Shown here: in pieces, positions 1-64,000 of the stretch | Layout of the letters: every line of letters begins with the position of its first letter | How positions within the stretch are numbered: the first letter of the stretch is position 1 | From: Methanothrix soehngenii GP6 | GTDB lineage: Archaea; Halobacteriota; Methanosarcinia; Methanotrichales; Methanotrichaceae | Assembly (NCBI RefSeq): GCF_000204415.1 | Contig: NC_015416.1 | Coordinates: forward strand, 496,001-560,000 | Reading direction: 5' to 3' | Length of the DNA: 64,000 nt | Translations under genes and position numbers: made by a program | The notes under the pieces: generated by a model | Database searches by the model: none | What the model saw: the letters and a program-made list of their open reading frames with translations, nothing else | Told to the model about the DNA's origin: nothing

Positions 1-1255
1 AGGTGTTTCTATACCACATCCAGGCCTCGGGATTTATGGGCTCGCCCACAGATCCGAGCAGCCTCAGGCTGGAAACATCGTACTTCTTGGCCCAGGAATC
101 TCCGGCCTTCATCAACATCCTGACTGCTGTTGGAGCAGTGTAGAAGACTGATACCTTGTTGTCCTGAATTATCTTGTACCACCTTCCCAGGTCTGGGAAG
201 TCAGGAGAACCCTCATACATTATGCTGGTTGCACCAAGAACGAGCGGCCCGTACACAATGTAGCTGTGGCCGGTAATCCATCCGATATCGGCTGTGCACC
301 ACCATACATCATTGTCCTTAACATCAAAGACCCAGTGCAGAGTCTGAGCGGGTCCCACCTGGTATCCGCCATGGACATGCTCAATACCCTTAGGTTTACC
401 GGTAGTTCCAGAGGTGTACAGGATGAACAGGCGATCCTCTGAATCCATCTTCTCGCACTCGCATGCGTCGGACTTTCCGGCCACAAGGTCGTCCCACCAA
501 ATATCTTTGCCCTCTTTCATGGGGACGGCAACGCCCGTCCTCTTGCACACCACTACATTCTTCACCGATGGGGTATTAGCTGTAGCTTCGTCGACATTTG
601 GCTTGAGGGGCAGCGGCTTGCCGCGCCGGTAGAAACCATCCACAGTAATAACCACTTTGGCCTCGGCGTCCATGATTCTGCTGTTCAGGCCGCCAGAGGA
701 AAATCCAGAGAATACAATGCAATGAATGGCGCCAATCTTGGCTATGGCCAGCATGGCGATGGGCAGTTGAGGGATCATGGGCATGTATAACATGACTCTG
801 TCTCCCTTTACCACGCCCAGGCTCTTCAGGCCGTTGGCGAACTTATTGACCTCCTTTTCCAGCTGTGCATAAGTGATCTTTTGAGTGGGCTGATCGGTGG
901 GCTCAGGCACGAATATATAGGCCACCTTATCTTTCTTGGCCCCCTGGGCATGCCTATCCACGCAGTTGTGGGTCACATTGCACTTGCCGCCCACGAACCA
1001 TTTGGCATATGGTGGCTTCCATTCTAGGGTTGAGGACCAGGGCTCAAACCAATCTGCGTAGGTCTTGGCCATCTCTCCCCAGAACTGGATGTAGTTGGCA
1101 GAGCACCAGAGGCGCATCTCGCGCTCTGTCTTGAAGCCTTTCTCTTTCATCCACTTCATTACGTTGGAGTTCTCTGCCAGATCCTTGGGTGCCTCGAATA
1201 TCCTTGTCTCTTCCAGTAAAACTGATGTCTTTGCAGTTGCTTTTTCCTCAGCCAA
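1..1255 (-). CDS. acs: AMP-forming acetyl-CoA synthetase, 3' end cut by window edge
   Basis: The reading frame stays open from a TTG at 1255 to the window edge, so about 418 residues of the N-terminal part are visible and the C-terminal lid is missing. It activates acetate with ATP and CoA to acetyl-CoA, the entry step of aceticlastic methanogenesis in Methanothrix. The ATP-binding P-loop ([11 protein letters not shown]) and the core motifs [15 protein letters not shown] and GEPINPEAW are present and match the neighbouring copy almost residue for residue. I chose the TTG because AAGGAGG lies 8 nt upstream, the same layout as in the second copy; ATGs further upstream have no Shine-Dalgarno and would add an unrelated leader. 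It lies in tandem with the acs at 1626-3635, with its own promoter region between. Family assignment is firm; division of labour between copies is unknown. Confidence 0.95.
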
Positions 1256-1437
1256 ATTTACAGCCTCCTTTATAATCCCCACGTCTTCCCAACTCTCCGC
1301 CTGATCTATCCTGATGCCAGGCAGCCAGCCCAACGCAGCCATCTGGCATTCCTTTTATTATCGCAATAGGGCCAAAATCCCAGCCAGCAGGAGCCATTGG
1401 GAATATTGTAGCGATCGATAATTAACCTGTTTTTTCA

Positions 1438-1495
1438 TTTATAAATCTATCGAGGTGACTTAACGTTATGATTGATAATTATCATTATTTAACGT
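1438..1495 (-). promoter_or_regulatory. acs promoter region with TATA box, 12-bp palindrome and flanking direct repeats
   Basis: Reading the minus strand, ATTTATAAA at 1446-1438 is a good archaeal TATA box, giving a leader of roughly 150 nt before the TTG at 1255. Just upstream of the TATA lies the perfect palindrome TGATAATTATCA (1473-1484), framed by direct repeats TTAACGT at 1460-1466 and 1489-1495. The arrangement suggests a transcription-factor site; the role is inferred. The rest of 1256-1606 contains nothing else I can name. Confidence 0.5.
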
Positions 1496-1606
1496 GATTA
1501 ACAAAACACTAGGCTTTTAGAAATTGCCATATTGTATGGATGAGAACGTTAAAGCAATCAATCAAGACTTGATGGAAAAAGAAGACTTTAGCTCCGCTAA
1601 TCTGAT

Positions 1607-1645
1607 AAAAAAAATAGGATCCCCATCAGACGATCTTGGGGATCC
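1607..1645 (-). terminator. hairpin plus T-run after acs
   Basis: On the minus strand GGATCCCC and GGGGATCC (1638-1645 with 1617-1624) form a perfect 8-bp stem that spans the TGA stop of the second acs, followed by an eight-T run at 1614-1607. This has the form of an intrinsic terminator, with the stem overlapping the last codons. Confidence 0.6.
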
Positions 1646-3635
1646 CATCCACTGCTTCTGGATTCATCAGGGTCGATATGTCCCCAACCGGGTTTCCAAG
1701 GGCCCTCGCCTTGACGACACGGCGCATTATCTTGCCGCTCCTCGTCTTCGGGAGGTCGTTGACGAAGTGGACCTCCGTGGGCGCAGCCACCGGCCCAAGG
1801 GTCTTCCTGACGAAAGCGATCGCATCCTTTGCCAGCTCAGGGGACGGTTCATTTCCGACCCTCAGAATGACGAAGGCGACGATCGACTCGCCCTTAACCT
1901 CGTCGGGCTTTCCAACTACTGCCGCCTCGGCTATCTTGGGGTGAGCCACCAGGGCAGACTCGACCTCGGCGTTGGCTATCCTGTGGCCTGCGACGCTGAG
2001 AACATCATCGATTCTGCCCTGGATGAAGAAGTAGCCGTCCTTGTCCCTCTGCGCCTTGTCTCCAGCGAGATAGACGCCGCGGCGGCCGGGAACATCCCAG
2101 TAGAACTGCCAGTACTCCTTCATGAACCTCTCTTTGTCGCCCCAGAACGCCCTGAGCATCGAAGGATAGGGCTTCAATGCCACTATGTTGCCTCCGGATC
2201 CCAGAGGAACCTCATTCCCTTCCTCATCCAGGATGGATATGTCATATCCGGGGAGCGGGAATGTGCACGATCCGGGCTTCAGTGGCGTGATGGGCAGCGG
2301 AGAGTTGAGGAAGGTTCCGGTCTCGGTCTGCCACCAGGTGTCCATGATCTGGAGCTCGCCTCGTCCAATGTGCTCACGATACCACATCCAGGCCTCCGGA
2401 TTGATCGGCTCGCCGACGGATCCCAGTAGCCTCAGGCTTGAGAGGTCGTACTTATCAGGCCATTCTGCGCCCTGCTTCATGAACATCCTTACCGCCGTGG
2501 GGGCAGTGTAAAGGACGGTGACCTTGTGGTCCTGGATGTTCTTCCACCACCTACCGAAGTCTGGATAGTCTGCAGCGCCCTCGTACATGAGGCTGGTCAT
2601 GCCCAGAATGAGCGGAGCGTAGACGATGTAGGAGTGACCGGTGACCCATCCAATATCGGCGGTACACCACCAGACATCGTCGTCCTTCAAGTCGAAGACC
2701 CAGTGAAGCGTCTGAGCCGGTCCGACGGCGTTTCCGCCCGTTGCGTGCTCGATACCCTTGGGCTTGCCGGTTGTGCCGGAGGTGTAGAGGATATACAGCC
2801 TGTGCTCCGGGTCAACCCATACCGGCTCACACTCTTCGGACTGGCCCTTGACCAGATCATGCCACCAGACGTCCCTGCCCTCTTTCATGGAAACGTCAAC
2901 GCCCGCACGCTTGTAGACGATAATCTTCTCAACTGACGGAGCGCCGCCAGCTGCCTCGTCGGCGTTCGGCTTCAGAGGCACCGGCTTTCCGCGCCTGTAG
3001 AATCCATCCACGGTGATGATGGCTCTGGAACCGCAGTCAGCAGCCCTGTCCATCAGGCCTTTGGAGCTGAATCCGGAGAAAACCACGCTGTGGATGACGC
3101 CGAGCTTGGCGCAGGCGAGCATGGCGATGGGAAGCTGGGGTATCATGGGCATGTAGATGCTGACCCGATCCCCCTTCTTCAAGCCGAGGCTCTTGAGGCC
3201 GTTTGCGAACTTATTGACCTCCTTATAGAGGTCGCCGTAGGTGATCTTCTGGACTGGCTGGTCTGTCGGCTCTGGTATCCATATGTATGCAACTTTGTCC
3301 TTCTTTGCGCCCTTGGCGTGCCTGTCCACGGCGTTGTATGTGATGTTGATTTCACCTCCAGTGAACCAGTGGAAGTAGGGCATCTCCGAGTCGTCCATCA
3401 CCTTAGTATAGGTCTTGTGCCAGTCAACGTACGTCTTTGCCATCTCGTCCCAGAACTCGAGGTAATGCTCATCAGAGGAGCACCAAGCACGCATCTCCTT
3501 CTCAGTCTTGAACCCTTTCTTCTTCATCCACTGCATCACGATTGACTTTTCTACCAACTCTTTTGGCGGATTAAAGATTCTGGTCTCGTCCTGAAATACT
3601 GTCGTCTTCAACTTCTTGTCTTCTTTGCCAGCCAA
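1626..3635 (-). CDS. acs: AMP-forming acetyl-CoA synthetase (second, complete copy)
   Basis: Complete acetyl-CoA synthetase of about 669 residues, the usual length for the family. It forms acetyl-AMP and then acetyl-CoA from acetate, feeding the CODH/ACS complex in the cytoplasm. Visible motifs are the P-loop [18 protein letters not shown], the acetate/AMP pocket GEPINPEAW and DTWWQTETG, the hinge region [14 protein letters not shown], and the C-terminal catalytic lysine in [15 protein letters not shown] at 3644 would also give an open frame, but it lies inside the Shine-Dalgarno GGAGGTG. The TTG at 3635, 8 nt after GGAGG, matches the first copy and is preferred. The two copies are clearly paralogous; tandem acs genes are typical of Methanothrix, which uses this high-affinity route rather than acetate kinase. 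Confidence 0.97.
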
Positions 3636-3807
3636 TTTCAACACCTCCTAAATCAAAGCCTAATATTTCGCGCACTTTTCTCCTATCCCAGGGAAAACTT
3701 GACGCGAAGAACCTGCCCGCTGTCCACTCTAATTCGTCATAGAGAACAGCAGTTTTGCACATTTCCGATTTGTCTTTCAGATAAATAAGGTTTTTGCTTG
3801 TTAATAA

Positions 3808-3816
3808 TTATAAATA
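3808..3816 (-). promoter_or_regulatory. TATA box for second acs
   Basis: TATTTATAA on the minus strand in an AT-rich stretch, about 170 nt upstream of the TTG start, implies a long leader as for the first copy. The remainder of 3645-4020 shows no gene or RNA that I recognise. Confidence 0.45.
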
Positions 3817-4020
3817 ATAACGATTATAGATCCTATGGCTTGAAGAGATGGTCGAATCTCGAAGAGCCTAAAAGCAGCCGTGCCCGGCCGCTGGAAGAAT
3901 ACTGTTAATGACAGCTCATTCAGGCTCACAGATCTGAGGAAATTAATGCAAAAATAGCATCGCGAGCAACAACCATGGCTCTTTTCCGCAGCAAAACCTA
4001 AATAAATAGTTGACTATGAA

Positions 4021-5334
4021 TCATAATTGGAGAATTCCACTTAAATAATATGGAGTGGTTTCCATGATCTTTATCTGGCACCATCTTCCCAGATCAAGCG
4101 CGCCGGGGATCACAATGCCAGCATAATTGGCAGATCGGGCCTTCATGGTCTTGTCTCTCCCACACTCAGTCACAAGAGCATGCAATACCTTCCCCAAATA
4201 ACGGCGATTCCTCCTCTCAGCGATCTCCAGCCATAATCGGGTCATCTCCCTCGAGCGGTCTTTCTTAATCCTGTCCGGCATGTCGTAGAGACTGGCGGCT
4301 GATGTTCCAGGCCGAGGAGAGAATCTGGTGATATTCACCTTATCCGGCTGCAATCTCTCAATCAGGCTCATGCTCTCCTCAAAATCCTTATCCGTCTCGC
4401 CGGGAAAGCCAACGATAATATCAGTTATTATGGAGATGTCTGGATAGGCAAATCGAAAGGCGCTCACAAGCTCGAAGAACTCATCTGAGGTGTATACGCG
4501 TCCCATCCTCTGCAAGATTTCATCTGAGCCGGACTGAACGGGGATATGCAGGAAACGGTAGATCTTTGGGCTCTGAAATGCCTCAATAAGCCTATTCTGG
4601 ATGAGCCGAGCGCTATCGGGATTCATCATTCCAACCCTGAGCATAAAATCCCCTGGAATCTCAGTCAGCGTCTCCAGCAGCCCGGCCAGATCAGATCCAA
4701 TATCAGATCCAAATGCGGCAGTGTCCTGAGCAGATATCTGGATCTCGGCTGTGCCAAGCTGTGCCAGCCTTTCCACGGCAAGGACCACATCCTCAACCGG
4801 GCGGCTCTTCAGCCTGCCCCTGGCTTTTGAGACTATACAATAGCTGCATGAGCCGTTGCAGCCGTCCGCCACATTGACAATGCCGCAGCTCTCTCCTCCG
4901 GGAGATGATTCGCGAAGATGAACAGCAATATGCCTCTCGCGCAGCATTTCTTCAGATTGAAAATTCTGAGATTGTAATTGCCCGGATTGCATATGCTGCG
5001 AAGGCATGAGCCAACCATCAAAGAGTCCAGCGATCCTGGCGGCATCTCCTTGACTCAAAGGTCCCAATCGCCCCCGGCAGCAGAGCGTTTGAATCGACTG
5101 GGGTATTGCCGCCGCCAGGCAGCCGGCGACGACCAGCCTCTCGCCCTCCAGCTGCCGCAGCCGGCGGAGGATCTTTCTCTCCGTCCTTTCGGTGACCGCA
5201 CAGGTGTTCACTATCACCATGTCCGCCTCCTTCAGGCCGGAAGGGATATGGCCCATCTCCCTCAGGGCCTCTGCCAGATCCTGAGAATTCCCGAAGTTCG
5301 ATGTGCAGCCGAAGGTCTCGATATAAAACCTCAT
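4021..5334 (-). CDS. threonylcarbamoyladenosine tRNA methylthiotransferase (MtaB/CDKAL1 type)
   Basis: 437-residue radical-SAM methylthiotransferase. The N-terminal UPF0004 domain begins with the typical MRFYIETFGCTSNFGN and has further cysteines in VIVNTCAV and VAGCLA, which bind the auxiliary iron-sulfur cluster. The radical SAM core has the CxxxCxxC motif CNGSCSYC near residue 160, and a TRAM-like RNA-binding domain closes the protein. The archaeal and eukaryotic members of this group (e-MtaB) convert t6A at position 37 of ANN-decoding tRNAs to ms2t6A. The ATG is firm because it overlaps the stop of the upstream permease gene by ATGA, so the two genes are probably co-transcribed and translationally coupled. 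A role other than tRNA modification is unlikely. Confidence 0.92.
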   Translation of the reverse strand: MRFYIETFGCTSNFGNSQDLAEALREMGHIPSGLKEADMVIVNTCAVTERTERKILRRLRQLEGERLVVAGCLAAAIPQSIQTLCCRGRLGPLSQGDAARIAGLFDGWLMPSQHMQSGQLQSQNFQSEEMLRERHIAVHLRESSPGGESCGIVNVADGCNGSCSYCIVSKARGRLKSRPVEDVVLAVERLAQLGTAEIQISAQDTAAFGSDIGSDLAGLLETLTEIPGDFMLRVGMMNPDSARLIQNRLIEAFQSPKIYRFLHIPVQSGSDEILQRMGRVYTSDEFFELVSAFRFAYPDISIITDIIVGFPGETDKDFEESMSLIERLQPDKVNITRFSPRPGTSAASLYDMPDRIKKDRSREMTRLWLEIAERRNRRYLGKVLHALVTECGRDKTMKARSANYAGIVIPGALDLGRWCQIKIMETTPYYLSGILQL

Positions 5335-6371
5335 TCCAAAGCCTCACTTGAGGCCGTCTCCTCCCTTCTCACCTGATAGATCCCACTGATCGCCCCTATG
5401 ACCGCCGGGGCGAGGAAAAAGCCGCCGATCCCTGCCACCAGAGCCCCTCCAAAAAAGGAGAGCATTACCAGCAATGGGTGCAATGAGGATCTGGTGGAGA
5501 TGATATAGGGCCTTATGAAAAGCTCTGAGGGGAGATAGATGAGAGCGGAGCTGATGACCAGGAAGAATAAAGCACCCTCCAGGCCCACGGTGAAGTAGCG
5601 GTAGACGGCCAGGGGGACCAGGACCGCCCAGGAGGTGAGGACCGGGACCATGCCTGCGATAAAGACGATGCTCGCCAAAGCTATGGGCCGGGGGATGTCG
5701 AAGAGGAAGAATATCACCGCTGCGATCAAGCTTCCCACGATTGATGTATAGACGGTGCCGATGAATATGCCGCTCAGAATTCGGTCGATTCTATCGATGT
5801 ACCGCTCAAGAACCCTCATCTCTCCGTCTGGCAGGAGGGATATCAGCGATCCCACAAAGCCCTCTCCATCCAGGAGGATGAAGTAGCAGATGGGAAAGGA
5901 GATGAGAAAGTTGATTATCCCCAAAGAGGCCATCCTGCCGATTTGGAGGATGGGAATAGATGCTGCCAGAGAGGCGATCAGGCCGAAGGCGTTCTCCAGA
6001 CCGGAGAGCAGGCTCTCCCTGGCCCAGGAAGGAAGGTCTGTCGCCGTCTGCTGCATGAGATATCCAAGCCAGTACCTGAGCGCCTCCTGGTTCTTTGCCA
6101 GGGCTATTATCTGAGTGGCCACCTCAAGGCTTCCCAGGCCCAGCATCAGGAATATGGGGACCACGACGCAGATGGCAGCAACAAGCGACCCGAGCTTTTT
6201 TCTCTTGCCGAACCGATCCCTTATGGGCCGGCCCACATAGGCAAAAACGCTGCCCAGGATTATGCCGTCTAAGAATGGAAAGGCAAAGCATGCGGTCATG
6301 AGGACCGCGGCCAAGGCTAGGATTAAAATGCCCTTATGCTCTGAGCACCAGCGATCAGGGTCGTAGTCCAT
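5331..6371 (-). CDS. AI-2E/PerM-family membrane permease
   Basis: 346-residue integral membrane protein with about eight hydrophobic segments and the layout of the AI-2E transporter (UPF0118/PerM) family. It has an N-terminal helix pair, a polar central region around residues 100-130, and a C-terminal block of four helices containing a proline-glycine-rich stretch (FFGGALVAGIGGFFLAPAV). Members export or exchange varied small solutes; some are Na+/H+ antiporters, so the substrate here is not known. The gene overlaps the downstream tRNA methylthiotransferase by 4 nt. No regulatory element is obvious upstream, where dispersed repeats begin. Confidence 0.85.
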   Translation of the reverse strand: MDYDPDRWCSEHKGILILALAAVLMTACFAFPFLDGIILGSVFAYVGRPIRDRFGKRKKLGSLVAAICVVVPIFLMLGLGSLEVATQIIALAKNQEALRYWLGYLMQQTATDLPSWARESLLSGLENAFGLIASLAASIPILQIGRMASLGIINFLISFPICYFILLDGEGFVGSLISLLPDGEMRVLERYIDRIDRILSGIFIGTVYTSIVGSLIAAVIFFLFDIPRPIALASIVFIAGMVPVLTSWAVLVPLAVYRYFTVGLEGALFFLVISSALIYLPSELFIRPYIISTRSSLHPLLVMLSFFGGALVAGIGGFFLAPAVIGAISGIYQVRREETASSEALE

Positions 6372-6607
6372 GGTTCACACCAAAGAATGAAGCATCTTGT
6401 CTTGCCGCGGAATTCATTCGCTTGATAGATATGGGTGACGCTTTATTAATGTTTCAAGGGAATGAAGATTGAGTGGGAGAGATGCGCCAGAGTTGCATAA
6501 GGAGATGATGACTGAGGATCGAGCATTCTCCAGGGCCAGGAAATAGATGCTTCTTGTGACTTCGCCTGCTACTATTGTTCGTCTTTTTTCTAACCTTAAT
6601 CGTTTCT

Positions 6608-6716
6608 GTGCGTCTCTGTGAGCTTTGTGACTCTGAGGTTTTATTCCGTAACTACCATGTGTTTGAATATTCAGCTACGAATATTAACCGCAGAGACGCA
6701 GAGTTCGCAGAGACGT
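6608..6716. repeat. CACAGAG-type inverted repeat element
   Basis: A roughly 30-nt arm at 6608-6645 (CGTCTCTGTGAGC...) is imperfectly complementary to the arm around 6688-6716 (AACCGCAGAGACGCAGAG...), so the stretch can fold into a long hairpin. It belongs to the dispersed intergenic family rich in CAGAGACGCAGAG. The gap 6372-7140 contains only this and the two related elements below, with no gene I can support. Confidence 0.6.
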
Positions 6717-6751
6717 GGAAATTTACCTTATTACCAGCACTTGAAAAAAAA

Positions 6752-6910
6752 GGCTCCTCGCTATTTTGTATGGGCGAACTTGAATCGCTGGTTCTCTGTG
6801 TCTCGGTGCCTCAGTGGTGAACCGCTATGCATTGACCCAACCACAGAGACGCAGAGGAAACGAGGCCATATTCTCTGACTTAACTCACCCACATAATTCA
6901 ACGAAGAGCC
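6752..6910. repeat. 159-bp MITE-like element, copy A
   Basis: The element starts GGCTCCTCGCT and ends with the near-complement ACGAAGAGCC, giving terminal inverted repeats. Inside, a second inverted pair of CTCTGTGTCTC and CCACAGAGACGCAGAG arms forms a nested hairpin. A second copy of exactly the same length and roughly 80% identity by eye is at 10612-10770. It has no coding capacity. It resembles a non-autonomous miniature transposable element or a REP-type palindromic element; no transposase with matching ends is in the window. Confidence 0.75.
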
Positions 6911-6945
6911 AAAAAAAAAGCATATTTCTGAGCAAATAGTCGTCT

Positions 6946-7047
6946 CCGTTCGTTCGTCCTCCGTGCGCTCTGCGCCTCTGCGGTTTTATTCCGTAACCAC
7001 CAGGGTTAATTATCCGCTACCCACTCGATACAGCGAAGAGCCATTTT
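6946..7047. repeat. partial copy of the CAGAG repeat family
   Basis: Contains one CTCTGCGCCTCTGCGG arm and ends with AGCGAAGAGCC, the right terminal repeat of the 159-bp element, but lacks the second internal arm. It is a half or rearranged copy. Confidence 0.5.
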
Positions 7048-7140
7048 ATTTCACAGCTAATTATTTCACCACAAAGAACACAAAGCGCACAAAGGTCTCA
7101 GAAAGGAAAAGACGGCACTCCTTCGAAAGCTCATCCCCCC

Positions 7141-8280
7141 TCAGGCACGTGCCAGCTCCAGCATTCCCTCCAGCCGCTCCAGCCTCTCCCCTGGATCCCG
7201 GTTCTGCTCTCGTACCCAATGGAGCAGCTTCTTTACCGCCAGTCCGCTGTCGATGATATCTCCCGCCTTCTCCACTCCCTCTAGCAGGTCTTCTGAGCGG
7301 CCGGTGATGCAGAGCAATGGCGCAGCATTCAGGCATACAATATCCCTTCTATCCCCGCGGTCAAAACCCGACAGAACTCGAAGGAGCCTTACTGCCTCCT
7401 CTTCGATATTCCCACGGTTGAGAAGAGCAGACTCATCCCCCTTCTCCAGGCCCAGGTCGCAGGCATTTAGGGCATATTCCCTGATCCTGCCATCCTCATC
7501 CAGCTCTGCTACATCCGTCCTTCCAAGAGTCGAGAGTTCATCCATCCCCCGCAGATCGTCACCGCTCCGGCCGTGGATAACAAAGGCCCTCTTGTAGCCG
7601 ATCTCCTTCATAGCCCTGGCTATTGGCAGAACCATCTCTCGGCTGTAGACCCCGCGAACACCGTAAGCGGGCAGAGCGGGATTGGCCAGAGAGCCAGCGA
7701 TGTTCAGAACGGTGCCGAACCTGATCTGAGAGAGGATCCTGGAGAGGGCAGAGGGATGGACCTTGCCGCTCATGCCGTTGAATATGCCGATCCCTGCCAC
7801 TTCGATGCTCCTTTTCACCAGGTCCACATCGCAGTCAACGTCTATCCCGAGCTGCTCGAGCATATCCACTGTGCCGCAGCTGGAGGTTATGGCCCGAGAA
7901 CCGTGCTTGGCCATGTTGATCTTGTCCGCCGCCGCCACAATCGAGGCCGCGGTGCTGATGTTGAAGGTCTTGATCGAGTCCATGCCCGTCCCGCAGTTAT
8001 CAGCCAGCGGCCCCTGGACGCATGGGCGGACCTTCAATGTGTCCACCTCATATATCGCCTCCCAGATGCCGGCGATCTCCTCAGCTGTCGCCCCCTTGGC
8101 GGTGATGGCAGCCAGGAACGCCCCCTGCTGCAGATCCGGCTGCTCGTCATTCAGGATCTGACGGAATAGATCTGAGGCTTCGCCTCGGGTCAGGTTCCGA
8201 CCTTTGATCAGTTCGTCCACCTTTCCCCCAAAATGCTTCAGGCTCTCTTCCGACACTATTTTCAGCAAATCTTTCGCCAT
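7141..8280 (-). CDS. anthranilate phosphoribosyltransferase-like protein (TrpD superfamily)
   Basis: 379-residue member of the glycosyltransferase family 3/TrpD fold. The small helical domain at the N-terminus is followed by the PRPP-binding region with CGTGMDSIKTFNIST (near residue 95) and KHGSRAITSSCGTVDMLE. In true TrpD the first motif reads GTGGD. The conserved TrpD segment with HPAMK and a RTxFNxxGPLxNP signature is here HPSAL and GTVLNIAGSLANP, so the acceptor may not be anthranilate. The gene is the last of a likely operon with an MDR dehydrogenase and cobT, not with other trp genes. A phosphoribosyl transfer reaction is expected; the substrate is unknown and a link to cobamide or nucleotide metabolism is only inferred from context. 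Confidence 0.8.
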   Translation of the reverse strand: MAKDLLKIVSEESLKHFGGKVDELIKGRNLTRGEASDLFRQILNDEQPDLQQGAFLAAITAKGATAEEIAGIWEAIYEVDTLKVRPCVQGPLADNCGTGMDSIKTFNISTAASIVAAADKINMAKHGSRAITSSCGTVDMLEQLGIDVDCDVDLVKRSIEVAGIGIFNGMSGKVHPSALSRILSQIRFGTVLNIAGSLANPALPAYGVRGVYSREMVLPIARAMKEIGYKRAFVIHGRSGDDLRGMDELSTLGRTDVAELDEDGRIREYALNACDLGLEKGDESALLNRGNIEEEAVRLLRVLSGFDRGDRRDIVCLNAAPLLCITGRSEDLLEGVEKAGDIIDSGLAVKKLLHWVREQNRDPGERLERLEGMLELARA

Positions 8281-8366
8281 CTTCCCCTCGCTTCGTCCCT
8301 TAAAAAACTATAAACTGACTATAATTTCGCAACAAATAGATTCAAGCTGCTATTGCTGTATCTGCT

Positions 8367-9470
8367 CTAAACCGCACAGACAACAGACTTCAATCCTGCT
8401 CGCCTGGAGGAGTGCTCAAATGCATCCGAGATTCGGGCTAGATCGGCTCTTTTGGTGATGATCCAGTTCGCCCTGATCCCGCCTGATTCCAGGAGGCTGG
8501 CAGCCATTCTGTTCTGCCGGCTGCTGCAGCCATATGCTCCTGTTATGGTCTGCTCGAGGTAATGCATCGATCGCAGGTCGATCATCCCCTCATAATCGCC
8601 CGGCTGGGGCCCAGAGAATATGCATATCCTCCCACCAGGGGCAAGCAGCCTCATCTGCCTTTGGTCGATCTTCACCTCAGGGGTGGCAGTGAGGATAACG
8701 TCAACTCCCCTGCCATCGGTCTCGCTCAAGATTGTCCTTTCCGCTTCCTCGAACGGGTCCTGCCCCTCCTCCCGGTTGCCGCTAAACCAGCCGATCACCC
8801 GGGCAGAGGTATGCCTCTTGATCTCCCTGATCCGTCCGGGCAGCCTCTCTGCCAGCAGGATCTCTCCTGCCCCCCGCATCTCCGCCAGAAGGGCATGAAG
8901 AGCGCCAATCGGTCCTCCGCCCCAGATCAGGACGGTGTCACCCTCTCCGACCCTGGCCTGCTCCTGGCCGTTAATGCAGCAGGCCAGAGGCTCGGCCAGG
9001 GTGAAGAGGGCCGGGTCCACTTCCTCGGGCAAGCGATTTAGAGCGGTGCTGATGCCAAAATGCTCAGAAAAGCTCTGAGCTGGCAGGGGCAGGGCCAGGT
9101 ACTCGGCAAACCCCCCGTCAATGTTGAAGCCGATTATCTTCATGTCCCGACAGCGGTTGTCTGCACCCCGAAAGCAGGCATGACAGTGTCCACAGGCGAT
9201 GCCCGGCCAGACCTGGACCAGCTCGCCTGCCCTTAATTGACGGCCATCAGCCTGCACTTTGCGGTCTATCTCTTCTATCCGGCCCACAACCTCATGCCCC
9301 AGGATGCGCGGATAGCAGAGGTCCCTGTGCCCCTGATCGAGCATCTTTATGTCCGTGCCGCAGACAGCGCAAGCCTCGACCCTGATCAGCGCCCCTCCTG
9401 GAGGGCACCGAGGCCTTGGCAAATCCATCAGCGCCAGATTCTTTGGCCTCTTCAGCACAGCCGCCTTCAT
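8367..9470 (-). CDS. zinc-dependent medium-chain alcohol/polyol dehydrogenase
   Basis: 367-residue MDR-family dehydrogenase. The N-terminal GroES-like domain has the catalytic zinc ligands in CAVCGTD (Cys near 38) and GHEVVG, and the structural zinc lobe GIACGHCHACFRGADNRC with its four cysteines. The Rossmann domain has the nucleotide motif VLIWGGGPIGAL near residue 185. It most resembles the threonine/sorbitol dehydrogenase branch, so it probably oxidises a secondary alcohol with NAD(P)+, but the substrate cannot be read from sequence. The gene starts 16 bases after the stop of cobT and precedes the TrpD-like gene, in one direction, which suggests co-expression. Confidence 0.85.
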   Translation of the reverse strand: MKAAVLKRPKNLALMDLPRPRCPPGGALIRVEACAVCGTDIKMLDQGHRDLCYPRILGHEVVGRIEEIDRKVQADGRQLRAGELVQVWPGIACGHCHACFRGADNRCRDMKIIGFNIDGGFAEYLALPLPAQSFSEHFGISTALNRLPEEVDPALFTLAEPLACCINGQEQARVGEGDTVLIWGGGPIGALHALLAEMRGAGEILLAERLPGRIREIKRHTSARVIGWFSGNREEGQDPFEEAERTILSETDGRGVDVILTATPEVKIDQRQMRLLAPGGRICIFSGPQPGDYEGMIDLRSMHYLEQTITGAYGCSSRQNRMAASLLESGGIRANWIITKRADLARISDAFEHSSRRAGLKSVVCAV

Positions 9471-9486
9471 AGTTCGATCCTGGATC

Positions 9487-10527
9487 CTACTTCTTGGGAA
9501 GCTCGACTGTCATCAGTACCCGGTCGGTCTCACTGACCAGCTGCTGCTGAGAGAATCCATAAAGCCCGGCCAGAAGGCTGGCTCCGCCCATGCCCACCCC
9601 CTCTTTGACATAACCCTGGGCATAGACCTGCAGCCCGGGAATCTTTGAGCTCTCCAGCCCCGGATCGGCATAGAAGTATGGCCTGCCCGTAGCCTCCACT
9701 ATTTGCCGGAAGTTGGCGGTCGTGTCCTCCATGATGTACTTCGTGGTGGCAATGGAGATGTCGCCTTTCAGGTCCAGGGCTTTCGCCAATGCCAGCACCG
9801 TAGCCATCTGCGTTCCCCCTGCCAGCACCACTCTGCTCCCGGATAAGCCGCTGATCAATCCCAGGGCGCAGGGCATCATGGGGTCGCCCAATTCCCGTAT
9901 CGCCTCCATTGGGTCACCCTTCAGGCTGCCCGGAGCCACTCCTGCCCTGGCCATTGCCTCTGCTGCCACCTGCTCCTTGAGCCCTGTTGGATTGGAGACG
10001 AAGCTGCTGCTGACCTTTTCTCTGTAGCCGAGTGCCCTGAGAACGGCAAGAGCTGTGGTTGTGCCGCCTGCTATTGACTCCCCAATGAATATGCAATCTG
10101 AGAGCCCGGCAAGCTTGCTTCCCAGCCGCCTGGCCCTCTCAAATGTCCCCTGGGGATCTATGACAGCGCTCTTTTTTCGGATGTCGCCTCCCGGCTGGCC
10201 TCCCAGCTCGACATAAGGGACGGCCGGCTTCTTTCGCAGGCCCGAGGCTACGAAGAGAGAATTGATGCCCGTCAGGTTCAGGGCCGCTTTGGTGACCACC
10301 GCCGGGGTGGGCGAGCCTCCGGGAGCCTCAGGCAGCTCGGGCATGGTGATAATTCTGTTAGTCTCCACCAGCTCGGCGTCTGCGCCTGGGGTGTAATCTG
10401 TCAGCTCGGGTGAGGTTCCTGCCGCCGAGAGGCCAGGTATCTTTCCGGTGTCCGTATTGGATATGATGCAGAGGAATAGTGGCCGCTTAGGGCGCGGCCC
10501 GAAATCGGGGTAGATCCATTCTGGCAT
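9487..10527 (-). CDS. cobT: archaeal CobT-type nicotinate-nucleotide:base phosphoribosyltransferase
   Basis: 346-residue protein of the archaeal CobT-like family. It shows the family pattern of an N-terminal strand region (LFLCIISNTDTG), a glycine-rich phosphate-binding section (YVELGGQPGGDI), the helix GESIAGGTTTALAVLRALGY, and a C-terminal GMGGASLLAGLYGFS. CobT activates a lower-ligand base by transferring phosphoribose from nicotinate mononucleotide in cobamide synthesis. Methanogens make cobamides for methyl transfer, so the role fits, although some archaeal members are poorly characterised. It is the first gene of a minus-strand set with the dehydrogenase and the TrpD-like protein. The ATG at 10527 lies just beside a dispersed repeat element. 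Confidence 0.82.
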   Translation of the reverse strand: MPEWIYPDFGPRPKRPLFLCIISNTDTGKIPGLSAAGTSPELTDYTPGADAELVETNRIITMPELPEAPGGSPTPAVVTKAALNLTGINSLFVASGLRKKPAVPYVELGGQPGGDIRKKSAVIDPQGTFERARRLGSKLAGLSDCIFIGESIAGGTTTALAVLRALGYREKVSSSFVSNPTGLKEQVAAEAMARAGVAPGSLKGDPMEAIRELGDPMMPCALGLISGLSGSRVVLAGGTQMATVLALAKALDLKGDISIATTKYIMEDTTANFRQIVEATGRPYFYADPGLESSKIPGLQVYAQGYVKEGVGMGGASLLAGLYGFSQQQLVSETDRVLMTVELPKK

Positions 10528-10611
10528 GAGATATAATCCAGCGATCCGGTATATTAAATCAACGCTACATTATTTAATTCAAGTTTATTTGAATGGCGCT
10601 AAACTAATTTT

Positions 10612-10770
10612 GGCTCCTCGCTATTTGGCATGGGTGAACTTGAATCGGAAATTCTCTGTGTCTCTGAGCCTCTGTGGTGAACCGCTATGCTCTGACCTAA
10701 CCACAGAGGCACAGAGGAACAGAGGCTATACTCCCTGCCGGACCTCACCCACATAATTCAGCGAAGAGCC
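10612..10770. repeat. 159-bp MITE-like element, copy B
   Basis: Same length and same ends (GGCTCCTCGCT ... AGCGAAGAGCC) as the copy at 6752-6910, with internal arms CTCTGTGTCTCTGAGCCTC and CCACAGAGGCACAGAGG. It fills most of the gap between the divergent cobT operon and the secreted-protein gene at 10985. The rest of 10528-10984 shows only AT-rich promoter-like sequence. Confidence 0.75.
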
Positions 10771-10984
10771 CTAATTTTGAACTCTCGCGCAGATGCAACC
10801 GATCGCTATTGAAGAGACTCTCATCTTCTTTTTTCTCTATTCCAATCGATATTGAAAAATCCCCTGAGGTCTTCGCCGGGCATTGCTCGACAAAGGCTTA
10901 TAAAGGAGAAGATGAGACTGGGGTTTGTTGTAGGCAAATGACGAAAAGTCTATCGCCGAATAGTGGGATACTGGAGGTTTATAA

Positions 10985-11737
10985 TTGAGCTTAAGATACA
11001 TGATTATTCCCCTGTTGCTTGCATTACTCACCACAGGCCTGTCCCTGGGGCAGACCACCGATAACGCAAGCATTGTGGATGACAATTCCAGCATAGAGGC
11101 AGCTTTGGATATTAATGCCACCCTGCCCGCAAACGAGAGCGCTCCAATGAATGAGACAGAGAATACGACCGCAGTCGCAGTCAATCTGACTCCAGCGATC
11201 TCGGGACCGAATCTGAACTACATCTGGCAGTTCTCTGGAATTGAGACGAGCCCCATAACCATGGTCCTGGAGCAGAATGGCAACGATCTTTTGGGCCGGG
11301 CAAAGTACGAGCCAGAGGGCGGAAAAGCCTGGAATGCGGATGTCATAGGCTCAGTGGCAGGAGAAAAGGTTGACCTGACCATGAGCGCCCTGAAGGATAA
11401 TGTGCTGATCATTACCAGGTTTTCAGGCATCTTGGCCAATGAGGACATCAGCGGCAACTTCACCCAGGCGAGCGAGGGCAAAATCATCAACAACGGCACC
11501 TTCAATGCCATGTGGATCAATCCGGATACCTCCAGCTACACTCCTGCCACGGTTGAGGCACCAGCGGTGGCAACTCCTGCTCCCGCAGAGGTCACCAGTG
11601 CCGCACAGCCCGCCGCTGCCGCAGTGAATACCACTGCTGCTAATAAGACGGAGAAGAGATTCGTCGACGTTCATGAGTACAAAGATAAGATCGGTCCGGG
11701 CGGCGACCTCAGCGGCATCCCACCAGGCATGGGCTGA
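10985..11737 (+). CDS. secreted protein, first of a paralogous pair
   Basis: 250-residue protein with an N-terminal signal peptide (hydrophobic core IIPLLLALLTTGLSL then GQTTD). It continues with a low-complexity Asn/Ala/Thr/Glu linker, a compact domain at about residues 75-180 (NYIWQFSGIETSPITMVLEQ ... GTFNAMWINPD), an Ala/Pro-rich linker, and a short tail ending GDLSGIPPGMG. The start is a TTG at 10985, 7 nt after GGAGGT. The gene at 11922 encodes a paralogue with the same domain, the same WINPDT-SYTPA junction and the same tail. I do not recognise the family; many NxT/S sequons suggest a glycosylated extracellular protein. A hairpin terminator follows. Confidence 0.8.
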   Translation: MSLRYMIIPLLLALLTTGLSLGQTTDNASIVDDNSSIEAALDINATLPANESAPMNETENTTAVAVNLTPAISGPNLNYIWQFSGIETSPITMVLEQNGNDLLGRAKYEPEGGKAWNADVIGSVAGEKVDLTMSALKDNVLIITRFSGILANEDISGNFTQASEGKIINNGTFNAMWINPDTSSYTPATVEAPAVATPAPAEVTSAAQPAAAAVNTTAANKTEKRFVDVHEYKDKIGPGGDLSGIPPGMG

Positions 11738-11760
11738 ACTGCACTTCAGATGAGAAATGA

Positions 11761-11792
11761 TGCGCCAGAAAGCTGGCGCAGCAAATCTTTTT
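11761..11792 (+). terminator. hairpin terminator after secreted-protein gene
   Basis: TGCGCCAG and CTGGCGCA form a perfect 8-bp stem with a 4-nt AAAG loop, followed within 8 nt by CTTTTT. Confidence 0.65.
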
Positions 11793-11921
11793 CCGATCAA
11801 TTGCATAAGGCACATTTTCTACGTGATTATACGGTCTGCAAGGCTTAATATGAGAAAACCAAGAATATTTATAGTAAAATAACTATAGCTCGATATCTCA
11901 GGTAGAATGTGGTGGTTCTGA

Positions 11922-14921
<3,000 letters not shown>

Positions 14922-15009
14922 TCGACTCTCATCTCACCATAATGCATTCAGGATAACCGATCTTGATCGAGAATATAGTTTTACCGACGGAAAGCTTTAT
15001 GGATACCTG

Positions 15010-15453
15010 ATGGATAATGCAGGACTCATGAGACACATTATCCTTGTACTGATTGCTCTGATTGCTCTGGTTGGGCTTATGCCAGGCGGCATGAGCAAGG
15101 ATCCTGCGCCGTTCGATAATGGAGAGATCAATGAAGCGGGGGATGAATCTCTGCTGACTACTCCATCCATTGCTGCTTTCCTGAATGATAGCTGGGCGCC
15201 AACCCCATTCGTGGCACCTCTTGCCAGCGCCCCTCTATATGCCAAGAAATCTTTCAACAATAACACCACCAACACCACATATGCCATCTTGGATTTCCTG
15301 CAAAACGACACCAACAATGCAACCAATACCAGCCTGGCCACCTACATGGTTGAAGGGGGAAACATCTATCAGTTCCTGAAAGATGACTGGAATCCCTCGA
15401 CGCCGGTTGAGGTCGTCAAGGGCACCCCCTACACCAAGGGCAAGATGAGCTAG
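15010..15453 (+). CDS. small secreted protein
   Basis: About 147 residues with a signal peptide (MRHIILVLIALIALVGLMPG) and an Asn/Thr-rich mature part with several NTT/NNT sequons. Two short repeated segments (IAAFLNDSWAPTPFV and YQFLKDDWNPSTPVE) look like an internal duplication of a xxFLxDxWxPxTPV unit. The frame is open further upstream to 14854, inside the previous gene, so the true start is ATG 15010 or ATG 15028. Family not recognised; probably an extracellular or cell-surface protein of this genus. Confidence 0.65.
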   Translation: MDNAGLMRHIILVLIALIALVGLMPGGMSKDPAPFDNGEINEAGDESLLTTPSIAAFLNDSWAPTPFVAPLASAPLYAKKSFNNNTTNTTYAILDFLQNDTNNATNTSLATYMVEGGNIYQFLKDDWNPSTPVEVVKGTPYTKGKMS

Positions 15454-15477
15454 GTTCTCATCCGCTAAACTTTTATC

Positions 15478-15745
15478 TCTATAGGGGGTGCAGAGGGGCG
15501 AAAGACCCCGGTCTTCAGGCCGGGGATGTAGAGCCCCTCGCTGATTACTTTCGCGCCACTTAGATCTGCTATATATTCTTTCATGATCACCTCATATCTA
15601 GTTCCCTAGCCAATCTAGGGTACAGATTCACGCCTTCCTCGGAAGGTAGGGCACTCTTGGATCTACCCAAAGGTCAACCAGCCAAACGTATCAGGACACA
15701 TCTGAACCTCCTAGATACAAGCCACGGACTTTAGGCCGGGGTAGT
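15478..15745. mobile_element. IS605/IS1341-type end sequences without transposase (relic or PATE)
   Basis: Two GC-rich palindromic ends, GACCCCGGTCTTCAGGCCGG (about 15507-15530) and CTTTAGGCCGGGGTAGTTGAC (about 15728-15748), flank some 200 bp with no open frame. The same CCGGCCTAAAG/CCTGAAGG hairpin sits at the right end of the tnpB elements near 28082 and 56950. The stretch looks like a non-autonomous derivative of an IS200/IS605-family element. Its right end supplies the last codons of the HD-domain gene. Confidence 0.6.
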
Positions 15746-17554
15746 TGACGCTTTTGCACCAGAGTATCTCTTCAGATTGAGGCTCACCACATCAAAGGGG
15801 ATGGTGTGTTTATCCTGTTTAAGAAGGATCTGCAGCATCTCGTGCTCTTTGCTATAGGATAGAGCAACCTCTTTAGCGTAGCGTATTCCCTCAGCAGTGA
15901 GCATATACTCATACCTCTGCAGCCACTGGCCATTGATCTCATAGTGCCTTTGGTCCTGATAGATCATGCCATTGGCAACGAGGATCTGAATATCCTCGAA
16001 AAGCCTCTCGCTATAGGGGAATCCATATTCAGAATGAAAGGAGTAATCAAATAGTCCTGAAAGCCCACCAGAGCCCAGGTCCCTGAGCCTGGCAACAGTC
16101 CTGTAGAGCCAGGTTATGTTTCTGATCCGGGGAACCAGGATCTTCTCACCGTATCTCTCGGAGAGCATATTATGCAAAGCATAAAAGAGCAGCAATAGCC
16201 CATCGATTGGAAGATAGCTCTCGGAGCGGATAAAGGACAGCAGCTTTGCCGCTTGCTCCATAACTTCATCAAGGGAGATCTCCGGTCGATCGTCGGAGAA
16301 GAAGGATATGGCGATCTGGCGGGTCAGCGACTTTACCAGGCCCGCGGCCAGGGCGGATTCGTCATAGAGAAAGCTATCCGCCTGGGTTCTCACGGACCTG
16401 GGCACTCCGCTGCCCGCGGTGATGCTCACCAGGGCCCCATATTTTTTGCAGAGGGTATCCTCGAAGAGCTTTCTCATCCTCCCATGGCGGGAGATGGTGG
16501 ACAGAGCCATTCTGATATCCGGCGCGAGGGACCGGTGGTCGAACCTGGCAGCCAGCGGTATCTCCTGGCCGAATTTTATACGCTGCAGTAGATCCCGTGA
16601 GACATCATCTCCCGTCTCCCAGATGAACCGCAGAAGGTCCGGATCGGTGTACTCCCGGAAGAATAGTTCTATCCTCCTTTTGGCATCATCCTCATTCATC
16701 CTGGACAGAGCGTTCTCCAGCGCCGTGAGAAGCATGGCCCTTATGGATTGGACAGAAGGATGATAGATAAGGGCATTATAATGATGCGCCCGGGCGATGA
16801 GCATTGATTCCGCTGCCGTCTGGGACATCTCTGCCCGATAGTCACCCTGGCCGACGAGGACTATCCTGCCCTTGCAGATGGTGAGGGACTGCAGGATCTG
16901 GTCTGTATCCACCAGGCCCAGGGATACGCCAGAATGATGGGAGTCTCTGAGCAAAAAGTCCACTCTGTCTGCATCCAGGTCGCCGACTATGATCTGCCCC
17001 AGGGGCGGAATCCTTCCCCGGGCTATGTCTGCGACCTCTGCAAAGAGCTTGTCCGCATCGCCGAAATCCCTTTCTGCAATCCTTATGGCCTCTTGGCCGA
17101 AAGGATGGCAGGAGATTATATCCTGGGTGAACTCCTCGTGCCCGGAAGCTCTTTTGCCCTTCAACAGGGGCTGAACCTCGGGGTTGCGGCCTAAGACCCC
17201 CTCAACAGCATGAGAGAGAGCGGAATGACCCAGGTCGTGGAGCAGCCCGGCTAACCGAACCTTTCTCACCTCCTCAGAGGAGAGACCCAGGTGCTCGGCC
17301 ATTCGCCCGGCCATATGCATGGTTCCCAGGGAATGCTCGAATCGGGTGTGGTTGGCCCCGGGATAGACTGCTTCCACCAGGCCCAGCTGCTTTATCCCCT
17401 TAAGCCTTTGTACTGGACGGGATCGGATGATCTGCCACTCCAGCGGATCTGTCGAGATGGACCCATGGACTGGATCGCGAATGACCTCTCTTGCCTCGCT
17501 CACGAAGATCGCCTTATTATCGCTGATAGTTCGGCGGTTTTTTTGATCATTCAC
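15731..17554 (-). CDS. HD-domain phosphohydrolase (SAMHD1/dGTPase-like)
   Basis: 607-residue HD-superfamily hydrolase. The metal site is clear: H in HTRFEHSLGT (near residue 69), HD in LLHDLGHSALSH, and D in IVGDLDADRVDFLLRD. The N-terminal segment EVIRDPVHGSI is typical of the archaeal and bacterial SAMHD1-like group that includes dNTP triphosphohydrolases. The substrate is not proven. The GTG start overlaps the NAC stop in GTGA, so the two are coupled. The last residues ASTTPA and the TAA come from the IS605-type end sequence at 15745, so the original C-terminus was replaced by an insertion; the catalytic part is untouched. Confidence 0.87.
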   Translation of the reverse strand: MNDQKNRRTISDNKAIFVSEAREVIRDPVHGSISTDPLEWQIIRSRPVQRLKGIKQLGLVEAVYPGANHTRFEHSLGTMHMAGRMAEHLGLSSEEVRKVRLAGLLHDLGHSALSHAVEGVLGRNPEVQPLLKGKRASGHEEFTQDIISCHPFGQEAIRIAERDFGDADKLFAEVADIARGRIPPLGQIIVGDLDADRVDFLLRDSHHSGVSLGLVDTDQILQSLTICKGRIVLVGQGDYRAEMSQTAAESMLIARAHHYNALIYHPSVQSIRAMLLTALENALSRMNEDDAKRRIELFFREYTDPDLLRFIWETGDDVSRDLLQRIKFGQEIPLAARFDHRSLAPDIRMALSTISRHGRMRKLFEDTLCKKYGALVSITAGSGVPRSVRTQADSFLYDESALAAGLVKSLTRQIAISFFSDDRPEISLDEVMEQAAKLLSFIRSESYLPIDGLLLLFYALHNMLSERYGEKILVPRIRNITWLYRTVARLRDLGSGGLSGLFDYSFHSEYGFPYSERLFEDIQILVANGMIYQDQRHYEINGQWLQRYEYMLTAEGIRYAKEVALSYSKEHEMLQILLKQDKHTIPFDVVSLNLKRYSGAKASTTPA

Positions 17555-17952
17555 TTCGGTGCGAGCAGCAAAATTGCTGCCGCTAGATCGCCTTTTGCCT
17601 CCAGGAGGGCCGCTCTTGCATCTTCATGATTTGCACCCGTCTGGGCGACAACCAGGTCCACATCTGACTCGGGGATCTCAAGCTCCGGTCCCTCGTTTGC
17701 CTCCGTTCCGGAGAGAGGGCGCTCAGTGGCATCGCCGGATATTTGATAGCTGCGCTGCCCATGGGCATCCATTATCGCGACAGAGGCGTTTTGTATAACG
17801 ATCTCCTTATCAGGCATGCGGATGACAACCTCAATGACTCCTTCTAGCTCATCGATGTCTATTCCCATGCTCTTGAGCATGCCTTTCATCTTCTTGGGGC
17901 TCATGCCGCCCCTTCCTCCTAAACCTCCTAAACCAGGAAACATGTCAATCAC
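17551..17952 (-). CDS. nac: nascent polypeptide-associated complex protein (archaeal NAC)
   Basis: 133-residue archaeal NAC. It has the Met/Gly-rich start MFPGLGGLGGRGGMSPKKM, the NAC beta-barrel domain (EGVIEVVIRMPDKEIVIQN ... YQISGDA), an acidic linker, and a C-terminal UBA domain (DVDLVVAQTGANHEDARAAL ... AILLL). The homodimer binds ribosomes and emerging chains. It lies upstream of and overlaps the HD-domain gene by 4 nt. The start may be the ATG at 17952 or the one three codons on. Confidence 0.93.
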   Translation of the reverse strand: MIDMFPGLGGLGGRGGMSPKKMKGMLKSMGIDIDELEGVIEVVIRMPDKEIVIQNASVAIMDAHGQRSYQISGDATERPLSGTEANEGPELEIPESDVDLVVAQTGANHEDARAALLEAKGDLAAAILLLAPK

Positions 17953-18116
17953 TCTAATCTAAGGAGTCGATATTATCGTAGGTAAAGATATCTGTCACTA
18001 TTGTGTGCAAAGGGGATTGGATATAATGGAATCGAGCTTGTCAGTGGTTTCCTGCATCGGAATACAGCATCATCTTTATAAAGAGAAAATATAAACCTTT
18101 TATTCAGGGTGATCGC

Positions 18117-18728
18117 ATGAAAAAGATGATCTTATTGATTCTGGCTCTATGCTTTGGATCCTTAGTGGGAGTTACTCTATCTCAAAATGATGAAGTTGAC
18201 AATGCTGCAACCATGACCGTCCTTAAACAGGATAGCGGCACAAATCTCTCCCAAATGAATATGACTCTGTATAGCGTCGCTATGGACATGGACGCATTCT
18301 CTGTGGGCGAGGCCGTGAAGTTCACTGCGCCAAATCCCGGCTGGAAATTGAAGCAGGTGAGGGTAGCAGGCTGGAATGGCTTCGATGGAAATGCGACATC
18401 AATTCCTGAATCTGAAAACTTCCTCATCGAGGTCAGAGACGAAAAAATGAATCTCCTCTACAGGATGGCAGATACCCAAAATGCTTACTTCACATTTCCT
18501 GCTATAATTCTCCGAGCCATAGACTTGCCTTCAGTTCCCGTGACGGATGAATTCTATGTGATCTTCTATGACCGGGGCTCGATGTTCATAGGTATGGAAC
18601 TGGAAAATTCTACCGGCAGCTCTTACTTCTATGATAGCGTGTATTCGGAGCTGCTTCCAGTCGAATTCACAGACCAGAGCAATACCACAACCAGCATAAA
18701 TTGGCTGATCAGAGCAGTTGGCGAGTGA
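18117..18728 (+). CDS. secreted protein of a tandem pair (first)
   Basis: 203 residues with a signal peptide (MKKMILLILALCFGSLVGVT). The mature domain has a repeating beta pattern and carries conserved stretches with the next gene: DSGTNLSQMNMTLYSVAMD, AVKFTAPNPGWKLKQVRVAG, FLIEVRDEKMNLLYRMADTQ and FYVIFYDRG. GGTGAT precedes the ATG. The two genes lie head to tail and clearly arose by duplication. I do not recognise the family; the layout suggests an extracellular beta-sandwich protein. Confidence 0.8.
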   Translation: MKKMILLILALCFGSLVGVTLSQNDEVDNAATMTVLKQDSGTNLSQMNMTLYSVAMDMDAFSVGEAVKFTAPNPGWKLKQVRVAGWNGFDGNATSIPESENFLIEVRDEKMNLLYRMADTQNAYFTFPAIILRAIDLPSVPVTDEFYVIFYDRGSMFIGMELENSTGSSYFYDSVYSELLPVEFTDQSNTTTSINWLIRAVGE

Positions 18729-18754
18729 AAGAGCAGGCTGAGTCCTGCAGACGA

Positions 18755-18789
18755 ATTGCGGTCTGGTAGATGATCTGCCAGACTGCAAT
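18755..18789 (+). terminator. hairpin between the two secreted paralogues
   Basis: ATTGCGGTCTGG and CCAGACTGCAAT form a 12-bp stem with one mismatch. There is no T-run, so it may be a terminator or an RNA-processing element. Confidence 0.4.
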
Positions 18790-18846
18790 AAGACTCTTCA
18801 AAATCCTTATATGGGCCGGATTCATCAGAATATACGGGGTGATCAT

Positions 18847-19455
18847 TTGAATAAGATGATATTTTTGATATACGGGCTATGCTTTGTGGCATCGTGCTTC
18901 GGAGCCATGGCTGCAGATACGTCATCGGAATCCGGCTATACCACTCTTGCGCAGGATAGCGGCAAGAATGCCTCCGATATGAATATCAGCCTGTTCACCA
19001 TAACCGATGAGTTTGATATCGAAGGTCTGGATGTAGCAGAAGCCGTCAAGTTCAAGGCTCCCAGTTCAGACTGGAAGCTTTATGGTGTGAAGGTCCTGGG
19101 CTGGAGCGACTATAACAGCACCGATTACAGCTACAACATGGATAGGAACTTCCTCCTGGAGATCAGAGATAAGGACCTTCATCTCCTGTACAGATTTGCG
19201 GATGCTCAGAATGGTTACTTCCTCACCGATCAAGGCCCAATCTGGGGAGTCATAGAGATCCCACCGTTGGCAGTCACCGAAGACTTTTATGTGTTATTCT
19301 ATGATCGCGGAGGAATGGTGGTTGGCATGGAATATAACAACGGAACTGGCAACTCCTTCCTTTACGGCAATGGAATTCTCACGCCGGCAGAATGGACCAC
19401 TGAGGCCAATGAGACGATCGGAATCAACTGGATGATAGAGGCTGTAGGCAAGTGA
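18847..19455 (+). CDS. secreted protein of a tandem pair (second)
   Basis: About 202 residues, paralogue of the preceding gene: TTLAQDSGKNASDMNIS, AVKFKAPSSDWKLYGVKVLG, FLLEIRDKDLHLLYRFADAQ and FYVLFYDRGGMVVGMEYNN align throughout. The start is taken as the TTG at 18847 because GGTGATCATTTGAATAAGATG lines up with GGTGATCGCATGAAAAAGATG of the first gene; a frame open from 18811 would add an unlikely polar leader. It has a signal peptide ending near AMAADT. Function unknown. Confidence 0.78.
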   Translation: MNKMIFLIYGLCFVASCFGAMAADTSSESGYTTLAQDSGKNASDMNISLFTITDEFDIEGLDVAEAVKFKAPSSDWKLYGVKVLGWSDYNSTDYSYNMDRNFLLEIRDKDLHLLYRFADAQNGYFLTDQGPIWGVIEIPPLAVTEDFYVLFYDRGGMVVGMEYNNGTGNSFLYGNGILTPAEWTTEANETIGINWMIEAVGK

Positions 19456-19467
19456 TATTCTGATTAT

Positions 19468-19497
19468 GCCAGAAGGATCCATCAGTGATCCTCTGGC
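19468..19497 (+). terminator. hairpin after second secreted paralogue
   Basis: GCCAGAAGGATC pairs with GATCCTCTGGC around a short loop; the run of T expected of a strong terminator is missing. Confidence 0.4.
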
Positions 19498-19546
19498 GAT
19501 AATCCGGCGAAAATGAATTATAGCTGCACATCTCAAAACTTAGTCG

Positions 19547-20209
19547 ATGTTTGAGTCTCGAGTTGCCTGCATCTGCGGCCTTCCAGGAATTGGAAGCGTG
19601 GGAAAAGTGGCTGCCGATTACCTAAGCAATGCTCTGAAATGCAGTGGCATTAAACCGTTCTATTCCCACAGCTTCCCGTCCCAGGTAATGGTTTCTGATG
19701 GCCTGGCGGAGCTCATGCACGCAGAGCTATTACGTTCCCAGGATAAGGAGAACATATTCGTGCTCTCCGGGGATACCCAGCCTCTGGATGTGCAGGGGAT
19801 GTATCAGCTGGCAGGAGAGATTTTGCAGGCAATAGAATCTGAAGGGGTAACGGATGTGATAACCCTGGCCGCATTTGTGGGAGATGCGACTGCGAAGATA
19901 CTCGGCTCGGCCACAGATCCTGAATCTGCAGCTGTTCTCCATGATTCTGGGATTACCCTGCTCCGCAGCGGAGCTATCGGCGGGATGAACGGCCTTTTGG
20001 CAGGGCTGGCGCCTCTCTATAATATGAGAGGCTTTTGCCTGCTGGGAACAAGCTCCGGAGCCGATCTGATAGATATTCCGGCGGCCACAAACCTTCTTTA
20101 TGCCATCAGAGATCTGTTCAAGCTCGATCTTGATTTCTCCCTGATGGAGTCGATCATCGATGAGCCGGATGAGCCCGCCCCGGAAGAAGTGGACATGAAC
20201 TATTGCTAA
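19547..20209 (+). CDS. PAC2-family (proteasome assembly chaperone-like) protein
   Basis: 220-residue PAC2-family protein, with the hallmark ACICGLPGIGSVGKVAADYL at the N-terminus, IFVLSGDTQP in the middle, and GAIGGMNGLLAGLAPLYNM near residue 145. Archaeal homologues are linked to proteasome assembly, though direct evidence is limited. Cys residues flank the first glycine motif. The acidic tail ends DEPAPEEVDMNYC. The gene ends convergently with the DUF89 gene, with a 4-nt overlap of stops. PAN lies 5 kb away, so a proteasome theme is possible but not shown. Confidence 0.85.
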   Translation: MFESRVACICGLPGIGSVGKVAADYLSNALKCSGIKPFYSHSFPSQVMVSDGLAELMHAELLRSQDKENIFVLSGDTQPLDVQGMYQLAGEILQAIESEGVTDVITLAAFVGDATAKILGSATDPESAAVLHDSGITLLRSGAIGGMNGLLAGLAPLYNMRGFCLLGTSSGADLIDIPAATNLLYAIRDLFKLDLDFSLMESIIDEPDEPAPEEVDMNYC

Positions 20210-21072
20210 ATCGGCCTCGCTACCAGCGATCCCCTTGGAACTGCCATTTTAGCCGCCACAGGCTCGCACTTGGCACGCAGGATATAGATCAGCCTGCCCT
20301 TCAACCTCTGATCGAACTCGGACATGGTCTCGAAGTTGCCCATGCCCTTGGACAGTATCAGCCATTCCGGATCGAATAGGAGTACCGAGGCCTCTGGGCT
20401 CAGGTGCTCAAGTGCCGTTCCCACCACATTGCCGGTTGGTATCACATCCACATCCGAGAAGCTCTTCAATTCATCGGCGGTGACATCATTGATGATGGGC
20501 TCGGACTTCGATCCCACCACCACGGTCTTGCCCATCTCCTTTAGCTTCTCGATTACAAATAGATCGAATATGACCTCGCCGCAATTGTCTGTCAGATAAA
20601 GTATCTTGCCAAAAGACTGAAGCCGTCTTTTCAATTCAGCCATATCCGCATGCAGGTTCTCTTGAAGGGTGTCAGCAAAGACCCTGCCGAATGTCAGGTT
20701 ATCAAAATCGTGGCCCTTGACCCCGAACTCCATGGAGTTGGCAGCCGAGGCAATTCTGATCAGGGCCTCGATCTTGTCCGGAGACTGTTCATAGAACTCC
20801 ACTGCCCGTGGCAAGAGGTCCCTTGCCACCTGATTGCTCTCCTCCTTCAGTTCCCGATATGGATCTGAGCTTCCGCTTCGCCTTTTAATGATGAGCTCTC
20901 TTTCTGTGCCCATAAGAGCCGGAACACCGCCCTTATGGCAGGCCATGAAGTCCAGCAGCTCCTCTACTGCCGCTTTCTTATCCTCCTCCCGGGTGAAGAC
21001 CATATCGCACTCGAACTTCGCCCGGTCCAGAAGGCAGGGATAACAGTTGGAGGCCACCCTCAATACGGCCAC
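20206..21072 (-). CDS. DUF89 damage-control phosphatase-like protein
   Basis: 288-residue DUF89/ARMT1-like protein. The N-terminal CYPCLLDRA and the active-site segment LYLTDNCGEVIFDLFVIEKL with the conserved Asp/Asn pair, then VVGSKSEPIINDVT and DPEWLILSKGMGNFET, are the family signature; the Asp and Asn bind a divalent metal. DUF89 enzymes dephosphorylate damaged or surplus sugar phosphates. The gene overlaps the preceding HDAC-like gene by 13 nt and is the last of a six-gene operon. Confidence 0.85.
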   Translation of the reverse strand: MAVLRVASNCYPCLLDRAKFECDMVFTREEDKKAAVEELLDFMACHKGGVPALMGTERELIIKRRSGSSDPYRELKEESNQVARDLLPRAVEFYEQSPDKIEALIRIASAANSMEFGVKGHDFDNLTFGRVFADTLQENLHADMAELKRRLQSFGKILYLTDNCGEVIFDLFVIEKLKEMGKTVVVGSKSEPIINDVTADELKSFSDVDVIPTGNVVGTALEHLSPEASVLLFDPEWLILSKGMGNFETMSEFDQRLKGRLIYILRAKCEPVAAKMAVPRGSLVARPI

Positions 21073-21905
21073 CTTCCCGACAGCACCCGAACGATATCGG
21101 GAATGACCCTCTCACCTACGTGCACACAGGATCCGCCGCTGAGAACGAAGACCAAACCCTTATCGCCCACAGCTTCCTTTACTATCTGAGCCATCCGGGG
21201 ATAGGCCTCGAAGGTTAGGTTGAACCCACCATAGTCGTCCTGATGGGAGTCGTGCCCAAAGATGACAAAAGCTATCTGAAAGTCGAAGTCTCTTGCCAGC
21301 ACCAGACCGCTCTTAAGGGCAGAGAGGAATCTCTCATTATCTGCTCCGAAAGAGAGGCCGATATCGTAATTGTTCCTCTGTGGATCATGCTCCTCGCCGG
21401 TGCCGCTGTGCAGGTTGATATGAAATACATCTGGATCTTCCCTGAAAAAGTCGCGCGTACCATCGCCGAAATGGGGGTCCACGTCCACTATGAGAAAGCG
21501 CTCGAAGCCCATCTCCTTAAGGCGCAGTATGGTGATCGCTACGTCGTTGAAGTAGCAGAATCCCCAACAGCTTCCTCTTGAAGCATGGTGCCCGGCGGTT
21601 CCGGTGAAGGCGAAGGCAGACTCTGCCTGACCAGCAGCCACCATCTCTGCGGCCATCATCACGCTCCCTGCGGACAAAATGGCCACATCCCGGTATTGAT
21701 CCGTCTCCATGTTGGCCATGTGCCCTTCAGTATGAGCCTTCGCCACCAGCTCCATTGGAGCGGGTTTGGCCCGAAACACCTGCACCTCAATCCCGTCCAC
21801 CAGCCCGGACTCCATCAGCTTCTCGAAGGATGGCTGAATCCTCTCCTTCAGAACGCTAAAGCCATGCCTGCCGAAATCCTCATGATATGTAATTGCAACC
21901 TTCAT
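21060..21905 (-). CDS. histone deacetylase-superfamily amidohydrolase
   Basis: 281-residue member of the arginase/deacetylase fold. The catalytic His pair (TAGHHASRG near residue 105), zinc ligands in DVDPHFGDGT and in FGHDSHQDDYGG, and the glycine-rich VLSGGS near the end are all in place. Such archaeal proteins deacetylate small amines or proteins; the substrate is unknown. It sits 17 nt after AMP phosphorylase in the same operon and overlaps DUF89. The second motif is DPH rather than DVHH, as in acetylpolyamine-type members. Confidence 0.87.
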   Translation of the reverse strand: MKVAITYHEDFGRHGFSVLKERIQPSFEKLMESGLVDGIEVQVFRAKPAPMELVAKAHTEGHMANMETDQYRDVAILSAGSVMMAAEMVAAGQAESAFAFTGTAGHHASRGSCWGFCYFNDVAITILRLKEMGFERFLIVDVDPHFGDGTRDFFREDPDVFHINLHSGTGEEHDPQRNNYDIGLSFGADNERFLSALKSGLVLARDFDFQIAFVIFGHDSHQDDYGGFNLTFEAYPRMAQIVKEAVGDKGLVFVLSGGSCVHVGERVIPDIVRVLSGRWPY

Positions 21906-21922
21906 AGGGCGACCCTCAAATT

Positions 21923-23437
21923 CTAAAGCTCGGTTATGCGGGGATATCTCTCCAGCAGCATTCCTTCTACCACTATTGGCATAGACCTCTTGGCATCCCT
22001 GACTGCGCTATCCAGCTCCCAGTCCGATGAGGAGCAGATGGTGATCAGAGGCTCGCCTTTCTTCACCCTCTCACCCATCTTCTTGTGGATTATGACTCCA
22101 GCTTTCTGGTCCGAGGGAGCACCAGCCATGCGAGCCAGCTCTACAAGGCGTTTATTGTAGAAGGCCACCACATATCCTCCTGCCGGAGCCAAAATTTCCT
22201 CGCAGTTCTCGCCGATGACGATATCCTCGCTCTTCACATTGGGATTGCCTCCCTGGGCAGCGATGATTTCCATCAGCTTGGCATGAGCCTTTCCACTGCT
22301 GAGGATCTCTTCTGCAGCAGCGTAGCCTTCTCCTCGTCCTGCCACTCCGCCCATCTCCAGCAGTATGCCAGCTAACGAGAGGCTCTTCTCCCTCAGGCTA
22401 TTTGGACCCGGCTTATTCTCCAGAAGGGTAAGCGCCTCACGCACCTCCAGAGCCGGTCCTATGGTTCTGCCCACGGGAGAGCCTCCAAAGGTCATGGCGC
22501 ATTCCACCCGAATTCCCAGCTTATCACCCAGGTCTATCAGGTCCTTGGCCAGGGTCCTGCCGTCGTCTGCCGTGGGCAGCTTTGTGCCCGGCCCTACAGG
22601 CATATCCACTACCACTGCGTCAGCGCCTACAGCCCCTTTCTTGGCCATGATGGAGGCCAGCATCTGGCTGTAGGGGTCTATGGATAATGCATACTCCGCT
22701 TTAATCAGCTTATCATCTGCAGGGGCGATATTGGTGGCTCCGCCCCAGACTATGACTCCGCCCACCTTCTCTGTTATCTCCTTGATCTCTGCCGCACTGA
22801 ACTCCACCGGGGCCAAGACCTCCATCAGGTCGGCTGTACCGCCCGCCCCGGTTATGGCCCGAGAGCTGGTCTTGGGAATGAGAAGGCCTGCGGCTGCCAC
22901 TATGGGCACAATGAGAAGGGATACTTTGTTCCCGGGAACGCCGCCAATGCTGTGCTTGTCCATGACCGGATGGGTGTCGAAGTGAATCCGCTCACCAGTC
23001 TCGATCATCGCTTTGGTCAGCCAGACCACCTCCTCAGAGGGCATGTTATGAATGTAGGAAGCGGTGACATAAGCAGCAAGCTCAATGTCGCTGAGGTTGT
23101 TGTCTACGATATCCTGCACAATGGTTCGGATCTGATCCTCGCTCAGCTTCTCGTTATCCATCAAGCTTTTGATATGACAGATGGAAGCAGGCCTCGGTGC
23201 AGGCAGGATATCCACATCCACCGGATTATTGAGATCCTTAAGAGCCTCAGTGAAGATACCGATCTCCCCAGGCTTGACCATCTGGGTGGTGGTATCAAGC
23301 AGGGCGGTGGTTGCAGCCCCCTTGGCCCTCACCCGGACCCGGTCTCCAGGATTCAAGCCCCTCTCCCGGGCATCAACGATATTGAGCATGACTTTATGCT
23401 GACCTATCTCTATGTCAAAGGGTCGAACTAGCAGCAT
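21923..23437 (-). CDS. deoA: AMP phosphorylase
   Basis: 504-residue archaeal AMP phosphorylase, longer than bacterial thymidine phosphorylase because of an N-terminal domain of about 85 residues (DIEIGQHKVMLNIVDARERG). Core signatures are KHSIGGVPGNKVSLLIVPIV, TSSRAITGAGGTADLMEVL, and the C-terminal PAGGYVVAFYNKRLVELARM. It converts AMP and phosphate to adenine and ribose 1,5-bisphosphate, the first step of the archaeal nucleotide salvage route that passes through type III RuBisCO. It is in an operon, two bases after the nucleotidyltransferase gene. No RuBisCO gene is in the window. Confidence 0.93.
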   Translation of the reverse strand: MLLVRPFDIEIGQHKVMLNIVDARERGLNPGDRVRVRAKGAATTALLDTTTQMVKPGEIGIFTEALKDLNNPVDVDILPAPRPASICHIKSLMDNEKLSEDQIRTIVQDIVDNNLSDIELAAYVTASYIHNMPSEEVVWLTKAMIETGERIHFDTHPVMDKHSIGGVPGNKVSLLIVPIVAAAGLLIPKTSSRAITGAGGTADLMEVLAPVEFSAAEIKEITEKVGGVIVWGGATNIAPADDKLIKAEYALSIDPYSQMLASIMAKKGAVGADAVVVDMPVGPGTKLPTADDGRTLAKDLIDLGDKLGIRVECAMTFGGSPVGRTIGPALEVREALTLLENKPGPNSLREKSLSLAGILLEMGGVAGRGEGYAAAEEILSSGKAHAKLMEIIAAQGGNPNVKSEDIVIGENCEEILAPAGGYVVAFYNKRLVELARMAGAPSDQKAGVIIHKKMGERVKKGEPLITICSSSDWELDSAVRDAKRSMPIVVEGMLLERYPRITEL

Positions 23438-23439
23438 TT

Positions 23440-24378
23440 TTATAACCTCTTTTGAGTAGCTTTTTCAAGCAGCGAAAGCGATCTTATCCATTCTCCCCGC
23501 GCTTCGCGGGTGGTTCCCACCACAAGCCGAAGACCATTGGCAGTCTCCTCCAGTACGCCCTTGGCTTCTATCCTCTCTCCAGGGAGTGCCTGGCCGGCGT
23601 AGGTATGAGTGAAGCAGAGAATCTCCTTAACCTCCGGATGATCCAGCCGGAAGATGGCGGGGCTGTCAAAGGCGAACTCGCAATCTGTAACTTGAGCCTC
23701 GACCAGCCCCTGGCCGACAGGACGGCCCTCATCCAGCGGCTGGATCTGGTTCCAATCACGGGTGAATAGCAGATCAAAGTAGGTGCCATCGATCATGCCC
23801 CGGTTTCCTTTTCTCTTCTCATGGAGCATGAACTCCTCCTGGCTGATCTCGGGTTTTCTCTTGGCGTAGATTTTTTTCCAGGTCTCTTCATCCAGGTCCT
23901 GTATGACACCCTCTCTCTTTGCCCGGTCCACTATATTCCTTGCCTTCCACCACATGGGACCATAGACCACGAAATCGATATCCGAAGCAGGTGCCTGCAA
24001 GCCGATAAGCCTGGAGCCAGTGATTCCCATCTCCTCCCAGGGCACACCCGCTTGATTGAGGATGAGGGCGATCTTCTCCGTCTTGGGATCCTTCTCTGCC
24101 ACAGCTCTCAAGCCCTGGGAGGGATCGTAGAGCCGGAGGACATCGGATTCAGGGACCACATGAAGGTCCTGAATATAATCCGGCCTATTCTGGCGCAAGA
24201 ACTCGAATGCCTGGTCGAAGTCCATCTTTCGGTAGCGCATGCCTCTGGCAGCACGCTCCCCTGACGGATCGGGAATGTAGCGGAGCAGGGAGCGGAGGCC
24301 GTGAGGGTGGTTGTAGTCTGAGACAGCAAAGATCCAGCCCTCATTGGTTTCGAAAAAGTCTCTGATCCGGGCCATCAC
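23440..24378 (-). CDS. nucleotidyltransferase-like protein (Pol beta fold)
   Basis: 312-residue archaeal protein with a Pol-beta-type nucleotidyltransferase segment: GSRLIGLQAPASDIDFVVYG near residue 120 matches the GS-xx-DxD metal-binding signature, although the spacing between GS and DID is longer than in classic members. The N-terminal part (HPHGLRSLLRYIPDP) and the C-terminal OB-like part (GQALPGERIEAKGVLEE) are conserved in archaeal relatives of unknown role. A tRNA- or RNA-linked activity is possible given coupling to the Sua5 gene, which it overlaps by 4 nt. Confidence 0.72.
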   Translation of the reverse strand: MMARIRDFFETNEGWIFAVSDYNHPHGLRSLLRYIPDPSGERAARGMRYRKMDFDQAFEFLRQNRPDYIQDLHVVPESDVLRLYDPSQGLRAVAEKDPKTEKIALILNQAGVPWEEMGITGSRLIGLQAPASDIDFVVYGPMWWKARNIVDRAKREGVIQDLDEETWKKIYAKRKPEISQEEFMLHEKRKGNRGMIDGTYFDLLFTRDWNQIQPLDEGRPVGQGLVEAQVTDCEFAFDSPAIFRLDHPEVKEILCFTHTYAGQALPGERIEAKGVLEETANGLRLVVGTTREARGEWIRSLSLLEKATQKRL

Positions 24379-24947
24379 TTTATCGCCTTCAGCGCTTTGT
24401 CCAGGCCAGCGCCCGGCCGGATGATCTTTCTATTCTCCAGGTCCAGAAGGGTTGAGGGCTGGCAGTATTTGCATCTGCCACCGTCCACCACCAGCTCTAC
24501 TCGATCCTCTATCTCTTTTGAGACCTCCTTAGCGCTCACCGGCGCTGGCTGGCCGGTGCGATTGGCGCTTGTGGAGGTGATCGGTCCGGCCTTATCGATT
24601 ATCCTGAGGGCAGACTCGTGGTCCGGGAACCTTATGCCTACCAGGGATGAGCCGGCAGTGAGGATGTCCGGAACTATGCTCTTTTTTCGCAGCAGGATGG
24701 ATACTGGTCCCGGCAGAAGATCCTCCAAAATATCCATGTCATCATCGCGAACCTCGGCCACCTCTCTGAGCATCTCCAGGCTCGAGACCGCCAGAGAGAT
24801 GGGCATGGAAAGAGGCCTTTTCTTGATCAAAAAGACCCTCATAACTGCCTGCTCGTCCAGAGCATTAGCCCCCAGGCCGTAAACGGTCTCAGTTGGATAG
24901 ACTACCACACCCCCTCCAATGATAAATCGAGCTGCACTGGGTATCAT
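24375..24947 (-). CDS. threonylcarbamoyl-AMP synthase (Sua5/YrdC family)
   Basis: 190-residue YrdC-domain enzyme, the short form without the Sua5 C-terminal domain. YPTETVYGLGANA, KKRPLSMPISLAV, LLPGPVSILL, VGIRFPDH and TSTSANRTGQPAP are the family motifs. It makes threonylcarbamoyl-AMP from threonine, bicarbonate and ATP for t6A37 in tRNA. The product is the substrate for the t6A machinery, which the methylthiotransferase at 4021 may act on further. The gene is three bases downstream of aMBF1 and overlaps the next gene by 4 nt. Confidence 0.93.
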   Translation of the reverse strand: MIPSAARFIIGGGVVVYPTETVYGLGANALDEQAVMRVFLIKKRPLSMPISLAVSSLEMLREVAEVRDDDMDILEDLLPGPVSILLRKKSIVPDILTAGSSLVGIRFPDHESALRIIDKAGPITSTSANRTGQPAPVSAKEVSKEIEDRVELVVDGGRCKYCQPSTLLDLENRKIIRPGAGLDKALKAIK

Positions 24948-24950
24948 GGA

Positions 24951-25439
24951 TTATTTCCGCTTGATGTTGGCTATGTCCCCTAAAGTGAGTCCCCTGCCGG
25001 AGCCCCCGGACTTGACCTGAGCCTCGCTGGCCTGATCGGTGAGCTTGATCTTAAGCTCCCTCTCCAGCTTCTTTCTGACATCATCCTCAGGTGAGATATC
25101 CTCTCTCTCGATCTTCTTCAGGAGCGTGGCCTTCTCCTTGATCCTCGCTCCCAGCTGCTCTGGCGTGAGTCCCAGGCCCTCCCGCGCCTCTCTGATCTTG
25201 CGCCCGAAATCCGGAACCAACTCCACCAAATCCTTGAACTGGTCGCGTGGTTTAGGCCTCATGACGGTGAAGGCCCTCTCCACAGGAACCATCTTCCGTG
25301 GAACTGGTGTCCATTTGTCCTCTGGTTTTCCGAAGCGCGCACAGCTCTTGCAAACTTCCATAGTTGATCGGTCAATAACGATCTTTTGGGGTGAACCTGA
25401 GATTTCGGCGCCGCAAATCTCGCATTGCTTCTCGGTCAT
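24951..25439 (-). CDS. archaeal multiprotein bridging factor aMBF1
   Basis: About 162 residues. The N-terminal zinc ribbon ([10 protein letters not shown] ... CKSCARFG) and the C-terminal helix-turn-helix of the Cro/XRE type ([19 protein letters not shown]) define archaeal MBF1, a transcription or translation cofactor of the ribosome. The frame is open to 25463 but MTEKQCEIC from the ATG at 25439 matches the family. It is the first gene of the operon and is divergent from PAN, with 45 bases between starts, so both share one promoter region. Confidence 0.92.
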
Positions 25440-25484
25440 TTCGGAAACCTTTATACGGGTCAAAGTTTAATAACCTTTGTAATT

Positions 25485-26720
25485 ATGGATAGTGGAGAAG
25501 GCATGAATGAGTCAGGAGCTGGCGCGGATTTCTCGCGCTACATCCTGGACCGGATGCGCCAGTTGGAGGAGCGTAACCTGGCGCTGCGTGAGCAGAAGGA
25601 CCGCGTAGAAGGCGAGAAGAGGCTTATAGAGAACCAGAAGCTCAAGTTCGAGCGTGAGGCCCGGAAGCTCAGAAGCGAGCTGGAGCGCCTGCGCGTCGGT
25701 CCGATGATCGTGGGAACCATTGTCGATGTTCTGGATGAAAACCGGGTTATCGTCAAGAGCAGTACCGGCCCCAGATTCGTTGTTAGTTTATCCCAATTCA
25801 TAGAGGAGGAGATAAAGGTCGGGGCTCAGGTAGGCCTAAACCAGCAGTCATTTGCGGTGATGTGCGTTCTGCCCTCTCCCCGCGACCCGGCGGTATTCGG
25901 CATGGAGATCGAGGAGGCTCCAGATGTACAGTTCTCTCAGATTGGCGGTCTGGACACCCAGATCTCTGAGATCAGGGAGATCGTGGAGCTTCCCCTAAAG
26001 CGGCCGGACCTTTTCACCTCGGTTGGAATCGAGCCGCCCAAGGGCGTCCTGCTGCACGGCCCACCAGGTACGGGCAAGACCATCCTGGCGAAAGCTGTTG
26101 CTCAGAGCACAGAGGCCACATTCATGCGGGTGGTGGGTTCGGAGTTCGTGCAGAAGTACATCGGAGAAGGGGCACGCCTGGTCCGCGAGCTGTTCGAGCT
26201 GGCCAAGAGCAAGTCCCCAGCGATAATACTCATCGATGAGCTGGATGCCATCGGCGCCCGCCGCATGGATGGAGCGACCAGCGGAGATCGCGAGGTTCAG
26301 AGGACTTTAATGCAGATCCTGGCGGAGATGGATGGCTTTGACGCCCGCGGTGAGGTCAAGCTGATCGCCGCCACCAACCGTCTGGATATGCTAGACCCAG
26401 CTCTCCTTCGGCCAGGCCGCTTCGATAGAGTGATCGAGATCCCCCTGCCCAGCAAGGAGGCGAGAGAGTCGATTCTCAAGATCCACACCAAGGGCATGAA
26501 CCTGGACCGGGACGTGAACCTGCGGCTGATAGCCGAGCTTTCCGAGGGCTCAAGCGGAGCTGATCTGAAGGCGCTCTCCACAGAGGCGGGCATGTATGCT
26601 ATCCGGGAGGAGAGGACTACCGTCTACCAGAGCGACTTCGAGAGGGCGGCAGCCAAGATCCTGCTCAAAGAGAGGAACCACATGGCTGAGCCTGAGGGGC
26701 TCATCCAGCAGTACATTTGA
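25485..26720 (+). CDS. pan: proteasome-activating nucleotidase (PAN)
   Basis: About 411-residue AAA ATPase that unfolds proteins and feeds them to the 20S proteasome. The order is: N-terminal coiled coil (residues about 15-75, [20 protein letters not shown]), OB domain, and the AAA module with Walker [16 protein letters not shown], Walker [16 protein letters not shown], and the SRH region with [14 protein letters not shown]. The last residues QQYI carry a variant of the HbYX motif, which normally opens the 20S gate. ATG 25485 may be leaderless, since the TATA-like TTTATACG lies about 30 bp upstream; ATG 25503 has a GGAG 5 nt before it and is an alternative. The upstream frame into aMBF1 is rejected. 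Confidence 0.94.
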
Positions 26721-26772
26721 GGTATTCGAGAGTTCCGGGCGGATATCAGATCCCAAAATTAATCCCAATACC

Positions 26773-27249
26773 GTGATCAGATCAGGCGACCAATTCATAG
26801 CCGGCCGCTCCGGCGGAGTGATCGGGGCGATCATTCCCTGGCGCGGCGGCTTTGCGGGCGTGGCTCCCGCCCATATTTTTCAACAGGTGGGGACAAGAGA
26901 GCTGAGATTGGGTGGGATCACCTGCCGGGTTTCCTATATTCCGGATGATGCCGATCTGGCCTTTTTTCCCATTCCCGCTCCCTGCCAGTTGACGGCTCTG
27001 GGCAAGCCTCATCCGGGCGATGCAGAACTCGTGAACGCCCGCCATTCCATCGCCTGCCGGATATCCGATTCTTCCTGGTCGATCGTATATGTCATCCTTC
27101 CTCCTGGGGACCTGCCGGGACCGGGGGATAGCGGCTCAGCCCTGGTGCAGGATGAGAGGGTTGTAGGGCTGCTGCTCTCCATAAACATGCACACCTGCCG
27201 GGGGACAGCGGTCTCGGCGGAGATGATAGAGAGGGAGATCGGGAAATGA
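26773..27249 (+). CDS. trypsin-like serine protease-fold protein
   Basis: About 158 residues from a GTG at 26773. A GPGDSGSALV motif near residue 125 looks like the nucleophile loop of chymotrypsin-fold peptidases, DDADLAFFPIP fits the Asp region, and GVAPAHIFQQ could carry the catalytic His. The whole is small, beta-rich, and follows PAN by about 50 bases. The start is uncertain: the frame is open far into PAN but that part reads as a shadow, and no Shine-Dalgarno precedes the GTG. It could also be an inactive fold. A role with PAN in protein turnover is only inferred from position. Confidence 0.55.
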   Translation: MIRSGDQFIAGRSGGVIGAIIPWRGGFAGVAPAHIFQQVGTRELRLGGITCRVSYIPDDADLAFFPIPAPCQLTALGKPHPGDAELVNARHSIACRISDSSWSIVYVILPPGDLPGPGDSGSALVQDERVVGLLLSINMHTCRGTAVSAEMIEREIGK

Positions 27250-27269
27250 TATTGGATTCTTAGCAGTTT

Positions 27270-27365
27270 TCGATGCCACTATTCCTTTCCGTTTTTGTGC
27301 CTCTGTCTCTCGGATGAAATTGGGATTCCTGTACCTTACCAACACCATTTAGCGAATAGCCAAAA
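27270..27365. repeat. decayed fragment of the CAGAG repeat family
   Basis: Contains TTTGTGCCTCTGTCTCTC and ends TTTAGCGAATAGCC, which resembles the right end AGCGAAGAGCC of the 159-bp elements. It lies at the breakpoint in front of the nucleoside-phosphorylase fragment. Confidence 0.4.
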
Positions 27366-27369
27366 TATT

Positions 27370-27654
27370 ATGAGAAAGTATGAGCAAGTGGAGATGGAAG
27401 GTGCTGGGGCGGCTGCAGCCATAGATCAGGCAGGAAGCCAGGGAATTCCCACAAGATTCATGATGATCCGGGGGATCTCGGATCTGCCCCGTGCTAAAGG
27501 GGTGAATAAAGGCAGAAAAGAGCGGGATGCCTGGAAGGCTTACGCATCCAATGCAGCTGCTGCTTTTGTAATGGGATGGATCGCTGAGGGGGCCCCTTTG
27601 GCCGCGGCCCGAAGGGGCGACTCGCAGCGTGCGCAAAAAAAACAGTCTGTGTAG
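27370..27654 (+). pseudogene. C-terminal fragment of a nucleoside phosphorylase/MTA nucleosidase-like domain
   Basis: About 94 residues that match only the end of a PNP/UDP-type domain: VEMEGAGAAAAIDQAG, then the catalytic-region motif MMIRGISDLPRAKG and KAYASNAAAAFVMGWIAEG. The rest of the domain, including the phosphate-binding N-terminus, is missing, and a repeat fragment lies directly upstream. The pattern EMEGAG plus RGISD is frequent in nucleosidase domains attached to conflict-system proteins, but nothing else of such a system remains. No start with a Shine-Dalgarno is visible. Confidence 0.6.
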
Positions 27655-27776
27655 ATCAGTCTTAGCCTTGATAACAGCACTCGATTCGCGAAATCGTTAT
27701 ATTCCGAACCTCTTAAAAAAAGTTCAAACTTTCACCTGGGCCCGCCTGGCGAATTTTTCATTTAATTGCTTTATGA

Positions 27777-28082
27777 TCAAGGCATCCCCAGGCGTTCCTT
27801 TATCGCCCTGATATCGGATTGCATCTGCCGGAAGTTCGAGGCGTATCCAGGCTAGATGTCTTCCCTCATGCCCTTGATCTCCTCAAGGGTCGCATCAGTT
27901 GTTTTCCGCACTGCTCTGACCTCATCGAGGGTTGCGTCAGAAGTTTTCCGCACTGCCTTCAGATCATCTCTCATGTCGAGGAGCAGCGGTATGGCCTTAT
28001 CCAGCTGAACAAATGAGCAGAGCATGGCAACCTCGCTGGTTCGACCAACCTCGCCTTCGTAGGGCTCAGAGGTCACTTCAGT
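27777..28082 (-). pseudogene. remnant of a coiled-coil protein (possibly acylphosphatase-type)
   Basis: Reading the minus strand from 28082, about 100 codons give heptad repeats (LLLDMRDDLKAVRKTSDATL, then DEVRAVRKTTDATLEEIKGM) and end FRQMQSDIRAIKERLGMP. An in-frame TAG at 27852-27854 interrupts it. The 5' part is lost: the frame starts at the right end of the tnpB element at 28082. The coiled-coil tail resembles that of some methanogen acylphosphatases, but no catalytic domain remains, so this is a guess. The stretch 27655-27776 has nothing I can name. Confidence 0.5.
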
Positions 28083-28953
28083 AAACTACTCCGGCCTAAA
28101 GACCGGAGCTTTCAGTAGCCCTGAAAGGACAGCCTTGATACTTGGAAGTCCTTCCGAGCCTCCAGGCCGGTCTACATAGCGGCCCAAGAAAGCTATATTC
28201 TTAGCACCATTGAAATCAGCATCGCCAGACCAACCACACACAGGACACTTGAAGCTCTTGCCATTCCTGATTCCATGCTCACCGCACTGATGGCACGTCT
28301 GGCTGGTGTATGCGGGGTCCACCAGAACCAGAGGAACGCCAGCCGCGAGAGCCTTATAGCTAAGGAACTCCTTAAGCTGGTAGAAGGCCCAACCATTGAC
28401 TTTTCGTCTATGGTTTTTTCCTGCTTTCTGGTTGACGCCTTCTCTAATTCCGGTTAGATCTTCCAGAGCTATCTTTGCAGGAATCTCCTGGGCTCTGGTC
28501 ACAATGGCTTTGCTGATTTCGTGGTTGATCTGCCGTTGGTAACGCGCTTCTTTGCCTGATAGTCGTTGCTGAAGCTCTCGGCATCTTCGCCTTGAACTCC
28601 TTGTACCTTTCACGGCTTTCTGTTGAAGAACAGCACGCATAGACGCATAATGATTCTTGATTAGCTTGATAGTCTTTCCGCCAAACTTCTGGCCTTCGGA
28701 GGTCACAGCTATATCAGTTATACCAAGATCGACACCAAGGACCGTATCAACATGTATCTGCTCCGGTGCTTCGCTTTTAACCTGGATGTTGATATAGTAT
28801 TCAGATCCTTTCTTACAAAGCGTTGCGCTTGTCGGTTTAGAATCCTTGAGTCTGGTTCGCTGATAGTCGCCTAGAACCAACTTGATTCGTTGTCTCGATC
28901 TAAGAAGAGTCACGCTGACTTCTTCGTCTTTCTCTCTGAAAGCAAAGATCCTA

Positions 28954-30237
28954 GAGGGTTTCGAAAAACTAATCAATCGAAATGTTTATATACTATTAAT
29001 ATCATAATATTTGATGTATGAGGACGCTCATAGATTTTGCCATGCGAGAAGAATATTCTCGGGTTAAAGCTCTCGGCGATGATCTCTCCGATATTAACTC
29101 TTTAATCAATTGGGATCGATTCAGATTTTTAGAACCATTGATCTATAAGAATAAAACTAGCCGTGGAGGTCGTCCAAACATTGATATTGTAATTATGGTG
29201 AAGGCACTTGTACTTCAGAGTTGGTTTGGTTTATCAGACCCAGAACTGGAACGCCAAGTTACGGACAGAATCTCATTTCGAATTTTTCTTGGCACCACAG
29301 AAGTGATTCCAGATTTCAGCACAGTTTGGCTATTTCGCGAGCGACTGATCGAATGTGGCAGATACGAGGATCTTTGGAAAGAGCTCCAGAATCAGCTTGA
29401 TGAGAAAGGATTTGCCGTAAAGAAGGGCACAATTCAGGATGCTACTTTCATAACATCTGATCCAGGGCAAAAGAGGAATAAAAAAGATCAGAAAGACCAA
29501 GATAAAAAGGATCCCAATTTAGAAGCCATCAAGGCGAGACCGACTCCTGATTTTGATAAAGACTTGCTCAATATTTCTAATAATATCGTTAGCAGCAATG
29601 CCAAACCAAAGAGACTCGATGATGGTCCAATAAATGAGGGGACTTGGGCAAAAAAGGGCAGCAAATCATTTTTCGGTTATAAGGGCCATATTCTAATCGA
29701 TACCGAGTACCATCTTATCCGAAAAATCGAGACAACAACAGCATCTCTTCATGATAGTCAGGTGGACCTTGGAATCAATGGATTACCACGTTACGCCGAT
29801 AAAGGATATAGCGGTGCCAAGACACAAGGATACGATGCTGCGATGAAAAAAGCTGCAAGAGGTCATAAGCTGGGAATCAAAGACATTCTGAGAAATAAAA
29901 GGATCAGTAGAAAGCGATCGCAAATCGAAAGATGTTTTGCGGTTATGAAACGAGCCCATAATGCAGGTCATGTTTCTGTAACGACTATCGCCAGAGCAGG
30001 GATAAAATTCATGATGAATTCAATCGTTTACAACATAGAGCAGTTGAAATATTTAGGGCGTGTTCCTTCAACATAGCGGAGGCTATGAAAGTGCACGAGA
30101 GAATAGAGAAAAAGCAAGGCAAAATGCAGAAAAAGAGGCTACATAATGGATGAATTGACCTAAAAACAACCATAAAGATTGAAAATATTAACGCAGGAAT
30201 TTAAAGCTCTTCTAATTGGTGCTAAATCGAAACCCTC
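28954..30237 (+). mobile_element. IS5-family element with 4-bp target duplication
   Basis: 1284 bp bounded by inverted repeats GAGGGTTTCGA at both ends, directly flanked by the duplicated CCTA at 28950-28953 and 30238-30241. It carries one transposase and interrupts tnpB. A paralogous element is at 59555-60705. Confidence 0.92.
29018..30076 (+). CDS. IS5-family transposase
   Basis: 352-residue DDE transposase. The N-terminal DUF772 part (NIDIVIMVKALVLQSWFGLS, ISFRIFLGT) and the catalytic D region DATFITSDPGQ, then HDSQVD and the C-terminal glutamate region RKRSQIERCFAVMKR fit the IS5 family. It has a Lys/Asp-rich insert at about residues 150-200 that its paralogue at 59619 lacks. TATA-like AT-rich sequence precedes the ATG. 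The gene looks intact and its host element has perfect target duplications, so it may be recently active. Confidence 0.92.
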   Translation: MRTLIDFAMREEYSRVKALGDDLSDINSLINWDRFRFLEPLIYKNKTSRGGRPNIDIVIMVKALVLQSWFGLSDPELERQVTDRISFRIFLGTTEVIPDFSTVWLFRERLIECGRYEDLWKELQNQLDEKGFAVKKGTIQDATFITSDPGQKRNKKDQKDQDKKDPNLEAIKARPTPDFDKDLLNISNNIVSSNAKPKRLDDGPINEGTWAKKGSKSFFGYKGHILIDTEYHLIRKIETTTASLHDSQVDLGINGLPRYADKGYSGAKTQGYDAAMKKAARGHKLGIKDILRNKRISRKRSQIERCFAVMKRAHNAGHVSVTTIARAGIKFMMNSIVYNIEQLKYLGRVPST

Positions 30238-30662
30238 CCTAGTATCATAATCTATACTGGTTGGTTCAAAGTTCTTAACTGATGAATGATCCTTCATGGC
30301 AGTCTTACGGTTAGATGCAACGCGATTGATAGCCCTGATTGCCAGATTGGCAGAAAGACCAAACTTAGCTCGAACATCTTGGTATACAATGCCCTGAATA
30401 CGGACCTTATTTCTGAGCTTAGCAGGCGTATTCTGGTTTATCCAATTGCAGGCATCCGCAAAGGCTTTCAGAGTATCATCCATCTCTTCGGCCTGGGAGT
30501 CTGTTGGACTTAACTTGCATCGGACGGTTAACACCTGCTCAGTCATCAGTAGGCATTATAGTCACTAAGTGATATAAAGGTTTTGGTGGGCTACTTACGG
30601 CTTTCCTCCCCGCCCTGAAGAGCGGGGCTTCCAGCCTGTGTTTATGTGACCACTCCCCACCC

Positions 30663-30840
30663 CTAAAGGGGTAGGGCTTCTACGTTTTTAATTCCGACAG
30701 ATTGTAGTCCCAATCCAAGCATATTGATTGCCGCATTCCAATCTCGACTCACCGAAAGCCCGCAATGAGGGCAGTTATGGACGCTATCAGAAAGCGCCTT
30801 TTCAATCAGAATGCCACATCTAGAACACATCTTGAAGCCC
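30663..30840 (-). pseudogene. tnpB: C-terminal tnpB fragment
   Basis: About 58 codons that begin immediately after the stop of the CorC-like gene and encode only the zinc-ribbon end of a TnpB (GFKMCSRCGILIEKALSDSV, CPHCGLSVSRDWNAAINM). It is close to the C-terminus of the intact TnpB at 57534. A hairpin CCCCTAAAGGGG (about 30660-30671) follows, as at the right end of the 57534 element. The remaining gene is gone. Confidence 0.8.
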
Positions 30841-32124
30841 TCACAATACAATGCTCTCTTCATCAGGCAGGGCTTCTGACATCAGCACCCTGATCTTTTT
30901 GATGCGGTTTTTTTCCACATTCTCGATTACGAACCTGGTGTTCATGTATTCGACGGATTCGCCTTGCCTGGGCAGTCTGCCCAATAGCTGGATCATAAAA
31001 CCGCCTATTGATTCGTAATGCTCTGATTCGATATCCGTCCCGATCAGCTCGTTCAGCTCCTCGATCCTGGTGCTTCCATCGACGATGTACTCTCCTTCCC
31101 GGATCGTCTCGATCTCATTGGTTTGCATGTCGTACTCGTCTGATATCTCTCCCACGATCTCCTCAACCAGATCCTCCATGGTGACGATACCGGCCGTGCC
31201 CCCATACTCATCCAGGACTATGGCCATATGTGTCCTGCGCTTTTTCATCTCGCTGAAGAGCTCTGAGGTATTCATGAACTCGAATGTGTAGTAGGGCTTT
31301 TTCACAAACCCTTTCATGTCAAAGTCCCTCTTGGAATCCAGGTAGACCAGGTCCTTGACATTGAGAATGCCTACTATGTTATCGATCCTGTTGCTGTAAA
31401 CTGGATAGCGGGAGAACTGCTCAGCTCTTATTATCTTTATGACATCCTCATAGGTGGCATTGATGTTTATGGCAATGATGTCCATCCGCGGAACCATAAT
31501 ATCTTTAACCAGCTGGTCCCCGAAGTCGAATACATTGCAGATCATCGTCTTTTCATGATCCTCGATGACACCCTCCTCCTCGCCCAAATTCACCATGGAC
31601 TTGAGCTCCTCTTCGGTAATCGAGGGCAGTTTGGCATTGCTTCTGCAGCCAAAGAGCCGCAAGAATATGCTGGCTACACGGGAGAAGACCGCTACGACGG
31701 GACTCAGAATGTATGCTAAAACTGAGATAGGCCTTGCCACCAAGAGAGCTACTTGTTCAGACTTTTGAGCAGCCAGTGATTTGGGAGTGATCTCTCCGAA
31801 TATGAGCACCAGCATGGTCATCACCCCGGTAGCGATGCCAACTCCGCTATCGCCGAAATATTTTATCGCCAGGACTGTGGCAATGGACGATGCGCTGATG
31901 TTTACTAAATTGTTGCCCACAAGGATAGTGCCCAGCAGTCGGCTGGGGTCTTTCCTCAGCTTTTCTACCACGCTGGCACCTCTTATCTTCTCCTCAACCA
32001 AATGGATAAGCCTGATCTTGCTCAGTGACATCAATGCGGTCTCAGATGCAGAGAAGAAAGCCGACGCGAAGAGCAGAAATCCAAGAAATGCTAAAAGCGC
32101 AGTTGTACTTAAATCCAAAGCCAA
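30841..32124 (-). CDS. CorC/HlyC-type membrane protein (CNNM/DUF21 with CBS pair)
   Basis: 427-residue protein: four-segment DUF21 membrane domain (residues 1-190, with FFSASETALMSLSKIRL), a CBS pair (about 205-335, DIMVPRMDII and HMAIVLDEYGGTAGIVTMED), and a C-terminal CorC_HlyC domain (GEYIVDGSTRIEELNELIG). This family is implicated in Mg2+ or Na+ transport or its regulation. Start is a TTG; the TTG at 32118, 8 nt after GAGG, is an alternative to 32124. The stop at 30841 lies directly against a tnpB fragment, so the gene's 3' flank was replaced but its reading frame is whole. Confidence 0.9.
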   Translation of the reverse strand: MALDLSTTALLAFLGFLLFASAFFSASETALMSLSKIRLIHLVEEKIRGASVVEKLRKDPSRLLGTILVGNNLVNISASSIATVLAIKYFGDSGVGIATGVMTMLVLIFGEITPKSLAAQKSEQVALLVARPISVLAYILSPVVAVFSRVASIFLRLFGCRSNAKLPSITEEELKSMVNLGEEEGVIEDHEKTMICNVFDFGDQLVKDIMVPRMDIIAININATYEDVIKIIRAEQFSRYPVYSNRIDNIVGILNVKDLVYLDSKRDFDMKGFVKKPYYTFEFMNTSELFSEMKKRRTHMAIVLDEYGGTAGIVTMEDLVEEIVGEISDEYDMQTNEIETIREGEYIVDGSTRIEELNELIGTDIESEHYESIGGFMIQLLGRLPRQGESVEYMNTRFVIENVEKNRIKKIRVLMSEALPDEESIVL

Positions 32125-32345
32125 TTCCTCATTGCTGGCCCGAAAACCTCGGAGAATCCAGTACGCATATTCATTTATCTAATTACTTTTAGCAATTGAG
32201 CAAATAAATCTTTCCCTGCGTGAATGCATGATCATGATAAATATGAGTCTATAAAAAGGAGGCGAAAAGGGGCGAAGCCCTGCACTCCCAGCCAGTTGCC
32301 ATTGTGGACTGTAAGAGCTCCTCTAAACTCTTTTGCTCCCTAGAA

Positions 32346-33752
32346 CTAACAGACGGATTTACTTTTCAGAGCGTCCTCGGCTGCATCCACGGTTACGTCC
32401 ACGAGAAGAGATAAGGATGGATCGAAGCATCTTTCTGTGTTTCTGAGGTCCTCCGCGTTAACACAGGCTCTTATGGCCACTGCCATCTCATTTACTCTGT
32501 CTGAGACCGGGACCTCGGAGATCATCTGAGCCCCTAAAAGTTTCATGGAGAAGGCGTCGAAGATCAGCTTCATCGTAAGCGGCTTTGCCCCTGGGAAGTA
32601 TCGAGCCTTGGTCAGCTTGGTTGCTTTGCCGGATATCGTCTTAATGCCCGCTCTCCCTGCCGCCTCCGTTGTCACCCCCACCGATCCAAAGTTCAGGCCG
32701 GCGATCTCGGCAACTACCGGGCCCATGCATGGGTCGTAAGATGAATACAAGCAGGGATTGCCTTTGATATCACTGATTATGTTATCTGAGATTACATTTG
32801 CCTGGACAACGGATGTAGAAGCCAGCTGGTTCAACTTCGGACGGAGGGTGATGCCATCAATGACCTCAATGCAGTCGCCCAGAGCAAAGACCTCTTTTAG
32901 GTAGCTCTTTTTGGTTTTAGCGTGCAATGAGTTGTCTGTGATAATTCCGCCAGTGTCTCCTATCTCAATTCCCGCCTCTTCTGCTAGCCTGACATTCGGC
33001 CTCATGCCCATGGCGACCACTACCATCTCCGCAGGAATCTCCTTCTCACCTCTTGGGCCAATGAGGACAGACCTGACCCGGCCGCCATCTTCTTTCAGGC
33101 CGGAAATCGGCTGGTTTTCCAGGATGAACTCTATTCCCTGCTTTTGCATCCACTCTTTGAGCATATCGCCCATATCCGGATCCAGGCCTCCGGGGAGCAA
33201 TGAGGGGGGACCGGCAAGGACAGTGGTCTTGATACGATTGGCAGCAGCAGCGGCAGCGGCCTGTAATGCAATAATGCCCCGCCCTCGAACCAGCGCATTC
33301 TTCACTTCTCCTGATTTAAAGGCAGCCTCGATACTGTAGGCATCTTCCATGGTGCTGAGGGTGAATATGTTCTTCATAGTTGACTTTTCGATCATCTCGG
33401 GAAGAGCCGGCTTTCTCCCTGTGGCGATGACCAGATAATCGTATTTCAGAGTCTCTCCCGTCTTCAGCTTCAAGGTTTTATCGTCAGTGTTTATCCTTTC
33501 AACCTCGGTCTTGGTTCTGAAATCCACCCCTTGCTCTGAGAAGAACTCCGGCTTGTTGATAACAACCTTGTCTATTTCATACCATCCGCGGAGAGCATAA
33601 GGCAATCCGCAGACAGAGACCCAGCCGGTGTCCTCGCGCTTTAAAAGGACTATCTTGATGTCCTCTTTCGTTGCTATGCTCTTTTCCTGGAGGTCCTTCA
33701 TCACAAATATCCCGGAAATTCCCCCGCCTATGATTACTGCCGTCTTGGTCAT
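32346..33752 (-). CDS. FAD-dependent pyridine nucleotide-disulfide oxidoreductase (NADH oxidase/CoA-disulfide reductase-like)
   Basis: About 468 residues. The FAD motif is AVIIGGGISGIF at the N-terminus; WVSVCGLPYAL near residue 47 carries the single active-site cysteine typical of CoA-disulfide reductases and NADH oxidases. The NAD site region is altered: NALVRGRGIIALQAAA where GxGxxG is expected. FALGDCIEV is the second FAD motif. The C-terminal dimerisation domain contains PLTMKLIFDAFSMKLLGAQM. A role in thiol or oxygen defence is inferred. ATG 33752 follows GAGGTG closely; the longer frame from 33791 has no Shine-Dalgarno. The gap 32125-32345 holds nothing recognised. Confidence 0.85.
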   Translation of the reverse strand: MTKTAVIIGGGISGIFVMKDLQEKSIATKEDIKIVLLKREDTGWVSVCGLPYALRGWYEIDKVVINKPEFFSEQGVDFRTKTEVERINTDDKTLKLKTGETLKYDYLVIATGRKPALPEMIEKSTMKNIFTLSTMEDAYSIEAAFKSGEVKNALVRGRGIIALQAAAAAAANRIKTTVLAGPPSLLPGGLDPDMGDMLKEWMQKQGIEFILENQPISGLKEDGGRVRSVLIGPRGEKEIPAEMVVVAMGMRPNVRLAEEAGIEIGDTGGIITDNSLHAKTKKSYLKEVFALGDCIEVIDGITLRPKLNQLASTSVVQANVISDNIISDIKGNPCLYSSYDPCMGPVVAEIAGLNFGSVGVTTEAAGRAGIKTISGKATKLTKARYFPGAKPLTMKLIFDAFSMKLLGAQMISEVPVSDRVNEMAVAIRACVNAEDLRNTERCFDPSLSLLVDVTVDAAEDALKSKSVC

Positions 33753-34017
33753 TTTGCGCACCTCTTCTGGTAAATGGACTTGAATGTACATTAAAAAACG
33801 AGATACTTATAGCTTCTTTGCTCTACTGCTCAAAATGGCGGGAAATTCCGCTGATCATTGCGCTGTTTAAATACTGGGCGATCGAGAATATATCTCCATC
33901 GCGATATTAGATATAATCTCTGCGCTTGATCGCATAGAACATAGATAAGATAAGGGATGGGCCTATAGATAAGCCGACAGCTAAGATTATTACCGATCCC
34001 AAATAAAAGAGGCCAGC

Positions 34018-34821
34018 ATGAACAAAGCATACGTTCACGGCTACGATCCAAGGGAGAGCAGGCGCTTACAGGATCAGGCCACCACCCTTGTTCAGCTGCT
34101 TCACTCCGATACCTCCTATCCTGCAGGCAGCCGGGTCCTGGAGGCCGGCTGCGGGGTGGGAGCGCAGACTTTGACCCTATCTCGAAACAATCCAGAGGCA
34201 TCGATCATCTCAATGGACATATCCCGGGCCTCCGTCCTCCAGGCCAGGGGAAAGGTTGAGGAAGCAGGCATTGAGAATATTGATTTTTTGCAGGCGGACA
34301 TATTCCGTCTTCCCTTTGATCCCCAATCATTCGATCACCTCTTCCTCTGCTTCGTCCTCGAGCACCTGCCCAGACCGATGGAGGCCCTAATCGCTCTGAA
34401 GGACTTCATCCGCCCCGGTGGCACAATCACGGTGATTGAGGGAGACCACGGTTCAGCATACTTTTATCCGGATAGCATTGCTGCCCAAAGGGCGATCTTA
34501 GCCCAGGTGGAACTGCAAAGATTTGCAGGAGGCAATGCAATGATCGGAAGGGAGCTATATCCCCTGCTCTCTAAAGCAGGTTACATCTCGGTTTGAGTCT
34601 CTCCCCGCATGGTCTATGCCGACTCCAGCCGGCCGGAGATGGTGGAGGGCTTCACCAGGAACACGTTCACTGCCATGATTGAGGGCGTTCGGGAACAGGC
34701 CATAAAGTTGGGGATGATAAAGCCAGAGGCATTTGATGAGGGTATAAGGGATCTATACCGGACGACTGAAGAGGACGGGGTGTTTTGCTATACATTCTTC
34801 AAGGCAACTGGAATAAAATGA
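34018..34821 (+). pseudogene. SAM-dependent methyltransferase with in-frame TGA
   Basis: A class I methyltransferase: VLEAGCGVGAQTLTLSR is the SAM motif I, FLQADIFRLPF and FDHLFLCFVLEHLPRP follow. The first segment ends at a TGA at 34594-34596 after about 192 residues. The frame continues without any shift as VSPRMVYADSSRPEMVEGFT to ATGIK at 34821, which reads as the C-terminal part of the same protein. A single C-to-T change of CGA would give this stop. So it is either a recent nonsense mutation, a sequencing error, or a read-through case. GAGG precedes the ATG. The SAM-binding core is complete before the stop. Confidence 0.8.
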
Positions 34822-34850
34822 TGAGGCTGGCTCGGGATTATAGTCATAAT

Positions 34851-36227
34851 GGTAGTGTCCCGAAATTGCTGTAATTTAGCCGCCCTGTATCCTACTATCA
34901 TTACTATACGTCCATCGTTAAATACTTTTTACCTGTGACCCACTCTTCATTTATATTTATCATGATGCATCCTGCCAATCTCATCAGGGATTGATCACTC
35001 GGGAATGCTCCTACAGGTCTGCTTCTGCGCTTCAATTCCTTATTGATGCGCTCAATGATGTTTGTGGTTCGTATCCTCTTCCAATGGGCCTTCGGATACG
35101 CCTTATAATTCCATAGATCGAATCTGAACCTGTCGATTGTCTCTGCAGCAGGATCGTAACCTCTATCTCTCAGCTCCTTCGCCAGTTCTTGCATCTTTAT
35201 CTCGTCATCAGATGCTTCTTTTAGCTTATCGGCGATCTCCTGTTTGTCCTTGTTGGGAATGCTCTCCAGGACCGCTCTTGAATGGTGAAAACGGCAATAC
35301 TGCCAGGAGGCTCCCACAAAAGACAATTCCACTGCTTTTTGAATGCCCTTGTGTGCATCTGATATCACCAACTCGACGCCCTCTAATCCCCTATCCTTGA
35401 GGCTTCTGAATAGTGTCATCCAATAGCCACTGTCCTCCGATTCCGCTATGCTGGCGCCCAAGATCTCTCTGAGACCATCCTCGCGAACCCCCACTACAAC
35501 CAGCAAAGCCCTGTTCTTGTATTGGGCACCGCATCTCACCTTGAAGTAGGTAGCGTCAACCAGCAGATAGCGAATCTTGACTTCAATTGGGCGCTTGAGG
35601 AACTCCTCCACTTTTTCGTCGAGAATCTTGCATAAACGAGAGACCTCAGACGCAGATAACCTGTTCAAACCGAAGTTTTCGACCAATTCCTCCATTTTTC
35701 GGGTTGAAACGCCCTGGATATATGATTCTGCAATCGTCATTAGCAGAGCTTGTTCTACACGACAGTATCTTTCAAATACGCTTGATTCAAATGGGAATTC
35801 TCTGAACTGAGGCTTATTAAGGGTTAATTCGCCAACGCGGGTCTTGAGGGTTCTCGATCTGGTGCCGTTTCTGTGTGCCTTTCTCTGAGGGCTGCGCTCG
35901 TAGGGAAGCGCACCGCTCTGCAGATATGCCTCAAACAGCATTACCGCGTTCAGGAACTCGGTTATGACCTGCTTCAGTCCGCTATTCGGATCTTTCACCT
36001 ACGGGGAAAGAGTCCCGATCTCAATCGGGACATCGACAAGATAATTTATTACTGGCTCTAATGGTTGCATGGCCTTGTGTCCTCCTTGATTTCGAGACAA
36101 CTCAAGTATGGATACAGGGCCTATTATAATTCTTGCAAATGATCAAAAATGCTGCTACTACCAAAGCAGCATCCAATACATCGCCAGGATTATTACTACT
36201 ATTTTACATCACAATCGGGACACTACC
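34851..36227 (-). mobile_element. IS256-family element
   Basis: The terminal inverted repeats GGTAGTGTCCCGA (34851-) and TCGGGACACTACC (to 36227) enclose one transposase gene. I find no 8-9-bp target duplication. Six bases beyond the right end another GGTAGTGTC starts (36234), so two related ends lie head to head, which suggests a rearranged or composite insertion. Confidence 0.85.
34904..35998 (-). CDS. IS256-family transposase
   Basis: 364-residue transposase of the IS256/mutator group. It shows the catalytic region YLLVDATYFKVRCG (first Asp), LVISDAHKGIQKAV (second Asp) and RTTNIIERINKELKRR with the Glu, and the CRFHHSRAVLESI motif between. The N-terminus is some 30 residues shorter than many relatives. 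The gene is on the minus strand within its inverted repeats and looks intact. Confidence 0.93.
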   Translation of the reverse strand: MKDPNSGLKQVITEFLNAVMLFEAYLQSGALPYERSPQRKAHRNGTRSRTLKTRVGELTLNKPQFREFPFESSVFERYCRVEQALLMTIAESYIQGVSTRKMEELVENFGLNRLSASEVSRLCKILDEKVEEFLKRPIEVKIRYLLVDATYFKVRCGAQYKNRALLVVVGVREDGLREILGASIAESEDSGYWMTLFRSLKDRGLEGVELVISDAHKGIQKAVELSFVGASWQYCRFHHSRAVLESIPNKDKQEIADKLKEASDDEIKMQELAKELRDRGYDPAAETIDRFRFDLWNYKAYPKAHWKRIRTTNIIERINKELKRRSRPVGAFPSDQSLMRLAGCIMININEEWVTGKKYLTMDV

Positions 36228-36338
36228 GTCGGGGGTAGTGTCAGGGGGGGCTTGCCTCTATGAGACGCGGACGTTTCTGCAGGCTGGTTTTTTTGGAGCT
36301 CTTCCTCCACTCCTACTATCTGATTAGCTTCTTAGGGC

Positions 36339-37636
36339 TTGACGCTAAATAATATATTCAATTTCTCGCTATTTTGATGTAGTTAGACGTGGTTCTATTG
36401 AATAGTTCCACATGGGATATAATTCATGTACACTAATTTTCAATCGCGCCATATCCTCGTCCAATATCTTTATTCCCGTTTCATAATCTCGGTCATCTAA
36501 TCGAGCCTCTATCCTTAGCCCCTTCTTTGTCTTAGTTGATCCGATTAGCTTGATAATGGTTTCATAGCTGGATAAAGGCTTTCCTCGCCAATTCATGCTT
36601 ATAAATGAGAACATGCAATGCTCGATCTTATTCCACTTGCTCGTCCCAGGTGGAAAATGACTAACCGTAATGGTTATTCCAATTTCATCAGCCAATTGCT
36701 GCAAAAAGAACTTCCATCCCCTGTTTCGGCTTCCGTTGCTCCCACCACCATCCGCGCAAATGAGCAAATTTTTGCATCCTGCATAGCGATATTTTCCAAC
36801 TAAATTCCACCATTGTCTGATGCTCTCAACGGCAAATTCTGCGGTATTGTGGCTCTTTCCGATATTAACGACCCCTTCGTTTCTTTTAGGATCATAAACC
36901 CCATAAGGGATAGCGGCTCCAATCGCTTTGGATGGGAAATCATACACATTAACCAGTTCTGGTTGTCCTTTTTGCCTCCAAGTCCTGCCTGAATTCTTGT
37001 AGTTGCCGACGAGTTCCTTTTTCTTTGCATCTACAGAAATTACAGGATCACCTGCATCAATGAATTTGGCGGCTTGACTACTGACATAGCGGAATTGAGT
37101 ATCTCTCTCTGGACCTGACTTACCTTCTAGGTTTTTTCGATTGGCTTGAAGCGAGTAGCCGCTTTCCTTCAATAGCCGTCTCACTGTATCATGACTTACT
37201 TTATGACCTCTCGATTGCAGTTCTTCGGCGATGGCATAGGTTGATTTATATGTCCATTTGAGAAGACTCATTGGGTCGCCTGCTGTACTCTCTTCCATTA
37301 TTTTTTCTAGGTCGTTCAATAGGTTTGGCTCTCTATCTGCAACTCGTTTTCGACCACCACCCGGCTTGCGAAGCCTTTCGGGTGGCTTCAGATCTTCGTT
37401 GCTCTCAAGCTCTTGAATGCCCTTATTGATAGTAGTACGCGAAAATCCAGTTATGGCAGAGACTTTTGAGACACCGCCCCATCCAAGTTCAAGAGCCTTC
37501 GCAGCCGCAAAACGCCTTGCCTGGATCGGATCTGCACCTGACAAGGCTTTTAGGAATGGTTCATAGTCTACTTCGCTTTCCATAATATATAAACGATGTT
37601 CTACAATATAAAGTTGTCTATTTTATTTTGCGTCAA
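36339..37636 (-). mobile_element. ISAzo13-family element
   Basis: Ends TTGACGCTAAATAATA (left) and, inverted, TTGACGCAAAATAAAATA (right) bracket one transposase. The element sits within the last codons of the channel-like pseudogene. The exact ends and the target duplication are uncertain by a few bases. Confidence 0.75.
36369..37583 (-). CDS. ISAzo13-family (Rhodopirellula-type DDE) transposase
   Basis: 404-residue transposase. The N-terminal helix-turn-helix (GVSKVSAITGFSRTTINKGI) and a GGGRKR linker are followed by the DDE domain: PVISVDAKKKELVGNYKNSG, LLICADGGGSNGSRNRGW and HFPPGTSKWNKIEHCMFSFI are hallmarks of the DDE_Tnp_ISAZ013 family. The gene looks complete. Confidence 0.92.
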   Translation of the reverse strand: MESEVDYEPFLKALSGADPIQARRFAAAKALELGWGGVSKVSAITGFSRTTINKGIQELESNEDLKPPERLRKPGGGRKRVADREPNLLNDLEKIMEESTAGDPMSLLKWTYKSTYAIAEELQSRGHKVSHDTVRRLLKESGYSLQANRKNLEGKSGPERDTQFRYVSSQAAKFIDAGDPVISVDAKKKELVGNYKNSGRTWRQKGQPELVNVYDFPSKAIGAAIPYGVYDPKRNEGVVNIGKSHNTAEFAVESIRQWWNLVGKYRYAGCKNLLICADGGGSNGSRNRGWKFFLQQLADEIGITITVSHFPPGTSKWNKIEHCMFSFISMNWRGKPLSSYETIIKLIGSTKTKKGLRIEARLDDRDYETGIKILDEDMARLKISVHELYPMWNYSIEPRLTTSK

Positions 37637-37734
37637 CAACTTAGTTAAAACAACAATGAATAGCGCCATAAGTAGCCAACCCGCGATGCGCTCGAACATG
37701 ATCGCATATTTCCAATAACCATTAACATACCAAT

Positions 37735-39402
37735 CCTAAACTCCGCCCTTTTTAATAACCATATTTGCCTCAACAGGCACGCTAATTTCCATCTTTTCCA
37801 AAATCATCCTCTGTTTTTTAGAGACTTCTGTAAGCCTCCACTTTCCACCGACTTTAACTGCTCGCAACTTTGACAATTCCATCAGAATCTCCTCGATAGA
37901 ACTCTTATCGAGCAGCTTTGCCTCCCTGGCCCTCCGGAGCAAAATCGCTCTCAGTATCAGCGATATGAAGAAGATGAACAGCAAGCCCTGCAATGTTTCG
38001 ACCTTCTGCACTCTCAGAGGCATAACCTCAAGTTCATTCTTCAGATCATCGAACTTCTTCTCGACCTCGTCTCTCTCTCGATAGAGAGAAAGAACCTCAT
38101 CCCAGTTTCGTCTTGATGAAGAAAGTAGAATTGTCTTTCCAAATCGATTTACAGCCTGCGATATTGCATTCACTCGTCTGCTAAGATGAATCTTCTTGCC
38201 TTCCAGAGTGTACTCAAAATATCTTTCAAAATTTCCTGCTGTCCGCTTGAATTGGTCGATAGGGTTTCGGAACTCTTTTCCGTCAATGGCGCATTCGATA
38301 TCGATTAATCGATTGTAGAACGAATTTGTCTCTAATCCTTCCCGCTTCTTGTTAAACAGGACATATCCATAGGCATCGACAGAACCAATTTGAATCTCAC
38401 TTTCCAGGACATAGAAGATGTCGCCACCAAATCTTTTAGCATTAGCTGGGCTCTCAATTTCCCTATTCGTCTCACTGATCAAGCCCTTGCCGACATTGAC
38501 GCTAAAAGGAAGAGGAATGATGAAATCGATATTCGCGTCGTTCATTTCTTTTATATTATTCTCACTGTAGAATCCGCGATCCAAGATGAATAGACTCTTC
38601 GATATTCCAAGCGCTTTGACCTCAGCTACAAGGTTTTTCAGAGTCACAACATCGCTGATGCTGCCTGGAAACAGTTTGAAATAGAGGGGCAGATGCCGAT
38701 GCAATGAGAGAACCAGGCCGAGGTTAACTTGGGGCAGGTCAAGACCATCGCGATTGTATCCCCACTCCAGCCAATCGATATTTCGGGAAGCCGATGAGAG
38801 CGATGTAATATCGAATATCAGCGTCTCATCCTCGCCGGCGATCAAAGAATTATAGAACGAATTCATGGACTTTTCTTTTGTGGCCAATCGCTCCAGAAAA
38901 TTAGACAGCCATTGGGAACTGAAGGATTCTTTCAGTGAATACATCTCTGGCAGAAACGAGTCATCAAGAACGGTGTTTAAATTCTTAAGAGAGGTTTGAT
39001 GAAGCAGCTTGCTCATTGCCATGGCCAAAATTATATCGCCATCTTCGCCAAACGATTCTGAAAGCTTCTTTCTGAGCTGAATCTCACTACTTACCGAATC
39101 CAGAAGATATGCCGGGCCCAACGATTTCGTTGTCTTGACATCTCGTTCTGCTGTTTTCGGGATGATATGGCCTGTTGCTTCATCCCAAACGCCAAGATAT
39201 CGCCGTTTCTGCCGGGATTGTTTCTTCTCTGGATCCCAATAATTTTCGGCTTCGTAAGCATATGTCCGCCCGCGGATCTTCTGCTTGACCAGATATGTCA
39301 TAGCTAAGAGTAATAACCATAATAGTATAAATAACCTTCGGTCAATCCGCGGGCAGAAGGATTCAGCGAGAAAAATGGTTATTGCACAAGGCGGAGTTTA
39401 GG
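37735..39402 (-). mobile_element. IS1634-family element with 6-bp target duplication
   Basis: 1668 bp with inverted repeats CCTAAACTCCGCC at both ends (37735-37747 and 39390-39402), flanked by duplicated ACCAAT at 37729-37734 and 39403-39408. The transposase stop codon lies within the left inverted repeat. It interrupts the channel-like gene between its pore and last helix. Confidence 0.93.
37736..39301 (-). CDS. IS1634-family transposase
   Basis: 521-residue DDE transposase of the IS4-related IS1634 family. The first catalytic Asp is in LIFDITSLSSASRNIDWLEW, the second in SLFILDRGFYSENNI, and the Glu helix is in LSLYRERDEVEKKFDDLKNE (Y-R-E-K pattern), with a C-terminal LQGLLFIFFISLILRAILL helix. 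The N-terminus (TYAYEAENYWDPEKKQSRQK) is typical. Intact. Confidence 0.93.
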   Translation of the reverse strand: MTYLVKQKIRGRTYAYEAENYWDPEKKQSRQKRRYLGVWDEATGHIIPKTAERDVKTTKSLGPAYLLDSVSSEIQLRKKLSESFGEDGDIILAMAMSKLLHQTSLKNLNTVLDDSFLPEMYSLKESFSSQWLSNFLERLATKEKSMNSFYNSLIAGEDETLIFDITSLSSASRNIDWLEWGYNRDGLDLPQVNLGLVLSLHRHLPLYFKLFPGSISDVVTLKNLVAEVKALGISKSLFILDRGFYSENNIKEMNDANIDFIIPLPFSVNVGKGLISETNREIESPANAKRFGGDIFYVLESEIQIGSVDAYGYVLFNKKREGLETNSFYNRLIDIECAIDGKEFRNPIDQFKRTAGNFERYFEYTLEGKKIHLSRRVNAISQAVNRFGKTILLSSSRRNWDEVLSLYRERDEVEKKFDDLKNELEVMPLRVQKVETLQGLLFIFFISLILRAILLRRAREAKLLDKSSIEEILMELSKLRAVKVGGKWRLTEVSKKQRMILEKMEISVPVEANMVIKKGGV

Positions 39403-39615
39403 ACCAATTGCTCGGTACCTGCGAGATAAAAATCATTGCACTGAGATATACGGCATTTGGAATATCATAAATTGAATTCAATAATGATACGTCTCTGTAC
39501 TTTCCAACTTTTTAATAGATTTATAATATTCTCCTGTTAACTCAAACCATAAATTTCCTATAGAAAATTAAAGCTTTTATACTTGGATCCGAATCCCTTC
39601 TTCGGGAGTAGAATG

Positions 39616-41230
39616 GGCACTATCTAGAAATCAAGTGAAATTTGTTTTTTACCAGCGATAGATTGTCTCATTTATGATATTATTGCTAATGTGGTTACAC
39701 AAATCGGCCCATTTGGTTTGATTAAAGCAAATTTATCAGAATAATTTATAAAATAATTTTGTATTTTAAAAAAAATTACTAAGCTAACGCTATTGTTTTA
39801 GAATCTGGTTAGGCGATGCCGAATCTTTTAACCCGTATCTAGAAAAGGAATGAACATAAAGAATGCATTGAGTAGAGACTTTTGAGGCCTTCCAAAGACT
39901 CCTGCTCTCTTTAGCGCAGAGAGCTTTATCTGCTCTTTGATTCCTGGTTCCTCTAATTGTTTTTTTCTATGAGTCTTGAGACTTGTTGAATAGTAATTTT
40001 CTATGGGATTGTTTGTAGCCGGGGCATTATCGGTAAAGTAAAATGCTGTAAGGTTTGGCCAAAGCTCTTCGATTTTATCCAGCCTCTTTCTAACGGATAT
40101 CATAAACGAGTCGGATTGCATCTTTAAAAATTTAAAATTATTTAAAGCTTCATGATAAGTTCTTTGCTCAAGGTTTTTGCTTTCTCTTCTACGTCTCAAT
40201 TCCAGACGTCGAACAAAATCATAAAATAGGTGCTTGGCTTCTGCAATCCATGATTTGTATTCCTTGTTGCTTCTCTGTCTCATCATTTTCTCTTCTTCGA
40301 TCAAGGTGGAAAGGAATTCAATCTCAAGTTCACGGTTAAAAAATATGTTAAGCATTTTGTATTTAAGCAATTCCTGTTCGATGCTTGTTTTTCGAGGAAA
40401 ATCATTGACTATGAGCTTATTCAAGTGGAGCAAACAGAATTGATGGATTACCTTGTTGCCGAATACTCTTTTAAAAACATTGCTGTATCCTCTGTAAAGG
40501 TCTGTGACAATAAATATCTGCTTTTGAGTGTCGAGATTTCTTCGAAGGAAACCTTCGATAGTATCGGCATCTTTTGAATCGAAAAGCTCATCCGCGATTA
40601 CTTGCCTTGTTACCGAATCAAGGAGTGTCAAACGATACTTTTGGTTTCGTCCTGCCTTGGGATGTTGCTCGTCATAATGCACGAACTGGATATTTTTGAC
40701 CGAAGGGACATCTGTCTCCTCAATCGCGCACTGGACCATGTTCCGGATGGTATCTTTATCCCGAGGATACAGATAGCCCATTATCGATTCTATCACTTCA
40801 TAAGATACGTGATTAAGCCTCAGACGTGTGCAGATTTCCGTGACAATCCCGAAGAAGTCTGTCTTTAGCTTGATCCAGAAGTCTCGATCTTCTTCGGTTG
40901 ACTTCCCGCAAGCGCCACATAAATATTTCCCGACGTTTGCCCCTCCGAGATGTCTCTTCTGGCAGGTGTTAAAACCATTATGGCTCATTGGATGGCCACA
41001 TTCGGGACATAATGGCGGCACTATTTTCCGAAAAATACCGCTCGCAGTAAATTCAAAGTCGTTTGAGTAATCCTGGAAGATATTTGAAAGCATTTCACGA
41101 TACGGAAAATTTATCAAGCTTAATTGCATCTCAGTCATTGTAGGGTCACACAGGGTACATGATTATCATAATATTAATAACTTGTGATAGAATGTGCCCT
41201 GCCTACATCACTTATTTAGGAGATTGTGCC
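39616..41230 (-). mobile_element. DDE insertion sequence nested at the start codon of the IS4-type transposase
   Basis: 1615 bp with inverted repeats GGCACTATCT... (left) and, inverted, GGCACAATCTCCTAAATAAG (right), flanked by a perfect 8-bp duplication GTAGAATG at 39608-39615 and 41231-41238. The right duplication contains the ATG of the host transposase, so its coding region is kept while its TATA and Shine-Dalgarno (39590-39608) are separated. A second copy begins at 63534. Confidence 0.9.
39828..41138 (-). CDS. DDE transposase with N-terminal zinc fingers
   Basis: 436 residues. The N-terminus has two CxxC pairs (CPECGHPM, CGACGKST) like a zinc ribbon. The catalytic region has VHYDEQHPKAGRNQKYRL (first Asp), FIVTDLYRGYSNV (second Asp), QFCLLHLNKL, and NNPIENYYSTSLKTHRKK with the Glu. 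I do not assign an IS family with certainty; 8-bp duplications and the zinc ribbon fit several groups. The gene is intact; the start of an apparently identical copy is at 63626-64000. Confidence 0.87.
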   Translation of the reverse strand: MTEMQLSLINFPYREMLSNIFQDYSNDFEFTASGIFRKIVPPLCPECGHPMSHNGFNTCQKRHLGGANVGKYLCGACGKSTEEDRDFWIKLKTDFFGIVTEICTRLRLNHVSYEVIESIMGYLYPRDKDTIRNMVQCAIEETDVPSVKNIQFVHYDEQHPKAGRNQKYRLTLLDSVTRQVIADELFDSKDADTIEGFLRRNLDTQKQIFIVTDLYRGYSNVFKRVFGNKVIHQFCLLHLNKLIVNDFPRKTSIEQELLKYKMLNIFFNRELEIEFLSTLIEEEKMMRQRSNKEYKSWIAEAKHLFYDFVRRLELRRRRESKNLEQRTYHEALNNFKFLKMQSDSFMISVRKRLDKIEELWPNLTAFYFTDNAPATNNPIENYYSTSLKTHRKKQLEEPGIKEQIKLSALKRAGVFGRPQKSLLNAFFMFIPFLDTG

Positions 41231-41235
41231 GTAGA

Positions 41236-42471
41236 ATGATCAAAATAGTAAAGGTACCGTTGCAATTGGAGCCGTTTTTAGATAAGTTTAGGGATCTCTT
41301 CACAAAACCGAGTTACAGATCATTTCGAGATCTGTGTGGCGCGTTGAGCGTATGTGATAAATCCAAGACCGTTTCTAACCTTTGTGATACTATGGCAGAT
41401 TGTAGCAAAGGGAAAAAATCACGTTCTTCATACAATTGGTTCTTTAGCGATGCGAATTGGGATGAAAATGAAGTTGCACAACGCAAGGTGGATCTTTTCA
41501 TCGATAGTTTATGTTTGAAAGAGAACGATAAACTATTATTAATAATTGATGATACATACAATGAGAAAGAAGGAAATCAAACAGATGGTGTGGGCAAATT
41601 TTACGATCATAGTAAAGAAGCCTATATTTGGGGTAACAATTTCGTTACCTCTGTTGTCCAATCAAAAGGACTATTTATTCCACATAAAGCTAAGATGTAT
41701 ATTAAGAATGATGACGAAAATGAGAATTTTAAAACAAAAATGGAGATTGCCTTTGAAGAGATCATCAAACCATTAGTTGTACCAAAAAGCATCGATCTTT
41801 ATATCGTTTTCGATAGCTGGTGGTTTTCTTCTGATCTATTTAGCAAGTGCCTTAAGCTAGGGCATAATATCGTATGCCAAATCAAGTCTGATAAGAAAGT
41901 CGGAATAAATAAGGATATGTATTTCCAAGTCAGAGATCTAGCGAATCAAATTGAAGATAAATTTTTTATTAAGACAACAGTTAGCGTTCGTGGAAAAAAG
42001 AAGACCTATTATGCATTTGAAAAGAAGGTAATCATAGACAAGGTAGGCGAAGTTAAGCTTGTTATCTCCAAGAGAAAAAAAGATAGCACGACAAAATATA
42101 TAATCAGCACTAATGGATCGCTTTCATTGAAAGAAATACTCTCAATTTACGAGGACAGATGGGATATAGAAACAGCTCATAGAGAGGCAAATCAAAAATT
42201 AGGATTTAAAGATTACCAATTAAGAGATAAACACTCAATTGAAAGATTTATTCAAATGGTTTTTTCAGTATGGACTGCAATTCTCTTATGGGAAATAGAT
42301 AATCCGCCACCTAAAGATGGCTCAAAATCAAGAACGATGGGCGACATGGTCGATAGAGTAAAAATGCAAGCTGTTGGAGAAACATTTGAATTTGTCATGA
42401 CATATTTTAATTTGCCTGTACCTGATGGAGGATTGCTTTATATACTCAAGAGCCTTGGAATGAAGATATGA
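41236..42471 (+). CDS. IS4-superfamily transposase
   Basis: 411 residues from the ATG at 41236. First Asp in KLLLIIDDTYNEKEG, second in LYIVFDSWWFSSDLF, and the Glu helix in YEDRWDIETAHREANQKLGF, which carries the Y-R-E-K signature of the IS4 superfamily. A frame open from 41194 adds 14 codons that belong to the nested IS, so it is rejected. The start codon lies in the target duplication of that IS, so the gene has lost its own promoter. Confidence 0.88.
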   Translation: MIKIVKVPLQLEPFLDKFRDLFTKPSYRSFRDLCGALSVCDKSKTVSNLCDTMADCSKGKKSRSSYNWFFSDANWDENEVAQRKVDLFIDSLCLKENDKLLLIIDDTYNEKEGNQTDGVGKFYDHSKEAYIWGNNFVTSVVQSKGLFIPHKAKMYIKNDDENENFKTKMEIAFEEIIKPLVVPKSIDLYIVFDSWWFSSDLFSKCLKLGHNIVCQIKSDKKVGINKDMYFQVRDLANQIEDKFFIKTTVSVRGKKKTYYAFEKKVIIDKVGEVKLVISKRKKDSTTKYIISTNGSLSLKEILSIYEDRWDIETAHREANQKLGFKDYQLRDKHSIERFIQMVFSVWTAILLWEIDNPPPKDGSKSRTMGDMVDRVKMQAVGETFEFVMTYFNLPVPDGGLLYILKSLGMKI

Positions 42472-42814
42472 ATAATATGATAAATTAAAAATTATAAACA
42501 AGGGAGAAACTTGGAAAGTACAGTACGTCTGTCATGTGGTTATTGGGATAATAATTGGTCTGGAAAACTCCATTGCTAAACTGCACTACCGTAACATTCG
42601 CTGGCAAGTGAGAACGGTCAAAAAGACCATCGCCACCTAAACTTAGCCAAAATGTACATTTTGCCCAATAGAGAGATGCAAAAGCTAGGATCACACCTAA
42701 GCTTAAAGATATTGTGCGTCCGGGATAAACCCCATATCCGCAAGAGATAGATGCAATTGGATCAAGATATTTGGACAAATTTAAGCATTTTAGTATTTTA
42801 TTTTTAAATGAATA

Positions 42815-43375
42815 CCCCGCAGCTTGCTGCGGTTGGGATGGTCAGGAAACCGACTTAAGGAAAGGGGCATATTCTATGTTAGATGATTGAGGTTAAAAAA
42901 GCAAGCCATTGTGCCTACAAAATTCGATATCATATGGTATTTAGTATAAAATATAGAAGAAAATTGCTTCAGGATATCGATCGCATTAATTATATCAAAT
43001 TCGTATGCAGTGAGATCGGTGAACGATACTATTTCGATTTCGATGCAATTGGTACTGATGGCGATCATGTTCATATCTTTGTTGGAGCAGCGCCAAGATA
43101 TTCGCCATCAAAGGTTATGCAAATTGTAAAAAGTATAACCGCAAGAGAGTTTTTTAAGAAGTATCCTGAAGTGAAAAAACAGCTTTGGGGTGGCGAATTT
43201 TGGAGCGATGGAGGTTATGTTGGAACAGTAGGTGATGGTGTTATGGCCGACACTATACGGAATTACGTTGAAACTCAAGGATCGCCTGAAGAAAAGGAAG
43301 CATATAAGCAAATGAACTTGTTAGATTTCGAATGACGGCAAACGGCGCGAACATGCCCCGCTGCTTGCAGCGGGG
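42815..43375 (+). mobile_element. IS200-type element
   Basis: Subterminal hairpins CCGCAGCTTGCTGCGG (42817-42832) and CCCCGCTGCTTGCAGCGGGG (43356-43375) flank a single Y1 transposase gene, as in IS200. IS200 elements make no target duplication, so the ends are approximate. It lies at the upstream edge of the channel-like pseudogene. Confidence 0.85.
42883..43335 (+). CDS. tnpA: IS200/IS605-family Y1 transposase TnpA
   Basis: 150-residue HUH transposase, the normal length. The HUH motif is DHVHIFVGAAP near residue 62, and the likely nucleophile tyrosine lies in TIRNYVETQ near residue 129. The start YKIRYHMVFSIKYRRKLL is typical. It cuts and joins single strands at the hairpin ends. No tnpB is linked here. 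Intact. Confidence 0.94.
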   Translation: MIEVKKASHCAYKIRYHMVFSIKYRRKLLQDIDRINYIKFVCSEIGERYYFDFDAIGTDGDHVHIFVGAAPRYSPSKVMQIVKSITAREFFKKYPEVKKQLWGGEFWSDGGYVGTVGDGVMADTIRNYVETQGSPEEKEAYKQMNLLDFE

Positions 43376-43500
43376 TGCGCTGTTTGACTGAATCCTGGAA
43401 TGTCAAGCTTTCGTTGACCAGATACCCTTAGTCAGAAATTATCGTAACTCTGTTTTCGGTTCCCAGAGAGTCCTTGTTAATCAAATCTAAGAAAACATGA

Positions 43501-43560
43501 AAACCGGGCGAGGGTTCACTTCATCCCAACCTGAAGGTCGGGGTATTCGTGACCCTCCGC
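43501..43560. other. IS605-type hairpin remnant upstream of nif
   Basis: GGGTTCACTTCATCCC / CCTGAAGGTCGGGGTATTCG / TGACCC contains the CCTGAAGG core hairpin seen at other IS605 ends of this window. No transposase or tnpB accompanies it. The rest of 43376-43800 shows no gene. Confidence 0.35.
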
Positions 43561-43576
43561 GCTCCCGATGTAATAA

Positions 43577-45021
<1,445 letters not shown>

Positions 45022-45024
45022 AAA

Positions 45025-45399
45025 ATGAAAGAAGTAATAGCCATCATCCAGCTGAACAAGATGGAGGCGACCAAAGACGCACTGGAGGTCATCGGAATTA
45101 GCAGCTTTACCGCCTACAAGGCTTCTGGACGGGGAAAGCAGAAAGGTCTGCAGATACCTCATCCAACGCCGCTGGATGAGAGGGATGAGAGAGATGAGAG
45201 GGATGAAAAGAGGATGAAATATATCCCCAAGAGGATGATCTCGGTTATGGTGGAAGACGAATTCGTTCCCGCGGTAGTGGCAGTGATCACCAAAGTGAAC
45301 CGAACTGGAAACTATGGCGATGGCCGAATCTTCGTCAGCCCGATGGAAGAATCAGTCAGAATAAGAACCGGAGAGAGAGGGAGCGTGGCCATATCATGA
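45025..45399 (+). CDS. nifI2: PII-type nitrogenase regulator NifI2
   Basis: 124-residue partner of NifI1, three bases downstream. MKEVIAIIQLNKMEATKDAL, SGRGKQKGLQ, and GNYGDGRIFVSPMEESVRIR match the family. The T-loop contains a run of Asp-Glu-Arg repeats (LDERDERDERDEKRMK near residues 49-65) encoded by a tandem GATGAGAG(A/G)... tract, which could vary in length. Its stop overlaps nifD by 4 nt. Confidence 0.95.
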   Translation: MKEVIAIIQLNKMEATKDALEVIGISSFTAYKASGRGKQKGLQIPHPTPLDERDERDERDEKRMKYIPKRMISVMVEDEFVPAVVAVITKVNRTGNYGDGRIFVSPMEESVRIRTGERGSVAIS

Positions 45400-47006
45400 G
45401 CGGAGTCGAAAGAGAGCCAGTAACCATTGCCCGGAGCCGGCAGACGGTCGAAGCGATGGTGAAAGGACTTCCCCAAAAAACGCAGGACATCAGAAAAAAG
45501 CATGTTGTAGTCAAGGACTCCTGCGAGATCGAACAGAGGATCGAAGCCAACGACCGCAGCGTTCCGGGCATCCTGACCAACCGCGGTTGCGCTTATGCCG
45601 GCTCCAAGGGGGTGGTTTTCGGGCCGATCAAAGACATCCTGCACATCACCCACGGCCCCATCGGCTGCGCCTACTTCACCTGGGGAACGCGCCGCAACCT
45701 GATGAGCCAGGATGAGGGCAGAGAGTGTTATTCGGGCTACTGCCTGAGTACAGACGTCAAGGAGACGGACATAGTCTTTGGCGCCGAGAAGAAGCTGGCT
45801 ACAGCTATCAGGGAGGCCTATGCCATCTTCAAGCCGGAGTGCATCTCTGTCTTTTGCACCTGCCCCATCGGCCTCATAGGCGACGATATAGAATCGGTCT
45901 GTCGCAAGGCAGAAGAGGACCTCAAAATCAAGATTATCCCAGTACGCTGCGAAGGCTACCGGGGCGTTTCTCAATCCGCTGGGCACCACATCGCCTCCAA
46001 CGCTCTGATGGAGCATCTGGTGGGCACGGAGGAGCTGGAGAATCCCGGACCCTTCGACGTCAACGTCTTCGGAGAGTACAACATCGGTGGAGACTACTGG
46101 GTGGTCAAGGACCTTCTGGAGAGAGTGGGCTACCGCATAGTGAGCCCCTTCACTGGCGACGCCTCGTTCCACGATATCGCCAAAGCTCATAGGGCAAAGC
46201 TGAACATCCTGCTCTGCCACCGCTCCATCAACTACACCAACCGCATGATGGAAGAGAAGTACGGCATTCCCTGGCTGAAGGTCAACTACCTGGGAGTGGA
46301 GGATACCATCAAGACGCTGCGGGATATGGCAGCGTTCTTCGACGATCCCGGCCTTACCAGAAGAACTGAAGCTGTGATTGACGAGGAGATGGCCAAGATC
46401 CAGCCGACGATCGATATGTACAGAAAGAGGCTGGCTGGAAAGAGGGTCATGATCCTGGTCGGTGGCTCAAGAGCGCACCACTTCAGGAACATGTTCGAGA
46501 CTCTGGGAATGGAGGTAGTCGTGGCCGGATACGAGTTCGCCCACCGGGACGACTACGAAGGCAGAAAGATCCTCACCAGCATCGTCCACACCGGACGCTC
46601 CAAAGTCCTTGAGGACATCCACTACGAACGCGACCCGAACGTCGTCTCGCCGTATGACAACGAAGCGCTCCAGAAGAAGAAGGAGAAGATTCCGAGGCTC
46701 ATGGATTACGAGGGCCTGCTCCCCCACATGAAGGATGGCCAGATAATGATCGATGACTACAGCCATCAGGAGTGCGAGCGGCTGGTAAGGGAATTGGGGG
46801 TGGACCTCTTCTGCTCGGGGATAAAAGACAAGTACGTCTTCCAGAAGATGCACATTCCCTCCCGCCAGATGCACTCTTATGACTACAGCGGCCCTTACAC
46901 CGGCTTTTCGGGCTTTGTGCAGTTCGCCAAGGACATCGACATGTCTGTGAATAGCCCCACCTGGAAATTTATAACCCCACCCTGGAGGCAGAAGAGTAAT
47001 GCTTGA
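45396..47006 (+). CDS. nifD: Mo-nitrogenase MoFe protein alpha chain NifD
   Basis: 536 residues. P-cluster cysteines lie in NRGCAYAGSKG, HGPIGCAYFTW and FCTCPIGLIGDD; the FeMo-cofactor ligands are Cys in ILLCHRSINY and His in QMHSYDYSGPYTGF. EGYRGVSQSAGHHIA holds the His and Gln next to the cofactor. These residues are those of molybdenum enzymes rather than NifD-like paralogues, so it should be a working dinitrogenase subunit. It overlaps nifI2 and nifK (by 8 nt). No vnf- or anf-type delta gene is present. Confidence 0.97.
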   Translation: MSGVEREPVTIARSRQTVEAMVKGLPQKTQDIRKKHVVVKDSCEIEQRIEANDRSVPGILTNRGCAYAGSKGVVFGPIKDILHITHGPIGCAYFTWGTRRNLMSQDEGRECYSGYCLSTDVKETDIVFGAEKKLATAIREAYAIFKPECISVFCTCPIGLIGDDIESVCRKAEEDLKIKIIPVRCEGYRGVSQSAGHHIASNALMEHLVGTEELENPGPFDVNVFGEYNIGGDYWVVKDLLERVGYRIVSPFTGDASFHDIAKAHRAKLNILLCHRSINYTNRMMEEKYGIPWLKVNYLGVEDTIKTLRDMAAFFDDPGLTRRTEAVIDEEMAKIQPTIDMYRKRLAGKRVMILVGGSRAHHFRNMFETLGMEVVVAGYEFAHRDDYEGRKILTSIVHTGRSKVLEDIHYERDPNVVSPYDNEALQKKKEKIPRLMDYEGLLPHMKDGQIMIDDYSHQECERLVRELGVDLFCSGIKDKYVFQKMHIPSRQMHSYDYSGPYTGFSGFVQFAKDIDMSVNSPTWKFITPPWRQKSNA

Positions 47007-48357
47007 CTATACACCAAAAGAGATGGCGCAAAGAGAGACCCTGGTCATAAACCCGGCCAAGATCTGCCAGCCCATCGGCGCCATCCTGGCCTATAAAGGC
47101 ATCCACAACTGCATGCCCATCACCCACGGCTCGCAGGGGTGCAGCTCATACCTGCGCATGGTGTTGGCCCGCCACTACCGAGAGCCGACGCTCGCTGCTA
47201 CCTCCTCATTTACAGAGGACTCGGTGGTATTCGGAGGCAGAAACAACCTCAAAGAGGCGGTTGATAACGTGGTGAACATCTATCATCCCGATGTTCTCGC
47301 CATCAATACGACCTGCTCCTCAGAGACCATAGGCGACGATGTCTCCTCCTTCATGGAAGAGATCAAAGAAGAGGAGTTCTTCGACCCCAATGTGCGCGTC
47401 GTCATTGCCAGCACACCCAGCTACGTTGGATCGCACATCACCGGCTATGACAATGCGGTAAAGGCCATCGTCCAGAGCTTTGCTCGCAGGGGATCGCCCA
47501 ACGGCAAGCTGAATGTCATTCCCGGTTTCGTGGAGCCAGGAGACATTCGTGAGATCAAGAGGATACTTGGCATTATGGGCGTTCGCCATATCATATTCCC
47601 TGATACCACGGACGTATTCGACGCACCGATGTCACCCCAATCAGGCGGACTTTTTCCGCCGGGTGGAACAACCATCCCGGACTTGAAAGACGCCGCCAAT
47701 TCCCGTGCTACCATAGCTCTGGGAAGGACTGCTGGCGCCTCCGGAGCCATGGTCCTGAAGGGCAAGTTCCAGATTCCCGCCGTCATCGGCCCCATGCCCA
47801 TTGGCATTCGTAATTCCGATGCATTTGTGATGAACGTCTCCAGCCTCATGGATGTGCCCATTCCCCAGGGGATAGAGGAAGAAAGAGGCAGGCTGGTGGA
47901 CATGATGACCGATGCCCATCCCCACTTCCATGGCAAGAGCTTGGCTATCTTTGGAGACCCTGATACCGTCGCAGGACTGGTCAGCCTGGCAGTGGAGATG
48001 GGCATGAACCCCACATATGCGCTCACGGGCACTCCAGACAAGAAGTTCGAAGAAGAGGTTCATAGTGTCTCGCCTGACTGTGAAGCAATGATAGGAGACA
48101 CATTCCTCCTGCACCAGAAGATCAAGAACAATCCGGTGGATATGCTCGTCAGTAATACCTATGGCAAGCTGATAGCCAGGGCAGAGGATATACCGCTGGT
48201 GCGGGTGGGGTTCCCCATAACCGATCGGGCCAATCTGCATTACTTCCCCATCATCGGCTACGCCGGAGCTGCCCGCCTGGTGGAGATGATAGGCAACGCC
48301 TTTCTGGAGAGGCGTGACAGAGACTCGGACGACACTCATTTCGAGATGGTCCTGTAG
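46999..48357 (+). CDS. nifK: Mo-nitrogenase MoFe protein beta chain NifK
   Basis: 452 residues, the short form without the N-terminal extension of proteobacterial NifK. P-cluster cysteines lie in IHNCMPITHGSQGCSSYLRM and INTTCSSETIGDD. GGLFPPGGTTIPDLKDA and the C-terminal VRVGFPITDRANLHYFPIIG are typical. It pairs with NifD in the alpha2beta2 enzyme. It overlaps nifD by 8 nt and precedes nifE by 12 nt; GGAGG lies 11 nt upstream of its ATG. Confidence 0.96.
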   Translation: MLDYTPKEMAQRETLVINPAKICQPIGAILAYKGIHNCMPITHGSQGCSSYLRMVLARHYREPTLAATSSFTEDSVVFGGRNNLKEAVDNVVNIYHPDVLAINTTCSSETIGDDVSSFMEEIKEEEFFDPNVRVVIASTPSYVGSHITGYDNAVKAIVQSFARRGSPNGKLNVIPGFVEPGDIREIKRILGIMGVRHIIFPDTTDVFDAPMSPQSGGLFPPGGTTIPDLKDAANSRATIALGRTAGASGAMVLKGKFQIPAVIGPMPIGIRNSDAFVMNVSSLMDVPIPQGIEEERGRLVDMMTDAHPHFHGKSLAIFGDPDTVAGLVSLAVEMGMNPTYALTGTPDKKFEEEVHSVSPDCEAMIGDTFLLHQKIKNNPVDMLVSNTYGKLIARAEDIPLVRVGFPITDRANLHYFPIIGYAGAARLVEMIGNAFLERRDRDSDDTHFEMVL

Positions 48358-48369
48358 GAAACAACTACC

Positions 48370-49797
48370 ATGAGCGTGATCAAGACCTTTGAAGGCAGAG
48401 AGGGTCACATATCCCAGAAAACGGGCTATGATCCTGTGTCCCTCTCCTGCAGCAACGAGAGCCTCGCTGGTGCCGTCAGCCAGAGGGCATGCGTTTATTC
48501 CGGAGCCCGGGTAGTGCTCAATCCCCTCACCGATGCCCTTCATCTGGTGCACGGCCCCATCGGCTGTGCCAGCTATACCTGGGATATCAGAGGGAGTTCC
48601 TCCTCCGGTCCGGACCTCTATAAGAACAGCTTTTCCACAGACATGTCGGAGCTGGATGTCGTTTATGGCGGCGAGAAGAAGCTGGCAAGAGCCATTCGTG
48701 ATCTGGCGGAGAGGTTTCATCCCCCGGCCATATTCGTCTATTCCACCTGCATCGTGGGGATTATTGGAGATGACCTGAAAGCAGTCTGCCGTAGCGCTAC
48801 CGCAGAGCTTGGCCTGCCCGTCATTCCTGTCCGGTCGGAAGGCTTTCGCGGAAACAAGAATGAGGGCTACAAGGCTGCCTGTAATGCTCTATTCGAGCTG
48901 GTCGGCACGAAGGAATACAGGCCTGCCATCCCTTATGCCATAAACCTCCTCGGGGAGTACAACGTTGCCGGAGACCTCTGGGCCATCAAGCCCCTATTTG
49001 AGGAGATGGGGATCGAGGTGGTAGCCACATTTACTGGAGACGGCAGGGTAGCAGAGATCCAGAGATCTCATACCGCCCGGCTGAATCTGGTCCAGTGCAG
49101 CGGCTCCATGACCTACCTCGCAAAGAAGATGGAAGAGAGGTATGGCATTCCCTACCAGCACATCAGCTTCTTCGGCCTTGGGGATTTGGCATCAGCTCTG
49201 CGCTGCGCTGCTCGATTCTTTGCAGACCAGAGCATGCTGGCAAAGGCAGAGGAGATAATCGAACGGGAGACGGCTCGGGTCATGCCAAAGATCGTCTACT
49301 ACCGTTCCCGGGTCCAGGGAAAGAAGGCCGCCATCTACATGGGTGGCGCTGCCAAAGCAGTCTCCCTGGTCAGAGCTTTCGAGGAGCTGGGAATGGAGGT
49401 GGTGATCATAGGAACGCAGACCGGTGACCGGGACGACTACCGGAAGATAAGCTGCATGGTCAGGGACGGGACGGTAATTGTGGACGATGCCAATCCTCTT
49501 GAGCTGAGGGAGCTGCTGGCAGTCCAAAAGGCCGATCTGCTGGTGGCAGGGGTCAAAGAGAGGTTTCTTGCTTATAAACTTGGAATCGCTTTTTGCGACT
49601 TCAACCACGACCGAACCACCAGCTTTGAGGGCTATGACGGCCTGATCAACTTTGCCCGAGAGCTGGATGCCAGCCTGAACAGCCCTGTCTGGAGGCTGCC
49701 CCTGCATAGACCAAGTCCTATTGCAGGTTCAAGAGGTTTGGAAATCGAGAAAGGTATCGAGAAAGCAGCAGAAGGAGGTGTACAGGCCGATGTCTGA
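48370..49797 (+). CDS. nifE: FeMo-cofactor scaffold NifE
   Basis: 475-residue NifD paralogue. Cys in RACVYSGARVVL, GPIGCASYTW and YSTCIVGIIGDDL, and the cofactor Cys in LVQCSGSMTYLA, are kept, while the His ligand of NifD is replaced at RTTSFEGYDG, as expected for NifE. It forms the E2N2 scaffold on which the NifB product is matured with Mo and homocitrate. It overlaps nifN. The C-terminal tail (residues about 445-475) is long and Glu/Lys/Gly-rich. Confidence 0.95.
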   Translation: MSVIKTFEGREGHISQKTGYDPVSLSCSNESLAGAVSQRACVYSGARVVLNPLTDALHLVHGPIGCASYTWDIRGSSSSGPDLYKNSFSTDMSELDVVYGGEKKLARAIRDLAERFHPPAIFVYSTCIVGIIGDDLKAVCRSATAELGLPVIPVRSEGFRGNKNEGYKAACNALFELVGTKEYRPAIPYAINLLGEYNVAGDLWAIKPLFEEMGIEVVATFTGDGRVAEIQRSHTARLNLVQCSGSMTYLAKKMEERYGIPYQHISFFGLGDLASALRCAARFFADQSMLAKAEEIIERETARVMPKIVYYRSRVQGKKAAIYMGGAAKAVSLVRAFEELGMEVVIIGTQTGDRDDYRKISCMVRDGTVIVDDANPLELRELLAVQKADLLVAGVKERFLAYKLGIAFCDFNHDRTTSFEGYDGLINFARELDASLNSPVWRLPLHRPSPIAGSRGLEIEKGIEKAAEGGVQADV

Positions 49798-51094
49798 GAG
49801 CTATTCCACAATAAATCCCTGCAATATGTGCATGCCCATGGGATCGGTCCTGGCTTTCCGGGGAGTCGAGGGGTGCATGCCTCTGTTTCACGGCTCTCAG
49901 GGCTGTGCCACCTACATGCGATTGTACCTCGCCCACCACTTCCGGGAGCCAGTGGACATCGCATCTTCGGCCCTGAGCGAGAAGGGGACGGTTTATGGTG
50001 GCTCTGCCAACCTGAAGATGGGTCTGAATAACCTCATCATCGGTTACAGCCCCAAGGCCATCGGCGTAGCCACGACCTGTCTTGCCGAGACCATTGGAGA
50101 CGACATCGTCCAGATCATAAATGAATTCCGTGCCGAGGAGAAATCCAATATCCCAATCATTCCAGTGTCCACTCCCAGCTACTCCGCCTCTCATGAGGAG
50201 GGATATGCCAGAGCGCTCCAGGCATTGGTTCAGAGCCTGGCCAGGAGAACAGAGCCCGGCGGCAGGATAAATCTGATCATCGGATCGTTTGTTTCTCCAG
50301 CGGATGTGCGCTACCTCAAAAATATGATTATTGATTGGGGATCTGCAGACGAGTTCATCCTGTTTCCCGATATATCTGAGACCCTTGATGCTCCGCGAGT
50401 GGAAAACCCGCCAAGGATCACAGAGGGTGGCACAACACTAGAGGATATGGTTGACACTGCCAACTCACGCTGTACACTGACTATCGGCGGGCGCTTCCAG
50501 AGCAGTTCGGCTGGGGAATTTCTGGAACGAGAGTTCAGAGTGCCGCAAACGGCTCTGCCCCTGCCCATTGGCCTTAAAGATACCGACCTTTTCGTATCCA
50601 TGCTGGAGGAGCAGACTGGAATTGCCCTCCCCGAGAGATATGAGGCCCAGAGGGGCAGGCTGCTTGATACCCTGGCTGATGTTCACAAATACCTGGCAGG
50701 GGTGAGGGTGGCAGTTTATGGAGATTCCGATATTGTTCTAGGACTGACAAGGTTCCTCTGTGAGGCGGGAGCAATTCCGGCCGTTGTGGCAACCGGATTG
50801 AGAAGCACCCGCTTTGAGGCGGAGATAAGGGCGGCGTCTGAGGATGCCCTAATTCTCCTGGGGGCTGATTTCAGCCAGATCCACGACAAAATAAGGAATG
50901 CAAGAATCGACCTGATGCTGGGCACCTCCAATGGCCGTCAGATATCAAAAAAAGAGGGAATACCTCTGGTGCGGGTGGGGCTTCCCAACCACGATCGAGT
51001 GGGAGCAACGCGGCAGCTCCTGGTTGGGTACGAGGGTGCCACCCGGCTTGCGGATGCCATAACCAATGCTCTGCTGGATGAGAATAACCTTTGA
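49790..51094 (+). CDS. nifN: FeMo-cofactor scaffold NifN
   Basis: About 434-residue NifK paralogue and partner of NifE. STINPCNMCMPMGSVLAFRG and EGCMPLFHGSQGCATYMRLY are the cysteine regions, with TTCLAETIGDD following. The ATG at 49790 follows GGAGGTG by 8 nt and lies inside the end of nifE (8-nt overlap); the open frame further up into nifE is rejected. It is the last gene of the nif operon. No nifB, nifX or nifV follows. Confidence 0.94.
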   Translation: MSESYSTINPCNMCMPMGSVLAFRGVEGCMPLFHGSQGCATYMRLYLAHHFREPVDIASSALSEKGTVYGGSANLKMGLNNLIIGYSPKAIGVATTCLAETIGDDIVQIINEFRAEEKSNIPIIPVSTPSYSASHEEGYARALQALVQSLARRTEPGGRINLIIGSFVSPADVRYLKNMIIDWGSADEFILFPDISETLDAPRVENPPRITEGGTTLEDMVDTANSRCTLTIGGRFQSSSAGEFLEREFRVPQTALPLPIGLKDTDLFVSMLEEQTGIALPERYEAQRGRLLDTLADVHKYLAGVRVAVYGDSDIVLGLTRFLCEAGAIPAVVATGLRSTRFEAEIRAASEDALILLGADFSQIHDKIRNARIDLMLGTSNGRQISKKEGIPLVRVGLPNHDRVGATRQLLVGYEGATRLADAITNALLDENNL

Positions 51095-51321
51095 ACAATG
51101 GGGCATCATCAAGCAGCCGGACAGGCGGTCTTGCCATAAGGGTCTGGGCCACAGGTCTGAGAGCTCAGGATTTTGAGGTGATTTTGTTCCATCCGGCAAG
51201 GCTTAAATAAGTTTACATATTAGCTCACTAATTAGAGATAAGTTAGTGCATATGATTATTGAGAATATATCTGAGTATATTGAAATTAGCTGAAAGATCG
51301 AAGCATATTGAAGCATACCAA

Positions 51322-51353
51322 GATATAAATAATAATCGTTGCATTTCAGGAGG
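51322..51353 (+). promoter_or_regulatory. promoter and Shine-Dalgarno of modA
   Basis: ATATAAATAAT (51322-51332) is a clear TATA box, and AGGAGG (51348-51353) the Shine-Dalgarno for modA. The 270-bp gap after nifN therefore gives modABC its own promoter. I see no match to the E. coli ModE box in the upstream part. Confidence 0.55.
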
Positions 51354-51364
51354 GCAAAGCTTTG

Positions 51365-52204
51365 ATGAAAAAAAGTATATTTATCGCATTTTTTGCAGCC
51401 CTGGTCCTTTCCATGTCTGCAGGATTCGCCCAATCGCCGGATGAGCTCATAGTCTTTACAGCAGCTTCGCTGACAGGAGCTTTTGGCGAAATAGGAGAGA
51501 TATACGAGAACGAAACCGGCATCCATGTGGCATTCAACTTCGACGGCTCACAGGCACTGCGCACCCAGCTCGAAAACGGTGCTTATGCCGATCTCTTCGC
51601 TTCAGCCAATACGAAGCAGATGAATGCCGTAAGAGAGAGCAGGCTAATGAACAACAGCAGCGTCGCCATCTTCACAAGAAATAAGCTCTCGCTCATCATT
51701 CCCAAGGATAACCCTGCAAAGATCACCAACCTCTCAGACCTCGCCCGGCCGGGTGTCAAGATCGTCATGGGAACAAAGGATGTACCGGTGGGCGACTATG
51801 CTCTGCAGATCATAGCCAGGCTTGGCAACGACTCTGCATATGGTCCGGATTATGAGAGAGATGTGCTGGCCAATGTCATCTCTCAAGAGACAAATGTCAA
51901 CTACGTGGTGACCAAAGTGGCCCTGGGAGAAGCAGATGCCGGATTTGCATATATCTCCGATATCACCCAGGATATGACAAGCAAGATAGACAAGATAGTT
52001 ATCCCGGACGAATACAATATCATAGCCGAGTACCCCATGGGAATGCTTCTGGAATCAAAGTATCCTGCCGAGAGCCAGAGGTTCATGGATCTGGTTATGT
52101 CGGATGAGGGCAGAGCGGTCCTGGAAAAGTACGGCTTCGCTCCCGTCGAACGCGAGCCTATGATGCATGAGGAGACTTCTTCGGCGTCAGCTGCTGCTGC
52201 TTAA
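51365..52204 (+). CDS. modA: molybdate ABC transporter substrate-binding protein ModA
   Basis: 279-residue secreted binding protein. The signal peptide is KKSIFIAFFAALVLSMSAG, ending at FAQSPDE. The mature start ELIVFTAASLTGAFGEIGEI, NFDGSQALRTQLENGAYADL and FASANTKQMNA are the oxyanion-binding motifs of ModA (rather than WtpA). The C-terminal tail is Ser/Ala-rich. ATG 51365 or the TTG at 51362, which lies 8 nt after AGGAGG, may be used. It delivers molybdate to ModBC; the position behind nif fits the need for Mo cofactor. Confidence 0.93.
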   Translation: MKKSIFIAFFAALVLSMSAGFAQSPDELIVFTAASLTGAFGEIGEIYENETGIHVAFNFDGSQALRTQLENGAYADLFASANTKQMNAVRESRLMNNSSVAIFTRNKLSLIIPKDNPAKITNLSDLARPGVKIVMGTKDVPVGDYALQIIARLGNDSAYGPDYERDVLANVISQETNVNYVVTKVALGEADAGFAYISDITQDMTSKIDKIVIPDEYNIIAEYPMGMLLESKYPAESQRFMDLVMSDEGRAVLEKYGFAPVEREPMMHEETSSASAAAA

Positions 52205-52278
52205 CCGGAAGATCTCTTTTTTTTAGGCCAGGGAAAGAAACAAAACCGAGAGAATTTAATGAAGAGATCGAGTGACCA

Positions 52279-53172
52279 ATGGCTTCCAATCAAATAGACA
52301 TCAATCGTCTCGGCAAAAGAGATCTTGCTGAGCTGGCAGGTCGGGGACAAGAGAGCGTCAGCATTCTTTCCAGGTTACGGGAGGTGGCTCTAAAAGCGAG
52401 TTTGGCCCTCTTACTGATAATTGCCATAACCTTCATAGCTCTGCCTGTAGTCGCGCTCTTCCTCAGAAGCCCTCTGGACACTACTCTCCAATCTCTTCAT
52501 GATCCAGTGGTAATGGATGCACTCAGACTCAGTCTTATGACCTCCACCCTGACCACCATCACTGTGGTATTAATGGGAACGCCTATCGCCTACGTCAGCG
52601 CTCGATTTCGATATTTCGGCAAGGAGCTGGCCGACTCTCTGATTGATCTGCCTGTTATCATGCCTCCTGCGGTGGCAGGAATTGCCCTACTCATGGCCTT
52701 TGGCCGGATGGGAATCGTTGGCCATTACCTGGACGCCTTTGGAATAAGCATCGCCTTCACCACTCTGGCGGTGATCATAGCCCAGGTATTCGTCTCCAGC
52801 CCCTTTTACATTCGCCAGGCGAGGACGAGCTTCGAAGATGTGGACATTGCTCTCGAGAATGCGGCTCGAACCCTGGGAGGTTCACGGATCTACACCTTCT
52901 TTCATGTCATCCTGCCCATAGCCATCAACGGCCTCGTCTCCGGGGCCATAATGGCCTTCGCCCGCTCTCTGGGAGAGTTTGGAGCTACTATCATGTTTGC
53001 CGGCAACTTTCAGGGCAGGACGCAGACCATGCCTCTGGCCATCTATACAGCCATGCAAGGCGATCTGGACGTCTCCCTGTGTATTGCCATAATACTGGTG
53101 GCCATTTCATTTGTGGTCATATTCCTGGTAAAGACTCTAACCCGGCGGGTGTATAAGAATGCTGGAAATTGA
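52279..53172 (+). CDS. modB: molybdate ABC transporter permease ModB
   Basis: 297-residue permease with five to six TM helices. SRLREVALKASLALLLIIAI is the first membrane entry, and the EAA loop is AARTLGGSRIYTFFHVILPI. GEFGATIMFAGNFQGRTQTM is specific to ModB/CysT-type proteins. The N-terminal cytosolic part of about 30 residues is longer than usual. A T-run at about 52217-52224 lies between modA and modB and may attenuate transcription. It overlaps modC by 14 nt. Confidence 0.94.
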   Translation: MASNQIDINRLGKRDLAELAGRGQESVSILSRLREVALKASLALLLIIAITFIALPVVALFLRSPLDTTLQSLHDPVVMDALRLSLMTSTLTTITVVLMGTPIAYVSARFRYFGKELADSLIDLPVIMPPAVAGIALLMAFGRMGIVGHYLDAFGISIAFTTLAVIIAQVFVSSPFYIRQARTSFEDVDIALENAARTLGGSRIYTFFHVILPIAINGLVSGAIMAFARSLGEFGATIMFAGNFQGRTQTMPLAIYTAMQGDLDVSLCIAIILVAISFVVIFLVKTLTRRVYKNAGN

Positions 53173-53872
53173 CATTAAAAAGGGGCTTCGGGATTTCGAT
53201 CTCGAGGTTAAAATGATGATCAAAGAAGGCGAGATCCTGATGCTGGTGGGGGATAACGGCTGTGGGAAGACCAGCCTGCTGAATTTAGTGGCAGGGCTAC
53301 AGGACCCGGACGAGGGTAGGATAGCACTGGACGGAAGGCCGCTGTTCGATTCCGGTCTGAAGATCCGCGTCGCCCCTGAAGGGAGGAATATAGGATATGT
53401 CTTTCAAAGCTACGCCCTCTTTCCTCATATGAGCGTATATGATAATGTGGCCTTCGGCCTGCGGACCAGAAGGCTTTCCCGGAGGGCTATTGAGTCCAGA
53501 GTAATGGAGCACCTGAAGGCTGCTGGACTCTGGGATATCAGGAAGGCCAGGGCAGTTGAGGTCTCGGGAGGGCAGAGGCAGCGGGTAGCACTGGCGAGGG
53601 CATTGATCATCGAGCCCGATCTGCTATTGCTGGACGAGCCACTATCTGCATTGGACGTTCGTAAGCAGGCTGCCATGAGAAAGGAGCTTCGGGAAAGGAT
53701 TCACGCCTGCCATGTGCCGAGCATCATTGTCACTCATGATCTGAGGGATGTGGCTTCTATTGGAGATCGGGCCTGTCTCCTGGAGAGGGGAAGGATCGCT
53801 CTCACTGGAGGCGCAGATGAGGTTATGGGCTGGGGAGAGGGCCTGCAGGATAGAGAAGGAGAGCCGGTATGA
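53159..53872 (+). CDS. modC: molybdate ABC transporter ATPase ModC
   Basis: 237-residue ABC ATPase. Walker A MLVGDNGCGKTSLLNLVAGL, Q-loop YVFQSYALFPHM, signature VSGGQRQRVALARAL, Walker B LLLLDEPLSALD and the switch His in IIVTHDLRD are all present. It is shorter than E. coli ModC and lacks the C-terminal Mop domain. It overlaps modB and would power uptake through ModB. Confidence 0.94.
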   Translation: MLEIDIKKGLRDFDLEVKMMIKEGEILMLVGDNGCGKTSLLNLVAGLQDPDEGRIALDGRPLFDSGLKIRVAPEGRNIGYVFQSYALFPHMSVYDNVAFGLRTRRLSRRAIESRVMEHLKAAGLWDIRKARAVEVSGGQRQRVALARALIIEPDLLLLDEPLSALDVRKQAAMRKELRERIHACHVPSIIVTHDLRDVASIGDRACLLERGRIALTGGADEVMGWGEGLQDREGEPV

Positions 53873-53958
53873 AGATATTGAATGGGATAATTCATTTAAT
53901 ATTTTAGAAAGATTCCATAATCCAAAAGATTCATTAGGAGTCCAGTCCTAACACGATA

Positions 53959-55956
53959 ATGTAAATCCTTGTCGGAGGAATTTTAATCGGATCAACTTTT
54001 ATAATCATCCTGATAGTCACCTTTTTAGGAGGCATAATCAGCGAAGGAGCCGCAGGATATGAAAATGATCATTCAACTCTGCTGATTGAGGAACAGGAGC
54101 GGGAAGTCCTTATCAATATAACAAATGAAGAGAGATTGGAGCTTGAGGGCGGATACGAGCTGGTGGTTAAGTCAATTGATATTGACGGCAATAGGGTTTA
54201 TTTGGAGCTATACAAAGACAAAGAGATGATTGATTCCAGGATTATCGTGCCAGCAAACCAGGTTGACGATGAATTCGTCTATTCCCGACCTGGAACGTCT
54301 AATGAAATAAGGGCAAAATTAAAAAATTCCTTCAGAAGCGCTTATCAGAATCTTGCTACAATAGTGGGAATATGGCAGAATTCAGAAGACAATCCTGATC
54401 GTATATTGATAAACAAATCTCAATTAATAATATTGTCTTCAAAAGAGTCAATAAAATTGGAGGAGGGATACGAGTTATTCATCAAGTCAATGGACATCGA
54501 GGGAGACAAAATTTGTCTTGAGCTGGATAAAGATGGGAAATTGGTTCATGAAGAGGTGATCATACCGCCTAACGATGTTGATGACATCTTCCACTATTCC
54601 CGAGCGGGAACATCTCATGAGATATTGATCCACTTTAAAAACGTTTTGAGAACTCCGGATCAGGATCTGGTCACAATAGACCGAATCTGGCAGAATTCGA
54701 AAGACAATCCCGATCGCATTTTAATAAATGACTCTAGATCAATGACATTGAGCTCACAAATGCCCCTGGAACTACAGGAAGGTTATGAGCTGGCGATCCG
54801 GTTCGCAGATATCGAGGGAAATAAAGCGTACCTTCAGTTTAGCAGAGACGGAGAAGTAATTGACTCTAAGCTGATCATACCCGCAAATGAGGTTGACGAC
54901 AACTTTGTCTACTCTCAGGCAGAAGCGTCCAACCAAATAAAGGTTCACTTCAAAAACGCTTACCGAGGCACAGATCATTCATTGGCTATGATAGATGGGA
55001 TTTGGCAGACTTCAGGGATGGATCCCTATCGTATACTGATAAATGACACTCAATTGAGAACGGTGAGTTCAAGGTTTGGCTTGATGCTAGAAGAAGGATA
55101 TGAGTTGGAGATTCAGTCCATGGACCTCGATGGTAATAGAGTGTACGTGGTGCTTGTCAAGGACGGAGAAATAGTTGCTTCTCAGGTGATCATGCCAGCG
55201 AACGAAGGGGATGATACTTTCATCTACTCCTGTCCGGGAACCCCACAAGAAATAAGAGTTCGCTTCAAGAACGCTTTCAGGGGCGCAGATCAGAACCTAG
55301 CTACAGCAGACGGCCTCTGGCAGACTTCAGAGGTCAATCCTGATCTTATATTGATTGACGACCCCCGATCCCGTACAATGACTTCAGGGACGACTTTAGC
55401 TTTGGAGGAAGGATACAAGCTAGCTATTAATTCCATAGACATAGATGGAAATAAAGTGAACCTGGATCTCTACAAAGATGAGATTGTTATCGATTCCCAG
55501 GTGATCATACCGGCGAACGAAGTTGATGATACTTTCATCTACTCCTGTCCGGGAACATCGCAAGAAATAAGAGTTCGCTTCAAGAACGCTTTCAGAGGTG
55601 CAGATCAAAGCATGGCTACAGTAGATAGCCTCTGGCAGACTTCAGAGATCGATCCCAATCCAATATTGATTAACGACACCAGATCCCAGACAATAACTTC
55701 AGGGACACCTTTAAAATTGGAGGAAGGATATGAGCTTATTATCCCGTCCATAGACATTGATGGAAATAAATTATACCTGGAGCTCTGTAAAGATGGGATG
55801 ATGGTTGATTCGCAGGTGATCACACCAGAGAACGAGGTTGATGATACTTTCATCTACTCCAGGCCAGAAACATCGCAAAAAATAAAAGTTCACTTCAAGA
55901 ACGCTTTCAGAGGCGCAGAACAGAGCTTGGTCACAATAGACAGTATCTCGCAGTGA
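53959..55956 (+). pseudogene. secreted repeat protein of S-layer-duplication type, stop at codon 2
   Basis: An ATG at 53959 (11 nt after AGGAG) is followed at once by TAA, then the same frame stays open for 663 codons. Codons 3-30 encode a signal or anchor helix (ILIGSTFIIILIVTFLGG). Then come six repeats of about 100 residues: LEEGYELAIxSxDIDGNKVY, PANEVDDTFIYSCPGTSQEI, FKNAFRGADQSLATVDSLWQ, and a spacer with PDRILIND. The unit resembles the S-layer duplication domain of Methanosarcinales. One change (AAA to TAA) explains the stop; otherwise translation would have to start inside, and no ATG/GTG/TTG with a good Shine-Dalgarno keeps the signal helix. A TTG at 54136 is open but lacks it. Confidence 0.75.
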
Positions 55957-56042
55957 ATCTAATGGATGGGGGGAGCATAGATCAGGCTGATCCCCTTCTT
56001 ATCCTTCTTTCCCACCGCCCTTAGGTTCATCGCCTTTTCAAA

Positions 56043-56861
56043 TCACCGTCTTACCCGGATACCGTTGCTCTCCAGATAATCCTTGACCTGGCCCACAGTG
56101 TACTCTCCCCGGTGGAACATCCCTGCGGCCAGGGCCTTCTCCACCTTTGCCACTGTAAAGGCCTCCAGGATATGCTGCGGTGTGGAGGCCCCGCCGCTGG
56201 CAGTAACCGGGATGGAAACCGCCTCGCATATGGCTTTTGTCAGGGGCAGATCGTAGCCGATATTCGTCCCGTCCCGGTCCATGCTGGTGGGAAGTAGCTC
56301 GCCCGCGCCAAAGCTCTCCATCTTCCGGCACCAATCAATTGCATCGACTCCTACAGGCTCTCTGCCGCCGTATATCACCAGCTCGAACCAGGCTTTTGCG
56401 CCGTCCTCCAATTCATAGACATTTACCCCCGGCACGATGTTGGTGTTGCGGCGGGCGTCCACTGCCACTGTGATCCTGTCTGATCCGAAGGCTTCTGAGG
56501 CCTCCTTCACAAAATCGGGATTCTTGACTGCAGCGGTGTTGATTCCCACCTTGTCCGCTCCGGCGTCCAGGATCTGCTTGATACCATCCAGGGTTCCTAT
56601 GCCTCCGCCAACGGCAAAGGGAATGTCGACCGCATCTGCCACCCTGCGGGCTACATCAACCATGGTCTTTCTGCCCTCATGAGAGGCGGTGATATCGAGA
56701 AATACCAGCTCATCAGCGCCTTGATCCTGATAGCGCCGGGCGAACTGGACCGGATCGCCCTGCCTTTTCAGGTCCACGAACTTGACTCCTTTGACCACTG
56801 ATGGCTGGCCGTCAACCACCTTGACATCCAGGCAAGGAACTATCTTGGCATAATCCTTCAT
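56043..56861 (-). CDS. hisF: imidazole glycerol phosphate synthase cyclase subunit HisF
   Basis: 272-residue TIM-barrel cyclase. The catalytic Asp residues are in [12 protein letters not shown] (near residue 11) and ITVAVDARR (near 130). [17 protein letters not shown] and the phosphate-binding [15 protein letters not shown] are typical. It uses ammonia from HisH to form IGP and AICAR in histidine synthesis. No other his gene is close by; the S-layer-type gene ends convergently 86 bp away. Confidence 0.96.
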
Positions 56862-56948
56862 GGATGAGGGAAAGGAGGGCCTGGAGTAAAATAGTTGCCC
56901 CCTGAATAGAGTACTGGGCTATGTTCTCCTGTCATAGCGCCTCTTTGT

Positions 56949-57480
56949 CAACTACCGCGTCCTGAAGGGCGCGGCTTGCCTCTACGCAAAAAGTCGCGAG
57001 GCGTAAGGGTGGCTGACTCTTCCTGCTGACTACACTGTGGCACATATTCGCGTGCTGGCACCCCAGGTACGGGAGGAGAGGTTCATTTGTCATCCTATCA
57101 CCTAGATCGGTTGCCCGATCTCATATGCCTCCGATACCGTGTCCCTGTATTTGCTTGTACGAGTCAGTTAAGCTGTTGTCTGTTCCTCGTCAAAACGAGG
57201 GGAAGTGCCCAACCATATCAAATGGTCTGACTCTAGCAATGGACATCAGGAGATGGATTTGTGAGCATAATTAACTTACGGGAGAGCCCAATTCCTCCCC
57301 ACCCTGAAAGATGGGAACTCCTTGGGCAACGTGTTGAATGCCCTGTGAGCTTCAGGCTTGAAGTTCAAGCAGGCGAAGACATTCTGGATGTGGGATTGAG
57401 TGTTTTGAGATTGCGAATTATAACGTCGGGGTGTAGGGGCAGAGAAGACCCCTCTCCTTCAGGGGAGGGGATGAATCGTG
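56949..57480. other. non-coding IS605-type stretch in front of tnpB
   Basis: It starts with GTCAACTACCGCGTCCTGAAGG, the same end motif as at 15748 and 28082, and contains further hairpins (CTCGTCAAAACGAGG near 57187; CCCTGAAAGATGGG at 57302; CCCCTCTCCTTCAGGGGAGGGG near 57450). It has no credible open frame. Probably one decayed element followed by the left end of the tnpB element. Confidence 0.5.
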
Positions 57481-57533
57481 CCCCGCCGTTGTGCAGAAAA
57501 CTATAAACACAATCAACCACATAACAAGCATCT

Positions 57534-58658
57534 ATGCTCAAGGCATATAAATTTAGGATCTATCCAACAAAGTCCCAAAGGACGAAGATGGAGAGGACCC
57601 TAGATCTATGCCGGTGGACATACAATCAGACCTTAGCATACCGAAAAGATGCTTGGGAGAAAGAAGGCAAATCCGTATCCAAGTACGAGACGCACAATCT
57701 TCTTCCAACTTGGAAAGAAGAGAAGCCTGAACTTAACGATGTCTTTTCCCAAACCCTTCAGAATGCCCAGGAAAGGGTGGATCTTGCCTTGAAGGCGTTC
57801 TTCCGAAGAGTCAAAGCCGGAGAGAATCCTGGATATCCAAGATTTCGGGGAAGAGGTTGGTACGATTCTTTTACCTATCCTCAGAAGGGGTTCAAGCTCA
57901 ATGCTGGTAAGCTCTATCTTTCCAAGATTGGTAATATCAAGATCAAGCTCCATAGATCCATAGAAGGCAAGATCAAACGGCTGACCGTAAGGAGAGCTGC
58001 GACAGGTAAATGGTTTGCCTGCTTTTCTGTGGAGATCGAAGATCAACTCAAGCCTCCCTGGAAAGACGGTTCTCTCGTTGGTGTAGATGTTGGTCTGGAA
58101 AGCTTTGCGACTCTTTCCAATGGTGAGACGATAGCTAATCCTCGATTCTTCCGAGAAGAGGAAAAGGAACTCGCCAGAGTCCAAAGGAAGATCTCAAAAG
58201 CACCGAAAGGCACTCCAGAAAGAAAGAAAGCTCTTCGGATGGTTGAGCGGGTCCATGAAAGGATCGCTAACAAGCGATACGATTTTGCCCATAAGGTTAG
58301 TCGATATCTGGTTAACAGGTTCGGATTGATCGCTTTTGAAGATCTTAGTATTCAAAATATGCTCAAAAACCATTGCCTGGCAAAATCCATCTCAGACGTG
58401 GCTTGGAATATGCTTGTGACTCTGACCTCGTACAAGGCTGCAAGTGCCGGTTCGATGGTAGTACTGGTAGATCCAAGAAATACGTCTAAGATGTGCTCCA
58501 GGTGTGGCATTCTGGTTGAAAAGACGCTATCTAATCGCGTCCATAACTGCACTCAGTGCGGGCTATCCTTGGATCGAGATTGGAATGCGGCAATCAATAT
58601 ACTCAGATTGGGACTACAATCTGTCGGAATAAAAACCGTAGAAGCCTGCCCCTTTTAA
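57534..58658 (+). CDS. tnpB: TnpB RNA-guided nuclease (IS605 OrfB/IS1341 type)
   Basis: 374-residue TnpB, full length. The N-terminus (MLKAYKFRIYPTKSQRTKME) starts the RNA/TAM-binding domain. The RuvC residues are the Asp in LVGVDVGLESFATL, the Glu in IAFEDLSIQNM and the last Asp in LDRDWNAAINI; the zinc finger is CSRCG/CTQCG. No tnpA is linked, so it would need a TnpA in trans. A right-end hairpin with CCCCTTTTAAGGGG follows directly (58650-58663), where the guide RNA of such elements ends. The fragment at 30663 is its close relative. Confidence 0.94.
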   Translation: MLKAYKFRIYPTKSQRTKMERTLDLCRWTYNQTLAYRKDAWEKEGKSVSKYETHNLLPTWKEEKPELNDVFSQTLQNAQERVDLALKAFFRRVKAGENPGYPRFRGRGWYDSFTYPQKGFKLNAGKLYLSKIGNIKIKLHRSIEGKIKRLTVRRAATGKWFACFSVEIEDQLKPPWKDGSLVGVDVGLESFATLSNGETIANPRFFREEEKELARVQRKISKAPKGTPERKKALRMVERVHERIANKRYDFAHKVSRYLVNRFGLIAFEDLSIQNMLKNHCLAKSISDVAWNMLVTLTSYKAASAGSMVVLVDPRNTSKMCSRCGILVEKTLSNRVHNCTQCGLSLDRDWNAAINILRLGLQSVGIKTVEACPF

Positions 58659-58800
58659 GGGGTGGGAGTAGTCACGCAAGCATAATGCCACATATTTTTT
58701 CTTAAAAAATCTTAGTTTATCGTTTTTATTCTCAAATTGTTTTTTATACAGTTATCTCATTTTCAAAAATCGCATAAACATAAAAGCAGTTGAGGGAATA

Positions 58801-58987
58801 TGATGAGAGACATTGAGCTAATAAGTGGAAAAGCCATTTTTGCGCAGGTATCCAACGCTAGTGTGACCGATGTGCAAATTCTGGAAAGCCAAAAGAGCTG
58901 GCCGCGTACGATGACTACGATATTTGGCTGGGAGCCATAGCCAGTGATGTGCCGCTTAATATGATTAATTCAAGTGGCCATACATAA
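58801..58987 (+). pseudogene. short frameshifted remnant
   Basis: From ATG 58801 a frame gives MMRDIELISGKAIFAQVSNA and ends after about 46 codons. A second frame starting inside it encodes GKPKELAAYDDYDIWLGAIA and SDVPLNMINSSGHT before a stop at 58987. The second stretch looks like the end of a real protein, so a frameshift is likely. I do not recognise the family. Confidence 0.3.
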
Positions 58988-59554
58988 TTTCTGACGTTGT
59001 GACCGATTTCACCAATTAGTTTGAGCAAAAGGATGGTGATAGAGCATGAGAAATACAAAGTATACCAATATTGCAGCAAGTGCTTTTGTATTATTGCTGC
59101 TATTAACAACCATAGCAATGGCAGGCGATCCGAATGGTTCCAATACCTATACGGATGATGTTGCCGGGATGAAGCTTGCCGTCAACTTTGCATGGACTCT
59201 GATAGGGGCCTTCCTGGTCTTTTTCATGCAAGCAGGCTTCGCCTTTCTGGGTGCAGGAGCTTTAAGGGTAAAGAATACAGTGAACTACTTTGCCAAGAGC
59301 TACATGGACTTCTCCATAGGTGCATTGGCCTATTGGGCCGTTGGCTTTGCTCTCATGTTCGGAGGCTCAAAGCTCTATGCAGGATTGGAGGACGGAAACA
59401 GTATCATCGGTTGGAGCGGATGTTTCCTTTCCGGGAACTCATATGACGTCTCGACCATGATGTTCTGGATGTTCCAGGTGGTCTTCGCGGCTACCGCAGC
59501 TACAATTGTGGCAGGTGCGTGTGCTGAGAGAATGAAGCTGCAAGCCTATCTCAT

Positions 59555-60705
59555 GAGAATTCCGAAAAACCCCATTTAATCGATAACTATAAATACTATT
59601 GTTAGTATATAATGTTACATGAGGAACCTCACTGATTTTGCCCTTCGTCTGGAATACGAACGGGTCAAAGATCTTGGAGATAAGCTGGTCGATATTGGGG
59701 GTAGACTAAATTGGGAAGGCTTCAGACCGCCGCTTGAAGCTATGTACAGGAACAATACCGAATGCGGCGGCCGACCGAATCTCGATGTGATCGTGATGCT
59801 CAAGTCGCTTTTCATTCAACAGCTATACAGCCTATCCGATGAGCAGCTTGAACGGGAAATTGCCGATCGCATCTCGTTTAGAGTGTTTCTTGGCACAACG
59901 GAGACTGTTCCAGATTCCACAACGATATGGAAGTTCAGAGAACGCCTTGCTGAGACCGGTGCAGACCAGAAAATATGGGCTGAGATGCAAAGGCAACTTG
60001 ATGCCATGAAACTCAAGGTGCAAAAGGGAATCATGCAGGATGCCACGTTCATAACATCTGATCCTGGCCATGCCAAAGCAGATACTCCTCGTGGCGATGA
60101 AGCCAAGACCAGGCGAAGTAAAGATGGAGCATGGGCGAAAAAAGGAACTAAATCCTTTTTCGGCTACAAGCTGCATGATGCCATGGACGAGAAATTTGGT
60201 TTGATTAGAAGGATCGAGGTTACAGCTGCTAATGTCCATGATAGTCAAGTAGATTTAGCAGAAGAAGGCGAAGTTCGCTATGCGGATAAAGGATATTCTG
60301 GCGCGAAGACAAAAGGATATGATGCAGCCATGAGAAAAGCCACCCGAGGCCATCCTTTAAGTTACAAGGATGAAATGCGCAACAAGCGGATCTCCAGTAA
60401 AAGATCGCCTGTAGAGAGGTTCTACGCTTTCATCAAGTGTGTCTGCAAAGCAGGGCATGTCGCTGTTACTACAGTTGCCAGAGTTCGAGTCAAGATGATG
60501 ATTACGGGTATCGTTTTCAATGTCTATCATTTGGCCTCGGCCAAAAGCAAAATGGTGGTTTAGCTTTAGCTGTCGAAAAAATATGGAAAATAAGAGGAAA
60601 ATGAGGGATTCAGGAGGCAAGAGCTGGAAAAATTAGAGTGAAAACGTCAAAATATTGACGGATTCCATTATGGGGACCATCGACATCACGTTAATCGGAA
60701 TCCTC
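59555..60705 (+). mobile_element. IS5-family element in amt with 4-bp target duplication
   Basis: 1151 bp, inverted repeats GAGAATTCCGA and (inverted) GAGGATTCCGA, flanked by duplicated TCAT at 59551-59554 and 60706-60709. Paralogue of the element at 28954-30237. Confidence 0.92.
59619..60563 (+). CDS. IS5-family transposase
   Basis: 314 residues, paralogue of the transposase at 29018: NLDVIVMLKSLFIQQLYSLS, ISFRVFLGTTETVPDSTTIW, DATFITSDPGH, SFFGYKLHDAMDEKFGLIRR, HDSQVDL and SSKRSPVERFYAFIK align, without the Lys/Asp-rich insert. It seems intact and shares the direction of amt, so read-through into the rest of amt and glnK is possible. Confidence 0.93.
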   Translation: MRNLTDFALRLEYERVKDLGDKLVDIGGRLNWEGFRPPLEAMYRNNTECGGRPNLDVIVMLKSLFIQQLYSLSDEQLEREIADRISFRVFLGTTETVPDSTTIWKFRERLAETGADQKIWAEMQRQLDAMKLKVQKGIMQDATFITSDPGHAKADTPRGDEAKTRRSKDGAWAKKGTKSFFGYKLHDAMDEKFGLIRRIEVTAANVHDSQVDLAEEGEVRYADKGYSGAKTKGYDAAMRKATRGHPLSYKDEMRNKRISSKRSPVERFYAFIKCVCKAGHVAVTTVARVRVKMMITGIVFNVYHLASAKSKMVV

Positions 60706-61648
60706 TCATTTACAGCGGAATAGTCACTGCGGTTATCTATGCCATCTATGGCCACTGGGTTTGGGGTGGCGGCTGGCTGGCAACGCTGCCATACGGCGTC
60801 GGGGTCAGGGATTTTGCCGGCTCCGGAGTAGTTCACGCTGTGGGCGGTATGGTGGCCTTGGCAGGCATATACCTGCTTGGTCCCAGGATTGGAAAATTCA
60901 ACAAGGACGGTGTGCCTAATGCTATTCCTGGTCACGATGTTCCAATGATCGTTATGGGTACATTCTTTCTGTTCTTCGGATGGTTTGGATTCAATCCGGC
61001 CAGCACTCTGGCCGCCACAGATCTGAGGATCTCAGTCATTGCGGTCAATACGTTCCTGGCGGGAGCCGCAGGGGCGACGCTGGTCTGTTACTACACTTTC
61101 TTCAAGACCAAAAAAGTAGACATAGCTCTCACCTGCAACGGAGCCCTGGCAGGCTTGGTTGGCATTACAGCTTCCTGCGCTTATGTACCGACCTGGGCAG
61201 CAGTAGTAATCGGAGTGGTTTCAGGATTTATAGTGATGTACGGCATAAAGTTCAACGATTGGGTGCTCAAAGTCGACGATCCTGTGGGTGCTGTAGCTGT
61301 GCACGGCTATAATGGCCTATGGGGGTTGCTGACCGTTGGAATATTCGCAGACGGAACTTATGGTGGTGTCAGCGGTTTGATCGTAGGCAATACCAGCCAG
61401 ATCATTGCTCAGATTATAGATATGGTGGTAGTTGTGGTCTGGGCTTTCGGCACGGGCTACATCCTGTTCTACATAATCAAGAAGATCGTGGGTCTCAGGG
61501 TATCTCCAGAAGAAGAGTTGACTGGATTAGATCTGGGCGAGCACGGATATTCCGCTTATCCGGAATTCGTTATTGCAGGTCCAATGGACGGTTTAAGGGA
61601 AGGGCAGATATCTGATAATTTAGAATGTTCAACCGAAGGAGCACGAAC

Positions 61649-61987
61649 ATGAAGATGATACAGGCGATAATCAGGCCATCCAAGGTAGAAGAGGTAAAAA
61701 ATGCACTTGATGAGGCAGGCTATACCAGCCTTACCTCTATTGAGATAAAAGGCAGAGGCCGGCAAAAGGGCATTACCCAGATATGGCGTGGCGAAGAATA
61801 CCAGGTGGACATGCTGCCCAAGGTGAAGGTGGAACTGGTCGTCCCCGATGATAAAGAGGATGAGGTGGTGGAGATCATCAGAAAGGCAGCTTACACCGGA
61901 AATATCGGTGACGGCAAGATCTTCGTCCTGCCAGTGGAAAAGACCATCCGTATCAGGACGGGCGAGACGGACGACAAGGCGCTGTAG
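61649..61987 (+). CDS. glnK: PII signal protein GlnK
   Basis: 112 residues. MKMIQAIIRPSKVEEVKNAL, GRGRQKGITQIWRGEEYQVD (T-loop with Tyr in EEYQVD), and GNIGDGKIFVLPVEKTIRIR are typical of GlnK. It normally blocks Amt when nitrogen is plentiful. The ATG overlaps the amt stop (ATGA), the classic amtB-glnK pair. Since amt is interrupted upstream, translation coupled to amt is lost for full-length product; expression may depend on a promoter in the IS or in the 3' half of amt. Confidence 0.96.
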   Translation: MKMIQAIIRPSKVEEVKNALDEAGYTSLTSIEIKGRGRQKGITQIWRGEEYQVDMLPKVKVELVVPDDKEDEVVEIIRKAAYTGNIGDGKIFVLPVEKTIRIRTGETDDKAL

Positions 61988-62240
61988 CCGTCTCTTATAT
62001 TTTTTACCGCCAGCTATGGCATCTTTCTCCTGTCATATTCCTGAGACTATGTGTATATTTTTTGTTATATAAATCCTAGTAAAGCGGGATCTCTGATTCC
62101 TGCGCCTGACGATCGCAGTCATATCCGGGACTCATCAGCTTGAGGACTTCCAGCCTCTGTATCAGAGCAACGAGATGCGCTTGCAGCTTTGACCGCTACT
62201 CATCTTTGTCAAGATTTAAGATTTGGTCATTTTTGAATTC

Positions 62241-62258
62241 CAGTAAGCATGCTTACTG
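62241..62258. promoter_or_regulatory. perfect 18-bp palindrome
   Basis: CAGTAAGCATGCTTACTG is fully self-complementary and lies in a gene-poor stretch after glnK. It looks like an operator for a dimeric regulator or an end of a lost element; the function is unknown. Between 61988 and 62240 I see only a short T-run after glnK and AT-rich sequence. Confidence 0.4.
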
Positions 62259-62301
62259 ACCTACAAGAAAAGGGCAAATTTTAACCAAGTCCACAGAGCT
62301 G

Positions 62302-62604
62302 GTGGAGTCGCTCAAGGACTACACCGGGCTTATGCTTCCGTTCTTCTTCACCACCATCGCCGACACAAAACTGGTGGGAGTCAGAAGATTTGCCAAGCAG
62401 GATGCCCTGCACGAGCACTGGGAGCTGATGGAACTATGTCTGGAATATAACCTGCGGCACCTGAAAGAGCTGCACCGTCTCTACTGCGAGAGAATAACGG
62501 CGGGCCCGGTTGTTCATGTCGCCCTGACGGGAATAAATCTGCTGGTGGACATCGCTTTGAACAAGTATCTGAAGAGAATGAAACGAGGGGAGCCGCCCAA
62601 GTGA
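62302..62604 (+). CDS. hypothetical protein, possibly 5'-truncated
   Basis: 100 residues from a GTG at 62302: LKDYTGLMLPFFFTTIADTK, then LVGVRRFAKQDALHEHWELM, and a C-terminal hydrophobic helix (VVHVALTGINLLVDIAL) with a basic tail. No Shine-Dalgarno precedes the GTG, and the frame is open upstream to 62260 without any start codon. It may be the end of a longer gene. Family not recognised. Confidence 0.4.
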   Translation: MESLKDYTGLMLPFFFTTIADTKLVGVRRFAKQDALHEHWELMELCLEYNLRHLKELHRLYCERITAGPVVHVALTGINLLVDIALNKYLKRMKRGEPPK

Positions 62605-62658
62605 CTGCTCCCATGACTTGCTAATGCCCTGATCATGTTAAACTTTTTCAAGATTCAT

Positions 62659-63345
62659 CTACCTGCTTGCTGCAGCGATATATCTTTCAGGAACCTGCAT
62701 TACATACGGCTTTTGGGAGATGCGCAGCCATAGCGCCTCGCACACCAGTCCGATCAGGATATTCATGATGCCCAGGACTAAAATTGTGTTGCTCCAGTTC
62801 AGGGATATTATGGTCATGCCAATGCTTCCTATGAAAATACTGGAGAAGCTCATCAGAGCCGCAGCAGATCCTGTATCCTCTCTTTGCTGCTCCAGCATCA
62901 AATTTGCGCCGGGAGTTCGCACACAGTTACCACAGATGGTTGCTGGTAAGAGCACAATGGTCAGTATCCAAGGCTGAAACCCGCCAACAAATGATATGAG
63001 CAGACCGCTGGCTGATATCGCCGCAAAGCAGACTATGATAATCGACCTGCGGTGGCATTTCCTGGACACTCGCATATAAAGCATCGGGCCAAAGATCATT
63101 GCAATGGCATTTATGGCATAATAATAGCTGTAAACCTGCGCACTTAGCCCAAAACCGTTTATATAAATGTAGGATGATGAGGCTATGAACGCCAATGCGG
63201 ACATGCTCGGCAAAGAAAACAAGATGAGCAGAGACGAAAAGCCCGGATTCCCTGCAACTCTGCAAAGTCTGCACAGTGCCTGCAGCATCGAGCTCGTGTT
63301 GCGTTTGGTTATTGTCTCCTGCAATGTGGACTGCACCCCTGATAA
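62659..63345 (-). pseudogene. C-terminal half of an MFS drug-resistance transporter (Bcr/CflA type)
   Basis: About 228 residues with six hydrophobic segments: FSSLLILFSLPSMSALAFIA, QVYSYYYAINAIAMIFGP, LPATICGNCVRTPGANLMLE match the second half of Bcr/CflA-type exporters. The first six helices and the MFS motif A are missing; an IS3-type fragment lies directly upstream in reading direction. The residual frame has no credible start beyond a GTG at 63336. Confidence 0.75.
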
Positions 63346-63356
63346 TGGACAAATAG

Positions 63357-63533
63357 TTAAGCAATGGTATTTAAGGCAACCTCCACTTCGAACTGAACCG
63401 GAGATCTGTAATTGAGAGCTGAATGCAGCCTCTTATGGTTGTACACATTTTCAATAAAGTTGCATATGTTCCTGAATGCATCTTCAAATGTCTCATATTC
63501 ATTGAGATATACCTCCTCGACCTTCAGTGTTTT
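63357..63533 (-). pseudogene. C-terminal fragment of an IS3-family transposase
   Basis: About 58 codons: KTLKVEEVYLNEYETFEDAF, then YNHKRLHSALNYRSPVQFE, which is the classic end of the IS3 OrfB integrase domain with the catalytic Glu region. The upstream part is cut by the IS starting at 63534. The fragment itself separates the MFS gene from its 5' half. Confidence 0.85.
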
Positions 63534-64000
63534 GGCACAATCTCCTAAATAAGTGATGTAGGCAGGGCACATTCTATCACAAGTTATTAATATTATGATA
63601 ATCATGTACCCTGTGTGACCCTACAATGACTGAGATGCAATTAAGCTTGATAAATTTTCCGTATCGTGAAATGCTTTCAAATATCTTCCAGGATTACTCA
63701 AACGACTTTGAATTTACTGCGAGCGGTATTTTTCGGAAAATAGTGCCGCCATTATGTCCCGAATGTGGCCATCCAATGAGCCATAATGGTTTTAACACCT
63801 GCCAGAAGAGACATCTCGGAGGGGCAAACGTCGGGAAATATTTATGTGGCGCTTGCGGGAAGTCAACCGAAGAAGATCGAGACTTCTGGATCAAGCTAAA
63901 GACAGACTTCTTCGGGATTGTCACGGAAATCTGCACACGTCTGAGGCTTAATCACGTATCTTATGAAGTGATAGAATCGATAATGGGCTATCTGTATCCT
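63534..64000 (+). mobile_element. second copy of the IS at 39616-41230, cut by window edge
   Basis: From GGCACAATCTCCTAAATAAG at 63534 the sequence matches the reverse complement of 41230 downward, to the end of the window, with no difference that I could see. It interrupts the IS3-type fragment. Only the first 467 bp are in view. Confidence 0.9.
63626..64000 (+). CDS. DDE transposase with zinc fingers, partial (second copy)
   Basis: First 125 codons of the same transposase as at 39828-41138: MTEMQLSLINFPYREMLSNI, CPECGHPM, CGACGKST and SYEVIESIMGYLYP. The rest is beyond the window. The near-perfect match points to recent transposition. Confidence 0.9.
   Translation, partial: MTEMQLSLINFPYREMLSNIFQDYSNDFEFTASGIFRKIVPPLCPECGHPMSHNGFNTCQKRHLGGANVGKYLCGACGKSTEEDRDFWIKLKTDFFGIVTEICTRLRLNHVSYEVIESIMGYLYP

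Follow-up and report, generated by a model that had tools for sequence, protein, structure and literature searches.

A TrpD-like phosphoribosyltransferase and a zinc dehydrogenase form a conserved gene pair with a putative role in cobamide lower-ligand synthesis

The window analyzed here, a 64,000-nucleotide stretch of the Methanothrix soehngenii GP6 genome (NC_015416.1, positions 496,001 to 560,000), encodes a TrpD-like protein close to cobT, with a dehydrogenase gene (hereafter, ADH) between them. What does a relative of TrpD do in such a place, and which of the two neighbors is its partner? As the original prediction had described, the three genes lie together at positions 7141-10527; they are consecutive intact open reading frames on the minus strand:

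9487..10527, minus strand: cobT, 346 aa, archaeal-type nicotinate-mononucleotide-dependent phosphoribosyltransferase (TIGR00303)
8367..9470, minus strand: Zn-dependent MDR dehydrogenase (ADH), 367 aa (PF08240/PF00107)
7141..8280, minus strand: predicted TrpD-like phosphoribosyltransferase, 379 aa (PF00591/PF02885)

A gap of 16 nt separates cobT from ADH, and one of 86 nt separates ADH from the TrpD-like gene. CobT scores 301 bits against TIGR00303 (cut-off 240), and the true TrpD of this genome is encoded elsewhere (C1:1106254-1107003). The cobT linkage, which had been proposed for checking in relatives, was present at all Methanothrix loci whose flanks were long enough to show it. A functional tie to the downstream AI-2E transporter, tRNA methylthiotransferase, and acs genes was considered and dropped, their synteny being limited to the genus Methanothrix.

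A TrpD fold with an exchanged acceptor site

At the site of the TrpD motif HPAMK...RTxFNxxGPLxNP, the window protein carries HPSALSRILSQIRFGTVLNIAGSLANP. It retains KTFNIST, KHGSR, and GMDE, and its PRPP-loop motif is GTGMD in place of GTGGD. The diagnostic residues are encoded as follows:

7978..7992, minus strand: GTGMD (residues 97-101), the PRPP-loop motif, in which Met100 is specific to the family
7894..7908, minus strand: KHGSR motif (residues 125-129), in which the Asn of TrpD KHGN is replaced by Ala/Ser
7678..7779, minus strand: signature NGMSxxxHPxALxRILSQIRFGTxLNxAxSLANP (residues 168-201), standing where TrpD has its anthranilate-side motif
7537..7542, minus strand: Asp247-Glu248, the Mg-binding pair of the TrpD fold, kept

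Residues were compared between 79 members of the TrpD-like family and 14 archaeal TrpDs. The PRPP loop GTGxD, NxST, KHG, and the Asp-Glu pair are conserved in 79/79 members, bar a few K/R and G/A exchanges, and Asp247-Glu248 is also found in 14/14 TrpDs. Position 100 is Met in all 79 members versus Gly in all 14 TrpDs, and position 128 is Ala (71) or Ser (8) versus Asn in 14/14. Within the signature, L183, G189, L192, and S197 are each invariant (79/79), whereas their TrpD counterparts are Arg, Arg (12/14), Phe, and Pro, respectively. Equally invariant are R181 (P/G in TrpD), F188 (variable in TrpD), and N168 and G169, both of which face gaps in TrpD and thus form a two-residue NG insertion. 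The acceptor-site residues of TrpD (the Asn of KHGN, the two Arg of VR...RT, and the Pro of GPLxNP) are replaced by A/S, L, G, and S in 79/79 members. The earlier claim that the anthranilate-side signature was lost and the PRPP side kept extends to the whole family, with the nuance of the GTGGD to GTGMD change. Sequence comparison shows a TrpD fold in which the PRPP/Mg site is kept and the acceptor site exchanged.

An AF2 model of the TrpD-like protein (pLDDT 93.3) matches TrpD structures, including PRPP-bound 1zyk and 1zxy. The likeness to TrpD (1kgz, 1zyk, 1vqu, 9ucw) comprises fold (TMq about 0.8), length, and PRPP and Mg residues, whereas the fixed acceptor-site exchanges, the NG insertion, GTGMD, a clade of its own, an obligate ADH neighbor, and cobalamin riboswitch control set the family apart. 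TrpD2/YbiB and the NP-II nucleoside phosphorylases belong to the same superfamily, but the TrpD-like protein scores far under their cut-offs (34-53 bits for TrpD2/YbiB, e.g., PRK08136 34 vs 185 and PRK09071 49 vs 257; 25-48 bits for the phosphorylases).

A phylogeny of 73 proteins (FastTree) placed all TrpD-like proteins in one group and 31 true TrpDs, including those from the same genomes, in the other, with a support of 1.0 on the TrpD side of the split; the clustering with true TrpD that had been named as the refuting outcome was not found. A second, true TrpD was present in 16/16 genomes checked, and in genome G000. An ordinary second TrpD in tryptophan synthesis would fit the TIGR01245 score of the window protein (271 bits vs a cut-off of 199, a measure of homology and not of substrate) and a fold identical in kind. 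This reading is already contradicted and has next to no probability: the tree, the acceptor-site exchanges, and the additional true TrpD in each genome checked rule out a plain TrpD paralogue, trp genes are absent as neighbors from nearly all loci, and control is of the cobamide type. Because these proteins pass the TIGR01245 cut-off, routine annotation as TrpD is to be expected, and separating the family corrects a systematic misannotation.

The dehydrogenase partner and the cobT linkage

ADH and the TrpD-like gene are adjacent on the same strand in 73/73 loci of archaea and bacteria, with a median gap of 7 nt. The core unit is this pair: ADH is the obligate partner and cobT is not. The original prediction, partly supported overall, had missed this: the linkage to cobT is real, but the dehydrogenase is the constant neighbor. 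Among archaeal genomes, the ADH subfamily (at least 390 bits) occurs in 17/17 that carry the TrpD-like gene versus 0/26 that do not (Fisher's exact test: p = 2e-12, uncorrected for relatedness of the genomes).

The window ADH is a zinc MDR protein with catalytic Zn ligands C37, H59, and E60 and structural Zn residues C93, C96, C99, and C107, all invariant or nearly so among 73 homologues. It shares Zn ligands and NAD fold with L-threonine 3-dehydrogenase and polyol MDR dehydrogenases but reaches at best 154 bits against a cut-off of 450, and has invariants of its own (K42, H303-Y304, GAYG). With threonine dehydrogenases among the closest solved structures, the pair might be thought to serve aminopropanol-linker synthesis. 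We consider this extremely unlikely: the phosphoribosyltransferase (PRTase) would be left without a role, and a CobD-like aminotransferase stands beside the pair in L103, L118, L301, and L304 (in L118 with a GHMP kinase), so that the usual linker route appears to be present.

cobT lies in the pair locus in 32/78 cases, within about 1.6 kb in 30 of those 32. The neighboring CobT is archaeal-type in Methanothrix and L081 and bacterial-type in ANME-1, Methanolliviera, Syntrophoarchaeum, Dehalococcoidales, Desulfobacterales, and L118. Further Desulfobacterota loci again contain cobT, along with CobS, a CobD-like aminotransferase, and CbiB; no cobT was found across 13 kb at L102. Replacement of CobT by the pair is ruled out, given that CobT is retained in 19/21 pair-bearing genomes. 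PF02277 CobT is single-copy in 18 of these genomes and two-copy in one, with no tandem ArsAB-like pair. In Methanomassiliicoccales, the Pterin_bind, LarA-like, and FeS genes near the pair run in the opposite direction to it and look like synteny of that lineage; a purine, pterin, or LarA-like link was therefore set aside.

CobT consumes NaMN, and its adjacency in many lineages and retention in 19/21 genomes would suit a TrpD-like enzyme that turns the released nicotinate back into NaMN with PRPP, ADH being ancillary. We regard such recycling as quite unlikely, because the carboxylate-side Arg and Asn of TrpD are exchanged for Leu, Gly, and Ala/Ser, which does not favor a pyridine carboxylate, and because the obligate ADH and its fusion to CobT would have no reason.

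This fusion, of ADH and CobT in frame, occurs in two genomes (L296, L298). At L281, the pair is part of an operon with the order riboswitch-ADH-TrpD-like-BzaA/B-like-BzaB-like-CobT, in which both ThiC-like proteins score highest against the BzaB model TIGR04386. The Moorella bza operon likewise contains cobT (PMC8123684). The L281 operon continues past cobT with an ECF-type vitamin transporter component and an AIRS-related protein. If these were salvage genes, the pair could break down or recycle unwanted ribotides or ribazoles and thereby let CobT put a better base in place; the TrpD-like protein would then be pyrophosphorolytic or phosphorolytic and ADH would oxidize the sugar. Nucleoside phosphorylases share the TrpD fold, too. 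Even so, we judge salvage or remodeling unlikely, given that some pair loci are de novo nucleotide-loop clusters (CobD-like, CbiB, CobS, CobU-like) that lack salvage genes and that the PRPP/Mg residues are retained as in a synthetic PRTase.

Cobalamin riboswitch control and proposed function

In 31/36 bacterial loci tested, the pair is immediately preceded by an RF00174 cobalamin riboswitch, compared with 0/11 true-TrpD control loci. The 36 loci include 17 fetched only after this pattern had been predicted, 15 of which carry the riboswitch. RF00174 was not detected at L102 and L107, nor at the archaeal pair loci examined; the archaeal case thus rests on gene linkage. Cobamide-independent isoenzymes (cf. 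metE, nrdD) are also under cobalamin riboswitches (PMC8620254), and the pair could be such a substitute for times of B12 scarcity, with no biosynthetic step. The linkage to cobT and other nucleotide-loop genes, the ADH-CobT fusions, and the bza operon make this very unlikely.

Riboswitch control, cobT adjacency in unrelated lineages, the bza operon, and the fusions place the pair in the synthesis of the cobamide nucleotide loop, and strengthen the lower-ligand link first suggested from the window. The fusions and operon neighbors show, at the level of gene organization, a shared pathway; they do not give the order of steps. The reading we favor, and hold to be reasonably probable, is that ADH and the TrpD-like protein act one after the other to produce or prepare the base that CobT uses as lower ligand, probably by an undescribed route. 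In the literature searched, no paper ascribed a cobamide-related function to a TrpD-like protein, and the pair is undescribed there; a figure legend in PMC8620254 names a trpD beside cobalamin genes of a Chlorobium, with nothing more on trpD.

Under this lower-ligand proposal, the TrpD-like enzyme would couple PRPP to an acceptor that is aromatic or heteroaromatic but does not have the carboxylate of anthranilate. The phosphoribosylated product, or a ring derived from it, would next be oxidized by the NAD-dependent ADH, and the resulting base would pass to CobT, which would use NaMN to form the alpha-ribotide. In one version that makes chemical sense, offered as a proposal only, an ortho-diamine would react with PRPP, the ring would close on C1', and oxidation would yield a benzimidazole; this version would require neither O2, unlike BluB, nor a radical SAM step, unlike BzaAB/BzaF. 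A third, anaerobic lower-ligand route of this kind, in which a TrpD-derived transferase phosphoribosylates an aromatic amine, a sugar carbon closes the imidazole, and an NAD-dependent dehydrogenase aromatizes it before CobT, is a tentative idea that we consider rather doubtful in this exact form.

Occurrence relative to known lower-ligand genes

BluB is the aerobic DMB synthase (flavin cannibalism), ArsAB activates phenolic ligands, and BzaAB/BzaF are ThiC-like proteins that act on AIR (radical rearrangement, radical SAM). BluB and ArsAB resemble the pair in acting upstream of CobT or replacing it, but are not known to be related to it in sequence, and the pair genomes have mostly a single PF02277 CobT and no tandem ArsAB. 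The set of anaerobic benzimidazole genes bzaABCDEF with cobT is comparable in that ligand genes lie beside cobT, and at L281 the pair is physically within such an operon; it differs in that the pair comprises a predicted PRTase and an MDR dehydrogenase, often without any BzaAB/BzaF-like gene. Whether an organism is able to use a cobamide depends on the lower ligand. For many producers, this ligand is not predictable from genome sequence; one survey assigned it for 58% of predicted bacterial cobamide producers (PMC6461909). A conserved, riboswitch-controlled pair, twice fused to CobT, offers a concrete genetic handle on part of this prediction gap.

Carriers of the pair are anaerobic archaea and bacteria, including methanogens, ANME-1 methane oxidizers, Dehalococcoidia, and syntrophic Bacillota; Methanothrix soehngenii and Formimonas warabiya DCMF are carriers in culture. 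The pair occurs both together with bza genes (G416, G425, G735) and without them, G413, for example, having no member of the ThiC family, implying that it is not the fixed partner of any one known ligand route. Among 24 Halobacteriota genomes with the TrpD-like gene, whose lineages are not independent, 16 lack and 8 possess a BzaF-like ThiC paralogue. Outside this set of carriers, several ANME-1 genomes have neither gene. The distribution is at most suggestive of complementarity and does not make it strict, both genes being present in 8 archaeal genomes, including that of the window. Within the window's family, every sampled genome encodes the TrpD-like gene and/or the BzaF-like paralogue, again among non-independent lineages. 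Methanothrix soehngenii itself reportedly makes a 5-methylbenzimidazolyl cobamide, a finding said to go back to Kohler in 1988.

The cobT locus and the ADH/TrpD-like pair

In the archaeal genome of M. soehngenii GP6 (3,026,645 bp, two contigs), cobT, a zinc-dependent MDR dehydrogenase gene (ADH) and a TrpD-like gene are consecutive on the minus strand, in agreement with the original prediction of an operon-like row, with spacings of 16 nt (cobT to ADH) and 86 nt (ADH to TrpD-like gene):

10527-9487, minus strand, cobT, passing the archaeal CobT model
9470-8367, minus strand, ADH, zinc-dependent MDR dehydrogenase
8280-7141, minus strand, TrpD-like gene, scoring above the TrpD model cut-off

The same block occurs in named relatives, i.e., Methanothrix/Methanosaeta genomes. 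A 159-nt MITE-like repeat lies on both sides of the block (6752-6910 and 10612-10770), with 84% identity between the copies and imperfect terminal inverted repeats (GGCTCTTCG...CGAGGAGCC). Two adjacent, mutually similar proteins encoded at 10985-11737 and 11922-12740 (both plus strand) share the motif YIWxxSGIExxxxxMxLxQ..xLxGxAKYEP.G..AWNA.VIGSV and had no match in Pfam.

The unit is ADH plus the TrpD-like gene. In each of the 73 loci that allowed both genes to be located, the two were adjacent and shared a strand, with a median gap of 7 nt, and both gene orders exist (ADH first: 60; TrpD-like first: 13). The ADH subfamily (at least 390 bits) was present in 17/17 TrpD-like-positive vs 0/26 negative archaeal genomes, omitting one contig-end fragment; three negative genomes hold remoter MDR relatives (210-247 bits). 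Archaeal carriers comprise Methanothrix and relatives, Methanomassiliicoccales, ANME-1, Methanolliviera, Syntrophoarchaeum, and Wukongarchaeum, and bacterial carriers comprise Bacillota, Chloroflexota (Dehalococcoidia), Desulfobacterota, and Aquificota. Among bacteria the TrpD-like family is rare, e.g., 9/348 genomes in the phylum of Formimonas and 12/395 in that of a Desulfobacterales genome (locus L117).

Two further types of neighbor were observed. Directly 3' of the TrpD-like gene, Bacillota and one Desulfobacterota genome encode a conserved protein of ~70 aa with the motif LYxLKCxxGYxR...xKAxV (L277:7109-7321, L280:7073-7297, L282:5625-5906, L296:6128-6400, L109:11148-11360, L120:11739-11951, L127:5794-6099), and the copies tested had no Pfam or NCBIfam match. 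Genes for pterin-binding (DHPS-like) proteins lie immediately upstream of the pair on the same strand in an archaeal-type cobT locus (L081:7873-8736) and near it on the opposite strand in Methanomassiliicoccales loci (e.g., L077:12873-14027).

Divergence of the TrpD-like protein from TrpD

Because the TrpD-like protein exceeds the TrpD model cut-off, automatic annotation would assign it to tryptophan biosynthesis. The host's own TrpD is encoded elsewhere in the genome, and all 16 genomes examined have both proteins; a third superfamily member, an AMP phosphorylase-like protein, is also encoded in the window region. In a 73-protein tree, bacterial and archaeal TrpD-like proteins formed one group and true TrpDs, including those from pair-carrying genomes, the other. 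Halobacteriota profile scores were likewise bimodal (TrpD-like family: ~520 bits and up; TrpD: <265), and the AlphaFold model has a TrpD fold (pLDDT 93.3).

When 79 family members were aligned with 14 archaeal TrpDs, the loss of the anthranilate-side signature observed originally was borne out: PRPP and magnesium residues are retained, and the acceptor side is exchanged (TrpD residue in brackets) at M100 (G), A/S128 (N), L183 (R), G189 (R), L192 (F), and S197 (P); R181 and an inserted NG (168-169) are further differences. These replacements are themselves invariant and reflect a specificity change maintained by selection rather than decay. Mycobacterium TrpD variants in the PDB (N138, P180, R193, R194; mapped to alignment columns via shared motifs) show that others had picked such positions as acceptor-site positions.

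Association with CobT and cobalamin riboswitches

The cobT link is conserved in relatives and extends to further lineages with another CobT type. The archaeal type of cobT comes before the pair in Methanothrix and after it in L081; the bacterial type is adjacent in ANME-1, Methanolliviera, Syntrophoarchaeum, Dehalococcoidales, Desulfobacterales, and locus L118. Overall, 32/78 pair loci contain cobT, 30 of them within ~1.6 kb. CobD-like aminotransferase, CbiB, CobS, CobU-like, and CbiP genes are neighbors in L103, L107, L117, L118, L301, and L304. In two loci ADH and CobT are fused in frame, each beside a TrpD-like gene:

L296:4004-6121, minus strand, ADH-CobT fusion, single open frame, 705 aa
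L298:7383-9533, plus strand, ADH-CobT fusion, single open frame, 716 aa

A cobalamin riboswitch lies immediately 5' of the pair in bacterial sets of 7/7, 9/10 (including a weak match in L130, 36.6 bits), 0/2 (Aquificota), 6/6, and 9/11 loci, the sets of 6/6 and 9/11 having been fetched as test sets after the pattern was known. It was absent at all 11 true-TrpD control loci of pair-carrying bacteria.

That the pair belongs to cobamide metabolism in general is close to certain. All counts are uncorrected for relatedness, and the case draws its strength from finding the same associations repeatedly, across differing CobT types, gene orders, and regulators as well as in the later test sets.

Eight loci (L076, L079, L088, L090, L097, L111, L115, L119; e.g., L097:3821-4963) encode a protein (cluster 15) with no Pfam match. 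It is 300-380 aa long, with the ribbon-helix-helix-like part at its start, and divergently transcribed from the pair in ANME-1/Methanolliviera; in Wukongarchaeum (L111) its gene is downstream on the same strand. It is possibly an archaeal substitute for the riboswitch.

Predicted role in lower-ligand synthesis

Genomic context makes a lower-ligand role most likely. Given that the neighbors help to assemble the nucleotide loop and that ADH is fused to the enzyme that activates the base, the ADH product would most simply be CobT's base or its precursor. The TrpD-like protein, which has an intact PRPP site and lacks carboxylate-binding arginines, would act before ADH, using a neutral acceptor that is either aromatic or heteroaromatic. 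CobT is retained in 19/21 pair-bearing genomes, so the pair cooperates with CobT and does not replace it. The chemical idea that we propose is conversion of an ortho-diamine and PRPP via benzimidazoline to benzimidazole, which would need exactly one PRTase and one dehydrogenase. The best rival is that the pair does salvage or remodelling.

One operon joins the pair to bza-like genes:

L281:847-8714, minus strand, riboswitch, ADH, TrpD-like, BzaA/B-like, BzaB-like, CobT, ECF transporter component, AIRS-related protein

Its two tandem ThiC-like proteins matched BzaB best (582 and 631 bits, above their own ThiC scores and below the curated 700), and the last two genes may serve alpha-ribazole uptake and phosphorylation (kinase). 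Archaeal ThiC-type proteins form three clades: canonical ThiC, class B, called BzaF-like from relative scores to TIGR04386 (the BzaB model) rather than from a characterized archaeal enzyme, and a third. Class B occurs in 179/392 Halobacteriota genomes and in 8 of the 24 that are TrpD-like-positive (absent from 16); in the window's family, no sampled genome lacked both class B and TrpD-like. Bacterial carriers mostly have a single ThiC or none, and two genomes (G416 and G425) have a tandem BzaAB-like pair away from the ADH/TrpD-like pair. This mixed presence indicates that the ADH/TrpD-like pair is compatible with or without the AIR-derived route. Kohler reportedly found 5-methylbenzimidazole in M. 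soehngenii in 1988; this base is not known to be a direct product of the bza steps.

The third ThiC-type clade is divergent and was seen in Methanosarcinales (L176, L177, L185, L186; ~490-507 bits on PF01964).
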